Of a DNA stretch of 64,000 bases, positions 1 to 64,000 are shown one piece after another (position 1 is the first letter of the stretch; every line of letters starts with the position of its first letter). This DNA is from Tridacna crocea (lineage: Eukaryota > Mollusca > Bivalvia > Cardiida > Cardiidae): NCBI GenBank assembly GCA_943736015.1, contig OX031069.1, positions 37,978,728 to 38,042,727 of the forward strand, in the 5' to 3' direction. The notes below the pieces were generated by a model that worked only from the letters and a program-made list of their open reading frames with translations, was not told the origin of the DNA and searched no databases. The position numbers were made by a program, and so were the translations under genes.

Positions 1-923
1 CATAGGCGGAGGGATATAGTTTTAGCGTTGTCCGTCTGTCCTTCCATCCGTCTGCCCGTCCGTCCGTCCCGGCAAATATCTCAATACCATTGGATGGAAT
101 TTCGTGAAACTTTATACACATGTACAATGACCCGTTCTCCCGAGACACTTTTTTTGTTTTTTTGATTTGATGCAAAATATTTATTTCACAGAGATGTTCT
201 TTGGGTGACCCTTTTCAAAAATTGTTCACGAAATTTTGATCTGTCAAGAAACACAACTCTGGTGAATGGGGGCTACTTGCATAAAAGGGGAATGAAGAAA
301 TTCTTCTTCTCTGAAACCCCTGGTCTGATTATGAAATAATTTCACAGAAATGTTCCCTGGATGACCCTTTTCAAAAATTGTTTGCAAAAGTTTGATCCAT
401 CAAGAAACATGGCTCTGGTGAATGGGAGCTTTTTGCACTATATTGCCATGAAGAAATTCTACAACATTCTTCTCTGAAACGGCTGATCAGATTTTGAAGT
501 AATCACACATAAATGTTCCTTTGGTAACCTTTTTCAAAAACTGCTTGAGAAATTTTGATCCATCAAGAAACATGGCTCTGATGGCTGTGGGCTATTTACA
601 CTATACAGACATGAAGACATTCTTAAAGATTCTTCTTCTCTGAAATGGCTGATTAGATTATAAAAAGAAAGGGCAATGGTTCTCTCAGAAATTCAGGTGA
701 AATTCAATTTTTGAAAATGGTCACCCAAAGAACATCTCTGTAAAATAAATTCAAAATCTGACCAGCGGTTTCATAGTAGAAGAATTTTGTAAGAATTTCA
801 ACATTTCCCTATATAGTGCAAGTAGCCCCCATTCACCAGAGCCGTGTTTCTTGATGGATCAAAATTTTGCAAACAATTTTTGGAAAGGGTCATTAAAGGT
901 CATCTTGGCCCTCTTGGTTCTCT
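1..923 (+). mobile_element. Composite of tandem-unit (rolling-circle-like) element pieces
   Basis: Bases 1-150 are the 5' part of one family (CGTCCGTCCGTCC run, then an AAATATCTC unit). Bases 160-660 are + strand 166-bp units (CCTTTTCAAAAATTG, GGCTCTGGTGAATGGG). Bases 666-890 carry the same unit inverted, and about 894-923 holds the 3' hairpin GGTCATCTTGGCCCTCTTG. Most of it is repeated at 21.3-23.0 kb. Confidence 0.75.
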
Positions 924-1299
924 ATTGTATCTGTCCAAAGTAGTCTTAAAGGTGGTCCTTTAGATTTTGGGCCAAAAATTGTACAAAGGTACAAAAAAAT
1001 CATCCTTATACTCTCAAAGCCTTATAATTTCCATTCATAAAACCCCAGTAGTCAAAAATCATCCGACAACAAGAGATATTAGAGATTTACTACAGCCCAG
1101 GTCAACACTAAAGGGAAACACGGTCTATTTCTACATCAGCAACTGGCTCATTTACATACTGCTCACAGACGAAGCGTCAAACATAGCATCCGAAGTTCTA
1201 GACATTATGAAAAATAATCACTATGTTTATGTTAATGAATTTAAGAATCATTAGTCACGTGCCAGTCACTTTACATTCCCACAATGCTTTTTTTTTTTT
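924..1299 (+). other. Unidentified interval with a 95-codon open frame (967-1254)
   Basis: An ATG-to-stop frame of 95 codons at 967-1254 begins MGQKLYKGTKKSS and includes GNTVYFYISNWLIYILLT and IASEVLDIMKNNHYVYV. I do not recognise it. It lies between two tandem-unit element pieces and is absent from the paralogous region at 23 kb, so it may be inserted or captured sequence. No splice sites or promoter stand out. Confidence 0.25.
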
Positions 1300-1776
1300 A
1301 GCTCACCTGAGCACAACGTGCTCAATGGGGAGCTTTTAGGATCACCAGGTGTGCGTCAGTGCATCGTGCTTCGTCAAATGTTCCTTGGATGACCCTTTTT
1401 AAAAATTGTTTGTGAAATTTTGATCCATCAAGAAACATGGCTCTGGTGAATTGGGGCTACTTGCACTGTACGGACATGAAGAAATTCTTGAAAATTGTTC
1501 TTCTCTGAAACTGTTGGTTAGATTTTAACACAATTTCACATAAATGTTCCTTGAATGACTCTTTTCAAAATTTGTTTGTGAAATTTTGATAGGTCATTAA
1601 ACATGGCTTTGGTGAATGGGGGCTACTTGCACTGTACGGAAATTAAAAAACAGGTGACCTTTTGAAAATTCCTTGGCAAAATAATGATTTTGTTTCCAGT
1701 GTTTCAATACCTCAAAACTCAAAAATAAAATGGCTATGGTCCTCTCAAAAATCCAGGGCCATCTTGGCCCTCTTGT
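1300..1776 (+). mobile_element. Short AGCTCACC-family tandem-unit element
   Basis: Starts after a T-run with AGCTCACCTGAGCAC and GTGCTCAATGGGGAGC (5' hairpin) and ends at the hairpin AGGGCCATCTTGGCCCT followed by CTTGT. Only about two 166-bp units remain. The 3' end lacks 13 bp present in the copy ending at 23935, lost between two ATCCAGG repeats. Confidence 0.85.
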
Positions 1777-2215
1777 TTCATTTTTGGTGGGAAATCTGAA
1801 AATTGCTTAAGAGGCTTCGTAGCCTTTAAAGGGAATACCACCAATAAAACTTTATTGTTTAATTTATGATTCTTAAACATTGATGATTTGTATTGTTTTT
1901 TCGTATAAATTTCAGTGATACATATATTTTTTAATTTGGTGTGATGTAAAAAATCTAAATACCCATCTTTCAACTGTTTAAAGTTTTATAAACATTTAGG
2001 CCAAAACTCAATCAAAATAAAAATTAAAATACAGTCAAGATATTTATATTTTATCCTAATTATTAACTCTTAGGCTGCTAAGGGTGATAATTTGTATTTA
2101 ATAGAAATTATATTTGTTTATTTATCTACAAGTACATGTTGATAAATTAATTGAAACCAACAATAGGTGCAGGAAATGTCCTATTACATAATTTAACAGT
2201 ATTATTTCAAACTGT
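1777..2215. repeat. Flank shared with 23936-24260 (duplicated segment)
   Basis: From TTCATTTTTGGTGGGAAATC to about 2085 (TTAGGCTGCTAAGGGTGA) the sequence matches 23936-24258 almost base for base. The match includes low-copy-looking DNA outside the mobile element, which marks a segmental duplication. The last ~130 bp are AT-rich and unassigned. Confidence 0.8.
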
Positions 2216-4040
2216 TGTCGACCAATTACATAATTATGATTAAAACTTGGACTTGTGAAATCACAGTTTGCACATGTTTGTAATTAGTTCGTTTTTTATA
2301 TTGAAAGTTTGTTCCAAGGAAACTTTGAAGTATAAGATAATGATGGTATGCAATGATTGCAAACATTGTTGGAAATTGCTTCCTTTGAGCAGTTTCCCCT
2401 TTTTATATGCCTGTCGAAGACGGGACGTATTATGGGATCACCCGTGGCGGGCGGGTGTCCGGGCGGGCGGGCGGGCGGGCGGCGTCCAGTTCTTTGTCCG
2501 GAGCATATCTCCAAAACTATACAAGCTATGGTTATGAAATTTCATGGGTGGATAGATCTCATCGAGGCGGAGTGCAGTGCACAGGAATCATAACTCTTGC
2601 TCGCTTAATTTTTGAGTTATTGCCCTTTGTTGTTTTTCATACTTGAATTTTGTCCGGAGCATATCTCCAAAACTATACTAGCTAGGGTTATGAAATTTCA
2701 TGGGTTGATAGATCTCATCGAGGGGGAGTGCAGTGCACAAGAATCACAACTCTTGCTTGCTTAATTTTTGAGTTATTGCCCTTTGTTGTTTTTCATACTT
2801 GAATTTTGTCCGGAGCATATCTCCAAAACTATACTAGCTAGGGTTATGAAATTTCATGGGTGGATAGATCTCATTAATGGGGGGTGCAGTGCACAAGAAT
2901 CATAACTCTTGCTTGCTTAATTTTTGAGTTATTGCCCTTTGTTGTTTTTCATACTTGAATTTTGTCCGGAGCATATCTCCAAAACTATACTAGCTAAGGT
3001 TATAGTTTTATGGGTGGATAGATCTCAAGGAGGGAGAGTGCAGTACACAAGAATCATAACTCTTGCTTGCTTAATTTTTTAGTTATTGCCCTTTGTCGTT
3101 TTTCATACTTGATTTTTGTCCGAAGCATATCTCTAAAACTATACTAGCTAGGGTTATGAAATTTCATGGGTGGATAGATCTCACCAAGGCAAAGTGCAGT
3201 GCACAGGAATCATAACTCTTGCTTGCTTAATTTTTGAGTTATTGCCCTTTGTTGTTTTTCATACTTGATTTTTGTCCGAAGCATATCACCAATACTATAC
3301 TAGCTAGGGTTATGAAATTTCATGGGTGGATAGATCTCATCGATGGGGGGTGCAGTGCACACAAATCACAACTCTTGCTTGCTTAATTTTTGAGTTATTG
3401 CCCTTTGTTGTTTTTCATACTTGAATTTTGTCCGGAGCATATCTTCAGAACTATAGTAGCTAGGGTTATGAAATTTCATGGGTGGATAGATCTCACTGAG
3501 GGGGAGTGCAGTGCACAAGAATCATAACTCTTGCTTTCTTAATTTTTCAGTTATTGCCCTTTGTCATTTTTTATACTTGAATTTTGTCCGGTGAATATCT
3601 CCAAAACTATACTAGCTAGGGTTATGAAATTTCATGGGTGGATAGATCTCACCGAGGCGGAGTGCAGTGCACAGGAATCATAACTCTTGCTTGGTTAATT
3701 TTTTAGTTATTGCCCTTTGTCGTTTTTCATACTTGATTTTTGTCCGAAGCATATCTCTAAAACTATACTAGCTAGGGTTATGAAATTTCATGGGTGAATA
3801 GATCTCATCAAGGGGGAGTGCAGTGCACCAAAATCACAACTCTTGCTTGCTTAATTTTTGAGTTATTGCCCTTTGTTGTTTTTCATACTTGAATTTTGTC
3901 TGGTGCATGCCCCAGCTTTACAACTTGGGGTAAGACGGTCGTATCTTGCGACAATTTGCCGCTCTTGTTCCCAAATTGTTTTCTAAAGTCATCACCTGCA
4001 ACTGCGAAAGTGTCACTTATCAAAGAAAAAGCGCGCACCG
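2216..4040 (+). repeat. Repeat unit (TTTGAGCAGTTTCCCC type) interrupted by a tandem-unit element
   Basis: 2216-2404 and 3969-4020 together match the uninterrupted copy at 17763-18005 (TTGCAAACATTGTTGGAAAT, GCAGTTTCCCCTTTTT, TCATCACCTGCAACTGC). The interrupting element is 2405-3968. Confidence 0.85.
2405..3968 (+). mobile_element. ATATGCCTGTCGAAGACGGG-family tandem-unit element
   Basis: 5' hairpin (CCTGTCGAAGACGGG), a GGGC-rich run at 2457-2484, then nine copies of a unit with a nearly fixed 156-bp period (tags TTTGTCCGGAGCATATCTCC and GGTGGATAGATCTCA), then a weak 3' hairpin (GCGACAATTTGCCGC) and CTCTTGTT. Open frames inside are repeat by-products: 156 is a multiple of three. Confidence 0.85.
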
Positions 4041-4396
4041 CTCAACACATGTCTTGCCCAAGTCTGCATAGGTGTTAATATATCAATAGAAACTATCAAC
4101 AAACTTGCAGTACAAATTGAAATAAGATAATATCTAAATCATTTTTTGGGGAGTAATAACTGAAATTAAAAAATTTATTAGTGAAAAACATCATGAAAAA
4201 AATTCAAAAAATAGAATGTAGATGAAATGGGACTACTGGGCAAAACAGTTGTAGATGAAATGGGACTGTTGCGCAAATTTGAAGACGAAATGGGAGTAGA
4301 CCAACTGGGATGTTACCGTTGTCTTTACATCTATTGAAATGATTGAGACAAACTGAGGACGGATTGAGATAATTGCCTATTATGATGCAAATTTAT
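4041..4396. repeat. Dispersed repeat fragments
   Basis: 4041-4130 (AGGTGTTAATATATCAATAG) recurs at 16203-16290. 4225-4315 is a short minisatellite on AGATGAAATGGGA. 4318-4396 recurs inverted at 14868-14947 (GTCTCAATCATTTCAATAGA on the + strand there). No gene is seen. Confidence 0.65.
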
Positions 4397-4424
4397 GACG
4401 CATTTACATGTTAAATGTATATTT

Positions 4425-6870
4425 TAAAACCATTGTGATAGAAGGAAAATTGCTAGTTACTAATATATTTCCCTTCTCCCACAATGTTTCCTTCCTTTTC
4501 GGAAGAAAATCTACAGTTTTTGAGCCACAGCTATTTTGTTGGCAGTAAAATGTTTTCAATTTAAACATTTTTAACCTGTTGACTGCAAAAATGCTTTCTC
4601 CAATAATGTTTCCTTCCTTTTCGGAAGAGAATCTGAAGTTTTTGAGCCACAGCTATTTTGTCGGCTGTAAAATGTTTTCGTAACATTTTTAACCTGATGA
4701 CTGCAAAAATGCCTTCAGCTTGAGCATTTTTAGCTCACCTGAGCACAACGTGCTCAAGGGGAGCTTTTAGGGTCACTGGGTGTCCGTCGTCCGTCGTGCG
4801 TCGTCTGTCGTGCGTCGTCAACAATTCTTTAAACATCAACTCCTAAACCGCTGGGCCAATTTGGACCAAACTTGGCAGGAATCTTCCTTGGGAGGCCTTC
4901 TTTAAAAATTGTTCACAGAATTTGATTCCGTCAAAAACTCTGGTTGCCATGGCAACGAAATGGAATTTTTTAGCAAATTCTTTAAAAATCTTCTCCTCTG
5001 AAACCGCTGGTCGGATTTTGAAATAATTTCACAGATATGTTCCTTGGGTGACCCTTTTCAAAAATTGTTCATGAAATTTTGATCCGTCAAAAATTGTGGC
5101 TCTGGTGAATGGGGGCTACTTGCACTATACAGAAATGAAGGAATTCTTAAAAAATCTTCTCCTCAGAAACTGCTGGTTGGATTTTGAAATAATTTCACAG
5201 ATATGTTCCTTGGGTGACCCTTTTCAAAAATTGTTCATGAAATTTTGATCCGTCAAAAATTGTGGCTCTGGTGAATGGGGTGTACTTGCACTATACAGAA
5301 ATGAAGGAATTCTTAAAAAATCTTCTCCTCAGAAACTGCTGGTTGGATTTTGAAATAATTTCACAGATATGTTCCTTGGGTGACCCTTTTCAAAAATTGT
5401 TCGTGAAATTTTGATCCGTCAAAAAATGTGGCTCTGGTGAACGGGGGCTACTTGCACTATATAGAAATGAAGGAATTCTTAAAAAATCTTCTCCGAAACC
5501 GCTGGTCAGATTTTGAAATAATTTCACAGAGATGTTCTTTGGGTGACCCTTTTCAAAAATTGTTCGCGAAATTTTGATCTGTCAAGAAACATGGCTCTGG
5601 TGAATGGGGGCTTCTTGCACTATTGGGAAATGAGGAAATTCTTAAAATTTTTTCTTCTCTGAAACCACTGGTCAGATTTTGAAATAATTTTTCTGGGATA
5701 TTCCTTGGGTGACCCTTTTCAAAAAGTGTTCACAAAATTTTAATCCGTCAAGAAACATGGCTCTGGTGAATGGGGGCTACTTGCACTATAGGGAAATAAA
5801 GAAATTTTTAAAAATTCTTCTTCTCTGAAACGGTTGGACAGATTTTAAAATGATTTTACAGTGATGATCCTTGGGTGACCCTTTTCAAAAACTGTTCACA
5901 AAATTTTGATCCATGAAGAAACATGGCTCTGGTGAATGGGGGCTACTTGCACTATATGGAAATGAAGAAATTCTTGAAAATTCTTTTTCTCTGAAACCCC
6001 TAGTCAGATTTTAAAATAATTTGACAGAAATGTTCCTTGGGTGATCCTTGCTCTTGTGAATGGGAGCTACTTGCACTATATGGACATGATGATATTCTTG
6101 AAAATTCTCTTTCTCTGAAACCCCTGGTCAGATTTTAAAAGAAATATTCGGAAATGTTCCTTGGGTGACCCTTTTCAAAACTTGTTTGTAAATTTTGATC
6201 CATCAAGAAGCATGGCTCTCGTGGATGGGGGAATACTTGCTCTTATACAGAAATGAAGAATTCTTAAAAATTCTTCTTTTTGAAACTGATGGTCAGATTT
6301 CTGAAATGAATTTTACAGGTGACCTTTTGAAAATTGCTTTGCAAAATTATAAATTTGGTTCCAATGTTTCAATACCTCAAAAAAAAAAATATAGGCTATG
6401 GTCATCTCAAAACTCAGGTGAGCGATCCAGGGCCATCTTGGCCCTCTTGTTAACCTTTTTCAATGAAAAGAATGTTTGAAGCATTTAAACCATTGTGATG
6501 GAAGGAAAATTGCTAGTTATTAATATATTTCCCTTCTCCCACAATGTTTCCTTCCTTTTCGGAAGAGAATCTAAAGTTTTTGAGTCACAGCTATTTTGTC
6601 GGCTGTAAATTGTTTTCAATTTAAACATTTTTAACCTGTCGACTGCAAAAAATGCCTTCAGCTTGAGTATTTTTAACCTTTTTCAATGAAAAGAATGTTT
6701 GAAGCATTGTTAGAGAAGGGGAAAATGCTGACTTACAGCAGACTGTCCTTCTCTCACTATGTTTCTCTATCCTTCCAAAGTTCAGTCTAAGATTTTGAGT
6801 GATGGTTAACTTGTCGTCTGCAAACTCAAACTACTTCTAGTTTGAACTTGTTAAACTTTCTCGTCAGAGT
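4425..6870. repeat. Tandem ~170-bp host repeat, interrupted
   Basis: Units built on TTTCCTTCCTTTTCGGAAG and GAGCCACAGCTATTTTGT occur at about 4425, 4590, 6480 and, more diverged, 6700. The run is split by the element at 4732-6450. The intact junction at 6661-6700 provides an empty-site comparison. Confidence 0.75.
4732..6450 (+). mobile_element. AGCTCACC-family tandem-unit element, full length
   Basis: Starts AGCTCACCTGAGCACAACG/TGCTCAAGGGGAGC (hairpin), then CGTCGTCCGTCGTGCGTCGT, about nine 166-bp units (CCTTGGGTGACCCTTTTCAA), then AGCGATCCAGGGCCATCTTG/GCCCTCTTGT. The interrupted host repeat has T5 at the left and TTAACC at the right; the empty copy at 6661 reads T5-AACC. Confidence 0.88.
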
Positions 6871-7339
6871 ACTTTGCTGTACATACTATTATATTATTGT
6901 ATTTAAATAACCAAATTTTTGTCATTTTACCTTAATTTTAAAAAATCTGAAATGTCTGATACTTTACCATACTTTCAAGAAATGTCTGATACCGTACCCT
7001 ACTTACCATAAATCCGAAACCCTCCATACCTTTTGTTCTTTGGCTGGAAGTGTGGGCTGTGATCGGTATGCATGTACATGCAGAATTGATCCCAGTACTA
7101 TCTCCCTGCCCATTATTCGGAAGTAGATGGGAGTGTGGACTGTGATCAGTGCACACATGCATGTACATGCAGATAGCCCCAGTGCTACCTACCTGCGCTT
7201 TATTCAGAAATAGTTAGCAACATATCCCTTTTCTGTTAACATTTATTTCTCCTATTTTTCTCCCTTTCAAATGTTTCATGTCCTACATACTTTGTGTATA
7301 TGTTGTATTAGTCATAATGCTATGAATATGTAGATATCC
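6871..7339. other. Unassigned AT-rich interval
   Basis: Contains a short local duplication (AAATGTCTGATAC twice at about 6951-6991) and another (GGGCTGTGATCGGTATGCAT versus GTGGACTGTGATCAGTGCAC near 7050 and 7135). No gene or known element is recognised. Confidence 0.4.
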
Positions 7340-7690
7340 GGCAGGAAACAATTTTAATGTGTAAATCGCCATCGAGCAAAGAAAAAAAGGGGGATGGGGA
7401 TAGGGATGCACGACACAGGTAAGACACTCTGACATGATTTCATTTCTTCGTTAAAAATCACAACGGAAACAGCTAGCCTATTTAAAGGGGCTTATGTCAG
7501 CCTTTAAGACTGGATGAAGGGGATAATGACCACCCATGCGAAATCGCGTAGGGGCTTTTGACCGCCTTTAAAATTTGATAAAGGGGATATTGTTCGCCCT
7601 TACAAAGTCGTGAAGGGGCTTTTTACCGCCATACCTATCTTGGGGGTAGGGGATAATGACCAGAGGGGCTTTTGACCGCCATTCAGTTTT
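7340..7690 (+). repeat. GGCGGTCA/ATAATGACC repeat block, copy 1
   Basis: About 350 bp of alternating AGGGGCTTTTGACCGCC and GGGGATAATGACCGCC half-units separated by GCGAAATCGC-type mini-palindromes, preceded by GGGGATGGGGATAGGGATGC. The same block lies inverted at 14487-14832, and a shorter direct copy is at 15982-16172. Confidence 0.85.
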
Positions 7691-7913
7691 CATAAATACC
7701 ACCCTGTGACATGCCATAAATCACGCTCGAATTGTCATGTTGATATACAGCCCCAAAAATGGTACATGGCTTAATTCCCCTGATTCACTTATCTCCAGTA
7801 TCTGTGTGACGTCATAGTCACGTAAGCCTGTGTTTACAGTCAGTAAAAATTAGTAGGAACGCTGATGATTATACACAGATATCTGAGTATTAACAAAGAA
7901 TTCAGTCGAAAAA
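7691..7913 (+). promoter_or_regulatory. Possible promoter of the THAP ORF with a CRE-like site
   Basis: A perfect TGACGTCA at 7807-7814, about 100 bp before the ATG, is followed by CACGTAAG. The 5' context (TGTGTGACGTCATAG) is identical at 16764-16778. No convincing TATA box. Promoter role is inference. Confidence 0.35.
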
Positions 7914-8306
7914 ATGGTAACTTGTGCAGCCTATGGCTTTAATGTCGAATCGGGAACACATAGAATTAGTCTGTTCAAATTTCCGAAGGAATTAAAAAGG
8001 AGGATTCAACGTTTAAACCGGGGCCGGACAGTAACGACGGATTTTGTGCCATCGGTTCATTCCAAATTGTGTCTGAAACACTTCAAGGACAGTCAGTTCT
8101 TAATAAGTCCAAAACTTGCAAAAAAAGTTGGTTATGGGAATTTTAGGCTGCGGTTAAAACCTGATGCTGTGCCGACATTGTTCGAAACTCTGAGTAGAAA
8201 GGAGATGGGCCATAAACCAAAAGACGTACATTCTGTAATGGCTATTTCCAACAAGAGGGCCAAAATGGCCCTGGATCGCTCACCTGAATTTTTGAGAGGA
8301 CCATAG
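7914..8306 (+). pseudogene. THAP-domain ORF, decayed, with element-derived C-terminus
   Basis: 130 codons. Residues 1-92 are a THAP zinc-finger domain, a DNA-binding fold of THAP proteins and P-type transposases: MVTCAAYGFNVESGTHRISL, FKFPKEL, SKLCLKHF, and the AVPTLF box near residue 91. Two core residues are gone, each explicable by one base: the second zinc Cys (usual AYGC) is Phe, and the conserved Trp (usual KxW) is Arg (RRIQRLNR). The last 18 or so residues ([18 protein letters not shown]) are translated from the element inserted at 8251. An exon end at the GTAATG near 8236 would avoid this tail, but no second exon is recognised. It could be a relic host gene or a P-type transposase first exon. 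Confidence 0.6.
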
Positions 8307-9736
8307 CCTTTTTTTTTTTTGAAGGTATTGAAACACTGGAAACAAAATCATCATTTTGACAAGCAATTTTTAAAAGGTCACCTGTAAAAGTCCTTTCAAA
8401 ATCTGACCTACAGTTTCAGAGAAGAAGAATTTTCAAGAATTTCTTCATTTCCATATACATGTAGTGCAAGTAGCCCCCATTCACCAGAGCAATGTTTCTC
8501 GACGAATCAAACTTTCACAAAGATTTTTTTGAAAAGGGTCACCTAAGGAATATCTGTGAAAATTTTCCAAAATCTGACAAGCCGTTTCAGAGAAGAACTT
8601 TTAAGAATTTCTTCATTGCCCTATAGTGCAAGTAGCCCCCATTCACCAGAGCCATGTTTCTTGATGAATAAAACTTTCACGAACAGGTTTTGAAAAGGGT
8701 CACCCAAGGAATATCTCTGTGAAATTATTTCAAAATCTGACCAGCCGTTCGAGAGAAGAAGAATTTTTAAGAATTTCTTCATGTCCCTATAGCACAAGTA
8801 GCCCCCATTCCCCAGAGCAAGGTTTTTCGACCTATCAAAATTTCACAAACAATTTTTGGAAAAGGTCATCAAAGGAACATTATTTCAAAATCTGACCAGC
8901 GGTTTCAGAGAAAAAGATTTTTAAAGAATTTCTTCATTTCTGTATAGTGCAAGAAGCCCCCATTCACCAGAGCCATGTTTCTTGATGGATCAAAATTTCG
9001 CGAACAATTTTTGGAAAGGGTCATCCAAGGAACATTTCTGTGAAATTATTTTAAAATCTGGCCAGCGGTTTCTGAGAAGTAGAATTTTTAAGAATTTCTT
9101 TATTTCTGTATAGTGCAAGAAGCCCCCATTCACCAGAGCCATGTTTCTTGACAGATCACAATTTCTTCTTTTTTTCTGTATAGTGCAAGAAGCCCCCATT
9201 CACCAGAGCTATGTTTCTTGATGGATCAAAATTTCGCGAAGAATTTTTGGAAAGGGTCACCCAAGGAACATCTCTGTGAAATTATTTTAAAATCTGGCCA
9301 GCGGTTTCTGAGAAGAAGAATTTTTGAGAATTTCTTCATTTCTGTATAGTGCAAGAAACCCCCATTCACCAGAGCCATGTTTCTTGACAGATCAAAATTT
9401 CGCGAACAATTTTTGAAAAGGGTCACTCAAGGAACATCTCTGAAATTATTTTAAAATCTGGCCTGCGGTTTTAGAGAAGAAGATTTTTAAAGAATTTCCT
9501 AAAAAATTCCATTTTGTTGCCATGGCAACCAGAGTTTTTGACGGAATCAAATTCTGTGAGCATTCTTTAAAGAGGACCTTCCAAGGAACATTCCAGCCAA
9601 GTTTGGGCCAAATTAGCCCAGCGGTTTAGGAGGAGTTGATGTTTGAAGAATTGTTGACGACGCACGACACACTGACACACGACGGAACCGGGTGATGCAA
9701 AAAGCTCCCCTTGAGCATGTTGTGCTCAGGTGAGCT
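8251..9736 (-). mobile_element. AGCTCACC-family tandem-unit element, reverse orientation
   Basis: Reads ACAAGAGGGCCAAAATGGCC at the left (the inverted 3' hairpin) and ends GTGCTCAGGTGAGCT at 9736 (the inverted 5' hairpin). Several 166-bp units lie between, including AGTGCAAGAAGCCCCCATTC. Its end supplies the last codons of the THAP frame. Confidence 0.87.
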
Positions 9737-9874
9737 AAAAAGAAAATCAACCATAAGGTAAATAATTCCTTTAATTGTTTTTCGTAATATTTCATCCTTT
9801 TCTAGATCTACATTCTGGACAAAGGAGAAATTGGTGCCGTTTTCTCCCTTTTTTCCCCCAAATGTTTTCAACAT

Positions 9875-10102
9875 TTAATCCTTTACCAAGAGACAAAATT
9901 TTAGACTGGTCCAAATTAAAAGCACTTGCAGGCAACAAAGTAAACCTAACTAAAACATTGAAATTTGTTTCCACCAGGATAGAAAACATTTTAGGATAAG
10001 GAGAAAATGTTGTTTACCAGCATTTTCTCCTTTTCCCACAATGTTTTACAAAGGCTTCCATCTCGGGGTTGTAAAAACCAGGGATTGTTTGGTAAAGGGT
10101 AA
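9875..10102. mobile_element. MITE-A copy (TTAA palindromic MITE)
   Basis: TTAATCCTTTACCAAGAGAC to GGTAAAGGGTAA, 228 bp, with the central palindrome around GCATTTTCTCCTTTTCCCAC. Same length and ends as the other MITE-A copies. Confidence 0.82.
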
Positions 10103-11605
10103 ATGGACCCTTTACCAAATGCCAAAATTTTAGACCAGTCCAAATTGAAAGCATAAATTTTCAGATGACAAAAAACAAGAGGGCCAAGATGGCCCTGGAT
10201 CGCTCACCTGAATTTTTGAGAGGACCATAGCCTTTTTTTTTTTTGAAGGTATTGAAACACTGGAAACAAAATCATTATTTTGCAAGCAATTTTTAAAAGG
10301 TTCACATGTAAAAGTCCTCTCAAAATCTGACCAGCAGTTTCAAAAAAGAAGAATTTTTAGGAGTTTCTTAATTTCCGTACAGTGCAAGTAGCCCCCCATT
10401 CACTAGAGCCATGTTTCTTGACCTATAAAAATTTGGCGAACACATTTTGAAAAAGGCCATTCATGGAATATTTCCGTGAAACAATTTTCAAATCTGACCA
10501 GCGTTTCAGAGAAAAAGAATTTTCAAGAATTTCTTCATTTCCATTTAGTGCAAGAAGCTCCCATTCACCAGAGCAATGTTTCTTGACAAATCAAACTTTC
10601 ATGAACAATTTTCGAAAAAAAGTCACCCAAGGAATATCTCTGTGAAAATTTTCCAAAATCTGACCAGCCATTTCAGAGAAGAAGAATTTTAAAGAATTTC
10701 TTCATTGCCCTATAGTGCAAGTAGCCCCCATTCACCAGAGCCATGTTTCTTGATGAATCAAAATTTTGCAAACAAGTTTTGAAAAGGGTCACCCAAGGAA
10801 CATCTCTGTGAAATTATTTTAAAATCTGACCAGCCGTTCGAGAGAAGAAGACTTAAGAATTTCTTCATTTCCCTATAGTGCAAGTAGCCCCCATTCACCA
10901 GAGCCATGTTTCTTGACGAATCAAAATTTGGCGAACAATTTTTGAAAAGGGTCACCCAAGGAACATTTCTGTGAAATTATTTTAAAATCTGGCCAGCGGT
11001 TTCTGAGAAGAAGAATTTTTAAGAATTTCTTCATTTCTGTATAGTGCAAGAAACCCCCAGAGAAGAAGAATTTTTAAGAATTTCATCATTTCTGTATAGT
11101 GCAAGAAGCCCCCATTCACCAGAGCCATGTTTCTTGACGGATCAAAATTTCGCGAACAATTTTTGAAAAGGGTCACCCAAGGAACATCTCTGTGAAATTA
11201 TTTTAAAATCTGGCCAGCGGTTTCTGAGAAGAAGATTTTTAAAGAATTTCCTAAAAAATTCTATTTCGTTGCCATGGCAACCAGAGTTTTTGACGGAATC
11301 AAATTCTGTGAAAAATTTTAAAGAGGACCTCCCAAGGAACATTCCAGCCAAGTTAGGTCCAAATCCTCCTAGTGGTCTAGGAGGAGTTGATGTTTAAATA
11401 ATTGTTGACGACGCACTGACGCATGACGGACACCGGGCGATCCTAAAAGCTCCCCTTGAGCACGTTGTGCTCAGGTGAGCTAAAAAGGGTAATCAAAAAA
11501 TTGTAATGAAAGTTTATTTGGAAAGGATGGAAAACTTTATGGGAAAAGGAGAAAATCTTAGCATTTTCTCTTTTCCTTACAATTTTTTCAAAGGCAACAA
11601 CAAAT
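10103..11605. mobile_element. MITE-A copy interrupted by a tandem-unit element
   Basis: 10109-10174 (CCTTTACCAAATGCC ... TTTTCAGATGACAAAA) and 11482-~11605 (AAGGGTAATCAAAAAATTG ... GCATTTTCTCTTTTCC) are the two halves of a MITE-A. The break lies in its TTTATTTTGTC box, the same box used at 18867. Confidence 0.7.
10175..11481 (-). mobile_element. AGCTCACC-family tandem-unit element, reverse orientation
   Basis: Left end ACAAGAGGGCCAAGATGGCC, right end TTGTGCTCAGGTGAGCT. 166-bp units inside; an extra short duplication occurs near 11030-11100. Inserted in MITE-A. Confidence 0.87.
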
Positions 11606-11739
11606 CGTATTCATCCAAATTCATAACATAAATTTGGCAAGTAACAAAGTCTGGATTGTTCAAATGATGTCAACTTTCAAGTGTTTCAGCTTTTTCTTCC
11701 TTTTTCACAATGTTTTCAAAAGGCTTCTATCTCAGGGTT

Positions 11740-11945
11740 GTTCACTTAACACAAAAATCTTAGACTAGTCCAAATTGAAAGCATTTGCAGACAACAAAAG
11801 AATTGTGAACCAAAAACATTTGCAGCTGATTTGAGCAAAAAAAAAACAGTATGGTCAAAATATTTTAGGATTTGCCCTTTAAACAGTAAACATCATTTTC
11901 TTCCCACACTGTTTTTCAAACACTCTTTGTTTTTCAAACACTCTT
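11740..11945. repeat. Diverged MITE-A fragment
   Basis: TTAACACAAAAATCTTAGAC, GTCCAAATTGAAAGCATTTG and a weak GTAAACATCATTTTCTTCCC centre match MITE-A, without clear ends. Confidence 0.5.
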
Positions 11946-12679
11946 TCTTTGGATATACATGGATCCGTGGCGAAAAGATAAACCGACTACCTTAGTTACT
12001 GTTGCCAAGGTCTCACAAACAAACGTAGTCAATACATATACAGTATAGCAGATAGGCTACTTAAATCGTGCTTTCATGACTGTTTCTCACAATAAAATTC
12101 CGGAAAAAGTATTTTAATCATATATTTCTATCGATGATAAATTCTCAGTAAGAAATTTAAAGATGCTTTACTAATTTACATACGGAAATGTATTAAAAGG
12201 GCGAATTACGGGGGCGAAGTACAATGTAACAGATTTACATGTTTTAAACAAAAATTTGAACATATAAAAAACATCAACAAATCTCCGTTTTGCCACAGAA
12301 TAATAGAATTAACGATATTTATTGCTTTCGTTGGGCTAGTAAAGTCATCTCAGCATCAAATTAAATTAAATAACACTGAATTACAAACCTTTCGAAAAGT
12401 TTATAGAATGTCTGAATGTACAGAGAGGTTTAAGTTAATGAAAAATTTTCATATCAGGTTAAGGGGAAAAGGGTTGTCTGATGGATTATAAAATGCGTTT
12501 AGTGTGTTGTCAATTAAGGAAGTTGTTAATATCATTGACGGTAGTATATGATATACTGATGACAACGGGTGGTCAAGTTGATTGGAGCGTTAAATTGTGT
12601 TGCAATCAAACACACTTCTTATCAAATTAACAGTTTACCAACACACCCTTTGTGCTAATGTGCAGATGTGCTAATCCAT
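11946..12679. other. Unassigned interval
   Basis: AT-rich sequence with ACATGGATCCGTGG at 11958-11971, whose inverted counterpart lies at about 13625-13638. The two sites bracket about 1.7 kb and could be ends of an old element, but the similarity fades within about 20 bp. No gene is recognised. Confidence 0.3.
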
Positions 12680-12900
12680 TTAAACCCGTCACCAAATGAC
12701 AAATTTTTTAGAGCAATCCAAATTCAAATATTTGCAGACAACAAAATAAATGATTCAAAAATTGAAATTTGTTTTTGAAAGAGCGCAAAACCTAGTGAGA
12801 AAAGGATAAAATGAATGTTACAAGCATTTTCTCCTTTCTCCGCAATGCTTTTAAAAGCTTTCTACGGGTTGTTAAGACCCGTTATGTGGTAAACGGTTAA
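12680..12900. mobile_element. MITE-A copy
   Basis: TTAAACCCGTCACCAAATGAC to TGTGGTAAACGGTTAA with centre GCATTTTCTCCTTTCTCC; 221 bp including both TTAA. Confidence 0.8.
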
Positions 12901-13865
12901 AACAGGTAAGTCAAGAGAAAAATGTCCATGTTCCACCAGATCAGAAGTTAGACTTTTTTTAAAATTGAAATATACTCCTAGTGAGGAAGAACTACACGTC
13001 AAAGTGCTTATTGTAATCAGCAGGTACTTTAAATCCAAGAATAATTAACATCATGTAATTTGCAATCTGATCTATATCTACACATCAGAGATCGTATATA
13101 CGATCCCAGTACACATTCAGCATATTCTTCATGCACCATTGGTTAAAATTAATGTCAAATTGAAACATTTGTGACAAGTAACGCGGCCACTTTTTGGATG
13201 TGCATAGGTTATTGAACAAGGTTAATATTCAAGTAAAAGTATTTTCTTTTTATTAATACTTCATATAGGTCTGCTTTTACCTTTGTTTTCCAGTTTTCTC
13301 TTTCAGAGAGGAAAAATTACAGGATACTTTAAATTAATCTATTATCCAGCGCTGATTAGCTCTTTGCACAAGTTCAAATTTTCAGTAATCATCACAATTT
13401 AAACTTTTCTATAGCCTCTGCGTGATCTCACGTCATCGGTACACGTTCGCAAAGCACATTTTGTAAGTTTTATTTAAAAATCAAACGTCAAAAACACAAC
13501 ATAAATAAAGAGAATTGCATTCTTCTAACGTTAACAGTCGTTTATTTGTGAGCCGAAATAGCAGAAACCAAGGTAGGACATCGGGTAGAATACATGCGAT
13601 GTCCTGATTGGTCAAATATCGATTTCCACGGATCCATGTATTGGAAACTAGATCTAGGGTTTCTATGATAAAGGGTGAAGTCAGTATCTGGCTACCCCTA
13701 GTCATGGTCATAAATGTTAATCCATCACCAACCAGTTGAAACAATACTGGAAATGGTTACATAACATTGGCATTCTCACCCCTTTACACTGTAATGTTTG
13801 TTTGTGACAGTAAACCCATGTTACAGTTTTTATCCCATATACTACTTCTCTTCAACATTTCTCTC
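12901..13865. other. Unassigned interval
   Basis: No recognisable gene or element ends. A minus frame at 13481-13744 (MFQLVGDGLTFMTMTRGSQ...) looks non-coding in composition. It overlaps the inverted CCACGGATCCATGT site. Confidence 0.3.
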
Positions 13866-14145
13866 TTAACCCTTTACACCATAGATACTCATTTCTACGC
13901 ATTGCTTGTAGGAGCCTTTGGAAAACATTGCGGCAAAGGGTGAAATTGCTCGTGACAAGCAATTTCACCTTTTGTCACAACGCTTTCTATGCTATCAAAA
14001 GGTGCCATATATAAATAAGAAACTGCTTCATCCTCGCTGTTATTTAGGGTTAATTAGAGGGGGTACGGACAAAACCCCCCTAGGACAAAACCCCCATGGA
14101 CAAAACCCCCATACCCTTAACTGAAAAGTGGACAAAATCCCCATG
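13866..14145. repeat. TTAA-type MITE relic and GACAAAACCCCC minisatellite
   Basis: 13866-~14010 starts TTAACCCTTTACACC and has a palindrome (GAAATTGCTCGTGACAAGCAATTTC), so it is a MITE-A relative. 14067-14140 is a minisatellite of about 14 bp (GGACAAAACCCCCCTA), also at 19498-19607. 14146-14486 is AT-rich with nothing recognised. Confidence 0.6.
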
Positions 14146-14486
14146 GTTTTAAAATAATTCTTTTTGTAAAATCATGTTGAAGTTGAATAAAATTTACTGC
14201 TTTAAATACTTGTGGGGGTTGTAAAAAATAATGTTTTTGTAAAAGTTAAATTGATTTGATAAGAATATTTTTTCTTAAAATTGTGCTTTATGATAAAAAA
14301 TGTGGTGTTTTTTTTTCTAAAAATTGTGCTTTTTAACCAAAACTGCGTTGTTTTCTGTATACATTCATAATAAATTCATTTAAATTTTTTAATATATATT
14401 TTTTTCTTGTTTAGTGCTTTTTTATGTTTAAATAAACTACTAAACATTAGTGAATATGACAGGTGTAAACTTGCAAATCAGGTGTC

Positions 14487-14832
14487 TTGAATGGCGGTCA
14501 AAAGCCCCTCCGGTCATTATCCCCTACCCCCAAAACAGGTATGGCGGTCAAAAGCCCCTTCACGATTTTGCAAGGGCGGTCAATATCCCCTTCATCAAAT
14601 TTTAAAGGCGGTCAAAAGCCACTACGCGATTTCGCAGGGGCGGTCATTATCCCCTTCATCCAGTCTGAAAGGCAGACATAAGCCCCTTTAAATTAGGTTA
14701 ACGTTTTCCGTTGTGATTTTTAACGAAGAAATGAAATCATGTCAGAGTATCTCACCTGTGTCGTGCATCCCTATCCCCCTCCCCCTTTTTTTCTTTGCTC
14801 GATGGTGGTTTACACATTAGAATTGTTTACTG
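14487..14832 (-). repeat. GGCGGTCA/ATAATGACC repeat block, inverted copy
   Basis: Reverse complement of 7340-7690 along nearly its whole length, including the outer part (GTGCATCCCTATCCCC; TTAACGAAGAAATGAAATC). The two copies face inward across about 6.8 kb that contains the THAP frame. Confidence 0.85.
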
Positions 14833-15454
14833 TCAGTCTTATACATTCAACATGTAAACATGTAATAAATCTGCATCATGATATAGATAATTATCTTAAT
14901 CTGTCCACAGTTTGTCTCAATCATTTCAATAGATGTAAAGACAACACCTTTTCCAATATAAAGAAAATAAATAACCAAAATGTACGAGTCAGGTATTAAA
15001 TACCAAGGCTATTTCCATATAATTTTGGTCAACTCGTTCGATAAAGATGAAAAGAAACAAAAGACCCATGAGATACTCTGAATACGTATGTTTCATTTCA
15101 ATTTTTTTTTTTTCAATGGAAATTTTTCAATGAAGAATAAAGTAATTTTTATTTAATGCAATTACAAGAATAATTTTAGTCCATTTTTCGCCCAAAACTC
15201 GTCACCAGACAACAAACTTTTATCTAAGTGTCCATTTTTAAAGTGTTGGCAGAGGACACTGTGGCTGTTAGTGTTTGATATGTGTGATTTTTGTACGATA
15301 AGGATCAAAATATTGTGGGGAAAAAGAGGAACTTCTGGTACCTAGCATTATTGCATTTTCAGTAAAAAAATGAAAAAGCCTGCTTTCTCGAGGCGTTCAC
15401 ATTTGAAATATTTCTAAGGGACTTCAAAGAAGCTGACTAGGAATAGCTTCATAT
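14833..15454. other. Unassigned interval with one dispersed repeat
   Basis: 14868-14947 is the inverted counterpart of 4318-4396. The rest is AT-rich with no recognisable gene. Confidence 0.35.
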
Positions 15455-15503
15455 GTAGATCAAGATCAGACCATGTGGTCTGCGCAGTCTGATCTTGATC
15501 TAC
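15455..15503. repeat. Perfect 17-bp-arm hairpin (GATCAAGATCAGAC family)
   Basis: GTAGATCAAGATCAGAC and its exact inverse GTCTGATCTTGATCTAC, separated by 15 nt. Related hairpins: 17052-17104, 24282-24333, 38403-38453, 49490-49529. Confidence 0.85.
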
Positions 15504-15511
15504 ACTGTTCC

Positions 15512-15842
15512 CAACGTGGTAAAGTGTAGGACTCGAGTCCTAATTCCAAGAACCATAATTGATAAAATGCCTTTGGAACATGTCGACCCGTTTTTGCGAG
15601 CCGCTGGGTGTCGCCTGTTCGATGACATTTCCTTTCTGAGGATTGATGATAGGATTCATACCTGTCACTGCTGACCATTGGCACTCAAATTGTTATGTGA
15701 GAAAGCAGCCAGTGGATTGGGAAAAAATTGAGGATTAATGGATAAAAAAGTAACCTGGGAAAGCACTGATAGGTACACTGGCCTCTGCGATATAAGTCAA
15801 ATACTGTTGAAAATGGCGTTAAACAACATACAGTCAATCAAC
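15512..15842 (+). mobile_element. SINE copy (family of 50617-50915)
   Basis: Shares GAGGATTGATGATAG, CACTGCTGACCATTG, AGCAGCCAGTGG and the tail TGAAAATGGCGTTAAACAAC/ATACAGTCAATC with the target-duplicated copy at 50617. The tRNA-like head is degraded. Confidence 0.65.
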
Positions 15843-15981
15843 AATTATCGGATCCACGTCGGACAATTTCACACTTTCAGAATTTGTATAGAGCTTTTAA
15901 AGCGATAATCAGACTTCAAGTTTACGGAGGGGATCATGTCGGCATGGTTACCATTCATATGGACTATTGTCTGCTACTAAT

Positions 15982-16172
15982 GAAGGGAGTTTTGGCCGCC
16001 TTCAAAATTGATGAAGGGGATAATGACCGCCTTTGCGAAATCGCAAGGGGGCTTTTGACCGCCTTTAAAATTTTATGAAGGGGATAATGACCGCCCTTGC
16101 AAAATCGCAAAGGGGCTTTTGACCGCCCTACCTGTTTTGGGGGTAGGGGATAATGACCGGAGGGGCTTTTGA
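15982..16172 (+). repeat. GGCGGTCA/ATAATGACC repeat block, short direct copy
   Basis: GGGGATAATGACCGCC and GGGGCTTTTGACCGCC half-units with GCGAAATCGC spacers, same orientation as 7340-7690 but without its outer ~140 bp. Confidence 0.8.
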
Positions 16173-17430
16173 CCGTTTACCAGGTGTCTTAATCCCTTCT
16201 CAACAACTGTCTTACTCAAGTCTGTATAGGTGTTAATATATCAATAGAAACTATCAACAAACTTGAGTTACAAATTTAAATAAGATACAGCATATTCCGC
16301 TTATTTGCAAGTCCTATTTGTCAGAGAAAATATTGCGAATAAGCGGTCGGCCCGATAATCCGATGGCTCTTTTCAGACCGGAAGTCAAACCAGAGATGCA
16401 GACGATCGTTTCATTCTAATGACAGACGTTCAGCTCTTGCATCCCGATCATTTGATTAATGTTCATAATTTTCTAAATATGTGTATTTCAAACTAAACAA
16501 GTTTAAAAAAATCATTTGTTTGCTTACTTTATTTACCTATCAAGCGCACAAAGCACCAGAAACAATCCTGGCTGATGCTTCGTTTGACATAAAATTCAAC
16601 ACAAACTTTTTGTCAACACAGGTTTCGGCGCATATCTCCAGTTTCCAGTTGTCTAACATTTACTCCATGTGTACATGTACATTCTTACACAACATGATCG
16701 TGTACTGTGCACCTGTATAAACCCCGACTCGCCACCTGTTAAGCTGAATGGGTGGGTAAATTTTGTGTGACGTCATAGACTGATTGCTGCGCAGACGATT
16801 CTATTTTAACGCATCAAAGCAGGCCTAAGTAAGAAATGGTTTTCTGTGTTTTTCACAGTTTACATTCGGCACACCTTACTTTCACGCCTGTAGTCAAATT
16901 GTTTGTCACAAATTGGATTATCAACGAGACACTAACAGTAAAGTTTTTTTTTTCCCAGTGTGTAATTATCTGATCGGTGATAGGTTATTTCGATCGGTCT
17001 TTCTTGTAACAGGTAAAGCGCCGAATTCGTCTGCAGTTGCTCTCGGGGAGCGTAGATAAAGATCAGACTGCACAGAATGTGTAGTCTGATCATAGAACGT
17101 CTATGTATGTTTTTTTTTCCCGAGTTATACCAAGACAAGATTTAAGTACATGTAGTCATCTTTTCGCCAATTTTCCTGCCCTAAAATTACCAGTTTATTA
17201 TCAGTGCTCATGGTGGTGGATGTACAGCCTGGTACCCGAAATCTCGCGTAACCATCCAATAGTTGAAAATAGGCAACCAGTGAACTAAACTAACGCATCA
17301 ATGCTGCAAAACACCCACTGAGTTAACAAACTCCATATTCAGAATGTCGGCCATTTGCAGATGTTTTGTAACCGTTATTACACTTTCTTAAATGAAAAGA
17401 ATAACATGAAATACAACAAGAATTTTTGTA
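16173..17430. other. Intronic interval with small repeats, no gene
   Basis: 16203-16290 repeats 4041-4130. 16278-16333 is a hairpin (CCGCTTATTTGCAA / TTGCGAATAAGCGG). A second CRE-like TGACGTCA is at 16768-16775 in the same context as 7807. 17052-17104 is a hairpin of the GATCAAGATCAGAC family. No coding evidence. Confidence 0.45.
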
Positions 17431-18189
17431 TTGAAAGTTTGTTCCATTGAAACTTTGAAGTATAAGATAATGGTTTGTAATGATTGCAAACATCATGGGA
17501 AATTGCTTCCTTTGAGCAGTTTCCCCTTTTTCCGGAAATGTTTTCTAAAGTCATCACCTGCAACTGCCAAAGTGTCACTTATCAATCAACTAATTTTAGA
17601 CTCTTTCATATTGAAAGAGCATGCATAAAACACATCAAGATAGGATATAAAACATTGTTGGAAAAGGAGAAATTGTCTGTTATGAGCAAGAAAAGTAAAA
17701 GGAGGCCTGTCTTAAATTGCGTTGCAAGGGAATTTGAAAGAGGGTTAAATATTGAAAAACTGTTGTCGACCAATTACATAATTATGATTAAAACTTGGAC
17801 TTGTGAAATCACAGTTTGCACATGTTTGTAATTAGTTCGTTTTTTATATTGAAAGTTTGTTCCAAGGAAACTTTGAAGTATAAGATAATGGTTTGCAATG
17901 ATTGCAAACATTGTTGGAAATCGCTTCCTTTGAGCAGTTTCCCCTTTTTCCCAAAATGTTTTCTAAAGTCATCACCTGCAACTGCGAAAGTGTCACTTAT
18001 CAAAGAACTAATTTTAGACTCTTTCATATTGAAAGAGCATGCATAAAACACATCAAGATAGGATATAAAACATTGTTGGAAAAGGAGAAATTGTTTGTCA
18101 TGAGCAAGAAAAGTAAAAGGAGGCCCGTCTTAAAGTGCGTTGTATGGGAATTTGAAAAAGGGTTAAATATTGAAAAAATCTTAGTTTAA
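17431..18189 (+). repeat. Two tandem copies of a ~330-bp repeat unit
   Basis: 17431-17757 and 17848-18178 match closely: GAAAGTTTGTTCCAAGG, AGTATAAGATAATGGTTTGC, GAGCAGTTTCCCCTTTTT, CATGCATAAAACACATCAAG, AAAAGTAAAAGGAGGCC. A third, weaker copy is at about 18240-18510, and a fourth (interrupted) at 2290-4020. The second unit is the empty site for the element at 2405. Confidence 0.8.
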
Positions 18190-18595
18190 ACATATTTATT
18201 TTACATCGATTGAGAAACAAGTTCTTACAACTTATACTAATCTCTCTCGATTGAAAAAATCTGCATACAACAAATCAATATAGGGAAATGTGCGAAAAGG
18301 AAAATTTGTTCGTTATTGGCAGTTTCTCCTTTTCCTTAAATGTTTTCAAAAGTCAGTAGCTGAAGACTGGAGAAGTTCCCCTTATCAAACAACTAATTTC
18401 AGACTCTTACATATTGAAATAATCTGCATACAACACATTAATATTGGATATAAAATATTGTGTGAAAAGGAAAAATTGGCTTCTCCTTTTCCCAAAATGC
18501 TTCTAAAGATTTTCTGAAACAAAAAGTTTTCTCTACATCATATACTACTAAATTAGCTCTCTTTTTTTTCTTAATAAACCATATATATTAAATTA

Positions 18596-18713
18596 GCTCT
18601 GGCTTTTTTACCTATGGCCTTATTACCTATTGCCTTTTTACCGTTTTACTTCTGGCTTTTTTACCTATGGCCTTTTTACCTATGGCTTTTTTACCTCTGG
18701 CTTTTTTACTGCA
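18596..18713. repeat. GGCTTTTTTACCTAT minisatellite
   Basis: About seven units of 15-16 bp. The open frame across it (WLFYLWPFYLWLFY) is a product of the repeat. Confidence 0.85.
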
Positions 18714-20116
18714 CACCCCAGGACAGCATTGTGAAGCCCCTGAGAAAGAATCCTTTTGAAAACATTGTGGGAAAAGGAGAAAATGCCAGTAACCAGCATT
18801 TTCTCCTTTTCCCTTATTGTTTTCCACCCTTCACAAGACAAATTTCAATTTTTCAGTCACTTTTTTATGCTCCCCGAAGGGCGAGCATATAGTCGCTGCT
18901 TCGTCTGTCCTTCCATCCGTCCGTCCATCCGAAGCCATTTCTCCACAACCCATGGACCAAATTGGATAAAACTTCATATTTGAACTCCTTAGGTTTAGGT
19001 GCCGACATGTCTTTCCCCCTTTTTTTCCATTTGACCCCGTGTCATGGAAAAAAGGGGCTTAATGCAAAATTGCATCTTTTACTAATATCTCATTCAGTTT
19101 TGTCAAAATTTCATGAAACTTCATGGTTATATTGTTTATGGAAGGATTTAGCATGTGCCCTTGCTATTTATAATATAGGCATTTTTAAACTTGACGTTCT
19201 GTCACGGAAAAAGGGGGTTTCTTACAAAATTCCAATTTTTACTAATGTCTCATTCAGTTTTGGTCAAAATTTCATTAAACTTCATGGTTATATTGTTTTT
19301 TCAAAGTTTCACCATGTGCTCTTGTTCCTTTATCTATGTAATTTTCAATTTGACCCTCTGTCATGGAAAACGGAGGTTTCTTGTAAAATACCAAGGAAAA
19401 AGAGGCCTTAATGCAAAATTGCAATTTTTACTAATATCTCGTTCAGTTTCTGTCAAAATTTCGGGAAACTTCATGGTTATATCTTGGAGTGTAGGACAAA
19501 ACCCCCCTAGGACAAAACCGCCCTAGGATAAAACCCCCATGGACAGAACCCCCCTAGGACAAAACCCCCATAGGATAAAACCCCCCTAGGACAAAACCCC
19601 CATCAAACTTTGTGAAATTGCAAATCTGAACTTGTTGGAACATTGCCCAGGTACCTCTCTTCCGGTTTCTCAATTTTAGGCTGCGTCACGGAAAAAGGGG
19701 GCTCCATGTAAAAAATCATTTTATGTAATATTTACTACAAGACTGCTCAAAATTTTATGGAATTTTGAATTATTATTAAAAAATGCCACAAATCACTCAC
19801 CAGTTATATTTATTTCAATGATGCAATATTGCCTTATGGGAAAAGAGGGCTTAAAGGGGGCTTAGTGGGCTTATTGTCCTCTACAAGTTTGTGTTGGCTA
19901 TCTCTAAGATAGTAATTGCCTTTTCACTTCAATTTTTGGGGAGCATGAATAGGTCCTTTTAGGATAAAAGAAGTAAGTTTATATCAATTTCATATATTTT
20001 ATGACAAGCACTTGTTCGGGGAGCATAACCCATCTCTGATGGCTCTTGTATTTTGTCGTCTGCAAATGCTTTTGATTTGGACAGTGGTAAAATTTTGTCA
20101 TTTGGTAATGAGTTAA
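18706..20116. mobile_element. MITE-A copy interrupted by a tandem-unit element
   Basis: 18714-18866 (GAAAACATTGTGGGAAAAGG ... TTTTTCAGTCACTTTTTT) and 20050-20116 (ATTTTGTCGTCTGCAAATGC ... GGTAATGAGTTAA) are the two halves. The break is in the TTT^ATTTTGTCG box. Confidence 0.85.
18867..20049 (+). mobile_element. ATGCTCCCCGAAGGGCGAGC-family tandem-unit element
   Basis: 5' hairpin GCTCCCCGAAGGGCGAGC, GTCCGTCCATCCG run, units around TTGACCCCGTGTCATGGAAA and CAAAATTTCATGAAACTTCA, 3' hairpin CCATCTCTGATGG then CTCTTGT. A GACAAAACCCCC minisatellite occupies 19498-19607. Confidence 0.83.
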
Positions 20117-20187
20117 GCTTCTTTATGTCCATGTATTTCTTACATCTACATTCTAGTTGGTTATTGATAGATGGTGTGATTTTGCAG

Positions 20188-20380
20188 GTTTACCAATGCA
20201 GATGACAAACAATGGTTTGAAAATGCCATAGACAATGTCTGCAAACAGAACATAGGAGAAGATTATTTGTCACTTCTCCCTGCTGAATCTTTCTTTGTGG
20301 ATTTCTTGAGAGATGCTCCAGAGCTTACAGGAGACGAGCCGGAAGATGCAGTGCTGGATACACCCAAAATTTATGAACTG
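20188..20380 (+). CDS. DNAH5/DNAH8: Dynein exon a: AAA3/AAA4 junction
   Basis: 193 nt after a TTTTGCAG acceptor, ending at a GTGATT donor. The first base completes an Arg codon; the peptide then reads [14 protein letters not shown] and includes [17 protein letters not shown] and TPKIYEL, typical of the segment just before AAA4 in DNAH5/DNAH8. The upstream exon is not in the window, so the intron before it is at least 20 kb. Confidence 0.93.
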
Positions 20381-23300
20381 GTGATTCTTTACTTTTCCAA
20401 TTCATTTTTTTTTTAAATTAATTTAATGAACTAAATACCATCTAAACAATGTGGGCAATGGAGAAAATGCTGGTTACCAGCATTTTCTCCTTTTCCCACA
20501 ATGTTTTCAAAGTGCTTCTAACTCAGGATCGTCAAGTCGTCATTGTGTAGTAAAGGGTTAAACCTGAGTGATCAGAAGAAACTTGGAAATGTTCTGTTTT
20601 TAGCTCACCTGAGCACAACATGCTCAAGGGGAGCTTGTAGGATCACCCGGTGTCTGTCGTGCGTCGTCAACAATTCTTTAAACATCAACTCCTCCCAAAC
20701 CGCTGGGCCAATTTAGACCAAACTTGGCTGGAATGTTCCTTTGGAGGTACTCTTTAAAAATTGTTCACAGAATTTGATTCTATCAAAAACTCTGGTTGCC
20801 ATGGCAACCAAATGGAATTTTTTAGCAAATTCTTTAAAAATCTTCTACTCTGAAACCGCTGGTCGGATTTTGAAATAATTTCAAAGGTATGTTCCTTGTG
20901 TGACCCTTTTCAAAAACTGTTCGTTAAATTTTGATCCGTCAAAAAATGTGGCTCTGGTGAATGGGGGCTACTTGCTCTATACAGAAATGAAGGAAATCTT
21001 TAAAAATCTTCTCTGAAACTGCTGGTTGGATTTTGAAATAATTTCACAGATATGTTCCTTGGGTGACCGTTTTCAAAACTTGTTTGTGAAATTTTGATCT
21101 GTCAAAAAATGTGGCTCTGGTGAATGGGGGCTACTTGCACTATACAGAAATGAAGGAATTCTTAAGAAATCTTCTTCTCTGAAACCGCTGTTCAGATTTT
21201 GAAATAATTTCAGAGATGTTCTTTGGGTGATCCTTTTCAAAAATTGTTCGCAAAATTTTGATCCATCAAGGTACAAGGCTCTGAGGAATGGGGGCTATTT
21301 GCAATATAGGGAAATATAGAAATTCTTAATTTTGATCTGTCAAGAAACACGGCTCTGGTGAATGGGGGCTACTTGCACTATATAGGGAAATGTTGAAATT
21401 CTTACAAAATTCTCCTACTATGAAACCGCTGGTCAGATTTTGAATTTATTTCACAGAGATGTTCTTTGGGTGACCCTTTTCAAAAATTGTTCGCGAAATT
21501 TTGATCTGTCAAGAAACACGACTCTTGTGAATGGGGGCTACTTGCATAAAAGGGGAATGAAGAAATTCTTCTTCTCTGAAACCCCTGGTCTGATTATGAA
21601 ATAATTTCACAGAAATGTTCCCTGGACGACCCTTTTCAAAAATTGTTTGCAAAAGTTTGATCCATCAAGAAACATGGCTCTGGTGAATGGGAGCTTTTTG
21701 CACTATATTGGCATGAAGAAATTCTATAACATTCTTCTCTGAAACGGCTGATCAGATTTTGAAGTAATCTCACATACCGTAAAACGCCGTGTATACCACG
21801 CAGGCATGCATAACACGCAGGCCTGTTTCAGCATCAAATCCGAGGAAAAAAGGTTGTCTGGGTGTACAACACGCATCAAAAATTGACCAAAATATCGTAA
21901 CGTGAAGCTAACGCCGCTGTCTTGAAAAATTGTAAATGGCGACAGTTTATCAAAGGGAAATAACCATTTTTAATCAAGTGGAAATGGTAATGATTCGAAG
22001 TGTACTCGGGAGTTATAAAAACATGTTAGCCTATTGGCATGTTGCAAATTCACACATTGAACTGACGACCATATCCAAGTTAATCTCCTATTTTCTCACC
22101 TCGATCGACAAATGTGACAGGTGTGAAATAAACATAGAGCGACCTATATGATGTAAATCACGGTTTTTGGTAAAAAGTAGCGATAAATATATACCAATAT
22201 ATATATATATTTTAAAACCATTCATTCCTTTCTGAATCATTATTTTACTCTTTTATACTTGTTCAATTTTAGCTATTAACAAAGAAAAAAAATATGAGAC
22301 GAATCAGACGATAACGGTAAATCAATATGTATCATTCCGGGGTGCGTTCGCCATTGCCAAAATGGCCGATAGAATTGGGAAATATACGAAACCTAATCCA
22401 CAAAAACAAGAACGGACAAATACATTTTAACAAAATTAAAACATAATGTTCTTTTTTTTAAATTGGTAAAAGTTGAAATGGGATGATGACGAAAGTTAAG
22501 GCTGTGGCGAGAGAACTTTGGCCATTTAGTACCTAATCCCCCCCCCCCCCCCACTTTGAACAGGTAACCTTTCCGATATACGACCGATTTTCAGGAAGGA
22601 GGAAAAATATGGTTTTGCCTATTGTAGTGTATAACACGCAGTCCCCAGTTTGAAATTAATCAGAGCTGAAAAAATGTCAGGGTTATACACATCAAAACAC
22701 GGTAAATGTTCCTTTGGTAACCCTTTTCAAAAACTGCTTGAGAAATTTTGATCCATCAAGAAACATGGCTCTGATGGCTGTGGGCTATTTACACTGTACA
22801 GATATGAAGACATTCTTAAAGATTCTTCTTCTCTGAAATGGCTGATTAGATTATAAAAAGAAAGGGCAATGGTTTTCAGAAATTCAGGTGAAATTCAATT
22901 TTTGAAAATGGTCACCCAAAGAACATCTCTGTGAAATAAATTCAAAATCTGACCGGCGGTTTCATAGTAGAAGAATTTTGTAAGAATTTCAACATTTCCC
23001 TATATAGTGCAAGTAGCCCCCATAATTTCACACAATTGTTCCTTGGGTGACCCTTTTCAAAAACTGTTCGTAAATTTTTGATCCGTCAAAAAATGTGGCT
23101 CTGGTGAATAGGGGCTACTTGCAGTATACGGAAATTAAGAAATTCTTAAAAATTCTTCTTCTCTGAAACAGCTGGTCAGAATTTGAAATAGTATCACAGA
23201 GATGTTCCTTGAATGACCCTTACTGAAAATTGTTCGTGAAATTTTGATCCGTCAAGAATACAGCTCTGGTGAATGGGGGCTACTTGCACTATAGGGAAAT

Positions 23301-26300
23301 GAAGAAATTCTTAAAAATTCTTCTTCTCTGAAACCGCTGGTCAGATTTTGAAATAATTTAACAGAAATGTTCCTTGGATGACCCTTTTTAAAAAATGTTT
23401 GTGAAATTTTGATCCATCAAGAAACATGGCTTTGGTGAATTGTCTATGAAGAAATCCTTTAAAATTCTTCTTCTCTGAAACGGCAGATCAGATTTTGAAA
23501 TAATTTCACAGAGATGTTTCTTGGGTGATCCTTTTCAAAAATTGTTCGTGAAATTTTGATTCGTCAAGAAACATGGCTCTGATGAAAGGGGGCTACTTGC
23601 ACTGTACGGACATGAAGAATTTCTTGAAAATTCTTGAAAATTCTTCTTCTCTGAAACTGTTGGTTAGATTTTAACACAATTTCACATAAATGTTCCTTGA
23701 ATGACTCTTTTCAAAATTTGTTTGTGAAATTTTGATAGGTCAATAAACATGGCTTTGGTGAATGGGGGCTACTTGCACTGTACGGAAATTAAGAAACAGG
23801 TGACCTTTTGAAAATTCCTTGGCAAAATAATGATTTTGTTTCCAGTGTTTCAATACCTCAAAACTCAAAAATAAAATGGCTATGGTCCTCTCAAAAATCC
23901 AGGTGAGCGATCCAGGGCCATCTTGGCCCTCTTGTTTCATTTTTGGTGGGAAATCTGAAAATAGCTTAAGAGGCTTCGTAGCCTTTAAAGGGAATACCAC
24001 CAATAAAACTTTCTTGTTTAATTTATGATTCTTAATCATTGATGATTTGTATTGTTTTTTTGTATAAATTTCAGTGGTATATACATGTACATGTATATTT
24101 TTTAATTTGGTGTGATGTAAAAAATCTAAATACCCATCTTTTAACTGTTTAAAGTTTTATAAACATTTGGGCCAAAACTCAATCAAAATAAGAATTAAAA
24201 TACAATCAAGATATTTATATTTTATGCTAATTATTAACTCTTAGGCTGCTAAGGGTGATTCAGTGACCTATAGTGGTTAGTGTAGATCAAGATCAGACTC
24301 TACAGAACATACAGTCTGATCATGGATCTGCACTTTCTGAGAAGGAGATATTATTCCTCAAAGCAAACGTTTGAAATATGAATATTTGGACTTTCAGTAT
24401 AGAAATAAAAATTCTATACTAGTCAATAAGAAGGATAAAGGTTAAAAAGAACATTGCTTTTATAACTCATATATAGACCTGTTTACTCCTATGGACTCGC
24501 CGTAGTTACTACGGATTTTGCTGTAAAATTACGCTCTATGGCTCGAAAATCGAAAACTACCGATCGTCCCATCAAAATTGGTTTTAGGTAGTTTCTGTTT
24601 TGTGGGTACTTAAATATAGATCGTAGGCAGTCAGACGCATGCGCGATTAAAAACCAGAGGGCTTGCAAAGCTACCCATGACAAGGAGAAGCGTCACCAAG
24701 ACCCGGATGTTGGGTGATGCAGGGTTCTCGTTTGACACGGGACTCCTGATTTTAACGCTTTGAAATCTGAAATGACCTGTTTCTGATGCTAAAAAATATC
24801 TGCCTAAGAGTCAATCTGATGCACGAGATTACCAGTCGAAGGGTCATATAAATTATGTCAGATGTGTCTTTCAGGAGTGTAGACTATAATAAACATGATC
24901 AGTGTCAACTCTGTACAGACAGAGCTCTGTTTATCACATGTAATCAAGCTGGCGAGTAGCGAGTCATTTATATATCGTCGAGTGTCCTTATTCCGTGAGT
25001 GTCTTTGAACCGGTAATTTTTGTGTACATCTCGTTGAACACATATCTTGATGACGTCACACAGTATTTCTGCTCGTAACCCTTACCAATATTCGAATGTT
25101 TCATTTCCCTGAAATTTCAGACAAATAGAAGACAAATACACCAGAAAATAAACGAACTAATCATCACATGTTTAAGAAATCTACGTATTTTTTCTTGGTG
25201 TTGAGATCATCAACTTCCTGCTGTAAATACTACCGAACTACCGGAATTAGGTCACACCATGTTTGCACATGAAGGCTGATGGTGTGTTCTTTATTTATGC
25301 TTGAACATGAAAATAGTTTTCCAAGTTATTCTTTTCATATGAAAGTGACCAGAAATTATTTTTTTATGAAGGCAAGTAATTTCTAGCTCATTTTTTGGTC
25401 TTAATTCTTAATTTCATCAAGTTGTTTCTTTATCATCATGGAATACAGACAGTCGAGGCTACATGAAAACACAATAAAGGTGTTAATCCAATTATCTAAC
25501 GTAAAATGACAGGTTTTCAAGTTAACTGCTACCCGAATTAACAAATTTATGTCAAATGATGCACTAATACTTGTAAAAGAATTAAGTGATTTGAAAAAAA
25601 AAAAGATCGCTAGAAAAAACGTGAAAACCCATGACACAACAGAAATCAGTTTGACGTCATCCAATCAGAGGCACTTCAAACTATCTTTTCATCTTTTGTA
25701 ACAAATATAAATAGTGAATTTATACTTATTTCTTTAAGAAACAATAGATGAAAGCAAAAATCTCTGTTTAAAAATTTGGAAAACTTTTTTTTTTTGAGAT
25801 AAAAATAAACAACAACTAATAGATTGGGGGGGGCGCATTTGAGACAGAGGTTATGCCTTCTTGTCTTAAATTATTAGCGCTGAAAGAATTGTGAAAGAAA
25901 AAGTAAGTAGACAAGAAAAGAAGACTGAAATCTCAGGAAATAACATTTTTTTTAATGGACCTTTTCATTCTCCCTCCCTTTTTCCACAATGTTCTAGGCC
26001 TAGAAAGACAAATGAAATAGTTCCAGCCACATTTGAGTTGTTGTCTTCAAATGTCTAACATAGTTGTAATCTAGTCAAATTTTTTTGTTGTTTGGTAAAC
26101 AATACAAAAATGATACTTAAGTCTATTTATTTATCAAGATGATGCATATACTAGAGCTGCAATTTAAAATTCTTCTGTCCACTTCATTCCAACAAGTCTC
26201 TGCATAAGGGTATTTTCTTATCTGATTCCTTCCCATAAACAAAGGATATAAATGGCAAGTTTTTATTATTTCACTCTTATTTCTCCATGATAATTTTGAT

Positions 26301-29300
26301 CCTTGGATATCACTATTTGATTCCTGGATATTCCAATTTGACTTATGAAAATTTGGGTCCAAGAGTCAATGACTCTTTGGATTCTGTACCTAGTGAGAAC
26401 CCTGTGATGGCTTCGAAACGATCGGCAGCTGAAGCGGACGGTGAAGATGGAAAAAAGAAGAAAAAACAAACAATCACAGATATAAAATTGCGTACCATGA
26501 CTTGTGGTCATTCTTACAACCTTCAGGAAAAGGAGACGCATACATACACTGTTCGCTGAAGTTTTTATGTGTGAATTCATAAGTCAAAATTGATATTCAA
26601 AATACTAGTCATTCTCAATAATCTGGCGTAGCTAGGGGGTTTGATTACTTTCTTTTCTTAGAACCACCAGGTGCTAAATCCCACACCCCAAGTCAATTTA
26701 ATGGTCCTAGCAGTGTTGATATTAACTATACTGGTCAAACTTAGACTCGGGCATTGAGACTTTCACTTGTAGATTCCCTTTGATCATAAAGTGAAAGTGT
26801 CTAAGCTTGAATCTGAGCAAAGGTAGTTTTGTCATTTGCTGAGGCTCTAGTTTTTAAAACAAAAAATAAGATTGCCTTTCCTGAAATTTTGTGTTTTCAT
26901 GCCCTGCTATAATTTGTTGCATGTATCAACAAGTTAACTTTATGGCTATTCTGTAGTGATTACTTTGTTTTTAACTGATGCAAGTATTGCATATTTATGC
27001 AGCACTGAAAGCATTTCAGAACAAAGCTGTAGATATGCTTAACTTCGAAATATATGCAGATTCTTATGTAGGCTGTACTTGGATTTTCAGCAGAAAACAA
27101 GGATGACAAATTAATGTACAGTCGAAACTGTCTTAAGCAGCCAACCAAGGGACAAGCCAAAAGTGGCTGCATACGACAGTTGGCTGCTTAACACAGATCA
27201 GATTAGCAAAAATATTTTCCATTCTTTCGCAACAAATTTAAAATTTTCAATCACATTTATGATTTACATTGTTGTCTGCAAAAGCTTTCAATTCGGACAA
27301 GTCCATTTTTTTTTTTAAATTCCACTGCCGATGATAACTGTTGAAAACATTGTGGAATGAAAATAGAAATCATTCCTCATGAGCACTTTCACCTCTTCCA
27401 GTCTTTCTCTGCTATACATTTTTATTGTAATCAGTAGATTTCCTTTGTTATCCAAGACCCATAACGTGTATATATGTGTACATCCAAAGTTGACAGAGTT
27501 GACACGTGTGTATTTTAGGTTAATCGAGTTCATTGTTTATAAATAGAAATAAAAGTACACAGTTTTACCCAAGGTCAATCGATCAATTTGAAAACGGTCC
27601 GAGCAGGTAGGCTACCTGTAAGAGTGGAATTAATGTTGTTCACCTCACGTACATGTAAGCAGGTAAATTATGTTGTGAATTTTATCTACAAACGCAAAAT
27701 AACATATTCATCGCGATCCTAAGATGCAGACAATAATGAGTGAAAAGTTAATAATCAACGAAAACGATGAGAAAAAGCGAAGTTCTAAACTCTTGTGCTC
27801 AAACTGATCGGTGGGATTCCAATCAATCTAAAAATAGACGACCTGCTACCCTGACATCACTGACATTCAACGTCGGCAATATTCCACGGGTTAGCCAGTG
27901 ACTTTCAGTATGACAGATTGTCTTGTTTGATCATATTTTTTCTTGCAGACCACAGTATTGGGCCTCGAAAAAGAATAAATATCTTTTACTGTCCCAAAAT
28001 TTACACGAATTATGGTACTCGGCGCCATTTTGGGAATTGGTAACCTTGTTTTCAATAGTAATGTAAAGCATTGTGGGGAAGCAGCGTCTATCTGCCGATC
28101 GAATAGCAAAGAATAGCCCGCTATAACACCGTTTATGCAAAGTGTACACCAACACTTTGAAGTTCAACTGTTTATCACACATGTTGATTGGTATAGCGTC
28201 GCGGTGTATGCACATGGAGCCAGACATATTAATTATTTTTTCACACTACCTGCTAGCAAGTAGTCAGGTCGCGTGACCACTTTATTGGATATGCTTTAAG
28301 TGCAATTAAGATCTTCAAATGTGACTGCTGACCACATATCACACTTTACCGTTAATTAAAGGACTTTTAAAGAGTTAATTTGCACGGGCAGGCCTGAACT
28401 GACCGTTAATCACAGATTGGCCGCCACGCACGTATGACCGCTAACTCAGATTCAACTGTATATACTTCTGAACACTCAAAATCAATTTCGGAGTACACAC
28501 AGGTCTTCAACTTGTGGGGGCCTAGCCAGCCCTCAGACCCCTGGTCTTGCATTTTTAACCGCCTTTCACTTCACAAAAAAGAGAGAAAAAAAAAACCCCA
28601 AAAGCATCACTTTTATCCTTACTTTTCTGTGATTGATCGCTTGAAAAGCCTACTGATACATGTACATAACCCAGTAATGAAGTTTTCGTGCTGACAATGA
28701 ATGCTGGCAGAAGTAAAAACTACTGATGGCAGCCGAAAACTACTGAGAGAAGGTGTCCAAACTACTGAAAAGTGAAGCATGAGGTAAACAGGTCTGCAAA
28801 TATTCAATTGTGGTTTTGATAAAATTTCTACTTCAAGGTCGAGAGTCTTGATTTTCTTAATGGAAGACTGAAAGGATTCATGACACAGTACAATGAAACT
28901 GTCAGGGGTGCTTCTATGGACCTTGTGTTCTTCAAGGATGCTATGGTACATCTTGTGAAGGTAATCATTTCCAATGTTTTACATCTTCCTTATTATGACT
29001 AATAGTACTGATTTAATACTACCACCTGAATACAAAATTTTTATATCTATATCCAACTCTGCAGTCCCATATATTGGTATTTGCACAAGAGTAGTCACGC
29101 TTTCAAGTTACATACTGTGTACAAAAGCAAAATGATGTCTAATCAAGAAGTTTCAAAAATATGTTAATATGAATCACAGTTATGCAATTAAAACCTTTTT
29201 CAGAGTACCTGGACAAAATCCACCTATAGCCATTGCACTGTCCTTTGTGTCAGTATTGACATCAGCATTGGTATTTCATGGAGTCTGCAACCACATTTAA

Positions 29301-32300
29301 CTGTTTCCCAGACAAAAAAATTTTAGATGGGTCCAAATTGAAAGCACTTGCATAAGAAAAAATGAATGTAATTCAAAGATTGAAATTTGTTTCCAACAGG
29401 GTAGAAAAAATTGTGCGAAAAGTAGTAAATGCTAATTACCAGCATTTTCTCCTTTTCCCATTATGTTTTCTATAGGCTTCTTTCACAGAGTTTTAAAAAA
29501 TGGGGGTTGTGTGGTAAAGACTTAAATCAAAGTACCAACATTTAAGTTTTTAAAGAGATCTCAATTTTCTAATCATACAATGAAATCGAGTAATACAGGG
29601 TGACCCAAAATGAGTGCAACCCATATCTTAGTTAACCCATTACCACACAATCCCTACTTTTGACGCCCCTGAGAAAGAAGCCTTTTGAAAACACTGTAGG
29701 AAAAGGAGAAAATGCTGGTAACCAGCATTTTCTCCTTTTCCAACAGTGTTTTCTACCCTTCCCAGAACAAATTTCAATTTTTCAGTCACCTTTATTTTGT
29801 CGTCTGCAAATGCTTTCAATTTGAACCAGTCTAAAATTTTGTCGTGTGGTAATGGGTTAATAAAATCGTGAAAATTAATCCAATTCGTTTATGTTGCAGA
29901 TTCCACTAGTGGAGAGGATAACAACTAGAGAAAATAACTGCCAGTATTAAAATTACCTTGGACAACTGAACAAAAAACATTTTGTGTTGAGACCTATTTT
30001 GAGACAAAATCGTTCAAGTCAGTGCAGGCAAGATTCTGAAGGGAGTTTAACTTTAATGACTATCCTGATAAAAGTCAGATTTACTGATGGGCTCAAAATC
30101 TGACTTTTATCAGGATAGTCGTTAAAGTTAAACTCCCTTCAGCCGACTTGAACGATTCTGTCTCAAAATAGGTCTCAAGACAAAATATTTTCGTTCAGTT
30201 GTGCAATACATTTTTAGCACTGGCTGTTATTTTCTCTTGTTGTTATCCTCTTCTCTGGTGGAATCTGTGACGTAAAACAAATTGGATTACTTTTCACGAT
30301 TTTATTCCCTATGATATGGGTTGCACTCATTTTGGGTCACCCTTTAATTGGTAGTATAACAGAATAAAAATATGGTTAGGCTCCTCTATACCTCCAACCA
30401 TGCTAGTGGCTCATATTTTCCAAACTATTATTGATTGACAGCCAGATAAAGTTTCAAGAGCAATACCCTAACCATGCTCATGCCTATAAAATCAAGGTTA
30501 CTGATTTTGAACTTTTCATGTTAAAGCTGTGTAGATACCCTATTTTCCAGACTAAAATGTAATGATTGCTATCCCCAACTAGAAACTTATTCTGGGAGCT
30601 GTGCTCTCCGATGACTGGTAGTTCATGTTTTTTTTTTTCTGTTTGAACATGTAAATTCAAATGAAATAGGTCTCAACATTGTTGTTTTGTTCCAATCATC
30701 AGATTGAAATAAAGATGTTAATTCCTACACATGCTTGGGCACAATGCTGAATTCACTTTGATTCCTGTAGAACCAGCTTATGTTTTGGACATGATTATTG
30801 CTTGTCAGGGATATGACCTGGTTCTGTAGTGTACTTGTCCATTCAAATTTACCCTTGTGCCCAAGTATGAAAGATAACCTCGTAATACGAAATTGATTTG
30901 GTGTTTTCTCTGCCTTACCATATTCATTTATTATTTGCTCTATATCTACAGTAAATGTTCTTTTAGTACATAGATTAGAATTGAATTCAATTCAATTGAC
31001 CTTGTTACAGTTAAAATTTGTTTCTATTTTTTTATCATATTTTCTTACTTTGGTGTGTAATAAGTGCTGGCAACTTTTCATCTAAAAAATTATTGACTAA
31101 TTTACTCTTGATGGTATTATACTAGATTTCCCGCATCATCAGAACACCAAGAGGAAACGCATTACTTGTTGGTGTTGGTGGATCAGGGAAGCAGTCTCTA
31201 ACAAGATTAGCATCTTTCATAGCCAACTACAAAATTTTTCAAATAACACTTAGCAGGTAAGTGCTTCATTTCTTTAACCCTTTCCCAAACAATCCCTGGT
31301 TTTTACGGGTCTGGAATAGTAGCCTTTTGAAAATATTGTGGGAAAAGGAGAAAATGCTGGTAACCAGCATTTTCTCCTTTTCCAACAATGTTTTCTACCC
31401 TATCATAGACAGAAATTATCTTTTCAGCAAGAGTTGAATTGTTGTCTGCAAATGCTTTCAATTTGGTCTAGTCCAAAAGTTTGTCGTTTGGGAAAGGGTT
31501 AAAAAAGATTAATGGATGCAATAACCATAAATTGTGACATACCCTGTAACATCCTTCTGCTATCAAGAACTGGAAATTTCTTCCTGAACTGTCTAAAGGG
31601 AAAAGATATGAGCTGTGCTCTGTTAAGAGGGGCAAGGTTCCCACAGGCTTGAAAAGTGCATGAGAATGGGGGTAGTCTTGAAAAGTCCTTGAAACAGAGT
31701 TTTGTCTTGAAAAGTACTGGAAAATTTATATCTAGCCATGAAAAGTACTTAGATTTCAGGCTTTTTACATGACGATTAGTAAATACTTATAAGAATTGCT
31801 TTAGCAATGACAAAACAAGAAAATTACATCAACAAATAGGGTCCAATACATCTATGCCGCTTCCGAGTATGAGAATGTGTAAGACAGTTTTATTAGGTAC
31901 GAAAGTATTTTGTTATGAAACAACTGTATATACACCGGTTCCCTGCTTTTAGGTGCTATCGCTGCTTTATATAGTAATCGATCCGGGTCTAGTTTATGCA
32001 GTATTGTAAGCACTATCTCCCTTCAAAGGATTCATGTTTCGTAAAGTTATTGTCTGCAAGGTTTAGTGCTTTTGTTACGTTTTAATTCCGGATTTGTAGA
32101 AATTGGAATACGGAAATATGTTTTCCGTTGGGATTGGTCCAGAAAAGACCCTTGGGCCAAGGAAAGGAACGATAGATATATAAAGCCTGTAGCTGTCGTA
32201 GCTGTAGAAAAGAGATCGATATTGCTTGCAAGGGTGAAAGCGCGCCCTGGTCTCATTCCAAAAGCGAGTTGCATTAAGAAGGTGGAAAGTCCATGAGTGG

Positions 32301-35300
32301 AATGTTTTCAGACTATTTTGTAAAATGTTCAGTCATAAAAACGAGTCCAAGTGTAAAAAAGAAAAGTACAACTACAGCGTTGCCGTCAGGGGCAGAACTG
32401 ACCGTTCCTAATCTCATTGTGTTTAAGAAAATTAGAGAAAACCTGTCTTTGGCTTAAAAAAGGTAGGTATTATATTTTTAAAAAAGGTCCTTGAAATTGA
32501 GTTTTATGTACTTGAAAAGTCCTGAAAAAGTCCTTGAATTTAGTCAGCACTTGCCCATATGAACCCTGGAGGGGGTTTAATACATCTGCAAAAATTTTCA
32601 ACACCTACAATCCTATGGGATTGTTAATGACTATATTACGGATGGTTATGATTAACATTTTGTTACGAATAGTTGCAAGTATGTTAGAACTATTTATGAG
32701 TCCTTTTTTTTTTTTGTGCAAAAAGCATGCAATTCTCTATGTATCATCATCATTCAACAGCCTATACCCAGCACGACAACATATGAGAGACACAAACAGC
32801 AATTACATCAGCATTGTATATCAACAGGGTTTTCATTTTGAAATGAAACAACAGATGGATTGACCAAAACAACAGGCAGGGGGTCAAGGGGGCCACCTAG
32901 GCCCCCTTGTGGGTCCAGGGCAACGCCCTGGTAGGGGGACCAGGGGGGCTGAAAACGATTCTGAGCTTTTTTTAAACCTATTTTGTGAGGTCTCCTTGAT
33001 GGTAAATCTGGTTTTTTTTTCTCTATCATTATGTCATGAGTTTGCTCTTAAAACATTATTTGGATCTCACTTGTACATATACAGTATGTAAGTGAGGTCC
33101 AAATACTGTTTTGAGAAAAATACACATATAAAATATGAAAACAAATGTTAACATGTCTTACTTCACAGCCAGTTAAGAGTAAGACATACATATACCTATT
33201 TGATTTTTTTTACAAAGAGCAAAGGAGATAGGACATTTCATTTTTATTATTTAAATTTACTTTCTAAATCTTAAATTTGACCCAATTCACCTTAAAACAT
33301 TTAACAAATTAAATAATCTTTCATATATCTCAGATCAATGCATTCGCTTTTTAGCTCACCTGAGCACAACGTGCTCAAGGGGAGCTTTTAGGATCACCCG
33401 GTGTCCGTCGTCCATCGTCCGTCGTGCGTCGTCAACAATTCTTTAAACATCAACTCCTCCTAAACCGCTGGGCGGATTTGGACCAAACTTGGCAGGAATG
33501 TTCCTTGGGAGGTCCTCTTTAAAAATTGTTCACAGAATTTGATTCCATCAAAAACTCTGGTTGCCATGGCAACCAAATGGAATTTTTTAGCAAATTCTTT
33601 AAAAATCTTCTCCTCTGAAACGGCTGGTTGGATTTTAAAATAATTTCACAGATATGTTCCTTGGGTGACCCTTTTCAAAATTTGTTCGTGAAATTTTGAT
33701 TCGTCAAAAAATGTGGCTCTGGTGAATGGGGGCTTCTTGCACTATACAGAAATGAAGGAATTCTTTAAAAATCTTCTCCTCTGAAACCGCTGGTCGGATT
33801 TTGAAATAATTTCACAGATATGTTCCTTGGGTGACCCTTTTCAAAAATTGTTCGTGAAATTTTGATTGGTCAAAAAATGTGGCTCTGGTGAATGGGGGCT
33901 TCTTGCACTGTACAGCAATGAAGGAATTCTTAAAAAATCTTCTTCTCTGAAACCGCTGGTCAGATTTTGAAATAATTTCACAGAGATGTTCATTGGGTGA
34001 CCCTTTTCAAAAATTGTTTGCGAAATTTTGATTGGTCGAGAAACATGGCTCTGGTGAATGGGAGCTACTTGCACTATACAGAAATGAAGAAATTCTTAAA
34101 AATTCTTCCTCTCTGAAACCGCTGGCCAGATTTTAAAATAATTTCACACAGATGTTCCTTGGGTGACCCTTTTCAAAAATTGTTCGCGAAAATTTGATCC
34201 GTCAAGAAACATGGCTCTGGTGAATGGGGGCTTCTTGCACTATACAGAAATGAAGAAATTCTTAAAAATTCTTCTTCTCTGAAACCGCTGGCCAGATTTT
34301 GAAATAATTTCACAGAGATATTCCTTGGGTGACCCTTTTCTAAAATTGTTCGCGAAATTTTGATTGGCCAAGAAACATGGCTCTAGTGAATGGGGGCTAC
34401 TTGCACTAGATGGAAATGAAGAAATTCTTGAAAATTCTTCTTCTCTGAAACCCGTGGTCAGATTTTAAAATAATCTGACAGAGATGTTCCTTGGGTGACC
34501 CTTTCCAAAAGCTGTACATATAATTTTGAACCGTCAAGAAACATGGCTCTTGTGAATGGGGGCTACTTGCACTATACGGACATGATGAAATTCTTTAAAA
34601 TTCTCTTTCTCTGAAACCCCTGGTCAGATTTTGAAATAATTTCAGAGAGATGTTCCTTGGGTGACCCTTTTCAAAACTTGTTTGTAAATTTTGATCCATC
34701 AAGAAACATGGCTCTCGTGGATGGGGGTTACTTGCTCTTATACAGAAATGAAGAATTCTTAAAAATTCTTCTCTTTGAAACTGATGGTCAGATTTCGAAA
34801 TTAATTTTACAGGTGACCTTTTGAAAATTGCTTTGCAAAATTATAAATTTGGTTCCAATGTTTCAACGCTAGAAAAGAAAAAAAAAAAATAGACTATGGT
34901 CATCTCAAAAATTCAGGTGAGCGATCCAGGGCCATCTTGGCCCTCTTGTATGGTAAATATCCGAAGACAAAAATAATATGAAACATAAAGTATGTATTGT
35001 CGATGTACAATAGTTCGACATCAACTCGCTTCTCGGGATTAAAATTGCAAAACGGTCTGTAAAAAACTGAGTCACGCACTTTAAACTTTATTGTTAATTT
35101 TATGTCAACTTTACTAACCGGCGTCATCGTCTAATTTGGTGTTTTTAAAACCAAAATCAAATAAACAGCAATTTGCGGACTTCTTTCTCTTTGCTTTGGC
35201 GTCCATGATTACCAAATGGAGATTGGAGCAAGGTATCGAGGCCTATGATTGGATAATTGTATGCAAGCATCCAATGAATGACCGCATAACATTCATAAAC

Positions 35301-38300
35301 CAACTGTTTCTGGTTTCGCGGTAAAATTGAACCGGTGTCGCAGTACAGTTACCAATGCGTGAAATATTTTCGGTATAAACAGAGCGATCGATTCAGCAAA
35401 AACAACCGATTAAAAGCCGATTTCAACCAATGTTTTTGATCGGCAATCGGCTTTAAATGAAAACCCTGATATCAATAGTGTATAATTATAGAAGAGATCA
35501 GGCCTCTATAACGTCTTGAAAACAACTGAAAGGAACTTTTCAATTTTGCATGATTTTATACTTTTTCTTGATCATGAAGTATATATATGTATTCATATAG
35601 TACTTGAACATTTCTATAAATTGCTCATAATTAAGTCTTATCAATCCGTAAGGCAATTTTGTACTCGGGTGATAGCATTTCAACGCAGTTAGAATTGGTA
35701 AGATCACAAAAGCACTCATAATGTTCTGTAAGAGAATCGGAAACTAACCAAAACAAATTGTAAAAGAAATTGTTTATGAGACATTTATGGATTTTTGGGA
35801 GTAGTTTACCAAGGGTTACAACCAGTTAATGATGCTTATGGATTGCTACAAGGTATTTACCAGTTAATTATGGAAAATTTTATCCATTGACAGTTGTAAG
35901 AAAATTTTTGGCCTGTCAAAAATTTTGTCCCTACTTTCACAGATCCTCACGAGTGTCTGCAAGTTGTAAGGTGTTATTAATGAATGTGAAAGAGTTATGT
36001 ATGGATGCTTGGAATTGACTGCGAGTTGGCAATCCATAAGGACTCGGAAAAATCCGTTAGAAGGCGGTATATCTTATAGATCTATTTGACACCCTTTACC
36101 AGGGCATGGCTTATATATTAAGTGAGAAACCTACACGATCATAGAAGTTTGGGCTATAAAGGTGGAAAGTATCTTGTACTATAGTGCAAAGCTTAAAATT
36201 ATAGCTATCGGGATTTTCAGTTTCAGCTTGTTGAAAGGGTCTTACGAACAAAGTCCGTAACAAAGAAACAAATGAATAAATGCATGGCAGAAATAAGGAT
36301 CGGAGCGGGATTCGAACTCCGAACTCCCGGACGCAAAGCCAATACCCTAACCACTGAGCCAAAGAGATATCTCCCTGACGCAGTAGCCAGGTATTGTATT
36401 TAAATCGGGAGTATGCCATGCAGGAAGGAGTGGTCTCCCATAACACACCCCCTCTTAAAGTCATCATTTATTGATGACTCAAAGCCTTATTAGGCAGGAA
36501 GTCCGATTATTGGACAACAAATGGGATAAATGGCTCAATGGCCAATCCTGGATGAGCCCCCATCTTACGAACAAAGTCCGTAACAAAGAAACAAATGAAT
36601 AAATGCATGGCAGAAATAAGGGTCCGAGCGGGATTCGAACTCCCGGACGCAAAGCCAATACCCTAACCACTGAGCCAAAGAGATATCTCCCTGACGCAGT
36701 AGCCAGGTATTGTATTTAAATCGGGAGTATGCCATGCAGGAAGGAGTGGTCTCCCATAACAAGGGTGCAAGAGTATCTAAATTATTTTTGTTTTATTTGT
36801 TGTTATTTCTTTTGGATAATTTTTCTTCCGTTGAAAGTCCACCTTGATAAAGAAGGATTTACTAAATTATTATCATTTACAGGTCTAGACTAGGCTGGTT
36901 GATGCTGTTGATGATTAGAGAAAATGTCAAATTTTCAAGGAACATTTCCCAGTATATATTAATTTAAATTTTCAGAACCTATGGTGTTACAAATCTAATG
37001 GACGACCTCAAGTATTTGTACAAGGTTTCTGGAGGTGAAGGTCATGGAATCACTTTCATCTTTACGGACAATGAAATCAAAGATGAAGCATTTTTGGAAT
37101 ATCTCAACAATGTACTGAGTTCAGGAGAGGTTTGTATCATGTCATTCTCTTGTTTTTTTTTCTGGAACAGACATTTTTCTCATTGATGCACACTTCAGTG
37201 AGTGTCTTTGACATTTTCTATTCTCAGAGTACCCCCCATACACAGGACATAAAAATTCTTCCTGTCATGTGAGGTGAACTCTAGGTCTAGTAGCCTTTTG
37301 CTTATGATTGTCCCCTCCAATAATTGAAATATGATTTGACAATATAATAGAAATCATGGCAAAAGCAAAAATAAACGAAACATTACCCTTCATTAAAGTA
37401 GAACAAAAAGCCATACATGTATACAATAATTACCTGTACATGGATCCTATTTGGACAAATTCAATTCCAAATGAAAGATAGTAAGTTTTCAATCAAGAAA
37501 AGTAGTGTTTTCCTAGCATTTAGTAAAGTTTAAAAAAATTTCAGCCTCAGAAATAGGTATTTTCAACAAAACCTGTTGAACGTACAAAGTTTTTTCTGTG
37601 CAAATGTTTTCAAATGTTATTTTTAGTAATATGGAAAGCTGCTTGACTAGAAAAGTTTGCCGGTGAAAAGCAACTGCTTCTTTTATTCCTGTATTTTTGA
37701 AAGCTATCTATTGCAGAAGATTAAAGAGCCACAGTTGTTTGTTAACAAAGTGACAAAAATTATATTAGCATCACTTGCGTAACTAGTTAATTTTTGCGGT
37801 ATTTTTTTTTAACTAGGTTTCAAATTTGTTTGCCAAAGATGAATTAGATGAGATAACTCAAGAGCTAATACCATTGATGAAAAAAGAATTTCCAAGAAGA
37901 CCCCCTACTCCAGAAAACTTATATGACTACTTCATTTCTAGAGCAAGAAATAATCTTCACACTGTTCTTTGTTTCTCTCCAGTATGTTATTTTTGGTTCA
38001 GTCTTCCACCTTGGCAAATTTGTTTCAGAGGATTGATCATAGCAGTTATGAGAGGATTTATTCCTGTCTCACCCCAACCATTATTTTGATGACAGTTTTA
38101 TTGGAAAGCAGCCAGTTGCTTGAAGTAATGGTACAACTCAGCTAGCTGACTCGAACATTATGTTAGACATTAACCTCCATAACTTATGCTATTGAACACC
38201 GGCCCTGTGCTGTTGCAGAAATAACTGTGTATATGCAAATGGCCTATTCAAATTTTATTTTAGACATGAACCTCCAAACCACCTTCTATTGACCAATTAT

Positions 38301-41300
38301 CCTGTTATAAAAATAACTGTTTACGTGCGAAGCCCCATACTTGTGATATGTTTTCGTAATCTCAGGCTGCTAACCATGACTCACTGAACCTTTGTGGACA
38401 ATGTAGATCAAGATCAGATGGCAGAAAATGTGCAGTTTGATCTTTGATCTACATTGTCCAATAGAGAGAGATTTTTTTCCCCATAAAATAGCTTTGAAAT
38501 AGCAATGAAAGGGATTTTACTATTGACCTGAATGTTTCATTTTAGTTATCTATTGTATTAAGTTTTAAGAAAAAAGGACTCTTTTATGTATGAAATTTCA
38601 CCGAAATAATTTGATGTTGTTTTCTTCAACCTTAACATTATAATCATGTCATTTTATATCATATGTTAGGTTGGAGAGAAGTTCAGGAACAGATCCCTGA
38701 AGTTTCCAGGACTGATATCTGGATGTACAATGGACTGGTTTAGCAGATGGCCTAAAGATGCCCTGATTGCTGTGTCAAATCACTTTCTATCCAGCTTTAA
38801 AATTGTGTGTTCTGATGAAACAAAAGGCCAGCTTGTTAATTCTATGGGAGTAGTGCATGACAATGTTGCAACTGTTTGTGTGGAATATTTCCAAAGGTAA
38901 GAGACAGTCTTTATAAAGCTTAACGGTGAACAGTAATGACACCAGTTGTATCCAGATTGGCCAGTCATTTAGTCCACTTGTAATATATTGTTTACTCTTT
39001 ATTAAACAATCACAACTCTGAGAAAGAAGCCTTTGGAAACAATGTAACCAGCATTTTCTCCTTTTCCCAAAATGTTTTCTACTCTCACATAACAAGTTTC
39101 AATTTTTGAGTCGGGTTAAATTTGTTTTATTTGTTTTTATACGCCTGACGGGTGGTATTACGTTATACCCCTGGTCGTCCGTCCATCCGTTAGCAGTTTC
39201 TTGTGTGCGCAAATCCTCCTACAGTTTCCGTCAGAATTATTTGAAACTTGCCACAATGAATCTCCATGATGTCTAGTTGTGCACTTGACTCTTAGAATTT
39301 GGATCGCTGTTTGCGTTCTAAAATGATCTGCCCTTGATTTCTGAAATAACCAACTTTTCACTTTGAATTTTTGTTCAGGCCATAACTTCCATAACATAAA
39401 AGGTATCAAATTAAAACTACATACACTGGTAGAACACACTACAGTGAAAAGCATTACATAAGAACCATAACTCTGTCAAATTTATTTTTTTAGTTATAGC
39501 CCTTTGTTAAATTTTCAGTTTGAATTTTTGTAAAGACCATAACTTCCAAACTTCGTCATCTTGAAACTTCAAAGAATAATAGGAAATATGATGAAAAAGT
39601 GCTTTGCACAAGAACCATATCTCTCCCAACCTTTTTTTTCTTAGTTATTGCCCTTTGTTACTTTTCACTTTAAATTTTCTTCTGGGCCATAATTTCTGAA
39701 TTATAAAAGCTATGATCTTGAACCTTCAAAGACTGATAGAAAACCTCATGGTGAAGAGCAATTCACTGAAACTGTAACTGTGCTACCCTTCTTTTTTTAG
39801 GTATTTACCTTTAATATTTTTCACATTAGATTTTTGTTTGGTCCAGATCTTCCAAACTAGAACAGCTATCAACTTGAAACAATATACACTGATAGAACAG
39901 ATTGTGGAGAAGTACAGTAAATAAGAACAATAACTCTGTCACCCTCAGATTTTGAGTAATTGCCCTCTAATAACTTCATTTTTAATTTTTGACCTGGCTA
40001 CATCTTCCAAACTTGAAAAGCTATCAACTGGTAGAGGGTTAAATGAAGATTTTTTTTTCCATCAGTAGACTATTATAGACTCAAAGACTTACTTTCTTTA
40101 TCATGGAGAATAATTACTTTTCATTCACGGCCCATCCTTCATTTCAACTCATTTCACTGACAAGCCCCTGTGGGCGTATATGCGCAACTCTGTGTAACTC
40201 TTGTCTGCAATTGCTTTGAATTTGGACATTTCTAAAATTTTGTTGTTTTGTTAAGAGCTAAGGAAATAACTGAATTTGCTGTTGACAATGAATACACATG
40301 TACGACCATCTGAGCTGCACTCTGTCAAAAGGAGGTTGAATTCATCTCCATGAAGCATCATACCTTGAGCCAGTGGTGATGACTCCCATAAGTAAGGATC
40401 CATGAAATCCATTTAATCAAAAATTGGCTTCAAAGTGAGGTATAACGGTCCTTGGACAGGCAGAAAATATTTCCAAAACAAAAGGTTTGATAGAAATCAG
40501 CATATGTAGAATCCACAAGCTTCAAGCTGCTTTAACACGTTTTGCAGGTGTATGAAACCCATGTCTACAGAGCATGGCTCGTTTGTATGTTGTACATGAA
40601 ACTTTGGCTTTATTGTTTTGTTCTTGGTCTAAAAAGATTACCAAAGATCTTCTGACACAAAGTATTTCCATTGTGGGTTAACATTTCTTTTGTATTATAT
40701 TCAGGTTCCGCAGGCAAACTCATGTTACTCCGAAGTCATATTTATCTTTCCTTGATGGGTATCTCAAGTTGTATCAACAAAACTTGGATGAGATAGGAGA
40801 GTTAGCTGGTAGAATGAATACAGGTCTAGAAAAACTTACTGAGGCCAGTGCTTCAGTTGATATTTTGTCCAAGGAACTTGTTGTCAAGGAAAAGGATCTT
40901 GCTGTTGCTAATGTGAAAGCAGACAAGGTAAAAAAAAATGAGCAATGCTCTGTGAAAGGGGGCTTAATGAATCTCGGCGATGTATGATATGCAAAGTAAG
41001 ATATCACAATATTAGGGATCCATCACCTTTGTCATACAAATCACTGGAGAAAATTGATCAAAAGCAAAAAGTTTCAGCCAAGGTCAGCCAGCTTGGACTG
41101 CACAGGCTGATCTAGATCGATACTTTTTGAAGATGCATCAAGCTACCTTTTCACAGCGCCTGATTAAAATACTTTCAATATTTCCATATAAAAAAGTTTT
41201 GACAATTTTTTTTTAAATGGAATGGATTTATTGTAATGTGCATCACTTGTGTTAGGGTCCTGCTTTGCACAATCTTAAAGATGTAAGGTTAATATTTTTG

Positions 41301-44300
41301 AGTTCCAGAATGGTTATCCCCAGGACATAAGTATTCATGTGACTGAAACACTGTTTAAAGCAAAAAATCAATGTACTCACATGCTGTTCCAGAACTCTAT
41401 AATTCCTTTTTTTATCCCCCGCCGAAAGGCGGCGGGGGGATATGGTAATAGTCTCCGTCCGTCATTCTGTCACTCCGTCATTCTGTCATTCCGTCCTTCT
41501 GCTTTTTGTCCGGAGCATATCTCCAAAAGTATTTGAGATATCAACTTCAAACTTCACAAGTGGATAGATCTCATCAAGGAGGCGTGCAGTGTACAAGAAC
41601 CATTACTCTATAGTAAGTATTTTTGGAGTTATTGCCCTTTGTAAATTTTTACATTGAATTTTTGTCCGGAGCATATCTCCAAAAGTATGAAAGGTAGGAA
41701 CCCGAAACTTCACACAAATATAGAACTCATTGAGGAGGCATGCAGTGTGAAAGATCCATAACTCTGTCTTCAGTAATTTTGGAGTTATTGCCCTTTGTAA
41801 ATTTTAACTTTGGATTTTTGTCCGGAGCATATCTCCAAAAGTATGAAAGCTAGGAACTTGAAACTTGACAAGTGGATAGATCTCATTAAGGAGGCGTGCA
41901 GTGTACAAGAACCATTACTCTATCTTCAGTATTTTTTTGGAGTAACTGCCCTGTGTACATTTTTACTTTGAATTTTTGTCCGGAGCATATCTCCAAAAGT
42001 ATAAAAGGTAGGAACTTGAAACTTCACTTACATAAAGAACTCATTGAGGAGGCATGCAGTGCGAAAGATCCATAACTCTGTCTTCAGTAATTTTGGAGTT
42101 ATTGCCCTTTGTAAATTTTAACTTTCGACTTTTGTCCGGAGCATATCTCCAAAAGTATTTGAGATATCAACTTCAAACTCATAAGTGGATAGATCTCATC
42201 GAGGAGGCGTGCAGTGTACAAGAACTATTACTCTATCTTCAGTATTTTTAGAGTTATTGCCCTGTGTACATTTTTACTTTGAATTTTTGTCCGGAGCATA
42301 TCTCCAAAAGTATGAAAGGTAGGACTTTGAAACTTAACACACATATAGAACTTATTGAGGAGGCATGCAGAGCGAAAGATCCATAACTCTGTCTTCAGTA
42401 ATTTTGGAGTTATTGCCCTTTGTAAATTTTAACTTTGGATTTTTGTCTGGATCATATCTCCAAAAGTATTTGAGATATCAACTTCAGACTTCACAAGTGG
42501 ATAGATCTCATTAAGGAGGCGTGCAGTGTACAAGAACCATTACACTATCTTCAGTATTTTTGGAGTTATTGCCCTTTGTACATTTTTTTCTGGAATTTTT
42601 GTCAGGAGCATATCTCCAAAAGTATGAAAGTGGGAACTTGAAACTTCACACATGTATAGAACTCATTGAGGAGAAGTGCAGTGCGAAAGATTCATTACTC
42701 TGTCTTCAGTATTTTTGGAGTTATTGCCCTTTGTACATTTTTACTTTGAATTTTTGTCTGGAGCATATCTCCAAAAGTATAGAAGCTAGGAACATGAAAC
42801 TTCACACATACATAGAACTCATTAAGGAGGCGTGCAGTGTGAAAAATCCATTACTCTGTCTTCAGTAATGATGGAGTTATTGCTCTTTGTAAATTTTAAC
42901 TTTGGATTTTTGTCTGGAGCATATCTCCAAAAGTATTTGAGATATCAACTTCAGACTTCACAAGTGGATAGATCTCATTAAGGAGGCATGCAGTGTACAA
43001 GAACTATTACTCTATCTTCAGTATTTTTGGAGTTATTGCCCTTTGTACATTTTCTTCTGGAATTTTTGTCTGGAGCCTATCTCCAAAAGTATGAAAGGTA
43101 GGACTTTGAAACTTCACACACATATAGAACTCATTGAGTAGGCGTGCAGTGCGAAAGATCCATTACTCTGTTTTCAGTATTTTTGGAGTTATTGCCCTTT
43201 GCACATTTTTACTTGTCCGGATTATATCTCCAAAAGTATAAAAACTAGGAACTGAAACTTCACACATATACAGAGCTCACTGAGAAGAAGGGTAGTACAC
43301 AACAACTATAACTCTGTCTTCAGTATTTTTGGAGTTATTGCCCTTTGTAAATTTTAACTTTGGATTTTTGTCCGGAGCATATCTCCAAAAGTATAAAAGC
43401 TAGAAACTTGAAACATCACATGCATATAGAACTAATTAAGGAGAAGTGCAGTGCTAAAGAATCATAACTATATCTTCAGTAATTGTTGAGTTATTGCGCT
43501 TTGTAAATTTTCACTTTGAAATTTTGTCCGGAGCATATCTCCAAAAGTACAAAGGCTAGGAACTACAAACTTCATACACTAATAGAATTCATTAAGGAGA
43601 AGTGCACTTTACAAAAACCAAAACTCTGTCTTCAGTCATTTGTGAGTTATAGCCCTTTGTTAATTTTTATTTTGGATTTCTGTCTGGCATATATCTCCAA
43701 AAGTATAAAAGGTAGGAACTTAAAATTTCACACACATATAGAACTAATTGAAGAAAAGTGCAGTGCACAAGAACCATAACTCTATCTTCAGTATTTTTGG
43801 AGTTATTGCCCTTTGTAAATTTTTACTTTGGATTTTTGTTCGCACATTTTCATTTAGATTCACAGGCTTTTTTTCAACTGATTACCCTTTGATGAATTTA
43901 TTTCATCATGGACCAATAACAAAAAGGCTACATGTACATGCAAAACACAATACCTCTTATACCTTTGTATCAGAAAAGGTCTTTTTTGGCGGGGGATATC
44001 ATTTCAATGAAATTGCTTGTTGTAATACTAATTCAGTCATTTTTGTCAAAAATAATTTGCATGATCTAGAAGTGAAGCAGTGAAGAGCTAAAACCATCAC
44101 CTGGTAAGGTATGGGACTGGTGATCTGGAAGCAACTCTGGATATACTGGTTTTTTTTTATGGGATAATCTTAAGAGCCCTAACCTAGTACAGGTAAAATC
44201 CAGTTAAATATAAATATTTGAGCTGTTGCTGTGGTATGACTAAAATAATGCTGAATGCAGCATAAAACACCAATCAATCAAGCACATAGTCATTATCCAT

Positions 44301-47300
44301 TTCTTTAATTTAATACATATTTCAGTAAAACAAATGTTGAGCCATTGACAGTGTGTGCATTGAGAAAACTTAAGTGTTTTCTTAGCAGAAAGTTCCTAAA
44401 AAATCAATGCCTATTTACATAAATTTTTGTTTCACACATTATTCTTATTACTGTGAATTTAGATACTGAATAAAACCCTCGTTGTTTTGACCCACAGATT
44501 ACTATTATATAGGTAAGTTAAGCATTTAGGCCATTTTGATATCAACATGCAGACTAATGTCAGTAATTACAGCTATCAGATTAATCATTGTCTTCCCTAA
44601 AACAAAAAGACATCATGATACTTAATAAAACCAATGAATGTATGGTAATGTGACTTATCGTAGATTTTAAGGTAGTAAAACAGTCAGAAGGACATGTTAT
44701 ATACCAGGTACTTGTTGAGGTCACTGCAAGTGCCACAGCTGCTGAAAAAGTAAAGTCTGAAGTACAGAATGTGAAGGACAAGGCCCAGTCTATTGTAGAT
44801 GAGATCAATACTGAAAAGGTTTATGCTGAAACTAAACTTGAAGCTGCAAAGCCAGCTTTAATGGAAGCTGAGCGTGCTTTGCAGGTAAGAAAGTTATATC
44901 TCAGCATTCATTAATTTGTCATAACTTTATTTTTTTCATCATTAATATAAGTTATTGAAAAAGACATTTACAACAAAATGGCTGTTTTTTAACGTAGTTG
45001 TTTGGTTACTTTCAGCTGATTTTTATTGCGTGTAGATACACTTTTTTTCAGCAGGTACAAATTAAGTAAGGGTTGTTTTTTTTTTCAAGAAGAACAGGAG
45101 GATCCTAAATTTCTTATTCCAGTGAGTTTTACCAATTAACCTAGTTGTGAAGGCTTCTTACTTGGTTCCAAAGGTTTTGAATTTATGTTTGGCTGGATTG
45201 TTCGAAAGTTTCCTTGGACAAGATTCTATAGTGTCCTGATCAGGCACGGATGAATATCGTCAGTGGGGGGTCAAAACCTCGTAACTCCATATTTTTCAGA
45301 AAACGACTTTTTTACATAAAGAATTTCATTTAGAACTTACGCGCCATCCCTCAAATCGTCGTAACTCTACCCCAATCGGTTGATATTTAATCACCACGTG
45401 ATGATTCCTCGTATACTGATTGCGCCACAATCAACATCATCAAAAAATCGTATTTCGTTTCTTGGAGGCACCGTTCCACGTATGAATCAATGAGGTTAGT
45501 TTTAAAACATTTTTGGTGAGAAAAATAGCATTCAAATACATTTTAGTGTTTTTGAAAAATACATCCTACTTAAATACTGAGGTCAGACAATTAAATGTGA
45601 GTTACAGACAATTATAAAAGTGTTTTGCCTTAGGACTAACCCAGTTCTTGTTCTTCGATTCACAATATTCTTTACAATCCCCTAGAATCCCAAAGTCCAT
45701 TACGAAAGGTTTACCTTATATGACTAACTGAATATCAAAATGACAAAATTTTTACCAAGCTGCATTTCAATTCCATTTTATTTACAATTTAATGAGATAC
45801 GAGTTTTTGATACAGCAGTTCAATCGACCAGATCTACCGAGTTACGATATTTTTACAGCAGCTATTTTAACTTATTTTGTTGAATGATGATGTTAACTTA
45901 GATCAACCAATATATCAATCATCTTTAATTCCTCCATATTTGGACAATCAACAAAGACATGAAAAAATCCTTCGAAGTTCTCTTATAAATAGTCTTATTG
46001 AGAAATTCTAAACACTGTGGACTGTCCTTAAAAAACGATCTAAAACAGCATTTCAAAGGTTTTTAACTCCACTGGCCGAAGGCCAGCGGGCTTATGTCAT
46101 GGCCTGTTGTCCGTCGTGCGTCCGTCCGTCTGTGCGTGCGTTAACTTCTTTTTCTTTTGAACATCTTCTTCTCTGAAACTACCCAGCCAATTTTGATGAA
46201 ACTTCACAAAAATGATCCTGCCATGGTCCTCTTCAGAATTTCTTGAAAGAATTTAATTCGTTCAAAAACTCTGGTTGCCATGGCAACAAAACTGAAAAAA
46301 AATGAAAATCTTTGAAAATCTTCTTGTCTGAAAGCGTAAGGCCTAGGGCTACCAAATTTGGCATGTAGCTTTATCTAATGGACCTCTACCACGTTCCTTA
46401 AAATTATAGCCTTGGGGTCAAAATTACTACCACAGGACTCACAAGTTTTACATGGGCTTATTTAGGGAGAACTTCAAAATTCCTCTTCTACCTAGGCATA
46501 GGGCCTAGGGCTACCAAATTTGGCATGTAGCTTTATCTAGTGGTCCTCTACCAAGGGAGTCCAAATTATAGCCCTGGGGTCAAAATTGGTCCCGCCCCGG
46601 GGGTCACAAGTTTTACATGGGCTTATATAGGAAGAACTTTAAAATTCTTCTTCGACCTAGCCATAGGTCCTAGGGCAAACGAATTTTGCATGTAGCTTTA
46701 TCCAGTAGACCTCTACCAAGGGTGTCCAAAATACAGCCCAGGGGTCAAATCTGGCCCCGCCCCGGTGGTAAGAAGTTTTACATAGAGGGAAAACTTTCAA
46801 AATCGTCTCGAACTTGGCCATAAGGGCCAGGGCTATGACATTTTGCATGTAGCTTTATTTAGCGGTCCCTACTAAGGTGCCCAAATTATAGCCCTGGGGT
46901 CAAATTTAACCCCGCCCTGGGGGGGGGGGGGGGGTCCACAAGTGTTACATGGGCTTATATAGGGAAACTTAAATAATCTATTCGTACATAGCCACAAGGC
47001 TTAGGGCTACCAAAGTTTGCATGTAGCTTTAATATCTAATGGGCCTCTACAAAGAAGGCCCAAATTTTAACTTTGGCGGTCAAGTTTCACCCCACCCCAG
47101 GGGTTACAAATTTTACATTGGCTTTTATAGTGAAAACTTGATAAACCTGTCTCATGGGTCACATATTTTACAGGGCCTTTTATTGAGCAAACTTGTTTTA
47201 CAGGGCTTTATATTGAGCAAGATTCGAAAATGTTCTTGTTTATAACCACACATTCTAGACCAGTCCTGTTTAATTTGGTATGGGGCTGTATCTTGTGGAC

Positions 47301-50300
47301 CTCCTCAAGGATTCAAGTAATTGTCGCTTTGTGACCAAAACTTGCTTCGCCCTTGGATCATAACTTTCTCGAAGGATTTTATAGAAGAAAATTCTGTTTA
47401 AACCAACTGGCCAAGTATTGTAATGTTTGGTTTGAACTGTTTTGACTTAGAAGCCAGTAGAGCGATACAGGGCCACCATGGCCCTCTTGTTTTTTTTTTC
47501 ATATTTTTGTTGAATAGTTCATAGTGTTTAAGATTTCTTTGTATACAGTGTGAAAATTACTCGTCTCATTGCTACAATCCCTCACACCATTTAAGTAAAA
47601 TGCTATATTGATCATTGGGCTTAATCTTATTGCAAATTATTTAACGTAAGACTTTTTTTTTAATCTCAGATATTAATGTCTTACTCAGGAGAAAGCGACA
47701 CAGAAAGCCCAGACGAAATACATCTGCAACAATTTAAACGTCCATGTGTCAATACTTAAACCTAATCTTGCTGTACTGGTGCACATTTTATCAAAGATTC
47801 TCGTTGACGGACCATTCCTAGTTAGATATACCGATGTTCATTTGTTTAACTTTTGAATTTAGAGATGATTTTTTTTTGTTTTTGTTGCATGTTTATCGTA
47901 GTTTAGTCCCTGAAACGGGCAACAGATGTGTAGAATAAGCCAAGCAAAATGAAATTTCCGAAGATTATCTACAACTCTTCTTTATAAAGGGTAACATTTA
48001 TGTATGTTAATGTTGGTACTCGGTCTAGGAAATAGGCTTTTAGATTGTTCAATAACAGTTTTGCTAGTTACAATTTTAGAGTATGTAAATACACTACATG
48101 TATAACTAAATATAGAAATAAATCTTACATAAAACGCTGGCTTGTTTCGTTCATACGTTTGCAGATGACAATGGTTAAAATTGGACTTTATCTAATGAAA
48201 GTAATAATAATAATAATAATAAAAATAATCAATGACAATAATAATGAAAATAATGATGATGATATTCAAAGTAGATCTACTTCATGTGTACGTAATAATT
48301 TTCTAATAAGACAGAAGACAATTATTATCCACGAAATTCCTTTGTGCGTACAGAGCGAAATTATAAATTCGTTAAAAGTGTTACAAACGCTGCAAAAAAT
48401 CACTGCAAAATGAGCATTCTGTGTGATTATTGTTATCAATCATTTCGTCAAGTTGTCGTAACTTGGAATAAATCCGAGCCAAAACCTCGTAACTCATGAA
48501 TCCGACAGCAAGCTTCAACTACAATATTCGTTTCTATACGAAAAAAATACATCTATTGTGTCTTTTTTATGCTTGAAATATTAGATTGTTATGTAATATA
48601 CAATCAGAGAAAAACAATTTTTTGCTTCTCCTGAAAAGTCGTAAAATATCAGATACGACAATTTGACTCCCCACCGACGATATATGAAACATTTGACCAA
48701 AGTGACAAATTACAGGTAGTTTAAATTGGCAAATACACCATTTAACATTTTACCAGACAATCCAAAGTTTTAACATTTTTTTTTAAGAAAACTTGAAAGT
48801 ACATTCAAATCTGTGTACAGCAGCCAGTCAAGGGATGTGCCCAAATTGGCTGCTGTACACAGATTGGCTGCTGTTCACAGTACTTGCTGTGGATTCATAT
48901 TTAATTCCGTTGGTATGAAATAACATGACAGGAATCGATCGATAACAAGTATGCAGGTATCATATCAAGTGTAAAGTTTATGACACTTATCTGATAATCT
49001 GATTGCTGGTCTCCAGTCTATCAACTAAAACATGTGTAATTATTTACGATTTACATCGTTATTATTTAATCCTGTAGTCACAGTTTACAGTCAAATTTTA
49101 AGTAGTAAAAGATACTACGATGTTTGCAGAATCGTCGGCTGCTTTGAAACTGCTCCAACTTCCGAAGCTACCCTTTCCCGCATGTCTGGGTCACTTAGGA
49201 AAACAAGACTGCTTACCGCATATCCGCCGATATATTGTGACAGAAGGAAACAGATCTATTGTTTAAAGCTCGAGTCGTTTATTATAACTGAAATGACGCG
49301 TTTACCTAGACGTCCTACAGTGTGTTCGAAATAAAAGGTGTTGACTCGGAAAAATTTGCATCTGTTTTTTAGAACAAGCCTGAAGGGTCAAATTGGTAGT
49401 AGATCTAAGTTTTGGCTTCTATTCAATCTTGTGCGACTTCGAAAAGTTGCTTTTTGATACAAGTTATGTCATTGATCAACTGGATGAGATAGATCAAAGA
49501 TCAGACTGCAAGTTCTGTTTAGTCTGACACCGTCCAACAACACGCTGAAATCTACCATCTTGTCATCACCAAATTTAATATTAGAACGACCCAAATATAA
49601 AACAAGCCGTCCGTCAACGTGATTTTATGCCTGTCACAGGTACACACGCGTTTGCAGTAAATTTTGATTAGGGGTATATCATTCGAAGCATGAGGGTTGT
49701 AATACAGACGTTTGTTGTACACATTTACGACAGTTTTACCCCGCGAAATCTATGGTCGCATTGCGTTAAGTAAAGGCTGTTTCATGAACATCTGGGCAGT
49801 TGTGTCGCATGTTTTGTGTAGTCAGCAGAAAATTAGTTAGGCTGTTTGCAAAAAATCCTCATAGCCAAAATGCAGTAATAAAAAATAAACATGGATTACT
49901 TGACTTGATGCATGTAAGTAATTTTTCAACAGTACTTATGCCGTTGTCGCCGGGATAACAGAAAAAGAAAAGACATTAAGGCAATGAAAAATCAATACCT
50001 ATAGTAAAGTGTTAATTATCGGTTTTCCATAGGCCTATCCGACAAATCAAAGGTCGTTTGTTGTGTCGGCAGACCTTTGTCTAGGTGTGATATACTGTTG
50101 ATCCCGGCCCAAATAATGTGACCGCTGGCTGCATTTCACAATGTCATGCTATATACAGGGCAATTAAAGAAGAAAATTGAACAGGGGGGATTCGAGTAAC
50201 CGTTGTCGATAGATCGGCCGCTCTTCAGGTATGACCGCCAACTCAGATTTGACTGTATTATGAATAAAGGAGGAAATGGCTTTTAAAAGCAACCTTCAAA

Positions 50301-53300
50301 TTTTGATTCGTGATCATTTAAGCCACGCTCTGTGAAAAAGGGATTTCATGCATTTGCAGAGAGTATCAATTTAGGTCAGCCTGCGTCAACTGTACAGACC
50401 AATCTGGGTCAAAAACCTTCTTGTATTAGTTAATCTTGTGCATGTCAAAGTACAGTCTTTCTTGTGATTCAGTTTTAATCCATTTGATGTACCCATGATT
50501 GTATGATGGCTTGCCTTTTGTATCATAGAGATGCATAAAACTCTCCTTTTCCAACAGCACAACTCTTTTATTTGTTTATTTTTTTGTTTTCAAATGCTTT
50601 TGGATTTGACAAGCCTGTCGCGCCATAGTAGCTCAAATGGTAGCATACAGGACTTGAGAACAGGAGACAGCTGGTTCGGTCCCAGGCTTGGCTGATTTCT
50701 TTCAGAGGATTGATGATAGTTACTGCAACAGGATTCATTCTTCTCTGACTGCTGACCATTGTTTTTAAGGCTATATGGAAAAACAGCCAGTGGCATAGAA
50801 AGAATATGGTGTGGATTTTTTGTAACAAAAAGCCCAAGAAAAGGATGGGTAGGTGTACTGGCCACCCTGATATAATAGAAATGTTTAAAATGGCATACAA
50901 TCAATCAGTCAGTTAGACAAGCCTATTTTTTTTTTTTGTCAGGTGAAGAGTTTAATAAAGAAAAACATATGTAAAACCTGTATCTTATCATGCAGACTAT
51001 CAAAGCATCAGACATTTCAACAGTAAAGAAGTTGGGAAAACCACCTCATCTGATTATGAGAATCATGGACTGTGTATTACTGCTGTTTCAAAAGAAACTT
51101 GATCCAGTGACACCAGACCCTGAGAGACCATGTCCAAAACCATCGTGGGCTGAATCTCTGAAGGCATTACATTTTATTTATAAATAACTATTTCATCAGA
51201 TATTTCATAATTGTGCAGATTTTGTAGCAGAATAAGGGATTATATTTCGAATTCTTCAGATGACAATTTATTCTGAATTTACTAATGGTTAATGCCTTCT
51301 ATAAATTGTACAGTTTTAACATTGTAATGACAGGCCATATGTAGTTTCTATTTTATCAATGTTGACTCATACTTTTTATGCCCCTGCCGTGAAATGGCGG
51401 AGAGCATATAGAGTTACTTGTGTCCATCTGTCTTAGTGTGTGTCCCATTCTTGTCCAGAGCAAAATTTCTCTATTTATCAATGTATTTAAAAAAAAATTA
51501 AATCTTGTTTTCCTTAACAAGTAATAGTGTCATGCAAAAAGTTTGTTTCAATATGCAAAAGGTCAAAGCCACAGTTGAAGGTCAAATGTTTAAATTGACC
51601 TTGTCCAGAGCATAGCTTCTACATTTATCAATGGATTTCAAAAAAGTTTCACACTCTCGTTCTAAACAAGTACTAGTGTCATGCGAATAGTTTGTTTTCA
51701 TGCACCCAAGGTCAAGGTCATAGTTCAAGGTCAAATGTTTCAATTGAACTTGTCCAGAGCATAACTTCTACATTGATCGGTGGATTTAAAAAAAAAAAAA
51801 CAACTTTATGCACTTGTGCTCCTAAACATATACAAGACTATCATGGGAAATGTTTGATTTGATACCCCCAGGGTCCAGGTCACAGTTGAAGGTCAAATTT
51901 TTAATTTACCTTGTCCAGAGCATAAGTTCTACATTTATGAAGGGATTTCAAAAAAAAACTTCACACTTTGTTCTCCTTAACAAATTCCAATGTCATTAGA
52001 AAAGTTTGTTTCAATATGCCCAAGGTCAAGGTTATAGTTGAAGATCAAATGCTTAAATTAAACTTGATCCAAGCATAACTACTACATTTATCATTGGATT
52101 TCAAAAGAAACTTTGCACACTTGTTCTCCTAAACAAGTACTAGAGTCATGCAAAAATTTTGTTTTGATATGCCCAAGGTCAAAGTCACAGTTGAAGGTCA
52201 AATGTTAAAGTTGACCTTGTCCAGAGTATAACTTCTACACTAATTAATGGATTTCAAAAAGTTTCGCACACTTGCTTTCCTAAACAAGTACTAATGTCAT
52301 GCGGTAAGTTTGTTTTTATACACCCAAGGTCAAGGTCACAGTTGAAGGTCAAATGTTTAAATTGACCTTGTCCGGAGCATAACTTCTACATTGATCAACG
52401 GATTTAAAAACAAAACTTTGCACACTTGTTATCCTTAACAAATACTAGAGTCATGTAGAAAGTTTGTTTCAATATGCCAAAGGTCAAGGTCACAGTTGAA
52501 GGTCAGATGTTTAAATTGACTGTGTCCAGAGCATAGCTTTTACGTTTATCAATGGATTTCAAATAAACTTTGCACACTTGTTCTCCTTAACAAGCACTAT
52601 AGTCATGCAAAAAGTTTGTTTTGATAAGCCCAAGGTCAAAGTCACAGTTGAAGGTCAAATGTTTAAATTGGCTGTTCAACCCAGTTTTACATCCTGCTCA
52701 GCAGAGTGTGATATGAATATACAGTTTTGGTTTTTAAAAAGACTCATCCATAGAACCATGACAGAGAATATTGAGGCTCTAACCTACTTTTCAACTATAG
52801 TCCAGTGTGATAATATTCAATTCAATTTGTTCACGTCTCATAGGGGAAGCCAAACAAAGTAATTATTACTGCTATATTCTTCACTCTCATTCCTCAAGTT
52901 ACGATCTTCATAATCCTGAGTATAAGTAACCCTCAGTTAAAAGGTTAAGGAAAATGCTGAATAAAAAGAAGTTAATCCTCAAAACCAGCATTTTCTTCTT
53001 TTTCTCACAAAGTTTTCTGCCATATGCAATACAAACCATATCATTTATTTTGATGCATATTGCTTTCAACTTGGACCAGTTTTCAATTTTGTTATCAGGT
53101 ATAAATAATCTTTTATCTGCTTGACTATATATATAAAACAAACCTTCTTTACCCTGTCTCAGCTGTTATCCAAAACATCAATTTTCTGTAGTACCTACTG
53201 ATTCTGACATTCTCATATTCTCGTATGACTTACCTGTGAACAATACCATATAGTAGGGGCATCCATGTCTCTAACACACCTATTTCTAGCCTTTTGAATA

Positions 53301-56300
53301 TATACAATCATAAAATATCCTTTCTTTGAAGTACGAGTATATCAATAGAAATGTTACCTTCAAATGGAGTAATGTTGTATTATCACATTGTAGTTGATGA
53401 GCGGTTCAGGTTTCCTTCAGAGTTTAGTCACATTCCCAAAAGACACCATAAATGAAGAAACTGTGGAGCTTCTAGAACCCTATCTCAGAATGGAGGACTA
53501 TAACATGGAAACTGCTAAAAAAGTGTGCAGCAATGTTGCTGGTCTGCTGTCTTGGTCAACTGCCATGGCTTTCTTCTATGGTGTGAACAAGGAAGTTTTG
53601 CCTCTAAAGGTTTCTACTTTTATTATCCTACAAGCTTTATTAGCTGTTAAATATTCAGTACAGTTGCCTCATGATTGACAACAAATATGGTAAAGGTCCT
53701 TGATAATTACACTCCTTGAACAATATTTAATATTGGTGGTATTCACTATTGTCAGTGTCCATATTGCGATCATTTTCTACCACTGTTGTGGTATAAACAA
53801 AACATATAAATGGAATATAATATATTAGCCTTGTAAGCTACAGTGATGCTAGAGCTTCCTACTGCTCAACCTGATTTTATTATTTAAGTTTTTGTGTTCT
53901 GTCTGACTTGGGGAAAGTAGTAGTGACAAAGGCCTAAGCTTCAAAACATCTTAAACAAGCGAGCTCTTCAAAAATCTATCAAGGTGAGAGACAACTTGCT
54001 GTGTGTTGTTAAAACAATAGAAATAAGACTTAACAGGATAGATATTATTGTAGGAAAAGGAATGAAAAATGCATTTCCTTTAGGCCACTAAAACATGGGA
54101 TTATCTGGTAAAAAGCTAAGTAACATGGGTTTGTGCTTTATATTTGTATAGTCAGATTGATGTGCACCATACAGAATGCTTTAATCCACTATTCAGTAAG
54201 TCTGCCAAGGGTGCATACTGTTACTGTTTAGTCTTTAAAGTATTCTTGAAAACTGTTAGTCTTTAAAGTATTCTATAAAAACTGTTTTACCACACAATCT
54301 AAAGTTTTAATGACCTTGTTCAAGATATACAGAAAGAAACTGAATGCCTTAGAGCATATTTTTTTTCAAAAAAATTAGCCATTTCTTTTGTTTGCCTGTA
54401 AAGTCTAACATCAGAAATCTGTCAAGATCTTTTTCTTCCTGTAGGCCAATCTTGCAGTACAAGAAGCTAGACTGAATGTTGCAAGCTCAGAGCTAGCACG
54501 TGCTCAGGGTCAACTTGATGACAAACAGAGAGAACTTGATACAGTGCAAGCTATGTATGATGCAGCCATGAAAGAAAAGCAGGTAATTACTATCATTTTG
54601 GAAATAGATTTATATTTGGTAGTTGGAAGTTTTAAATCCAGCAAAAGGCTTTGCTAATTCTTAGTCGTTAGTGATGACATTTTGACTGAATTTCCATGTA
54701 TGGAGATCTGATTTCGTTGATTTTCACAAAGTGTACTTTGACAAATATCTTAATGCCGAGTTTCTTATAATTATTCTTTTTTGTTTAGCCATGTTTGTCC
54801 TGAATGACTAATGACTTGGAGGCCCTTGGCTCCAGACTCACTGGCTTCACTGGGATTACACAGGAGTAGCACAGTGTCCTTGGGCAAGTCACTTCAGAAC
54901 TTGGCCTAATACTAGTAAAACCCAAGAAAATATTGATATGCGAGCTGTTTCAAAAACACCATTTAAGTGATTGTCCTGAATGAGGAGACCTCGGTTAATT
55001 TAGTTCTAATTCTCTTTTTTCCTTCTACCTTTGGAGCAAATGTCAGCACATGCATATAATGAACCTTTGTTAGCTGACTTACCCTTTACCAGACTTCTAT
55101 TATTCACTAGATAACAGAATACAGTAATTGTTCATATTTAGAGCACTGGCATAGAACAAATCTAATGTGACTGAGATGATGGCCTTAAAATGCTATTGAA
55201 ATGGAAAAAACGTAATTAAAAGGCAAAAGTGCCGGTCAGCAATATTTTCAATAATGTTTTCAAATGCTTTTTTCTAAAGCGTCCAGGAACCGTATTCACC
55301 AACCATTCTTAAGAACATTCTTTGTCTTATTCTTCAAGATTTTCTAACTGTGAAAGTAAAAGAACTTCTGATTGGCTAAACTGAATGGTTTTGCCAATAA
55401 AAAGTTCTGTTACTTTCACATTGACAAAATTCTGAAGAATAAGACTAAGAATATTCTTAAGAATGGTTGGTGAATACGGACCCTGGATTGTTTAGTAAAG
55501 GTTTCAAAAATGGTAAGTGTAATGTTGAAGTCTAACATTTGATTTTTTGTCTTCATAATAATAATCAAATGAAACCTAGGAGTTGCTTGATGATGCAGAA
55601 TCATGTAAAAGAAGAATGAATGCAGCATCTGCCCTCATTGGGGGTCTAGCTGGGGAAAAAGTCAGATGGACAGAGCAGAGCAAACAGTTTAAGTCGCAAA
55701 TTGACAGGTATTTTTTTATATGACTTTGCCACATTCTTAATGAGCTCTTTTTTCATACACCCCGAAGTACATAGTGTAATATGTCCATAGTCATATATTC
55801 ATCTGTCCAATTATTTGCAAATTTACCTTACAATCCTTAATTCTAACCACCTGGTGCAGGAAGCCCTTTCAAATCATTGTGGGAAAAGGAGAAAATGCTG
55901 GTTAGCATTTGCAAGCAGGTAAGAATGAACTTGACACCAACATTTGTGCTTTTGTGAAGATTAATCCTTCATCTAATGATCCATGCGCATGTGTATAGCG
56001 GTCAGTTGAAATAATGCCACTTAAAGCCGTTTGAAAAAGACGGTGTAAATATCACTATTATTCCAGATGCTATGTATGAAGAGTTTTATTGAATGGGTGT
56101 GGAAACCAGATCGAAAAGCAGCATAGAGGACAAAGGATCACTTTTGTATAAAGTCAAGTGTTGTTATTATTCAATTTCATGTTGAACCCATTACCACACG
56201 ATCCCTACTTTTGATGACCCTGTGAAAGAAGCCTGTAGAAAATCTTGTGGGAAAAGGAGAAAATGTTGGTTACCAGCATTTTCTTCCTTTCCTACAATGT

Positions 56301-59300
56301 TTTCTACCCTTCCTAAAACAAATTTCAATTATTAAGTCACAATTTTTTCGTCGTCTGCAAGTACTTTCAATTTGACCATTTTAAAATTTTGTTGTTGGGT
56401 AAAGAGTTAAAGAATCTTGTGAACACATAAATCAATCTTTATATTTGTATCACTTTTCTACTATAAAGTGATCACCTAGATACAATTTTTATTCTACCTG
56501 GATACTTCTTGTATAAATAGTGAAACATTGCATTTTAAATTTCTTAATGTAATAGGTGTATCTTTTGTGGTATGTTATTTTCAATGGCGTATTTTGGAAA
56601 TGATTAGTTTAAGCCACTGACATGCTTTTGGATGATTAAAAATACTATTACAGTATGAGCAATGCTCCGTGAAAAGTATCAACATAGGTCGGCCTTTGCA
56701 GTATGCACTGACCTGTGCAGTATGCACAGGCTGAACTGGGACAAAACGTTTTGCTGTTAATACAACTGGGTCAGTATTCACCAGCCTTTCTTAAGAATAT
56801 TCTCAGTCTTATCCTTCAAATTAAGGTTATATAAGTTTTAAAGTAATACAACTCCTGACTGGCTAAACCAAATGGTTTAGCTAATCAGATGTTGTATTAC
56901 TTTCAAAACTTTAAAAGAACGAGACAAAGAACGCTCTTATTAATGGTTGGTGAATACAGACCCTGTTGTCTTTTGTAGGCTTGTTGGAGACGTTTTATTG
57001 TGCACAGGATTCTTATCCTATTCTGGACCATTCAATCAGGAGTTTCGAAACAAGCTCATCAAAAACTGGCAGGACGAGATGTATCACAGACAAATTCCGT
57101 TTACAAAGGACTTAAATCTCATCATTATGCTTGTAGACAACGCCACTGTGAGAGCCAATTGATTAAACATTATCTGAATGTATTCTTACGAACGAAGTCC
57201 GTAACAAAGAAACAAATGAATAAATGCATGGCAGAAATAAGGGTCGGAGCGGGATTCGAACTCCAAACTCCCGGACGCAAAGCCAATACCCTAACCACTG
57301 AGCCAAAGAGATATCTCTCTGACGCAGTAGCCAGGTATTGTATTTAAATCGGGAGTATATGCCATGCAGGAAGGAGTGGCCGTCCGTAACACACCCCCTC
57401 TTAAAGTCATCATTTATTGATGACTCAAAGCCTTATTAGGCAGGAAGTCCGATTTTGGACAACAAATGGGATTAATGGCTCAATGGCCAATCCCGGACGA
57501 GCCCCCATCTTACGAACGAAGTCCGTAACAAAGAAACAAATGAATAAATGCATGGCAGAAATAAGGATCGGAGCGGGATTCGAACTCCGAACTCCCGGAC
57601 GCAAAGCCAATACCCTAACCACTGAGCCAAAGAGATATCTCTCTGACGCAGTAGCCAGGTATTGTATTTAAATCGGGAGTATATGCCATGCAGGAAGGAG
57701 TGGTCGTCCGTAACAGTATCTTAACCCTTTACCAAACAATCCCTGGTTTTTACGGCCCTGAGATAGAAGCCTTTTGAAAACATTGTGAGAAAAGGAGAAA
57801 ATGCTGGTAACCAGCATTTTCTCCTTTTCCCACAATGTTTTCTTCCCTCTCCAGAATAGATTTCAAATTTTCAGTCAAATTTATTTTGTCATCTGTAAGT
57901 GCTTTCAATTTGGACCAGTCTAAAATTTCGTTGTTTGGTAAAGGGTTAAGTCTTACTCTGCTTGACAAAACTTTTACAGGCAATGTAGACATACATTAAA
58001 ATTCATCATCTAAGCAGATTGATCTGAATTTACATTGCTTCTTATCCCTTTACCATACAATACTAACTGATAACTATCTCAAGAAAGAAGCCTTCTGAAA
58101 TTAGTGTTGGAAAAGGAGAAAATAATGGTAATCAAGGCTTCAGAAAATATTGCTGGGAAAAGAGAAAAGCCTTTGACCAACATTTTCTCCTTTTCCCACA
58201 ATTTTTTCTACCGTATCAAAGACATCTTCCAGAATTTTAGCCACATTTAATTTGCGTCGCCATGATTGGTTGGGTTTGTACATGTCTGAAATTTTGTCAT
58301 GTGGTAAAGGGTAATGCAGACTAAAAACAATTTGAGAATATGTAAGATTTTCTGGCCAAATATTTGCAGTTGTAAAATTGAGTTATTCTGTACTTTATGA
58401 AAGGCTCCATGTCATTTGCCTGGCACTCGAAAAGTTTAAAGATAAAAGTTTGTTTATTTAGTGGCTGGTCAAAGTTTTTTGATCACTCTTTTAACTCATA
58501 ACCAAACAACAATATTTTAGGCTTGTCCAAATCGAAAGCATTTGCAGACAACAAAATAAAAGTAAATGAAAATTTGAAATTTTTGTTTTGAATGGTAGAA
58601 AACATTGTGGGAAAAGGAGAAATGCTAGTTACCAGCATTTTCTTCTTTTCCCACAATGTTTTCTAAAGGCTTCTTTCTCACTGTCGTGAAAAGTTGGGAT
58701 TGTGTGGTAATGAGTTATGAGCTATTATTCAAATATGGCCCACCCAGGTGGCTCAGTGGCGAGTGTGTCGGACTAATGACCTGGTGGTTGTGAGTTCGAT
58801 ACCAGGTTGAGGTAAACTTTCTTTCCACCGTATTTTCGCCTCTCACCTCTGCTGAAGCATGTGAGAAAAGTCGTTTACATGGCTTTGGAAAGAAAGTAGT
58901 ATTAGTACTGGTATGAGAAAGCCAGGAAACACATGTGCATCGTCAAACGCCATGATCTGACCTTAGCTATTAAAGTGGCGTTATACCTCAACACAACCAA
59001 ATTATTCTAATATGTCTATTTTTTGAAGAAAATGTCAAGATATTATCTGAGCCAAATTGTCATGTGCAAGATCTTGGGAACAGTGAAATGTTCATGTCTC
59101 TATCATAGCCAAGAGGCCAAGAGTTGCAGTCCTTTTATTTGAGATGAAAATCATATATCTTACAGTATTTGGTGTCTTATCTTGGATCTACTGTGTTGGC
59201 TAATTTGTGAAAAAGTTTAAAAATTTCAAAAGTTTGGCCCCCTTTTTTTTAAGCCTGAAAAATCTGTAGTTAGCACTCTAGGGGTACATGAAAGCTAGTT

Positions 59301-62071
59301 AGTGAAATAACTTTAATGCATTAAAGTATCTCTCTATGTATTTGTCGATACACATATATTTGCTTTCAATTACGATTGAATTGAATCTGAAATCTGCTTG
59401 CTTTTTACATTTTGCAGATAGGCGAATGGAACATGCAAGGGTTACCAAATGATGATCTATCAGTTCAGAATGGTATCATTACAACTAAAGCCACACGATA
59501 TCCTCTTTTGATTGATCCACAAGGACAGGGTAAAATATGGATAAAAAATCGAGAAAAGGACAGAGAGCTACAGGTACAGAAGTATTTAAGTGAGAAAAGG
59601 ACTTAAAAATGAAATTTTTCTTCGTTGTTTATTTCAATACAACTTATACATTTATACACAAAACTATGGCATTAAAGAACATTTTAAGTATATCTATCTA
59701 AACTTCTTCTTTAACTCATTACCAAAAGACATAATTTCAGGTTTGTCCAAGTGGAAAGCATTTGCCGACGATAAAATAAAAGTGACTGGAAATTTGAAAA
59801 TTGTTTTGTGAAGGGTAGAAAACATTGTGGGGAAAGGAGAAAATGCTGGTTACCAGCATTTTCTCCTTTTCCCACAGTGTTTTCAAAAGGCTTCTTTCTC
59901 AATGTCATCAAAAGTAGGGATTGTGTGGTAATGGGTTGAAACAATGAAACAAATAGACATGACAAACGGTTATGTAGTTCTTTATATATTTTTGTACATT
60001 TAATTACAGGTCACATCTCTGAATCATAAATACTTCAGATCTCACCTAGAGGATGCTTTATCACTGGGTAGACCTCTCCTGATTGAAGATGTTGAGGAGG
60101 ATCTGGACCCAGCTTTAGACAATGTGTTAGAAAAGAATTTCATTAAATCTGGATCAACATACAAAGTAAGCATCCAAACCTGTAAACTTGATGTATTTTG
60201 CTATGAAAGTATCTCTTGTAAAATCTATCAGTCGTGTAGTTCATCTATACTTGATTACAGCAATTTATTTTACCCTTTATGGAGTACCTGTGCTTTCTTT
60301 GGGTATTTTAGTTAGTCTTTCATGAGAACATCATCTTCTTTATCAAGTTTCCCCATGAAATGTGTACATCAGTGTATACAGATGAGCTTATATGACAGGA
60401 AGATGATGCGTTTGCCTTACAGTGATCAAAATTGTATGTATTGAATTAGTTTGTGATATAGATATATATATATCGCATAACAATTGTGTATCAATGGAAC
60501 AGTAGAAAAGGCATTTATGCTCTCACTATGATGTAGATTTGTTTTTGGTAAAGTGAAAAATTGAAAACTCATGAAACATTGTGTTATTGTGAACAATAGT
60601 CCAACTGTATGTTAAAACAATACAATTTATAAACACATGGAAAAACCTCTGGAAAAAAAATATTGTTGGTTGTGGACACTGCATTTTAGGATCAGACTGC
60701 TTAATTATTTTATAATTTCAGCCTCAAACAACTTTAATTACGTATCATAGAAGTGTGGCAAATTTCACTGTTCATCAGTATACAGCTGCATTTCAGAATA
60801 TTTCCAGAAATGCAGACAACAGCTTGATATGACAATTCCTCTTTGGCCACTTTGTTATACATCCCAAGGGTTATATTATATTACTGACATGTCCGTTGGT
60901 CCATTCTGTTGATCTGTCCATCTGTTAGCAATTTCTTGTCTGTGCAACTTCTACAGTTTTCATTGCAATATAGTTCAAACTTACCACAGTAAATCTCTAT
61001 GATGTGTAGTTCATGCAACTTAAGATTTGGATATTTGCAAGCATTTTAGATTTTAACCTATTTCAAAGACAAGCCCCTTTGGGCATATAATGTACATGTA
61101 TGCACCATTTTGCAAAGCTCTTTTTTAGATATAGTTCAATGAAGAAACAGTTGCCTCTCCTGCAAATGAATTGCACAATTATGATGCATTTACAATTCCA
61201 TTCTTAAAGTAAATGATTAAGATCGGCTATTATTTTTTTGCTTTCTTACATATAAAATCTGGTAAATTCCAGTAAGTATTTTGGCATTAATGCAAATTAA
61301 CACTCTTTACCAGCCATACTTGTGTTTCTATGAACCTAAGGTAGATGAGTTAAGCATATATAATGTCAAAAAGAGAAAGTGCTGTTGATTAGCATTTTAT
61401 CTTTTCTCAGTGATTTACAGCTTAGGCACTCCTTTATCAGGAACAAAATTTCAGACTTTGTAGAAACAGACAACAGTTGCAGATGACAATATGAATATGG
61501 CTCAGTAGATGGACTTGACTTTGTAAACCAGAGTAAAAAACAGAGTGGATGAAGTGCAATGTTTTTATAAGTCTTCTTTCCAAAGCCGGTCAACCTCTTT
61601 ATCAAAAGAATTTTTTGGACTGGACCAAATTCAAAGCATCTGCATACAACAAATTAAATCTTGTAAATATGATGATTTCTGATTTTGATGGGGTAGAAAA
61701 TATTGTGGGAGAAGGAGAAAATACTGGTTATCAGCGTTTTCTCCTTTTCCCACAATGTTTTCTATAGGCTTCTATCTCAGGTCGTTAAAAATTGGGATCG
61801 TGTGGTAAAGAGTTAAGATAGATGATTGTATGGTAATAAGGTTAAGATCAATTCCATCATCTATATCACATTCATTGTGATAACTTTTCAATCTGGATGA
61901 CTTTAGACTCATGTTTTCTGGTAATGAGTTATGGAGAAAGCCTTGCAGCTGGAAAACTATAATAATATTGATACTTTCCAGGTCAAAGTTGGTGACAAAG
62001 AATGTGATATTATGTCAGGATTTTATCTGTATATCACAACAAAGCTTGCAAACCCATCTTATACCCCAGAG
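20188..62071 (+). CDS. DNAH5/DNAH8: Axonemal dynein heavy chain, DNAH5/DNAH8 clade (partial, 16 exons)
   Basis: Internal part of an outer-arm axonemal dynein heavy chain, the ATP-driven motor that slides doublet microtubules in cilia and sperm flagella. Sixteen exons (listed separately) total 2614 nt: one base of a split Arg codon plus 871 codons, all in phase and without a stop. Domain order is the AAA3/AAA4 junction, AAA4 (Walker [10 protein letters not shown], Walker [10 protein letters not shown]), stalk helix CC1, microtubule-binding domain ([17 protein letters not shown] ... [14 protein letters not shown]), stalk helix CC2, and the AAA5 start ([13 protein letters not shown]). Family members are about 4,600 residues, so roughly a fifth is present. 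[16 protein letters not shown] and IGEW resemble DNAH8 as I recall it, while SGPFNQEFR and GLPNDD resemble DNAH5; the paralogue is therefore left open. Introns of 0.4-8.5 kb are filled with mobile elements. No frameshift or lost motif is seen. Confidence 0.96.
20443..20561. repeat. Partial MITE-A, right half
   Basis: CAATGTGGGCAATGGAG, palindrome centre GCTGGTTACCAGC, ending TAGTAAAGGGTTAA. It lies 62 bp after dynein exon a. Confidence 0.75.
20602..23935 (+). mobile_element. AGCTCACC-family tandem-unit element with nested TA transposon
   Basis: Starts AGCTCACCTGAGCACAAC and ends GGGCCATCTTGGCCCTCTTGT at 23935. About a dozen 166-bp units. A near-perfect internal inverted repeat links 21355-21480 with 22905-23022. 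The nested element at 21777-22704 is absent from the paralogous copy at 200-840. Confidence 0.85.
21777..22704. mobile_element. TA-flanked DNA transposon insertion (~930 bp)
   Basis: The paralogue at 506-520 reads CACATAAATGTTCC. Here CACATA is followed by CCGTAAAACGCCGTGTATAC ..., and ATACACATCAAAACACGG is followed by TAAATGTTCC. This gives a TA duplication and CCGT...ACGG ends, as in Tc1/mariner-pogo elements. GTGTATAACACGCAG-like motifs recur near both ends. A 71-codon frame (21936-22151) is unrecognised. No transposase is seen; a C-run lies at 22541-22553. Confidence 0.8.
23936..24260. repeat. Duplicated flank (pairs with 1777-2085)
   Basis: Matches the flank of the element at 1300-1776. 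A TACATGTACATGTA insert is the clearest local difference. Confidence 0.8.
24282..24333. repeat. Hairpin, GATCAAGATCAGAC family
   Basis: GTAGATCAAGATCAGACT ... AGTCTGATCATGGATCTGC; arms slightly diverged. Confidence 0.75.
24334..26322. other. Intronic interval, no gene recognised; two CRE-like sites
   Basis: Perfect TGACGTCA at 25051-25058 and 25652-25659; the second is followed by CCAATCAG. Minus frames at 24489-24683 and 25401-25664 look unconvincing. 25860-26280 is AT-rich. Confidence 0.4.
26323..26603 (+). other. Short open frame between inverted repeats
   Basis: GGATATTCCAATTTGACTTA (about 26325) and AAGTCAAAATTGATATTC (about 26582) are imperfect inverted repeats. Between them an open frame (26287-26559) carries [39 protein letters not shown] and ends [10 protein letters not shown]. 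The acidic/Lys-rich start looks like a real protein N-terminus, but I do not recognise it. A captured gene piece or short TIR element is possible. Confidence 0.3.
26604..27118. other. Intronic interval, nothing recognised
   Basis: AT-rich sequence without recognisable element ends or coding signal. Confidence 0.4.
27119..28458. mobile_element. TA-flanked DNA transposon, non-autonomous (copy 1)
   Basis: Ends CAGTCGAAACTGTCTTAAGC and (inverse strand) CAGTTGAATCTGAGTTAGCG, each flanked by TA. A subterminal hairpin pairs AAGCAGCCAA with TTGGCTGCTT. Same family as 48802-50255. Fragments of MITE-A (27250-27345) are included. No transposase frame; Tc1/mariner-pogo membership is inferred from TA and CAGT ends. 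Confidence 0.7.
28459..28837. other. End of the intron before dynein exon b
   Basis: No element recognised; contains a run of A at 28587-28595. The splice acceptor is at 28837. Confidence 0.5.
28838..28960 (+). CDS. DNAH5/DNAH8: Dynein exon b: start of AAA4
   Basis: 123 nt (41 codons, phase 0 at both ends), acceptor ACTTCAAG, donor GTAATC. Peptide contains [17 protein letters not shown] and [15 protein letters not shown], the helix that precedes the AAA4 P-loop. It follows an 8457-nt intron, the longest complete one here. Confidence 0.94.
29297..29525. mobile_element. MITE-A copy
   Basis: 229 bp from TTAACTGTTTCCCAGAC to GTGTGGTAAAGACTTAA, with centre TTACCAGCATTTTCTCC. Confidence 0.85.
29596..30344. 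mobile_element. Mariner-like foldback element with nested MITE-A
   Basis: Ends CAGGGTGACCCAAAATGAGT and its inverse ACTCATTTTGGGTCACCCT, flanked by TA. The arms continue inward (TGAGACCTATTTTGAGACAA versus TTCTGTCTCAAAATAGGTCT) to a short spacer near 30080-30100, giving a near full-length hairpin. MITE-A (29632-29860) sits in the left arm only. Confidence 0.85.
29632..29860. mobile_element. MITE-A copy, best-preserved ends
   Basis: 229 bp: TTAACCCATTACCACACAAT ... TTGTCGTGTGGTAATGGGTTAA. Inner palindrome GGAGAAAATGCTGGTAACC/AGCATTTTCTCC. TTAA flanks plus CCC termini suggest a piggyBac-type MITE (inference). Confidence 0.88.
31126..31256 (+). CDS. DNAH5/DNAH8: Dynein exon c: AAA4 Walker A
   Basis: 131 nt. 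Peptide [16 protein letters not shown] continues into [17 protein letters not shown]; the GxxGxGK(Q)S P-loop is the AAA4 Walker A. The exon ends AG|GTAAGT, splitting an Arg codon that the next exon completes. Confidence 0.96.
31274..31502. mobile_element. MITE-A copy
   Basis: 229 bp, TTAACCCTTTCCCAAACAAT to TTTGGGAAAGGGTTAA. It begins 17 bp after the donor of dynein exon c. Confidence 0.87.
31633..32568. mobile_element. hAT-like non-autonomous element with internal TATA and small ORF
   Basis: Ends CAAGGTTCCCACAGG and (inverse) CAGGGTTCATATGGG; the subterminal motif CTTGAAAAGTCCTTGAA occurs at both ends. Flanks share GAGGGG. Inside, a TATATAAAG at about 32176 precedes an open frame at 32293-32457 ([20 protein letters not shown] ... 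[14 protein letters not shown], 54 residues), which I do not recognise. Confidence 0.55.
32825..35468 (-). mobile_element. hAT-like element with nested tandem-unit element
   Basis: Ends CAGGGTTTTCATTTTGAAAT and its inverse AAATGAAAACCCTG, both flanked by ATATCAA (7 bp matched; hAT duplications are 8 bp). On the minus strand, 35206-35114 encodes [20 protein letters not shown] plus [10 protein letters not shown], resembling the N-terminus of some hAT transposases (recalled, not searched). The rest of a transposase is missing. 33353-34949 is a later insertion. A GGGGGCC-rich stretch at 32876-32950 is part of it. Confidence 0.65.
33353..34949 (+). mobile_element. AGCTCACC-family tandem-unit element, regular copy
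   Basis: 5' hairpin, CGTCGTCCATCGTCCG run, units with an exact 166-bp spacing of TTGGGTGACCC (33661, 33827, 33993, 34159, 34325, 34491, 34657), and 3' AGGGCCATCTTGGCCCTCTTGT. 1597 bp. Confidence 0.9.
35469..36240. other. Intronic interval, nothing recognised
   Basis: AT-rich, no element ends or coding signal found before the miniature LTR element. Confidence 0.45.
36241..36761 (-). mobile_element. Miniature LTR element (TRIM) with tRNA-like LTR, copy A
   Basis: LTR-retrotransposon kin without coding capacity, structurally whole. Minus orientation: LTRs 36564-36761 and 36241-36445 (about 200 bp, TGTTATGG ... GTAAG); primer site 36545-36562, adjacent to the 5' LTR, of the tRNA-Pro type; purine tract AAGAGGGGG just before the 3' LTR; target duplication AGGGT. 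Each LTR contains TGGCTCAGTGG (A box) and AGTTCGAATCCC (B box) about 43 nt apart, as in a tRNA. No gag or pol: the interior is about 120 bp. LTRs are very alike, so it is probably recent. Confidence 0.8.
36762..36975. other. End of the intron before dynein exon d
   Basis: T-rich; acceptor ATTTTCAG. No element seen. Confidence 0.5.
36976..37129 (+). CDS. DNAH5/DNAH8: Dynein exon d: AAA4 Walker B
   Basis: 154 nt, acceptor ATTTTCAG, donor GTTTGT. The first base completes the split Arg codon. Peptide includes [15 protein letters not shown] and [20 protein letters not shown], the AAA4 Walker B strand and following helix, ending NNVLSSGE. Confidence 0.96.
37817..37981 (+). CDS. DNAH5/DNAH8: Dynein exon e: AAA4 core
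   Basis: 165 nt (55 codons), acceptor AACTAG, donor GTATGT. Peptide [45 protein letters not shown]; the last strand is the sensor-1 region of AAA4. A SINE fragment starts within about 20 nt of the donor. Confidence 0.96.
37993..38140 (+). mobile_element. SINE fragment next to the exon e donor
   Basis: GGTTCAGTCTTCC (B-box-like), then TTTCAGAGGATTGATCATAG and AAAGCAGCCAGTTGCTTG match the SINE at 50617-50915. The head is missing. Confidence 0.6.
38403..38453. repeat. Hairpin, GATCAAGATCAGAC family
   Basis: GTAGATCAAGATCAGAT ... AGTTTGATCTTTGATCTAC. Confidence 0.75.
38670..38896 (+). CDS. DNAH5/DNAH8: Dynein exon f: AAA4 small domain
   Basis: 227 nt, acceptor ATGTTAG, donor GTAAGA. Peptide begins [20 protein letters not shown] and has [20 protein letters not shown], a strongly conserved dynein signature, ending VCVEYFQ plus two bases of an Arg codon. 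Confidence 0.96.
38998..40260. mobile_element. MITE-A copy interrupted by a tandem-unit element
   Basis: Left part 39005-39138 (TCTGAGAAAGAAGCCTTTGG, ACCAGCATTTTCTCC), right part 40205-40260 (TCTGCAATTGCTTTGAATTT, AAAATTTTGTTGTTTTG). The break is within about 10 bp of the site used at 10175 and 18867. Confidence 0.78.
39139..40204 (+). mobile_element. ATACGCCTGACGGGTGG-family tandem-unit element
   Basis: Starts ATACGCCTGACGGGTGGTAT, then CGTCCGTCCATCCG and about five ~155-bp units (CATAACTTCCAAACTT, GTTATTGCCCTTTGTTA), ending GTGTAACTCTTGT. The 3' hairpin is weak. A short relative is at 60857-61126. Confidence 0.75.
40705..40927 (+). CDS. DNAH5/DNAH8: Dynein exon g: end of AAA4 and stalk helix CC1 start
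   Basis: 223 nt, acceptor TATTCAG, donor GTAAAA. Peptide [20 protein letters not shown] then a heptad-rich helix ([36 protein letters not shown]), the ascending stalk coiled coil. A palindromic repeat begins 18 nt after the donor. Confidence 0.96.
40945..41165. repeat. Imperfect foldback repeat (GCAATGCTCTGTGAAAGGGG type)
   Basis: Starts GAGCAATGCTCTGTGAAAG and ends CTACCTTTTCACAGCGCC, with an inner palindrome (CAGCTTGGACTGCACAGGCT). Shorter relatives are at 50330-50410 and 56655-56765. Resembles a repeat common in bivalves (from memory). Confidence 0.55.
41414..44020 (+). mobile_element. ATCCCCCGCCGAAAGGCGGC-family tandem-unit element, 2.6 kb
   Basis: Strong 5' hairpin (CCCCCGCCGAAAGGCGGCGGGGG), GTCATTCTGTCACTCCG run, about 15 units of ~156 bp (GAGCATATCTCCAAAAGTAT; TTGGAGTTATTGCCCTTTG), then GGCGGGGGATATC, hairpin ATTTCAATGAAAT and GCTTGTT. 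Frames such as 42521-42868 ([17 protein letters not shown]) come from the repeat. Confidence 0.87.
44081..44283 (+). mobile_element. SINE-like fragment
   Basis: CACCTGGTAAGGTATGGGAC, GTACAGGTAAAATCCAG, ATATTTGAGCTGTTGCTG and the tail AAAACACCAATCAATCAAGC resemble the tail at 54816-54970 and other mollusc SINEs. Confidence 0.5.
44284..44707. other. Intron remainder before exon h
   Basis: AT-rich, no element recognised. Confidence 0.45.
44708..44884 (+). CDS. DNAH5/DNAH8: Dynein exon h: stalk helix CC1
   Basis: 177 nt (59 codons), acceptor TATACCAG, donor GTAAGA. Peptide [37 protein letters not shown] and [16 protein letters not shown], all coiled coil leading to the microtubule-binding domain. 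Confidence 0.95.
45254..48683. mobile_element. TIR DNA transposon with 4-bp target duplication (ATGA)
   Basis: Inverted ends ATATCGTCAGTGGGGGGTCA and (inverse) ATATCGTCGGTGGGGAGTCA, flanked on both sides by ATGA. TCGTAACT-like motifs recur near both ends (45288, 45357, 45836, 48456, 48488). No transposase is recognised. A nested tandem-unit element fills 46065-47489. A 122-codon frame at 48045-48413 spans an (ATA)n run and is not credible. Confidence 0.72.
46065..47489 (+). mobile_element. ACTCCACTGGCCGAAGGCCAG-family tandem-unit element
   Basis: 5' hairpin CTGGCCGAAGGCCAG, CGTCCGTCCGTCTGTGCG, then ~140-bp units (GGGCTACCAAATTTGGCATG, TAGCCCTGGGGTCAAA), ending GCGATACAGGGCCACCATGG/CCCTCTTGT. 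A G-run lies at 46918-46934. Confidence 0.85.
48802..50255. mobile_element. TA-flanked DNA transposon, non-autonomous (copy 2)
   Basis: Ends CATTCAAATCTGTGTACAGC and (inverse) CAGTCAAATCTGAGTTGGCG with TA on both sides; subterminal hairpin GTACAGCAGCCA / TGGCTGCTGTAC. Same family as 27119-28458. A 100-codon frame at 49032-49334 is unrecognised. 49490-49529 holds a GATCAAGATCAGAC-family hairpin. Confidence 0.7.
50617..50915 (+). mobile_element. tRNA-derived SINE with 9-bp target duplication
   Basis: Flanked by GACAAGCCT at 50608-50616 and 50916-50924. A box TAGCTCAAATGG, B box GGTTCGGTCCC, body GAGGATTGATGATAG, tail AAAATGGCATACAATCAATC. It landed in a MITE-A relic (CAAATGCTTTTGGATTTGAC). Best-defined member of its family here. 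Confidence 0.85.
50996..51163 (+). CDS. DNAH5/DNAH8: Dynein exon i: microtubule-binding domain, GC donor
   Basis: 168 nt (56 codons), acceptor ATCATGCAG. Peptide [49 protein letters not shown]. No GT donor fits: the family sequence continues SLK|LM, and here AAG is followed by GCATTA, so this is a GC-AG intron. Reading on past the exon hits a stop after eight codons. Confidence 0.93.
51378..52680 (+). mobile_element. ATGCCCCTGCCGTGAAATGGCGG-family tandem-unit element
   Basis: 5' hairpin-like ATGCCCCTGCCGTGAAATGG, then about eight ~150-bp units (AAGGTCAAGGTCACAGTTGA, TTGTCCAGAGCATAACTTCT). No clear 3' hairpin, so the right end is approximate. Confidence 0.75.
52681..53393. other. Intron remainder with a diverged MITE-A (about 52930-53100)
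   Basis: CTCAGTTAAAAGGTTAAGG, AAACCAGCATTTTCTTC and TTTCAACTTGGACCAG mark an old MITE-A; the rest is unassigned. Confidence 0.5.
53394..53609 (+). CDS. DNAH5/DNAH8: Dynein exon j: microtubule-binding domain
   Basis: 216 nt (72 codons), acceptor ATTGTAG, donor GTTTCT. Peptide [59 protein letters not shown], ending NKEVLPLK. This completes the stalk tip that contacts tubulin. Confidence 0.96.
54445..54582 (+). CDS. DNAH5/DNAH8: Dynein exon k: stalk helix CC2
   Basis: 138 nt (46 codons), acceptor TTCCTGTAG, donor GTAATT. Peptide [20 protein letters not shown] then [20 protein letters not shown], a charged heptad helix forming the descending stalk strand. Confidence 0.95.
54816..54970 (+). mobile_element. 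SINE-like fragment
   Basis: GACTTGGAGGCCCTTGGC, TCCTTGGGCAAGTCACTTC and GTAAAACCCAAGAAAATATT are typical of a tRNA-derived SINE body; the head is missing. Confidence 0.5.
55283..55486. mobile_element. Foldback MITE (GTATTCACCAACCATTCTTAA type), copy 1
   Basis: 204 bp; ends CCAGGAACCGTATTCACC and GGTGAATACGGACCCTGG; arms of about 85 bp pair across a short loop near 55385. Inserted in a MITE-A relic (GGATTGTTTAGTAAAGG follows). Confidence 0.8.
55580..55707 (+). CDS. DNAH5/DNAH8: Dynein exon l: end of stalk CC2
   Basis: 128 nt, acceptor AACCTAG, donor GTATTT. Peptide [40 protein letters not shown], ending with a split Arg codon. A 204-bp foldback MITE ends 93 nt upstream. Confidence 0.95.
56182..56410. 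mobile_element. MITE-A copy
   Basis: 229 bp, TTGAACCCATTACCACACG to GTTGGGTAAAGAGTTAA. A partial copy lies nearby at 55862-55912. Confidence 0.83.
56766..56965. mobile_element. Foldback MITE, copy 2, abutting exon m
   Basis: CTGGGTCAGTATTCACC ... GGTGAATACAGACCCTG, same family as 55283-55486. Only TTGTCTTTTGTAG separates it from exon m. Confidence 0.8.
56979..57147 (+). CDS. DNAH5/DNAH8: Dynein exon m: stalk base to AAA5
   Basis: 169 nt. Acceptor TTTTGTAG lies only 13 nt after the end of a foldback MITE. Peptide [52 protein letters not shown]. The donor is GTGAGA after ACT, chosen because it joins DNAT to IGEW as in the family. A miniature LTR element starts 38 nt downstream. Confidence 0.95.
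57185..57715 (-). mobile_element. Miniature LTR element (TRIM) with tRNA-like LTR, copy B
   Basis: LTR-retrotransposon kin without coding capacity, structurally whole. LTRs 57509-57715 and 57185-57391 (207 bp each, about 98-99% alike, so young). Primer site 57490-57507 reads, on the minus strand, TGGGGGCTCGTCCGGGAT, the tRNA-Pro primer site also used by murine leukaemia virus. Purine tract AAGAGGGGG precedes the 3' LTR. Target duplication GTAT. The LTR carries the same tRNA-like A and B boxes as copy A. Confidence 0.85.
57721..57949. mobile_element. MITE-A copy, near-consensus
   Basis: 229 bp, TTAACCCTTTACCAAACAAT to TTGTTTGGTAAAGGGTTAA, centre GCTGGTAACCAGC. Confidence 0.88.
58042..58314. 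mobile_element. MITE-A copy with internal partial duplication
   Basis: TTATCCCTTTACCATAC to ATGTGGTAAAGGGTAA, 273 bp; the left-central part (GCCTTCTGAAATTAGTGTTG, then GGCTTCAGAAAATATTGCTG) appears twice. Confidence 0.75.
58491..58718. mobile_element. MITE-A copy
   Basis: TTAACTCATAACCAAACAAC to GTGTGGTAATGAGTTAT, 228 bp. Confidence 0.83.
58738..59000 (+). mobile_element. tRNA-derived SINE, second family, with 14-bp target duplication
   Basis: Flanks 58724-58737 (ATTATTCAAATATG) and 59001-59014 (ATTATTCTAATATG) match at 13 of 14. A box TGGCTCAGTGG, B box GAGTTCGATACC, body CGCCTCTCACCTCTGC, tail AAAGTGGCGTTATACCTCAA. 263 bp. Confidence 0.87.
59418..59573 (+). CDS. DNAH5/DNAH8: Dynein exon n: AAA5 Walker A
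   Basis: 156 nt (52 codons), acceptor TTTTGCAG, donor GTACAG. Peptide [40 protein letters not shown]; the PQGQGK loop occupies the AAA5 P-loop position. Confidence 0.96.
59711..59939. mobile_element. MITE-A copy
   Basis: 229 bp, TTAACTCATTACCAAAAGAC to GTGTGGTAATGGGTTGA, centre GCTGGTTACCAGC. Confidence 0.84.
60010..60165 (+). CDS. DNAH5/DNAH8: Dynein exon o: AAA5
   Basis: 156 nt (52 codons), acceptor AATTACAG, donor GTAAGC. Peptide [52 protein letters not shown], with the AAA5 Walker B-like LLIEDV strand. Confidence 0.96.
60857..61126 (+). mobile_element. Short relative of the 39139 tandem-unit element
   Basis: ATACATCCCAAGGGTTATAT, GTTAGCAATTTCTTGTCTGT, TCTATGATGTGTAGTTCATG and GACAAGCCCCTTTGGGCATA match the ends of 39139-40204; only about one unit remains. 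Confidence 0.6.
61590..61816. mobile_element. MITE-A copy
   Basis: TCAACCTCTTTATCAAAAG to GTGTGGTAAAGAGTTAA, centre ACTGGTTATCAGCGTTTTCT; 227 bp. A more diverged relic lies at about 61330-61520. Confidence 0.78.
61982..62071 (+). CDS. DNAH5/DNAH8: Dynein exon p: AAA5
   Basis: 90 nt (30 codons), acceptor TTTCCAG, donor GTGAGA. Peptide [20 protein letters not shown] then [10 protein letters not shown]. The next family exon (an ISARTSVIDF-like start) is not found before the window ends. Confidence 0.94.
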
Positions 62072-62880
62072 GTGAGATGTTGTCTTCATGTAAAATGTGT
62101 ATGATGATTTGTCAGTTCATATTTTACTTGCTTTTTGCCAATCATTTTTTTTTTTAACTCCAGCCAAATGGCACGGATATAATATGTTTGCTGCCTTCCA
62201 TTTTTGGAGATGCCCTTTTACTATACTGCAAAGAAATTTCTCGTGATCTAATTGGTTAATTTGCCGGGAACATATTATCATGTTCCCTGTCAAAATCCAC
62301 GTAAAAGCAATTTCCCTGTCGGAGGCCCCCGTAAACATTTTTTCCGCTTCAGCTCAAGATCCAAGATGGCGTCTATCGATACGAGTCGCCAACCTGGAAA
62401 CTTGTTTGCCCGTTTTTTTCACTAGTTTCCCCAGACTGTTGTCATTAAGGCGAAGAGAATGGATTGCCTTTTAGAATAAATGAAAGTGGTTATCTATATG
62501 TCGTTTGTTATCATTCTAAAACAAATACATGGTGTTCAATCAAGCCGTCATTTGCCATGTAAACAAATCGGCAAATCTCGAAGGTCAAATATTATAACGT
62601 TTTAAAGAAAAGGCAAAAAAAATTTTATAGATTTAATGGTGAATGTTGATAGATAAAAAGTTGGCAAAAATTAAATACTCATTTAACCTTTGACCTGAAT
62701 GAATGACACTCAGCAGACGGCAAATTTGATAGCCTCTGGACTTGCTTGAAGGGTTGAGTTGTCATATGTCAATGAAACAAACAGGAAAAAACCTACAGAA
62801 AAAAAAATTAGACTCAAAATTTCTGACAATGTAAGTTTCAGCCCTAAAATGTAGACTACTGTTTTAATGTTTTTGCAAAA
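62072..62880. other. Intron after dynein exon p, nothing recognised
   Basis: AT-rich with no coding or element ends found; a small GC-richer stretch near 62320-62400 has no recognisable frame. Confidence 0.4.
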
Positions 62881-62885
62881 AAATA

Positions 62886-63350
62886 ATCAGAAGCCAGAAT
62901 CACAATTTTGACAATTTTTCTCTCTGTTGGGATTCGAACCCAATCCTCCCATTGTATGATAATACATAGAGAGTAAGCCAGGAAACTTCAGAGAGTTTGA
63001 ACTAGTCGCAAATGTAACCTGACATCTGTTAATAACATGTTAATAGCAGAAAATGATCTGAAATAGATTTAAATCTACAGTGTCATCCACAATGCCACAG
63101 TGTCATCCACAAAGCCATTCACCAACACCCTTGATTACTTGCACACTGTATATGTGTGATAAGTGCAGTTTTTTTTTTTTAAGTCTTTGCAGTGATTTCA
63201 GTTTAATAAATAACCAGACTCACAATTTTGTAAATAATTCCCTCTGTTGGGAATCAAGCCCAATCGGACCATCAGACACAAGAGAACCTCAGAGAATGGA
63301 AGTCGCAAAACAATGTAACCCGACAGAATTATTTATTTACCAGAAAGAAT
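62886..63350 (-). mobile_element. Two diverged copies of a tRNA-derived SINE
   Basis: 62886-63020 contains, on the minus strand, GGGTTCGAATCCC (B box) and TGGCTTACTCTC; 63196-63330 is a second copy (CCCTCTGTTGGGAATCAAGC; AATGTAACCCGACAG versus AATGTAACCTGACAT). Both are in the same orientation about 310 bp apart. Confidence 0.6.
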
Positions 63351-63582
63351 CTTGAGTCAGAAGGGATGTTTGGTCCTATACAGACTGCATTTACTTATTT
63401 ATCACATTATCATAATGAAAATAATCTGTTGAATTTTGAAAACAAATACAGTGATAGCTTTTACCGACTTAATATTTAGATTTTCAAAATTTCCAATCCA
63501 AAGTATCCATTAGGCAACTAGTTTCTTAATTAATTGGTATATATATGCCTTTCAAAGCAAAGCTTTACCATCTTGATGTCTA

Positions 63583-63679
63583 CAATACAATCCTGACTTT
63601 AATGACCCTGAGAAAGACGACTTCAAAAAACATTGTTGGAGAAAGAGAAAATGCTGGTAACTAGCATTTTCTCCTTTTT
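63583..63679. mobile_element. MITE-A left half, interrupted
   Basis: ACAATCCTGACTTTAATGAC, GAAAATGCTGGTAACTAGCA, ending CTCCTTTTT where the next element begins. Confidence 0.75.
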
Positions 63680-64000
63680 ATACGCCCGTCGAAGACGGGA
63701 CGTATTATGGGATCACCCGTGGCGGGCGGCGTCCAGTTCTTTGTCCAGAGCATATCTCCAAAACTATTCTAGCTAGGGTTATGAAATTTCATGGGTGGAT
63801 AGATCTCATCAAGGGGGAGTGCAGTGCACAGGAATCATAACTCTTGCTTGCTTAATTTTTTAGTTATTGCCCTTTGTCGTTTTTCGTACTTTTTGTCGGG
63901 AGCTTATCTCCAAAATTATACTAGCTAGGGTTATGAAATTTCATGGGTGGATAGATCTCATCAAGGGGGAGTGCAGTGCACAGGAATCATAACTCTTGCT
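63680..64000 (+). mobile_element. ATACGCCCGTCGAAGACGGG-family tandem-unit element, cut by window end
   Basis: 5' hairpin CCCGTCGAAGACGGG, GGGATCACCCGTGGCGGGCG, then two 156-bp units (CATGGGTGGATAGATCTCAT). Same family as 2405-3968; inserted in a T-run of MITE-A. Confidence 0.88.

Follow-up and report, generated by a model that had tools for sequence, protein, structure and literature searches.

A 64-kb stretch of Tridacna crocea DNA (the window) contains two copies of a miniature LTR element (TRIM) that, judged by their structural features, are of the Helenus type as described by Kojima (2024; PMC10886601). Our preferred reading, to which we assign a probability of about 0.7, is that this element is a non-autonomous miniature LTR retrotransposon transcribed by RNA polymerase III (Pol III) and moved by a Gmr1-like Gypsy element, and that template switches have left chimeric copies. 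The original prediction knew of no described example of such an element. In this it was mistaken, as TRIMs with tRNA-like LTRs from fungi, plants and six animal phyla were named Helenus in 2024, among them 51 families from five bivalve orders (PMC10886601). What is new here, beyond that known kind of TRIM, is a candidate Gmr1-like Gypsy mover, TRIM-Gypsy chimeras in both directions, and, in both window copies, a sense strand free of T4 runs.

Both window copies are real and lie on the minus strand, with the LTR-interior-LTR organization, target duplication, tRNA-Pro primer site and purine tract that had been predicted. Copy B (57184–57715) consists of a 5′ LTR (57508–57715, 208 bp, TGTTACG...CGTAAGA), a non-coding interior of 116 bp (57392–57507) and a 3′ LTR (57184–57391, 208 bp), with the two LTRs 98.6% alike. 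Its tRNA-Pro primer binding site (PBS; 57490–57507) matches at 18 of 18 positions and touches the 5′ LTR, as anticipated, and the polypurine tract (PPT) AAGAGGGGGTG (57392–57402) adjoins the 3′ LTR. The A and B boxes are located at 57619–57629 and 57576–57586 in the 5′ LTR, and at 57295–57305 and 57252–57262 in the 3′ LTR. The element is flanked by the unstranded duplication GTAT (57180–57183 and 57716–57719). Copy A, of the same family (36240–36761), has a 5′ LTR of 199 bp (36563–36761; A box 36667–36677, B box 36631–36641) without a 7-bp inter-box stretch that is present in the other three window LTRs, a primer binding site matching at 16 of 18 positions (36545–36562), an interior of 117 bp, a polypurine tract (36446–36456), a 3′ LTR of 206 bp (36240–36445; A box 36351–36361, B box 36308–36318) and the duplication AGGG, likewise unstranded (36236–36239 and 36762–36765). 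In both copies the primer site (TGGGGGCTCGTCCGGGAT in copy B) abuts the 5′ LTR, and the LTRs (199–208 bp) have the ends TGTTA...CGTAAGA. The ends of both copies had been placed correctly, but their starts one base late; likewise, the duplication that had been put at 4–5 bp is present in both and is exactly 4 bp. The copies have the hallmarks of a TRIM, namely two LTRs, a PBS, a PPT, a length below 1 kb and, as judged from the interior of 116–117 bp, no coding region. Beside copy B, a near-perfect 33-bp inverted repeat is found at 57776–57842.

Copies of the family were counted by sequence-pattern searches of the 1.05-Gb genome, accompanied by control patterns. The LTR-primer junction has 1870 exact matches (control, 0), the LTR core, which corresponds to the A-box core, has 5746 matches within two mismatches (control, 0), and the junction of the purine tract and LTR has 2841 within two mismatches (control, 2). 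Structures were then assigned in two samples, both from one contig: 74 loci from 100 exact purine-tract matches listed on contig C1, and 64 loci from 100 places listed for the LTR core. Both samples are enriched in young copies because exact matches stand first among those listed. The 74 purine-tract loci comprise 60 single LTR-interior-LTR elements, five tandem elements with complete outer LTRs and nine partial or complex loci, such that complete outer LTRs surround the interior in 65. The primer site is identical at 18 of 18 positions in 53 of the 60 two-LTR elements and has one mismatch in the other seven. Solo LTRs account for 14 of the 64 LTR-core loci, each of them with an exact 4-bp duplication; 28 of the 30 loci with a single core were fetched, and the other two have listed primer-site and purine-tract junctions. 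Overall, among 81 complete copies and solo LTRs, an exact 4-bp duplication flanks 78 (77 of 80 distinct ones, as L039 and L098 are the same locus counted twice), compared to a mean of 1.8 and a maximum of 8 for shuffled flank pairs. The complete copies without one are L036 and L065 (one of four bases differs) and L073 (two of four differ). The two LTRs of an element differ by a median of 1.5% across 59 elements and are identical in 13 of them; on sequence grounds, the sampled copies are young. Four loci (L051, L052, L062 and L085) display the tandem arrangement LTR-interior-LTR-interior-LTR, or a longer one, with a single 4-bp duplication around the whole array.

The A box TGGCTCAGTGG and B box AGTTCGAATCC are present at tRNA spacing in all four window LTRs, as predicted, with a start-to-start distance of 36 bp in the 5′ LTR of copy A and 43 bp in the other three. 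Across both strands of the 64 kb, the motif pair occurs four times, exactly in these LTRs, and it is found at tRNA spacing in 109 of the 118 LTRs of 59 sampled elements. The proposed tRNA-type Pol III promoter holds as a motif, but not as a canonical tRNA structure: ARAGORN detects no tRNA gene in the 64-kb window, and a search of the two 5′ LTRs with the Rfam tRNA model (RF00005) gives no match at a threshold as loose as E≤10. A canonical tRNA gene inside the LTR was therefore rejected. The best Rfam rows for the LTR (mir-2066 and other miRNA families) were dismissed, as they are far below the gathering scores and probably reflect a hairpin. The RNA of the copy A 5′ LTR (36563–36761, minus strand) folds far better than shuffled sequences (z −6.4), into a long predicted hairpin in which the region upstream of the A box pairs with the A-box region, with the palindrome GAGATATCTC near the tip. 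Such a hairpin could be a dimer signal or a packaging signal, or could mask the A box in the RNA.

Aligned in the sense direction to the host tRNA-Pro, the 5′ LTR of copy B scores 42, above the maximum of 30 for 1000 shuffles. The similarity of the copy A 5′ LTR is weak (score 29, reached by 3 of 1000 shuffles) and near its antisense score (26, reached by 1 of 1000). No similarity of the window 5′ LTRs to the host tRNA-Leu was detected by alignment. The host tRNA-Pro 3′-end pattern has six exact copies in the genome, and ARAGORN calls a tRNA-Pro at two of the four fetched loci that bear it. A tRNA-family search of the whole genome returned 37 matches among 63 scored candidates. Partial matches (model positions 8–63, 41–43 bits) at 14956021–14956078 of contig C18 and at three similar places could be captured tRNAs, for example in the heads of SINEs.

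Selection on the boxes was examined in two ways. A comparison of variants found in both LTRs of an element with those found in a single LTR, across 59 elements and leaving out sites where more than 80% of the sampled LTRs differ from copy B, as well as one element longer than 650 bp (L123), was not significant. Variants common to both LTRs are absent from the A box and occur at one position of the B box only (A130G, 11 times), and 41% of equally spaced block placements avoid shared variants as well as the boxes do, or better. The other comparison used 32 divergent LTRs (65–88% identical), drawn from older divergent TRIM relatives (L013, L015–L020, L022, L027, L028, L030, L032 and L033) and from other loci, with matches above 88% identity, matches not spanning both boxes and overlapping matches left out of the alignment. 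Identity within the boxes is 82.5% versus 79.9% elsewhere, which provides no significant support for selection on the boxes, and the motif pair is kept in only six of the 32.

The sense strand of copies A and B contains no T4 run. About three would be expected per non-redundant unit of LTR and interior, and none is found in 0.65–1.35% of dinucleotide shuffles; T4-free stretches on the same strand of the window are not very rare, at 3.5% for 324 bp and 0.8% for 532 bp. Sense-strand T4 runs are also absent from 54 of the 60 sampled elements, and one of the six that bear them must be the chimera L123 (see below), with its T4 runs in the Gypsy part. The first T4 run in the downstream flank is found at a median of 62 bp, much like the 58 bp of a control started in the upstream flank. 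As an antisense control, only one of the 60 elements is free of A4 runs, a weak control given that copy B has just one A4 run, located in its interior. The T4-free sense strand fits a Pol III transcript that would be obliged to read through its own LTR, where all copies of this one TRIM family amount to about one independent observation.

Exact tRNA-Pro primer sites that are not preceded by the GA of the TRIM number 22. A match to the TRIM family was seen at 21 of these, the exception being L029. The surroundings of L029 (L114/L115) contain an LTR retrotransposon of the Gypsy type with 560-bp LTRs matching 100%, LTR tips TGTTATG...CGTAACA, a target duplication CTGG, a tRNA-Pro primer site and the purine tract AAGGGGGGAAG. 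Its LTR tips are near-identical to those of the TRIM; the original prediction had suggested looking for a coding relative with the same LTR ends. The Gypsy LTR contains TATAAAA, AATAAA and nine T4 runs. The element has a gag frame with a SCAN domain, and its integrase domains are located upstream of the reverse transcriptase and RNase H (H2C2 in the second frame; rve, RVT_1 and RNase H in the third, as read in one copy). Within L115 (1601–5004), the integrase domains are split across two frames, and one in-frame stop parts the gag frame from the next. Palindromes much like the inverted repeat at 57776–57842 of the window recur around L114/L115, and the L115 Gypsy sits inside one of them; this type looks like an abundant palindromic repeat.

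An integrase placed before the reverse transcriptase marks the Gmr1 clade in the available text of one study (PMC6238403), and, in that of another, SCAN domains are present in over half of frog Gmr elements and in no others (PMC4131045). Both features are shared by the Gypsy found here, which, judged by the domain order of one copy, is Gmr1-like, and which is a candidate mover of the window TRIM rather than the TRIM itself. In the genome, 745 primer sites continue with sequence distinguished from that of the TRIM by three fixed positions. TGGAAA directly follows the primer site, as in the L114/L115 Gypsy, in 93 of the 100 such sites listed (counted by eye; at least two of the 100 are chimeras). 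A search with the Gypsy LTR gave 1917 candidates, of which 40 were scored. TRIM and Gypsy both carry the tRNA-Pro site and a 4-bp duplication, and their LTR tips are nearly identical. Apart from the tips, no clear similarity was found between their LTRs, whose score is reached by 17 of 300 shuffles, or, apart from the primer site, between their interiors, whose score is reached by 88 of 1000. This multi-copy Gmr1-like Gypsy is the likely autonomous partner of the TRIM, a membership based on the domain order of one copy together with the LTR and primer-site counts.

Copies that join the two elements were identified. The one fully read chimera, L123, consists of a TRIM LTR, the primer site, the 5′ part of the Gypsy interior and the final 252 bp of the Gypsy LTR, followed by the primer site, the TRIM interior and a TRIM LTR. 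Its TRIM LTRs are identical (0 of 206 positions differ), its duplication CTTG is intact, and within the Gypsy part the interior is connected to the partial LTR by a second jump, across a few shared bases. L132 is of the reverse type, with a Gypsy LTR end, the primer site, the TRIM interior, one TRIM LTR, the primer site and the Gypsy interior, and is placed between two Gypsy LTRs 5.5 kb apart. In L133 and L134, a TRIM LTR runs into at least 457 and at least 366 bp of Gypsy interior, respectively. These three junction loci (L132–L134) were confirmed by alignment. Pattern searches found 12 exact junctions from TRIM LTR to Gypsy interior, and 19 within one mismatch, the seven inexact ones being ambiguous; junctions from Gypsy LTR to TRIM interior, searched in one spacer form, number four exact and five with one mismatch. 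L123 and L132 are present in both lists. Most of the chimera junctions are known from the short pattern rather than from the whole copy. The chimeras are best explained by template switching of co-packaged RNAs at the shared primer site. Chimeric LTR insertions formed in this way are already known in general; Sabot and Schulman reportedly explained complex LTR insertions in Triticeae by template switching in 2007, as proposed here for the TRIM-Gypsy chimeras.

The chimeras might instead have formed after insertion, by gene conversion or DNA recombination between genomic copies at the primer site that both elements share, and would then be uninformative on shared particles. Identity of about 21 bp around the primer site could seed such recombination, and the many junctions seen as a short pattern leave room for it. 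L123, by its identical LTRs, its intact duplication and its second jump over few shared bases, argues against this and is read as template switching before integration, although it is one chimera; we consider DNA exchange quite unlikely as the general source of these copies.

The mode of transcription can also be read differently, in that the element may be an ordinary TRIM transcribed by RNA polymerase II (Pol II), whose A and B boxes serve no function today and are left over from a tRNA or SINE head captured in the past. Under this reading transcription would be driven by the TTTAAATA box, which might act for Pol II as well and begins some 43 bp upstream of the A box, and both the absence of demonstrable constraint on the boxes in the variant and divergent-copy tests and the failure of the tRNA model to match the LTR agree with it. 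Against it are the motif pair kept in 109 of 118 sampled LTRs, the sense strand of the window copies without T4 runs, and the conservation of the box regions across Helenus families of many hosts, as given in the available text of Kojima (2024; PMC10886601). The window LTRs also lack a poly(A) signal (AATAAA or ATTAAA), and a single AATAAA in each interior might shorten a Pol II transcript. An ordinary Pol II TRIM is unlikely on this balance, though not far-fetched. Far more improbable, to the point of being negligible, is that two tRNA-derived SINEs lie side by side, the alternative the original prediction had named. Each unit does contain an A and a B box, but the interior is fixed, with a purine tract and a primer site, the full structure is present in 65 of 74 sampled loci, and the primer site is kept in 60 of 60 two-LTR elements with at most one mismatch. 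Moreover, all 14 solo units end at the LTR tips within 4-bp duplications, which led us to reject a SINE identity, as this would call for a lone unit that ends in a 3′ tail and lacks the hallmarks of an LTR.

In the preferred reading of a Pol III-transcribed TRIM moved by the Gypsy, transcription would begin ahead of the A box of the 5′ LTR, continue across the body and the 3′ LTR, both free of terminators, and end at a T run in the flanking DNA. The TRIM RNA would enter particles of the Gmr1-like Gypsy and be reverse transcribed from tRNA-Pro, and the Gypsy integrase would recognise the near-identical LTR tips and integrate the product. Where both RNAs occupy one particle, a template switch at the shared primer site would give rise to the chimeras. 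That the Pol III RNA is routinely present in Gypsy particles, that exchange at the primer site runs in both directions, and that the sense strand is kept terminator-free to allow this, is a more specific proposal that we hold at even odds. If it is true, the chimeras physically document which element is responsible for moving an animal Helenus.

The chimeric copies represent physical traces left by the likely mover, and they allow the TRIM-Gypsy pair to be tested. The pairing in view is that of a Pol III transcript copied by the machinery of an LTR retrotransposon, much as SINEs use LINEs, and the absence of terminators provides a simple rule that can be checked in other Helenus families.

Helenus, in the available text of Kojima (2024), was named from sequence alone, is part of a proposed TRIMp3, and has Pol III transcription that is stated as unvalidated (PMC10886601). 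The name is repeated in the available text of a 2026 meeting report (PMC12859917), and no other research paper on Helenus was found in the open literature. In the main text of Kojima (2024), as available, the string "chimer" is absent and terminators are mentioned only for Cassandra (PMC10886601), and a search of titles and abstract openings found no report of TRIM chimeras of this kind. According to the same text, Helenus elements are mostly shorter than 1 kb, have a PBS, a PPT and LTRs with tRNA-like A and B boxes, make 4-bp duplications in animal hosts and also occur as solo LTRs and in tandem arrays; tRNA-Pro is among the bivalve primers and is stated to be used by Gypsy-13_CGi, and a Gypsy is the presumed mover in animals (PMC10886601). 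The window TRIM shares these features, including a PBS common to TRIM and autonomous Gypsy and the 4-bp target duplication. The difference is that the animal mover was there inferred from primer-site similarity (PMC10886601), whereas the present analysis contributes copies that are chimeric with a single Gypsy family.

Two other miniature elements are comparable. The bivalve biv-TRIM, as described in the available text of Satovic et al. (2019), also has terminal repeats of similar length (202–218 bp) and tandem forms; it is set apart by its description, with an interior of 77–80 bp, the PPT GGGGAGA and no unambiguous PBS, in contrast to the interior of 116–117 bp, the PPT noted above and the perfect PBS of copy B (PMC6934838). 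Cassandra of plants is likewise a TRIM with a Pol III-type promoter in its LTRs and tandem LTR-interior arrays; in the available texts, however, its promoter is derived from 5S rRNA and its terminators are conserved, whereas the window copies are of tRNA type and without T4 runs (PMC7215508, PMC10886601).
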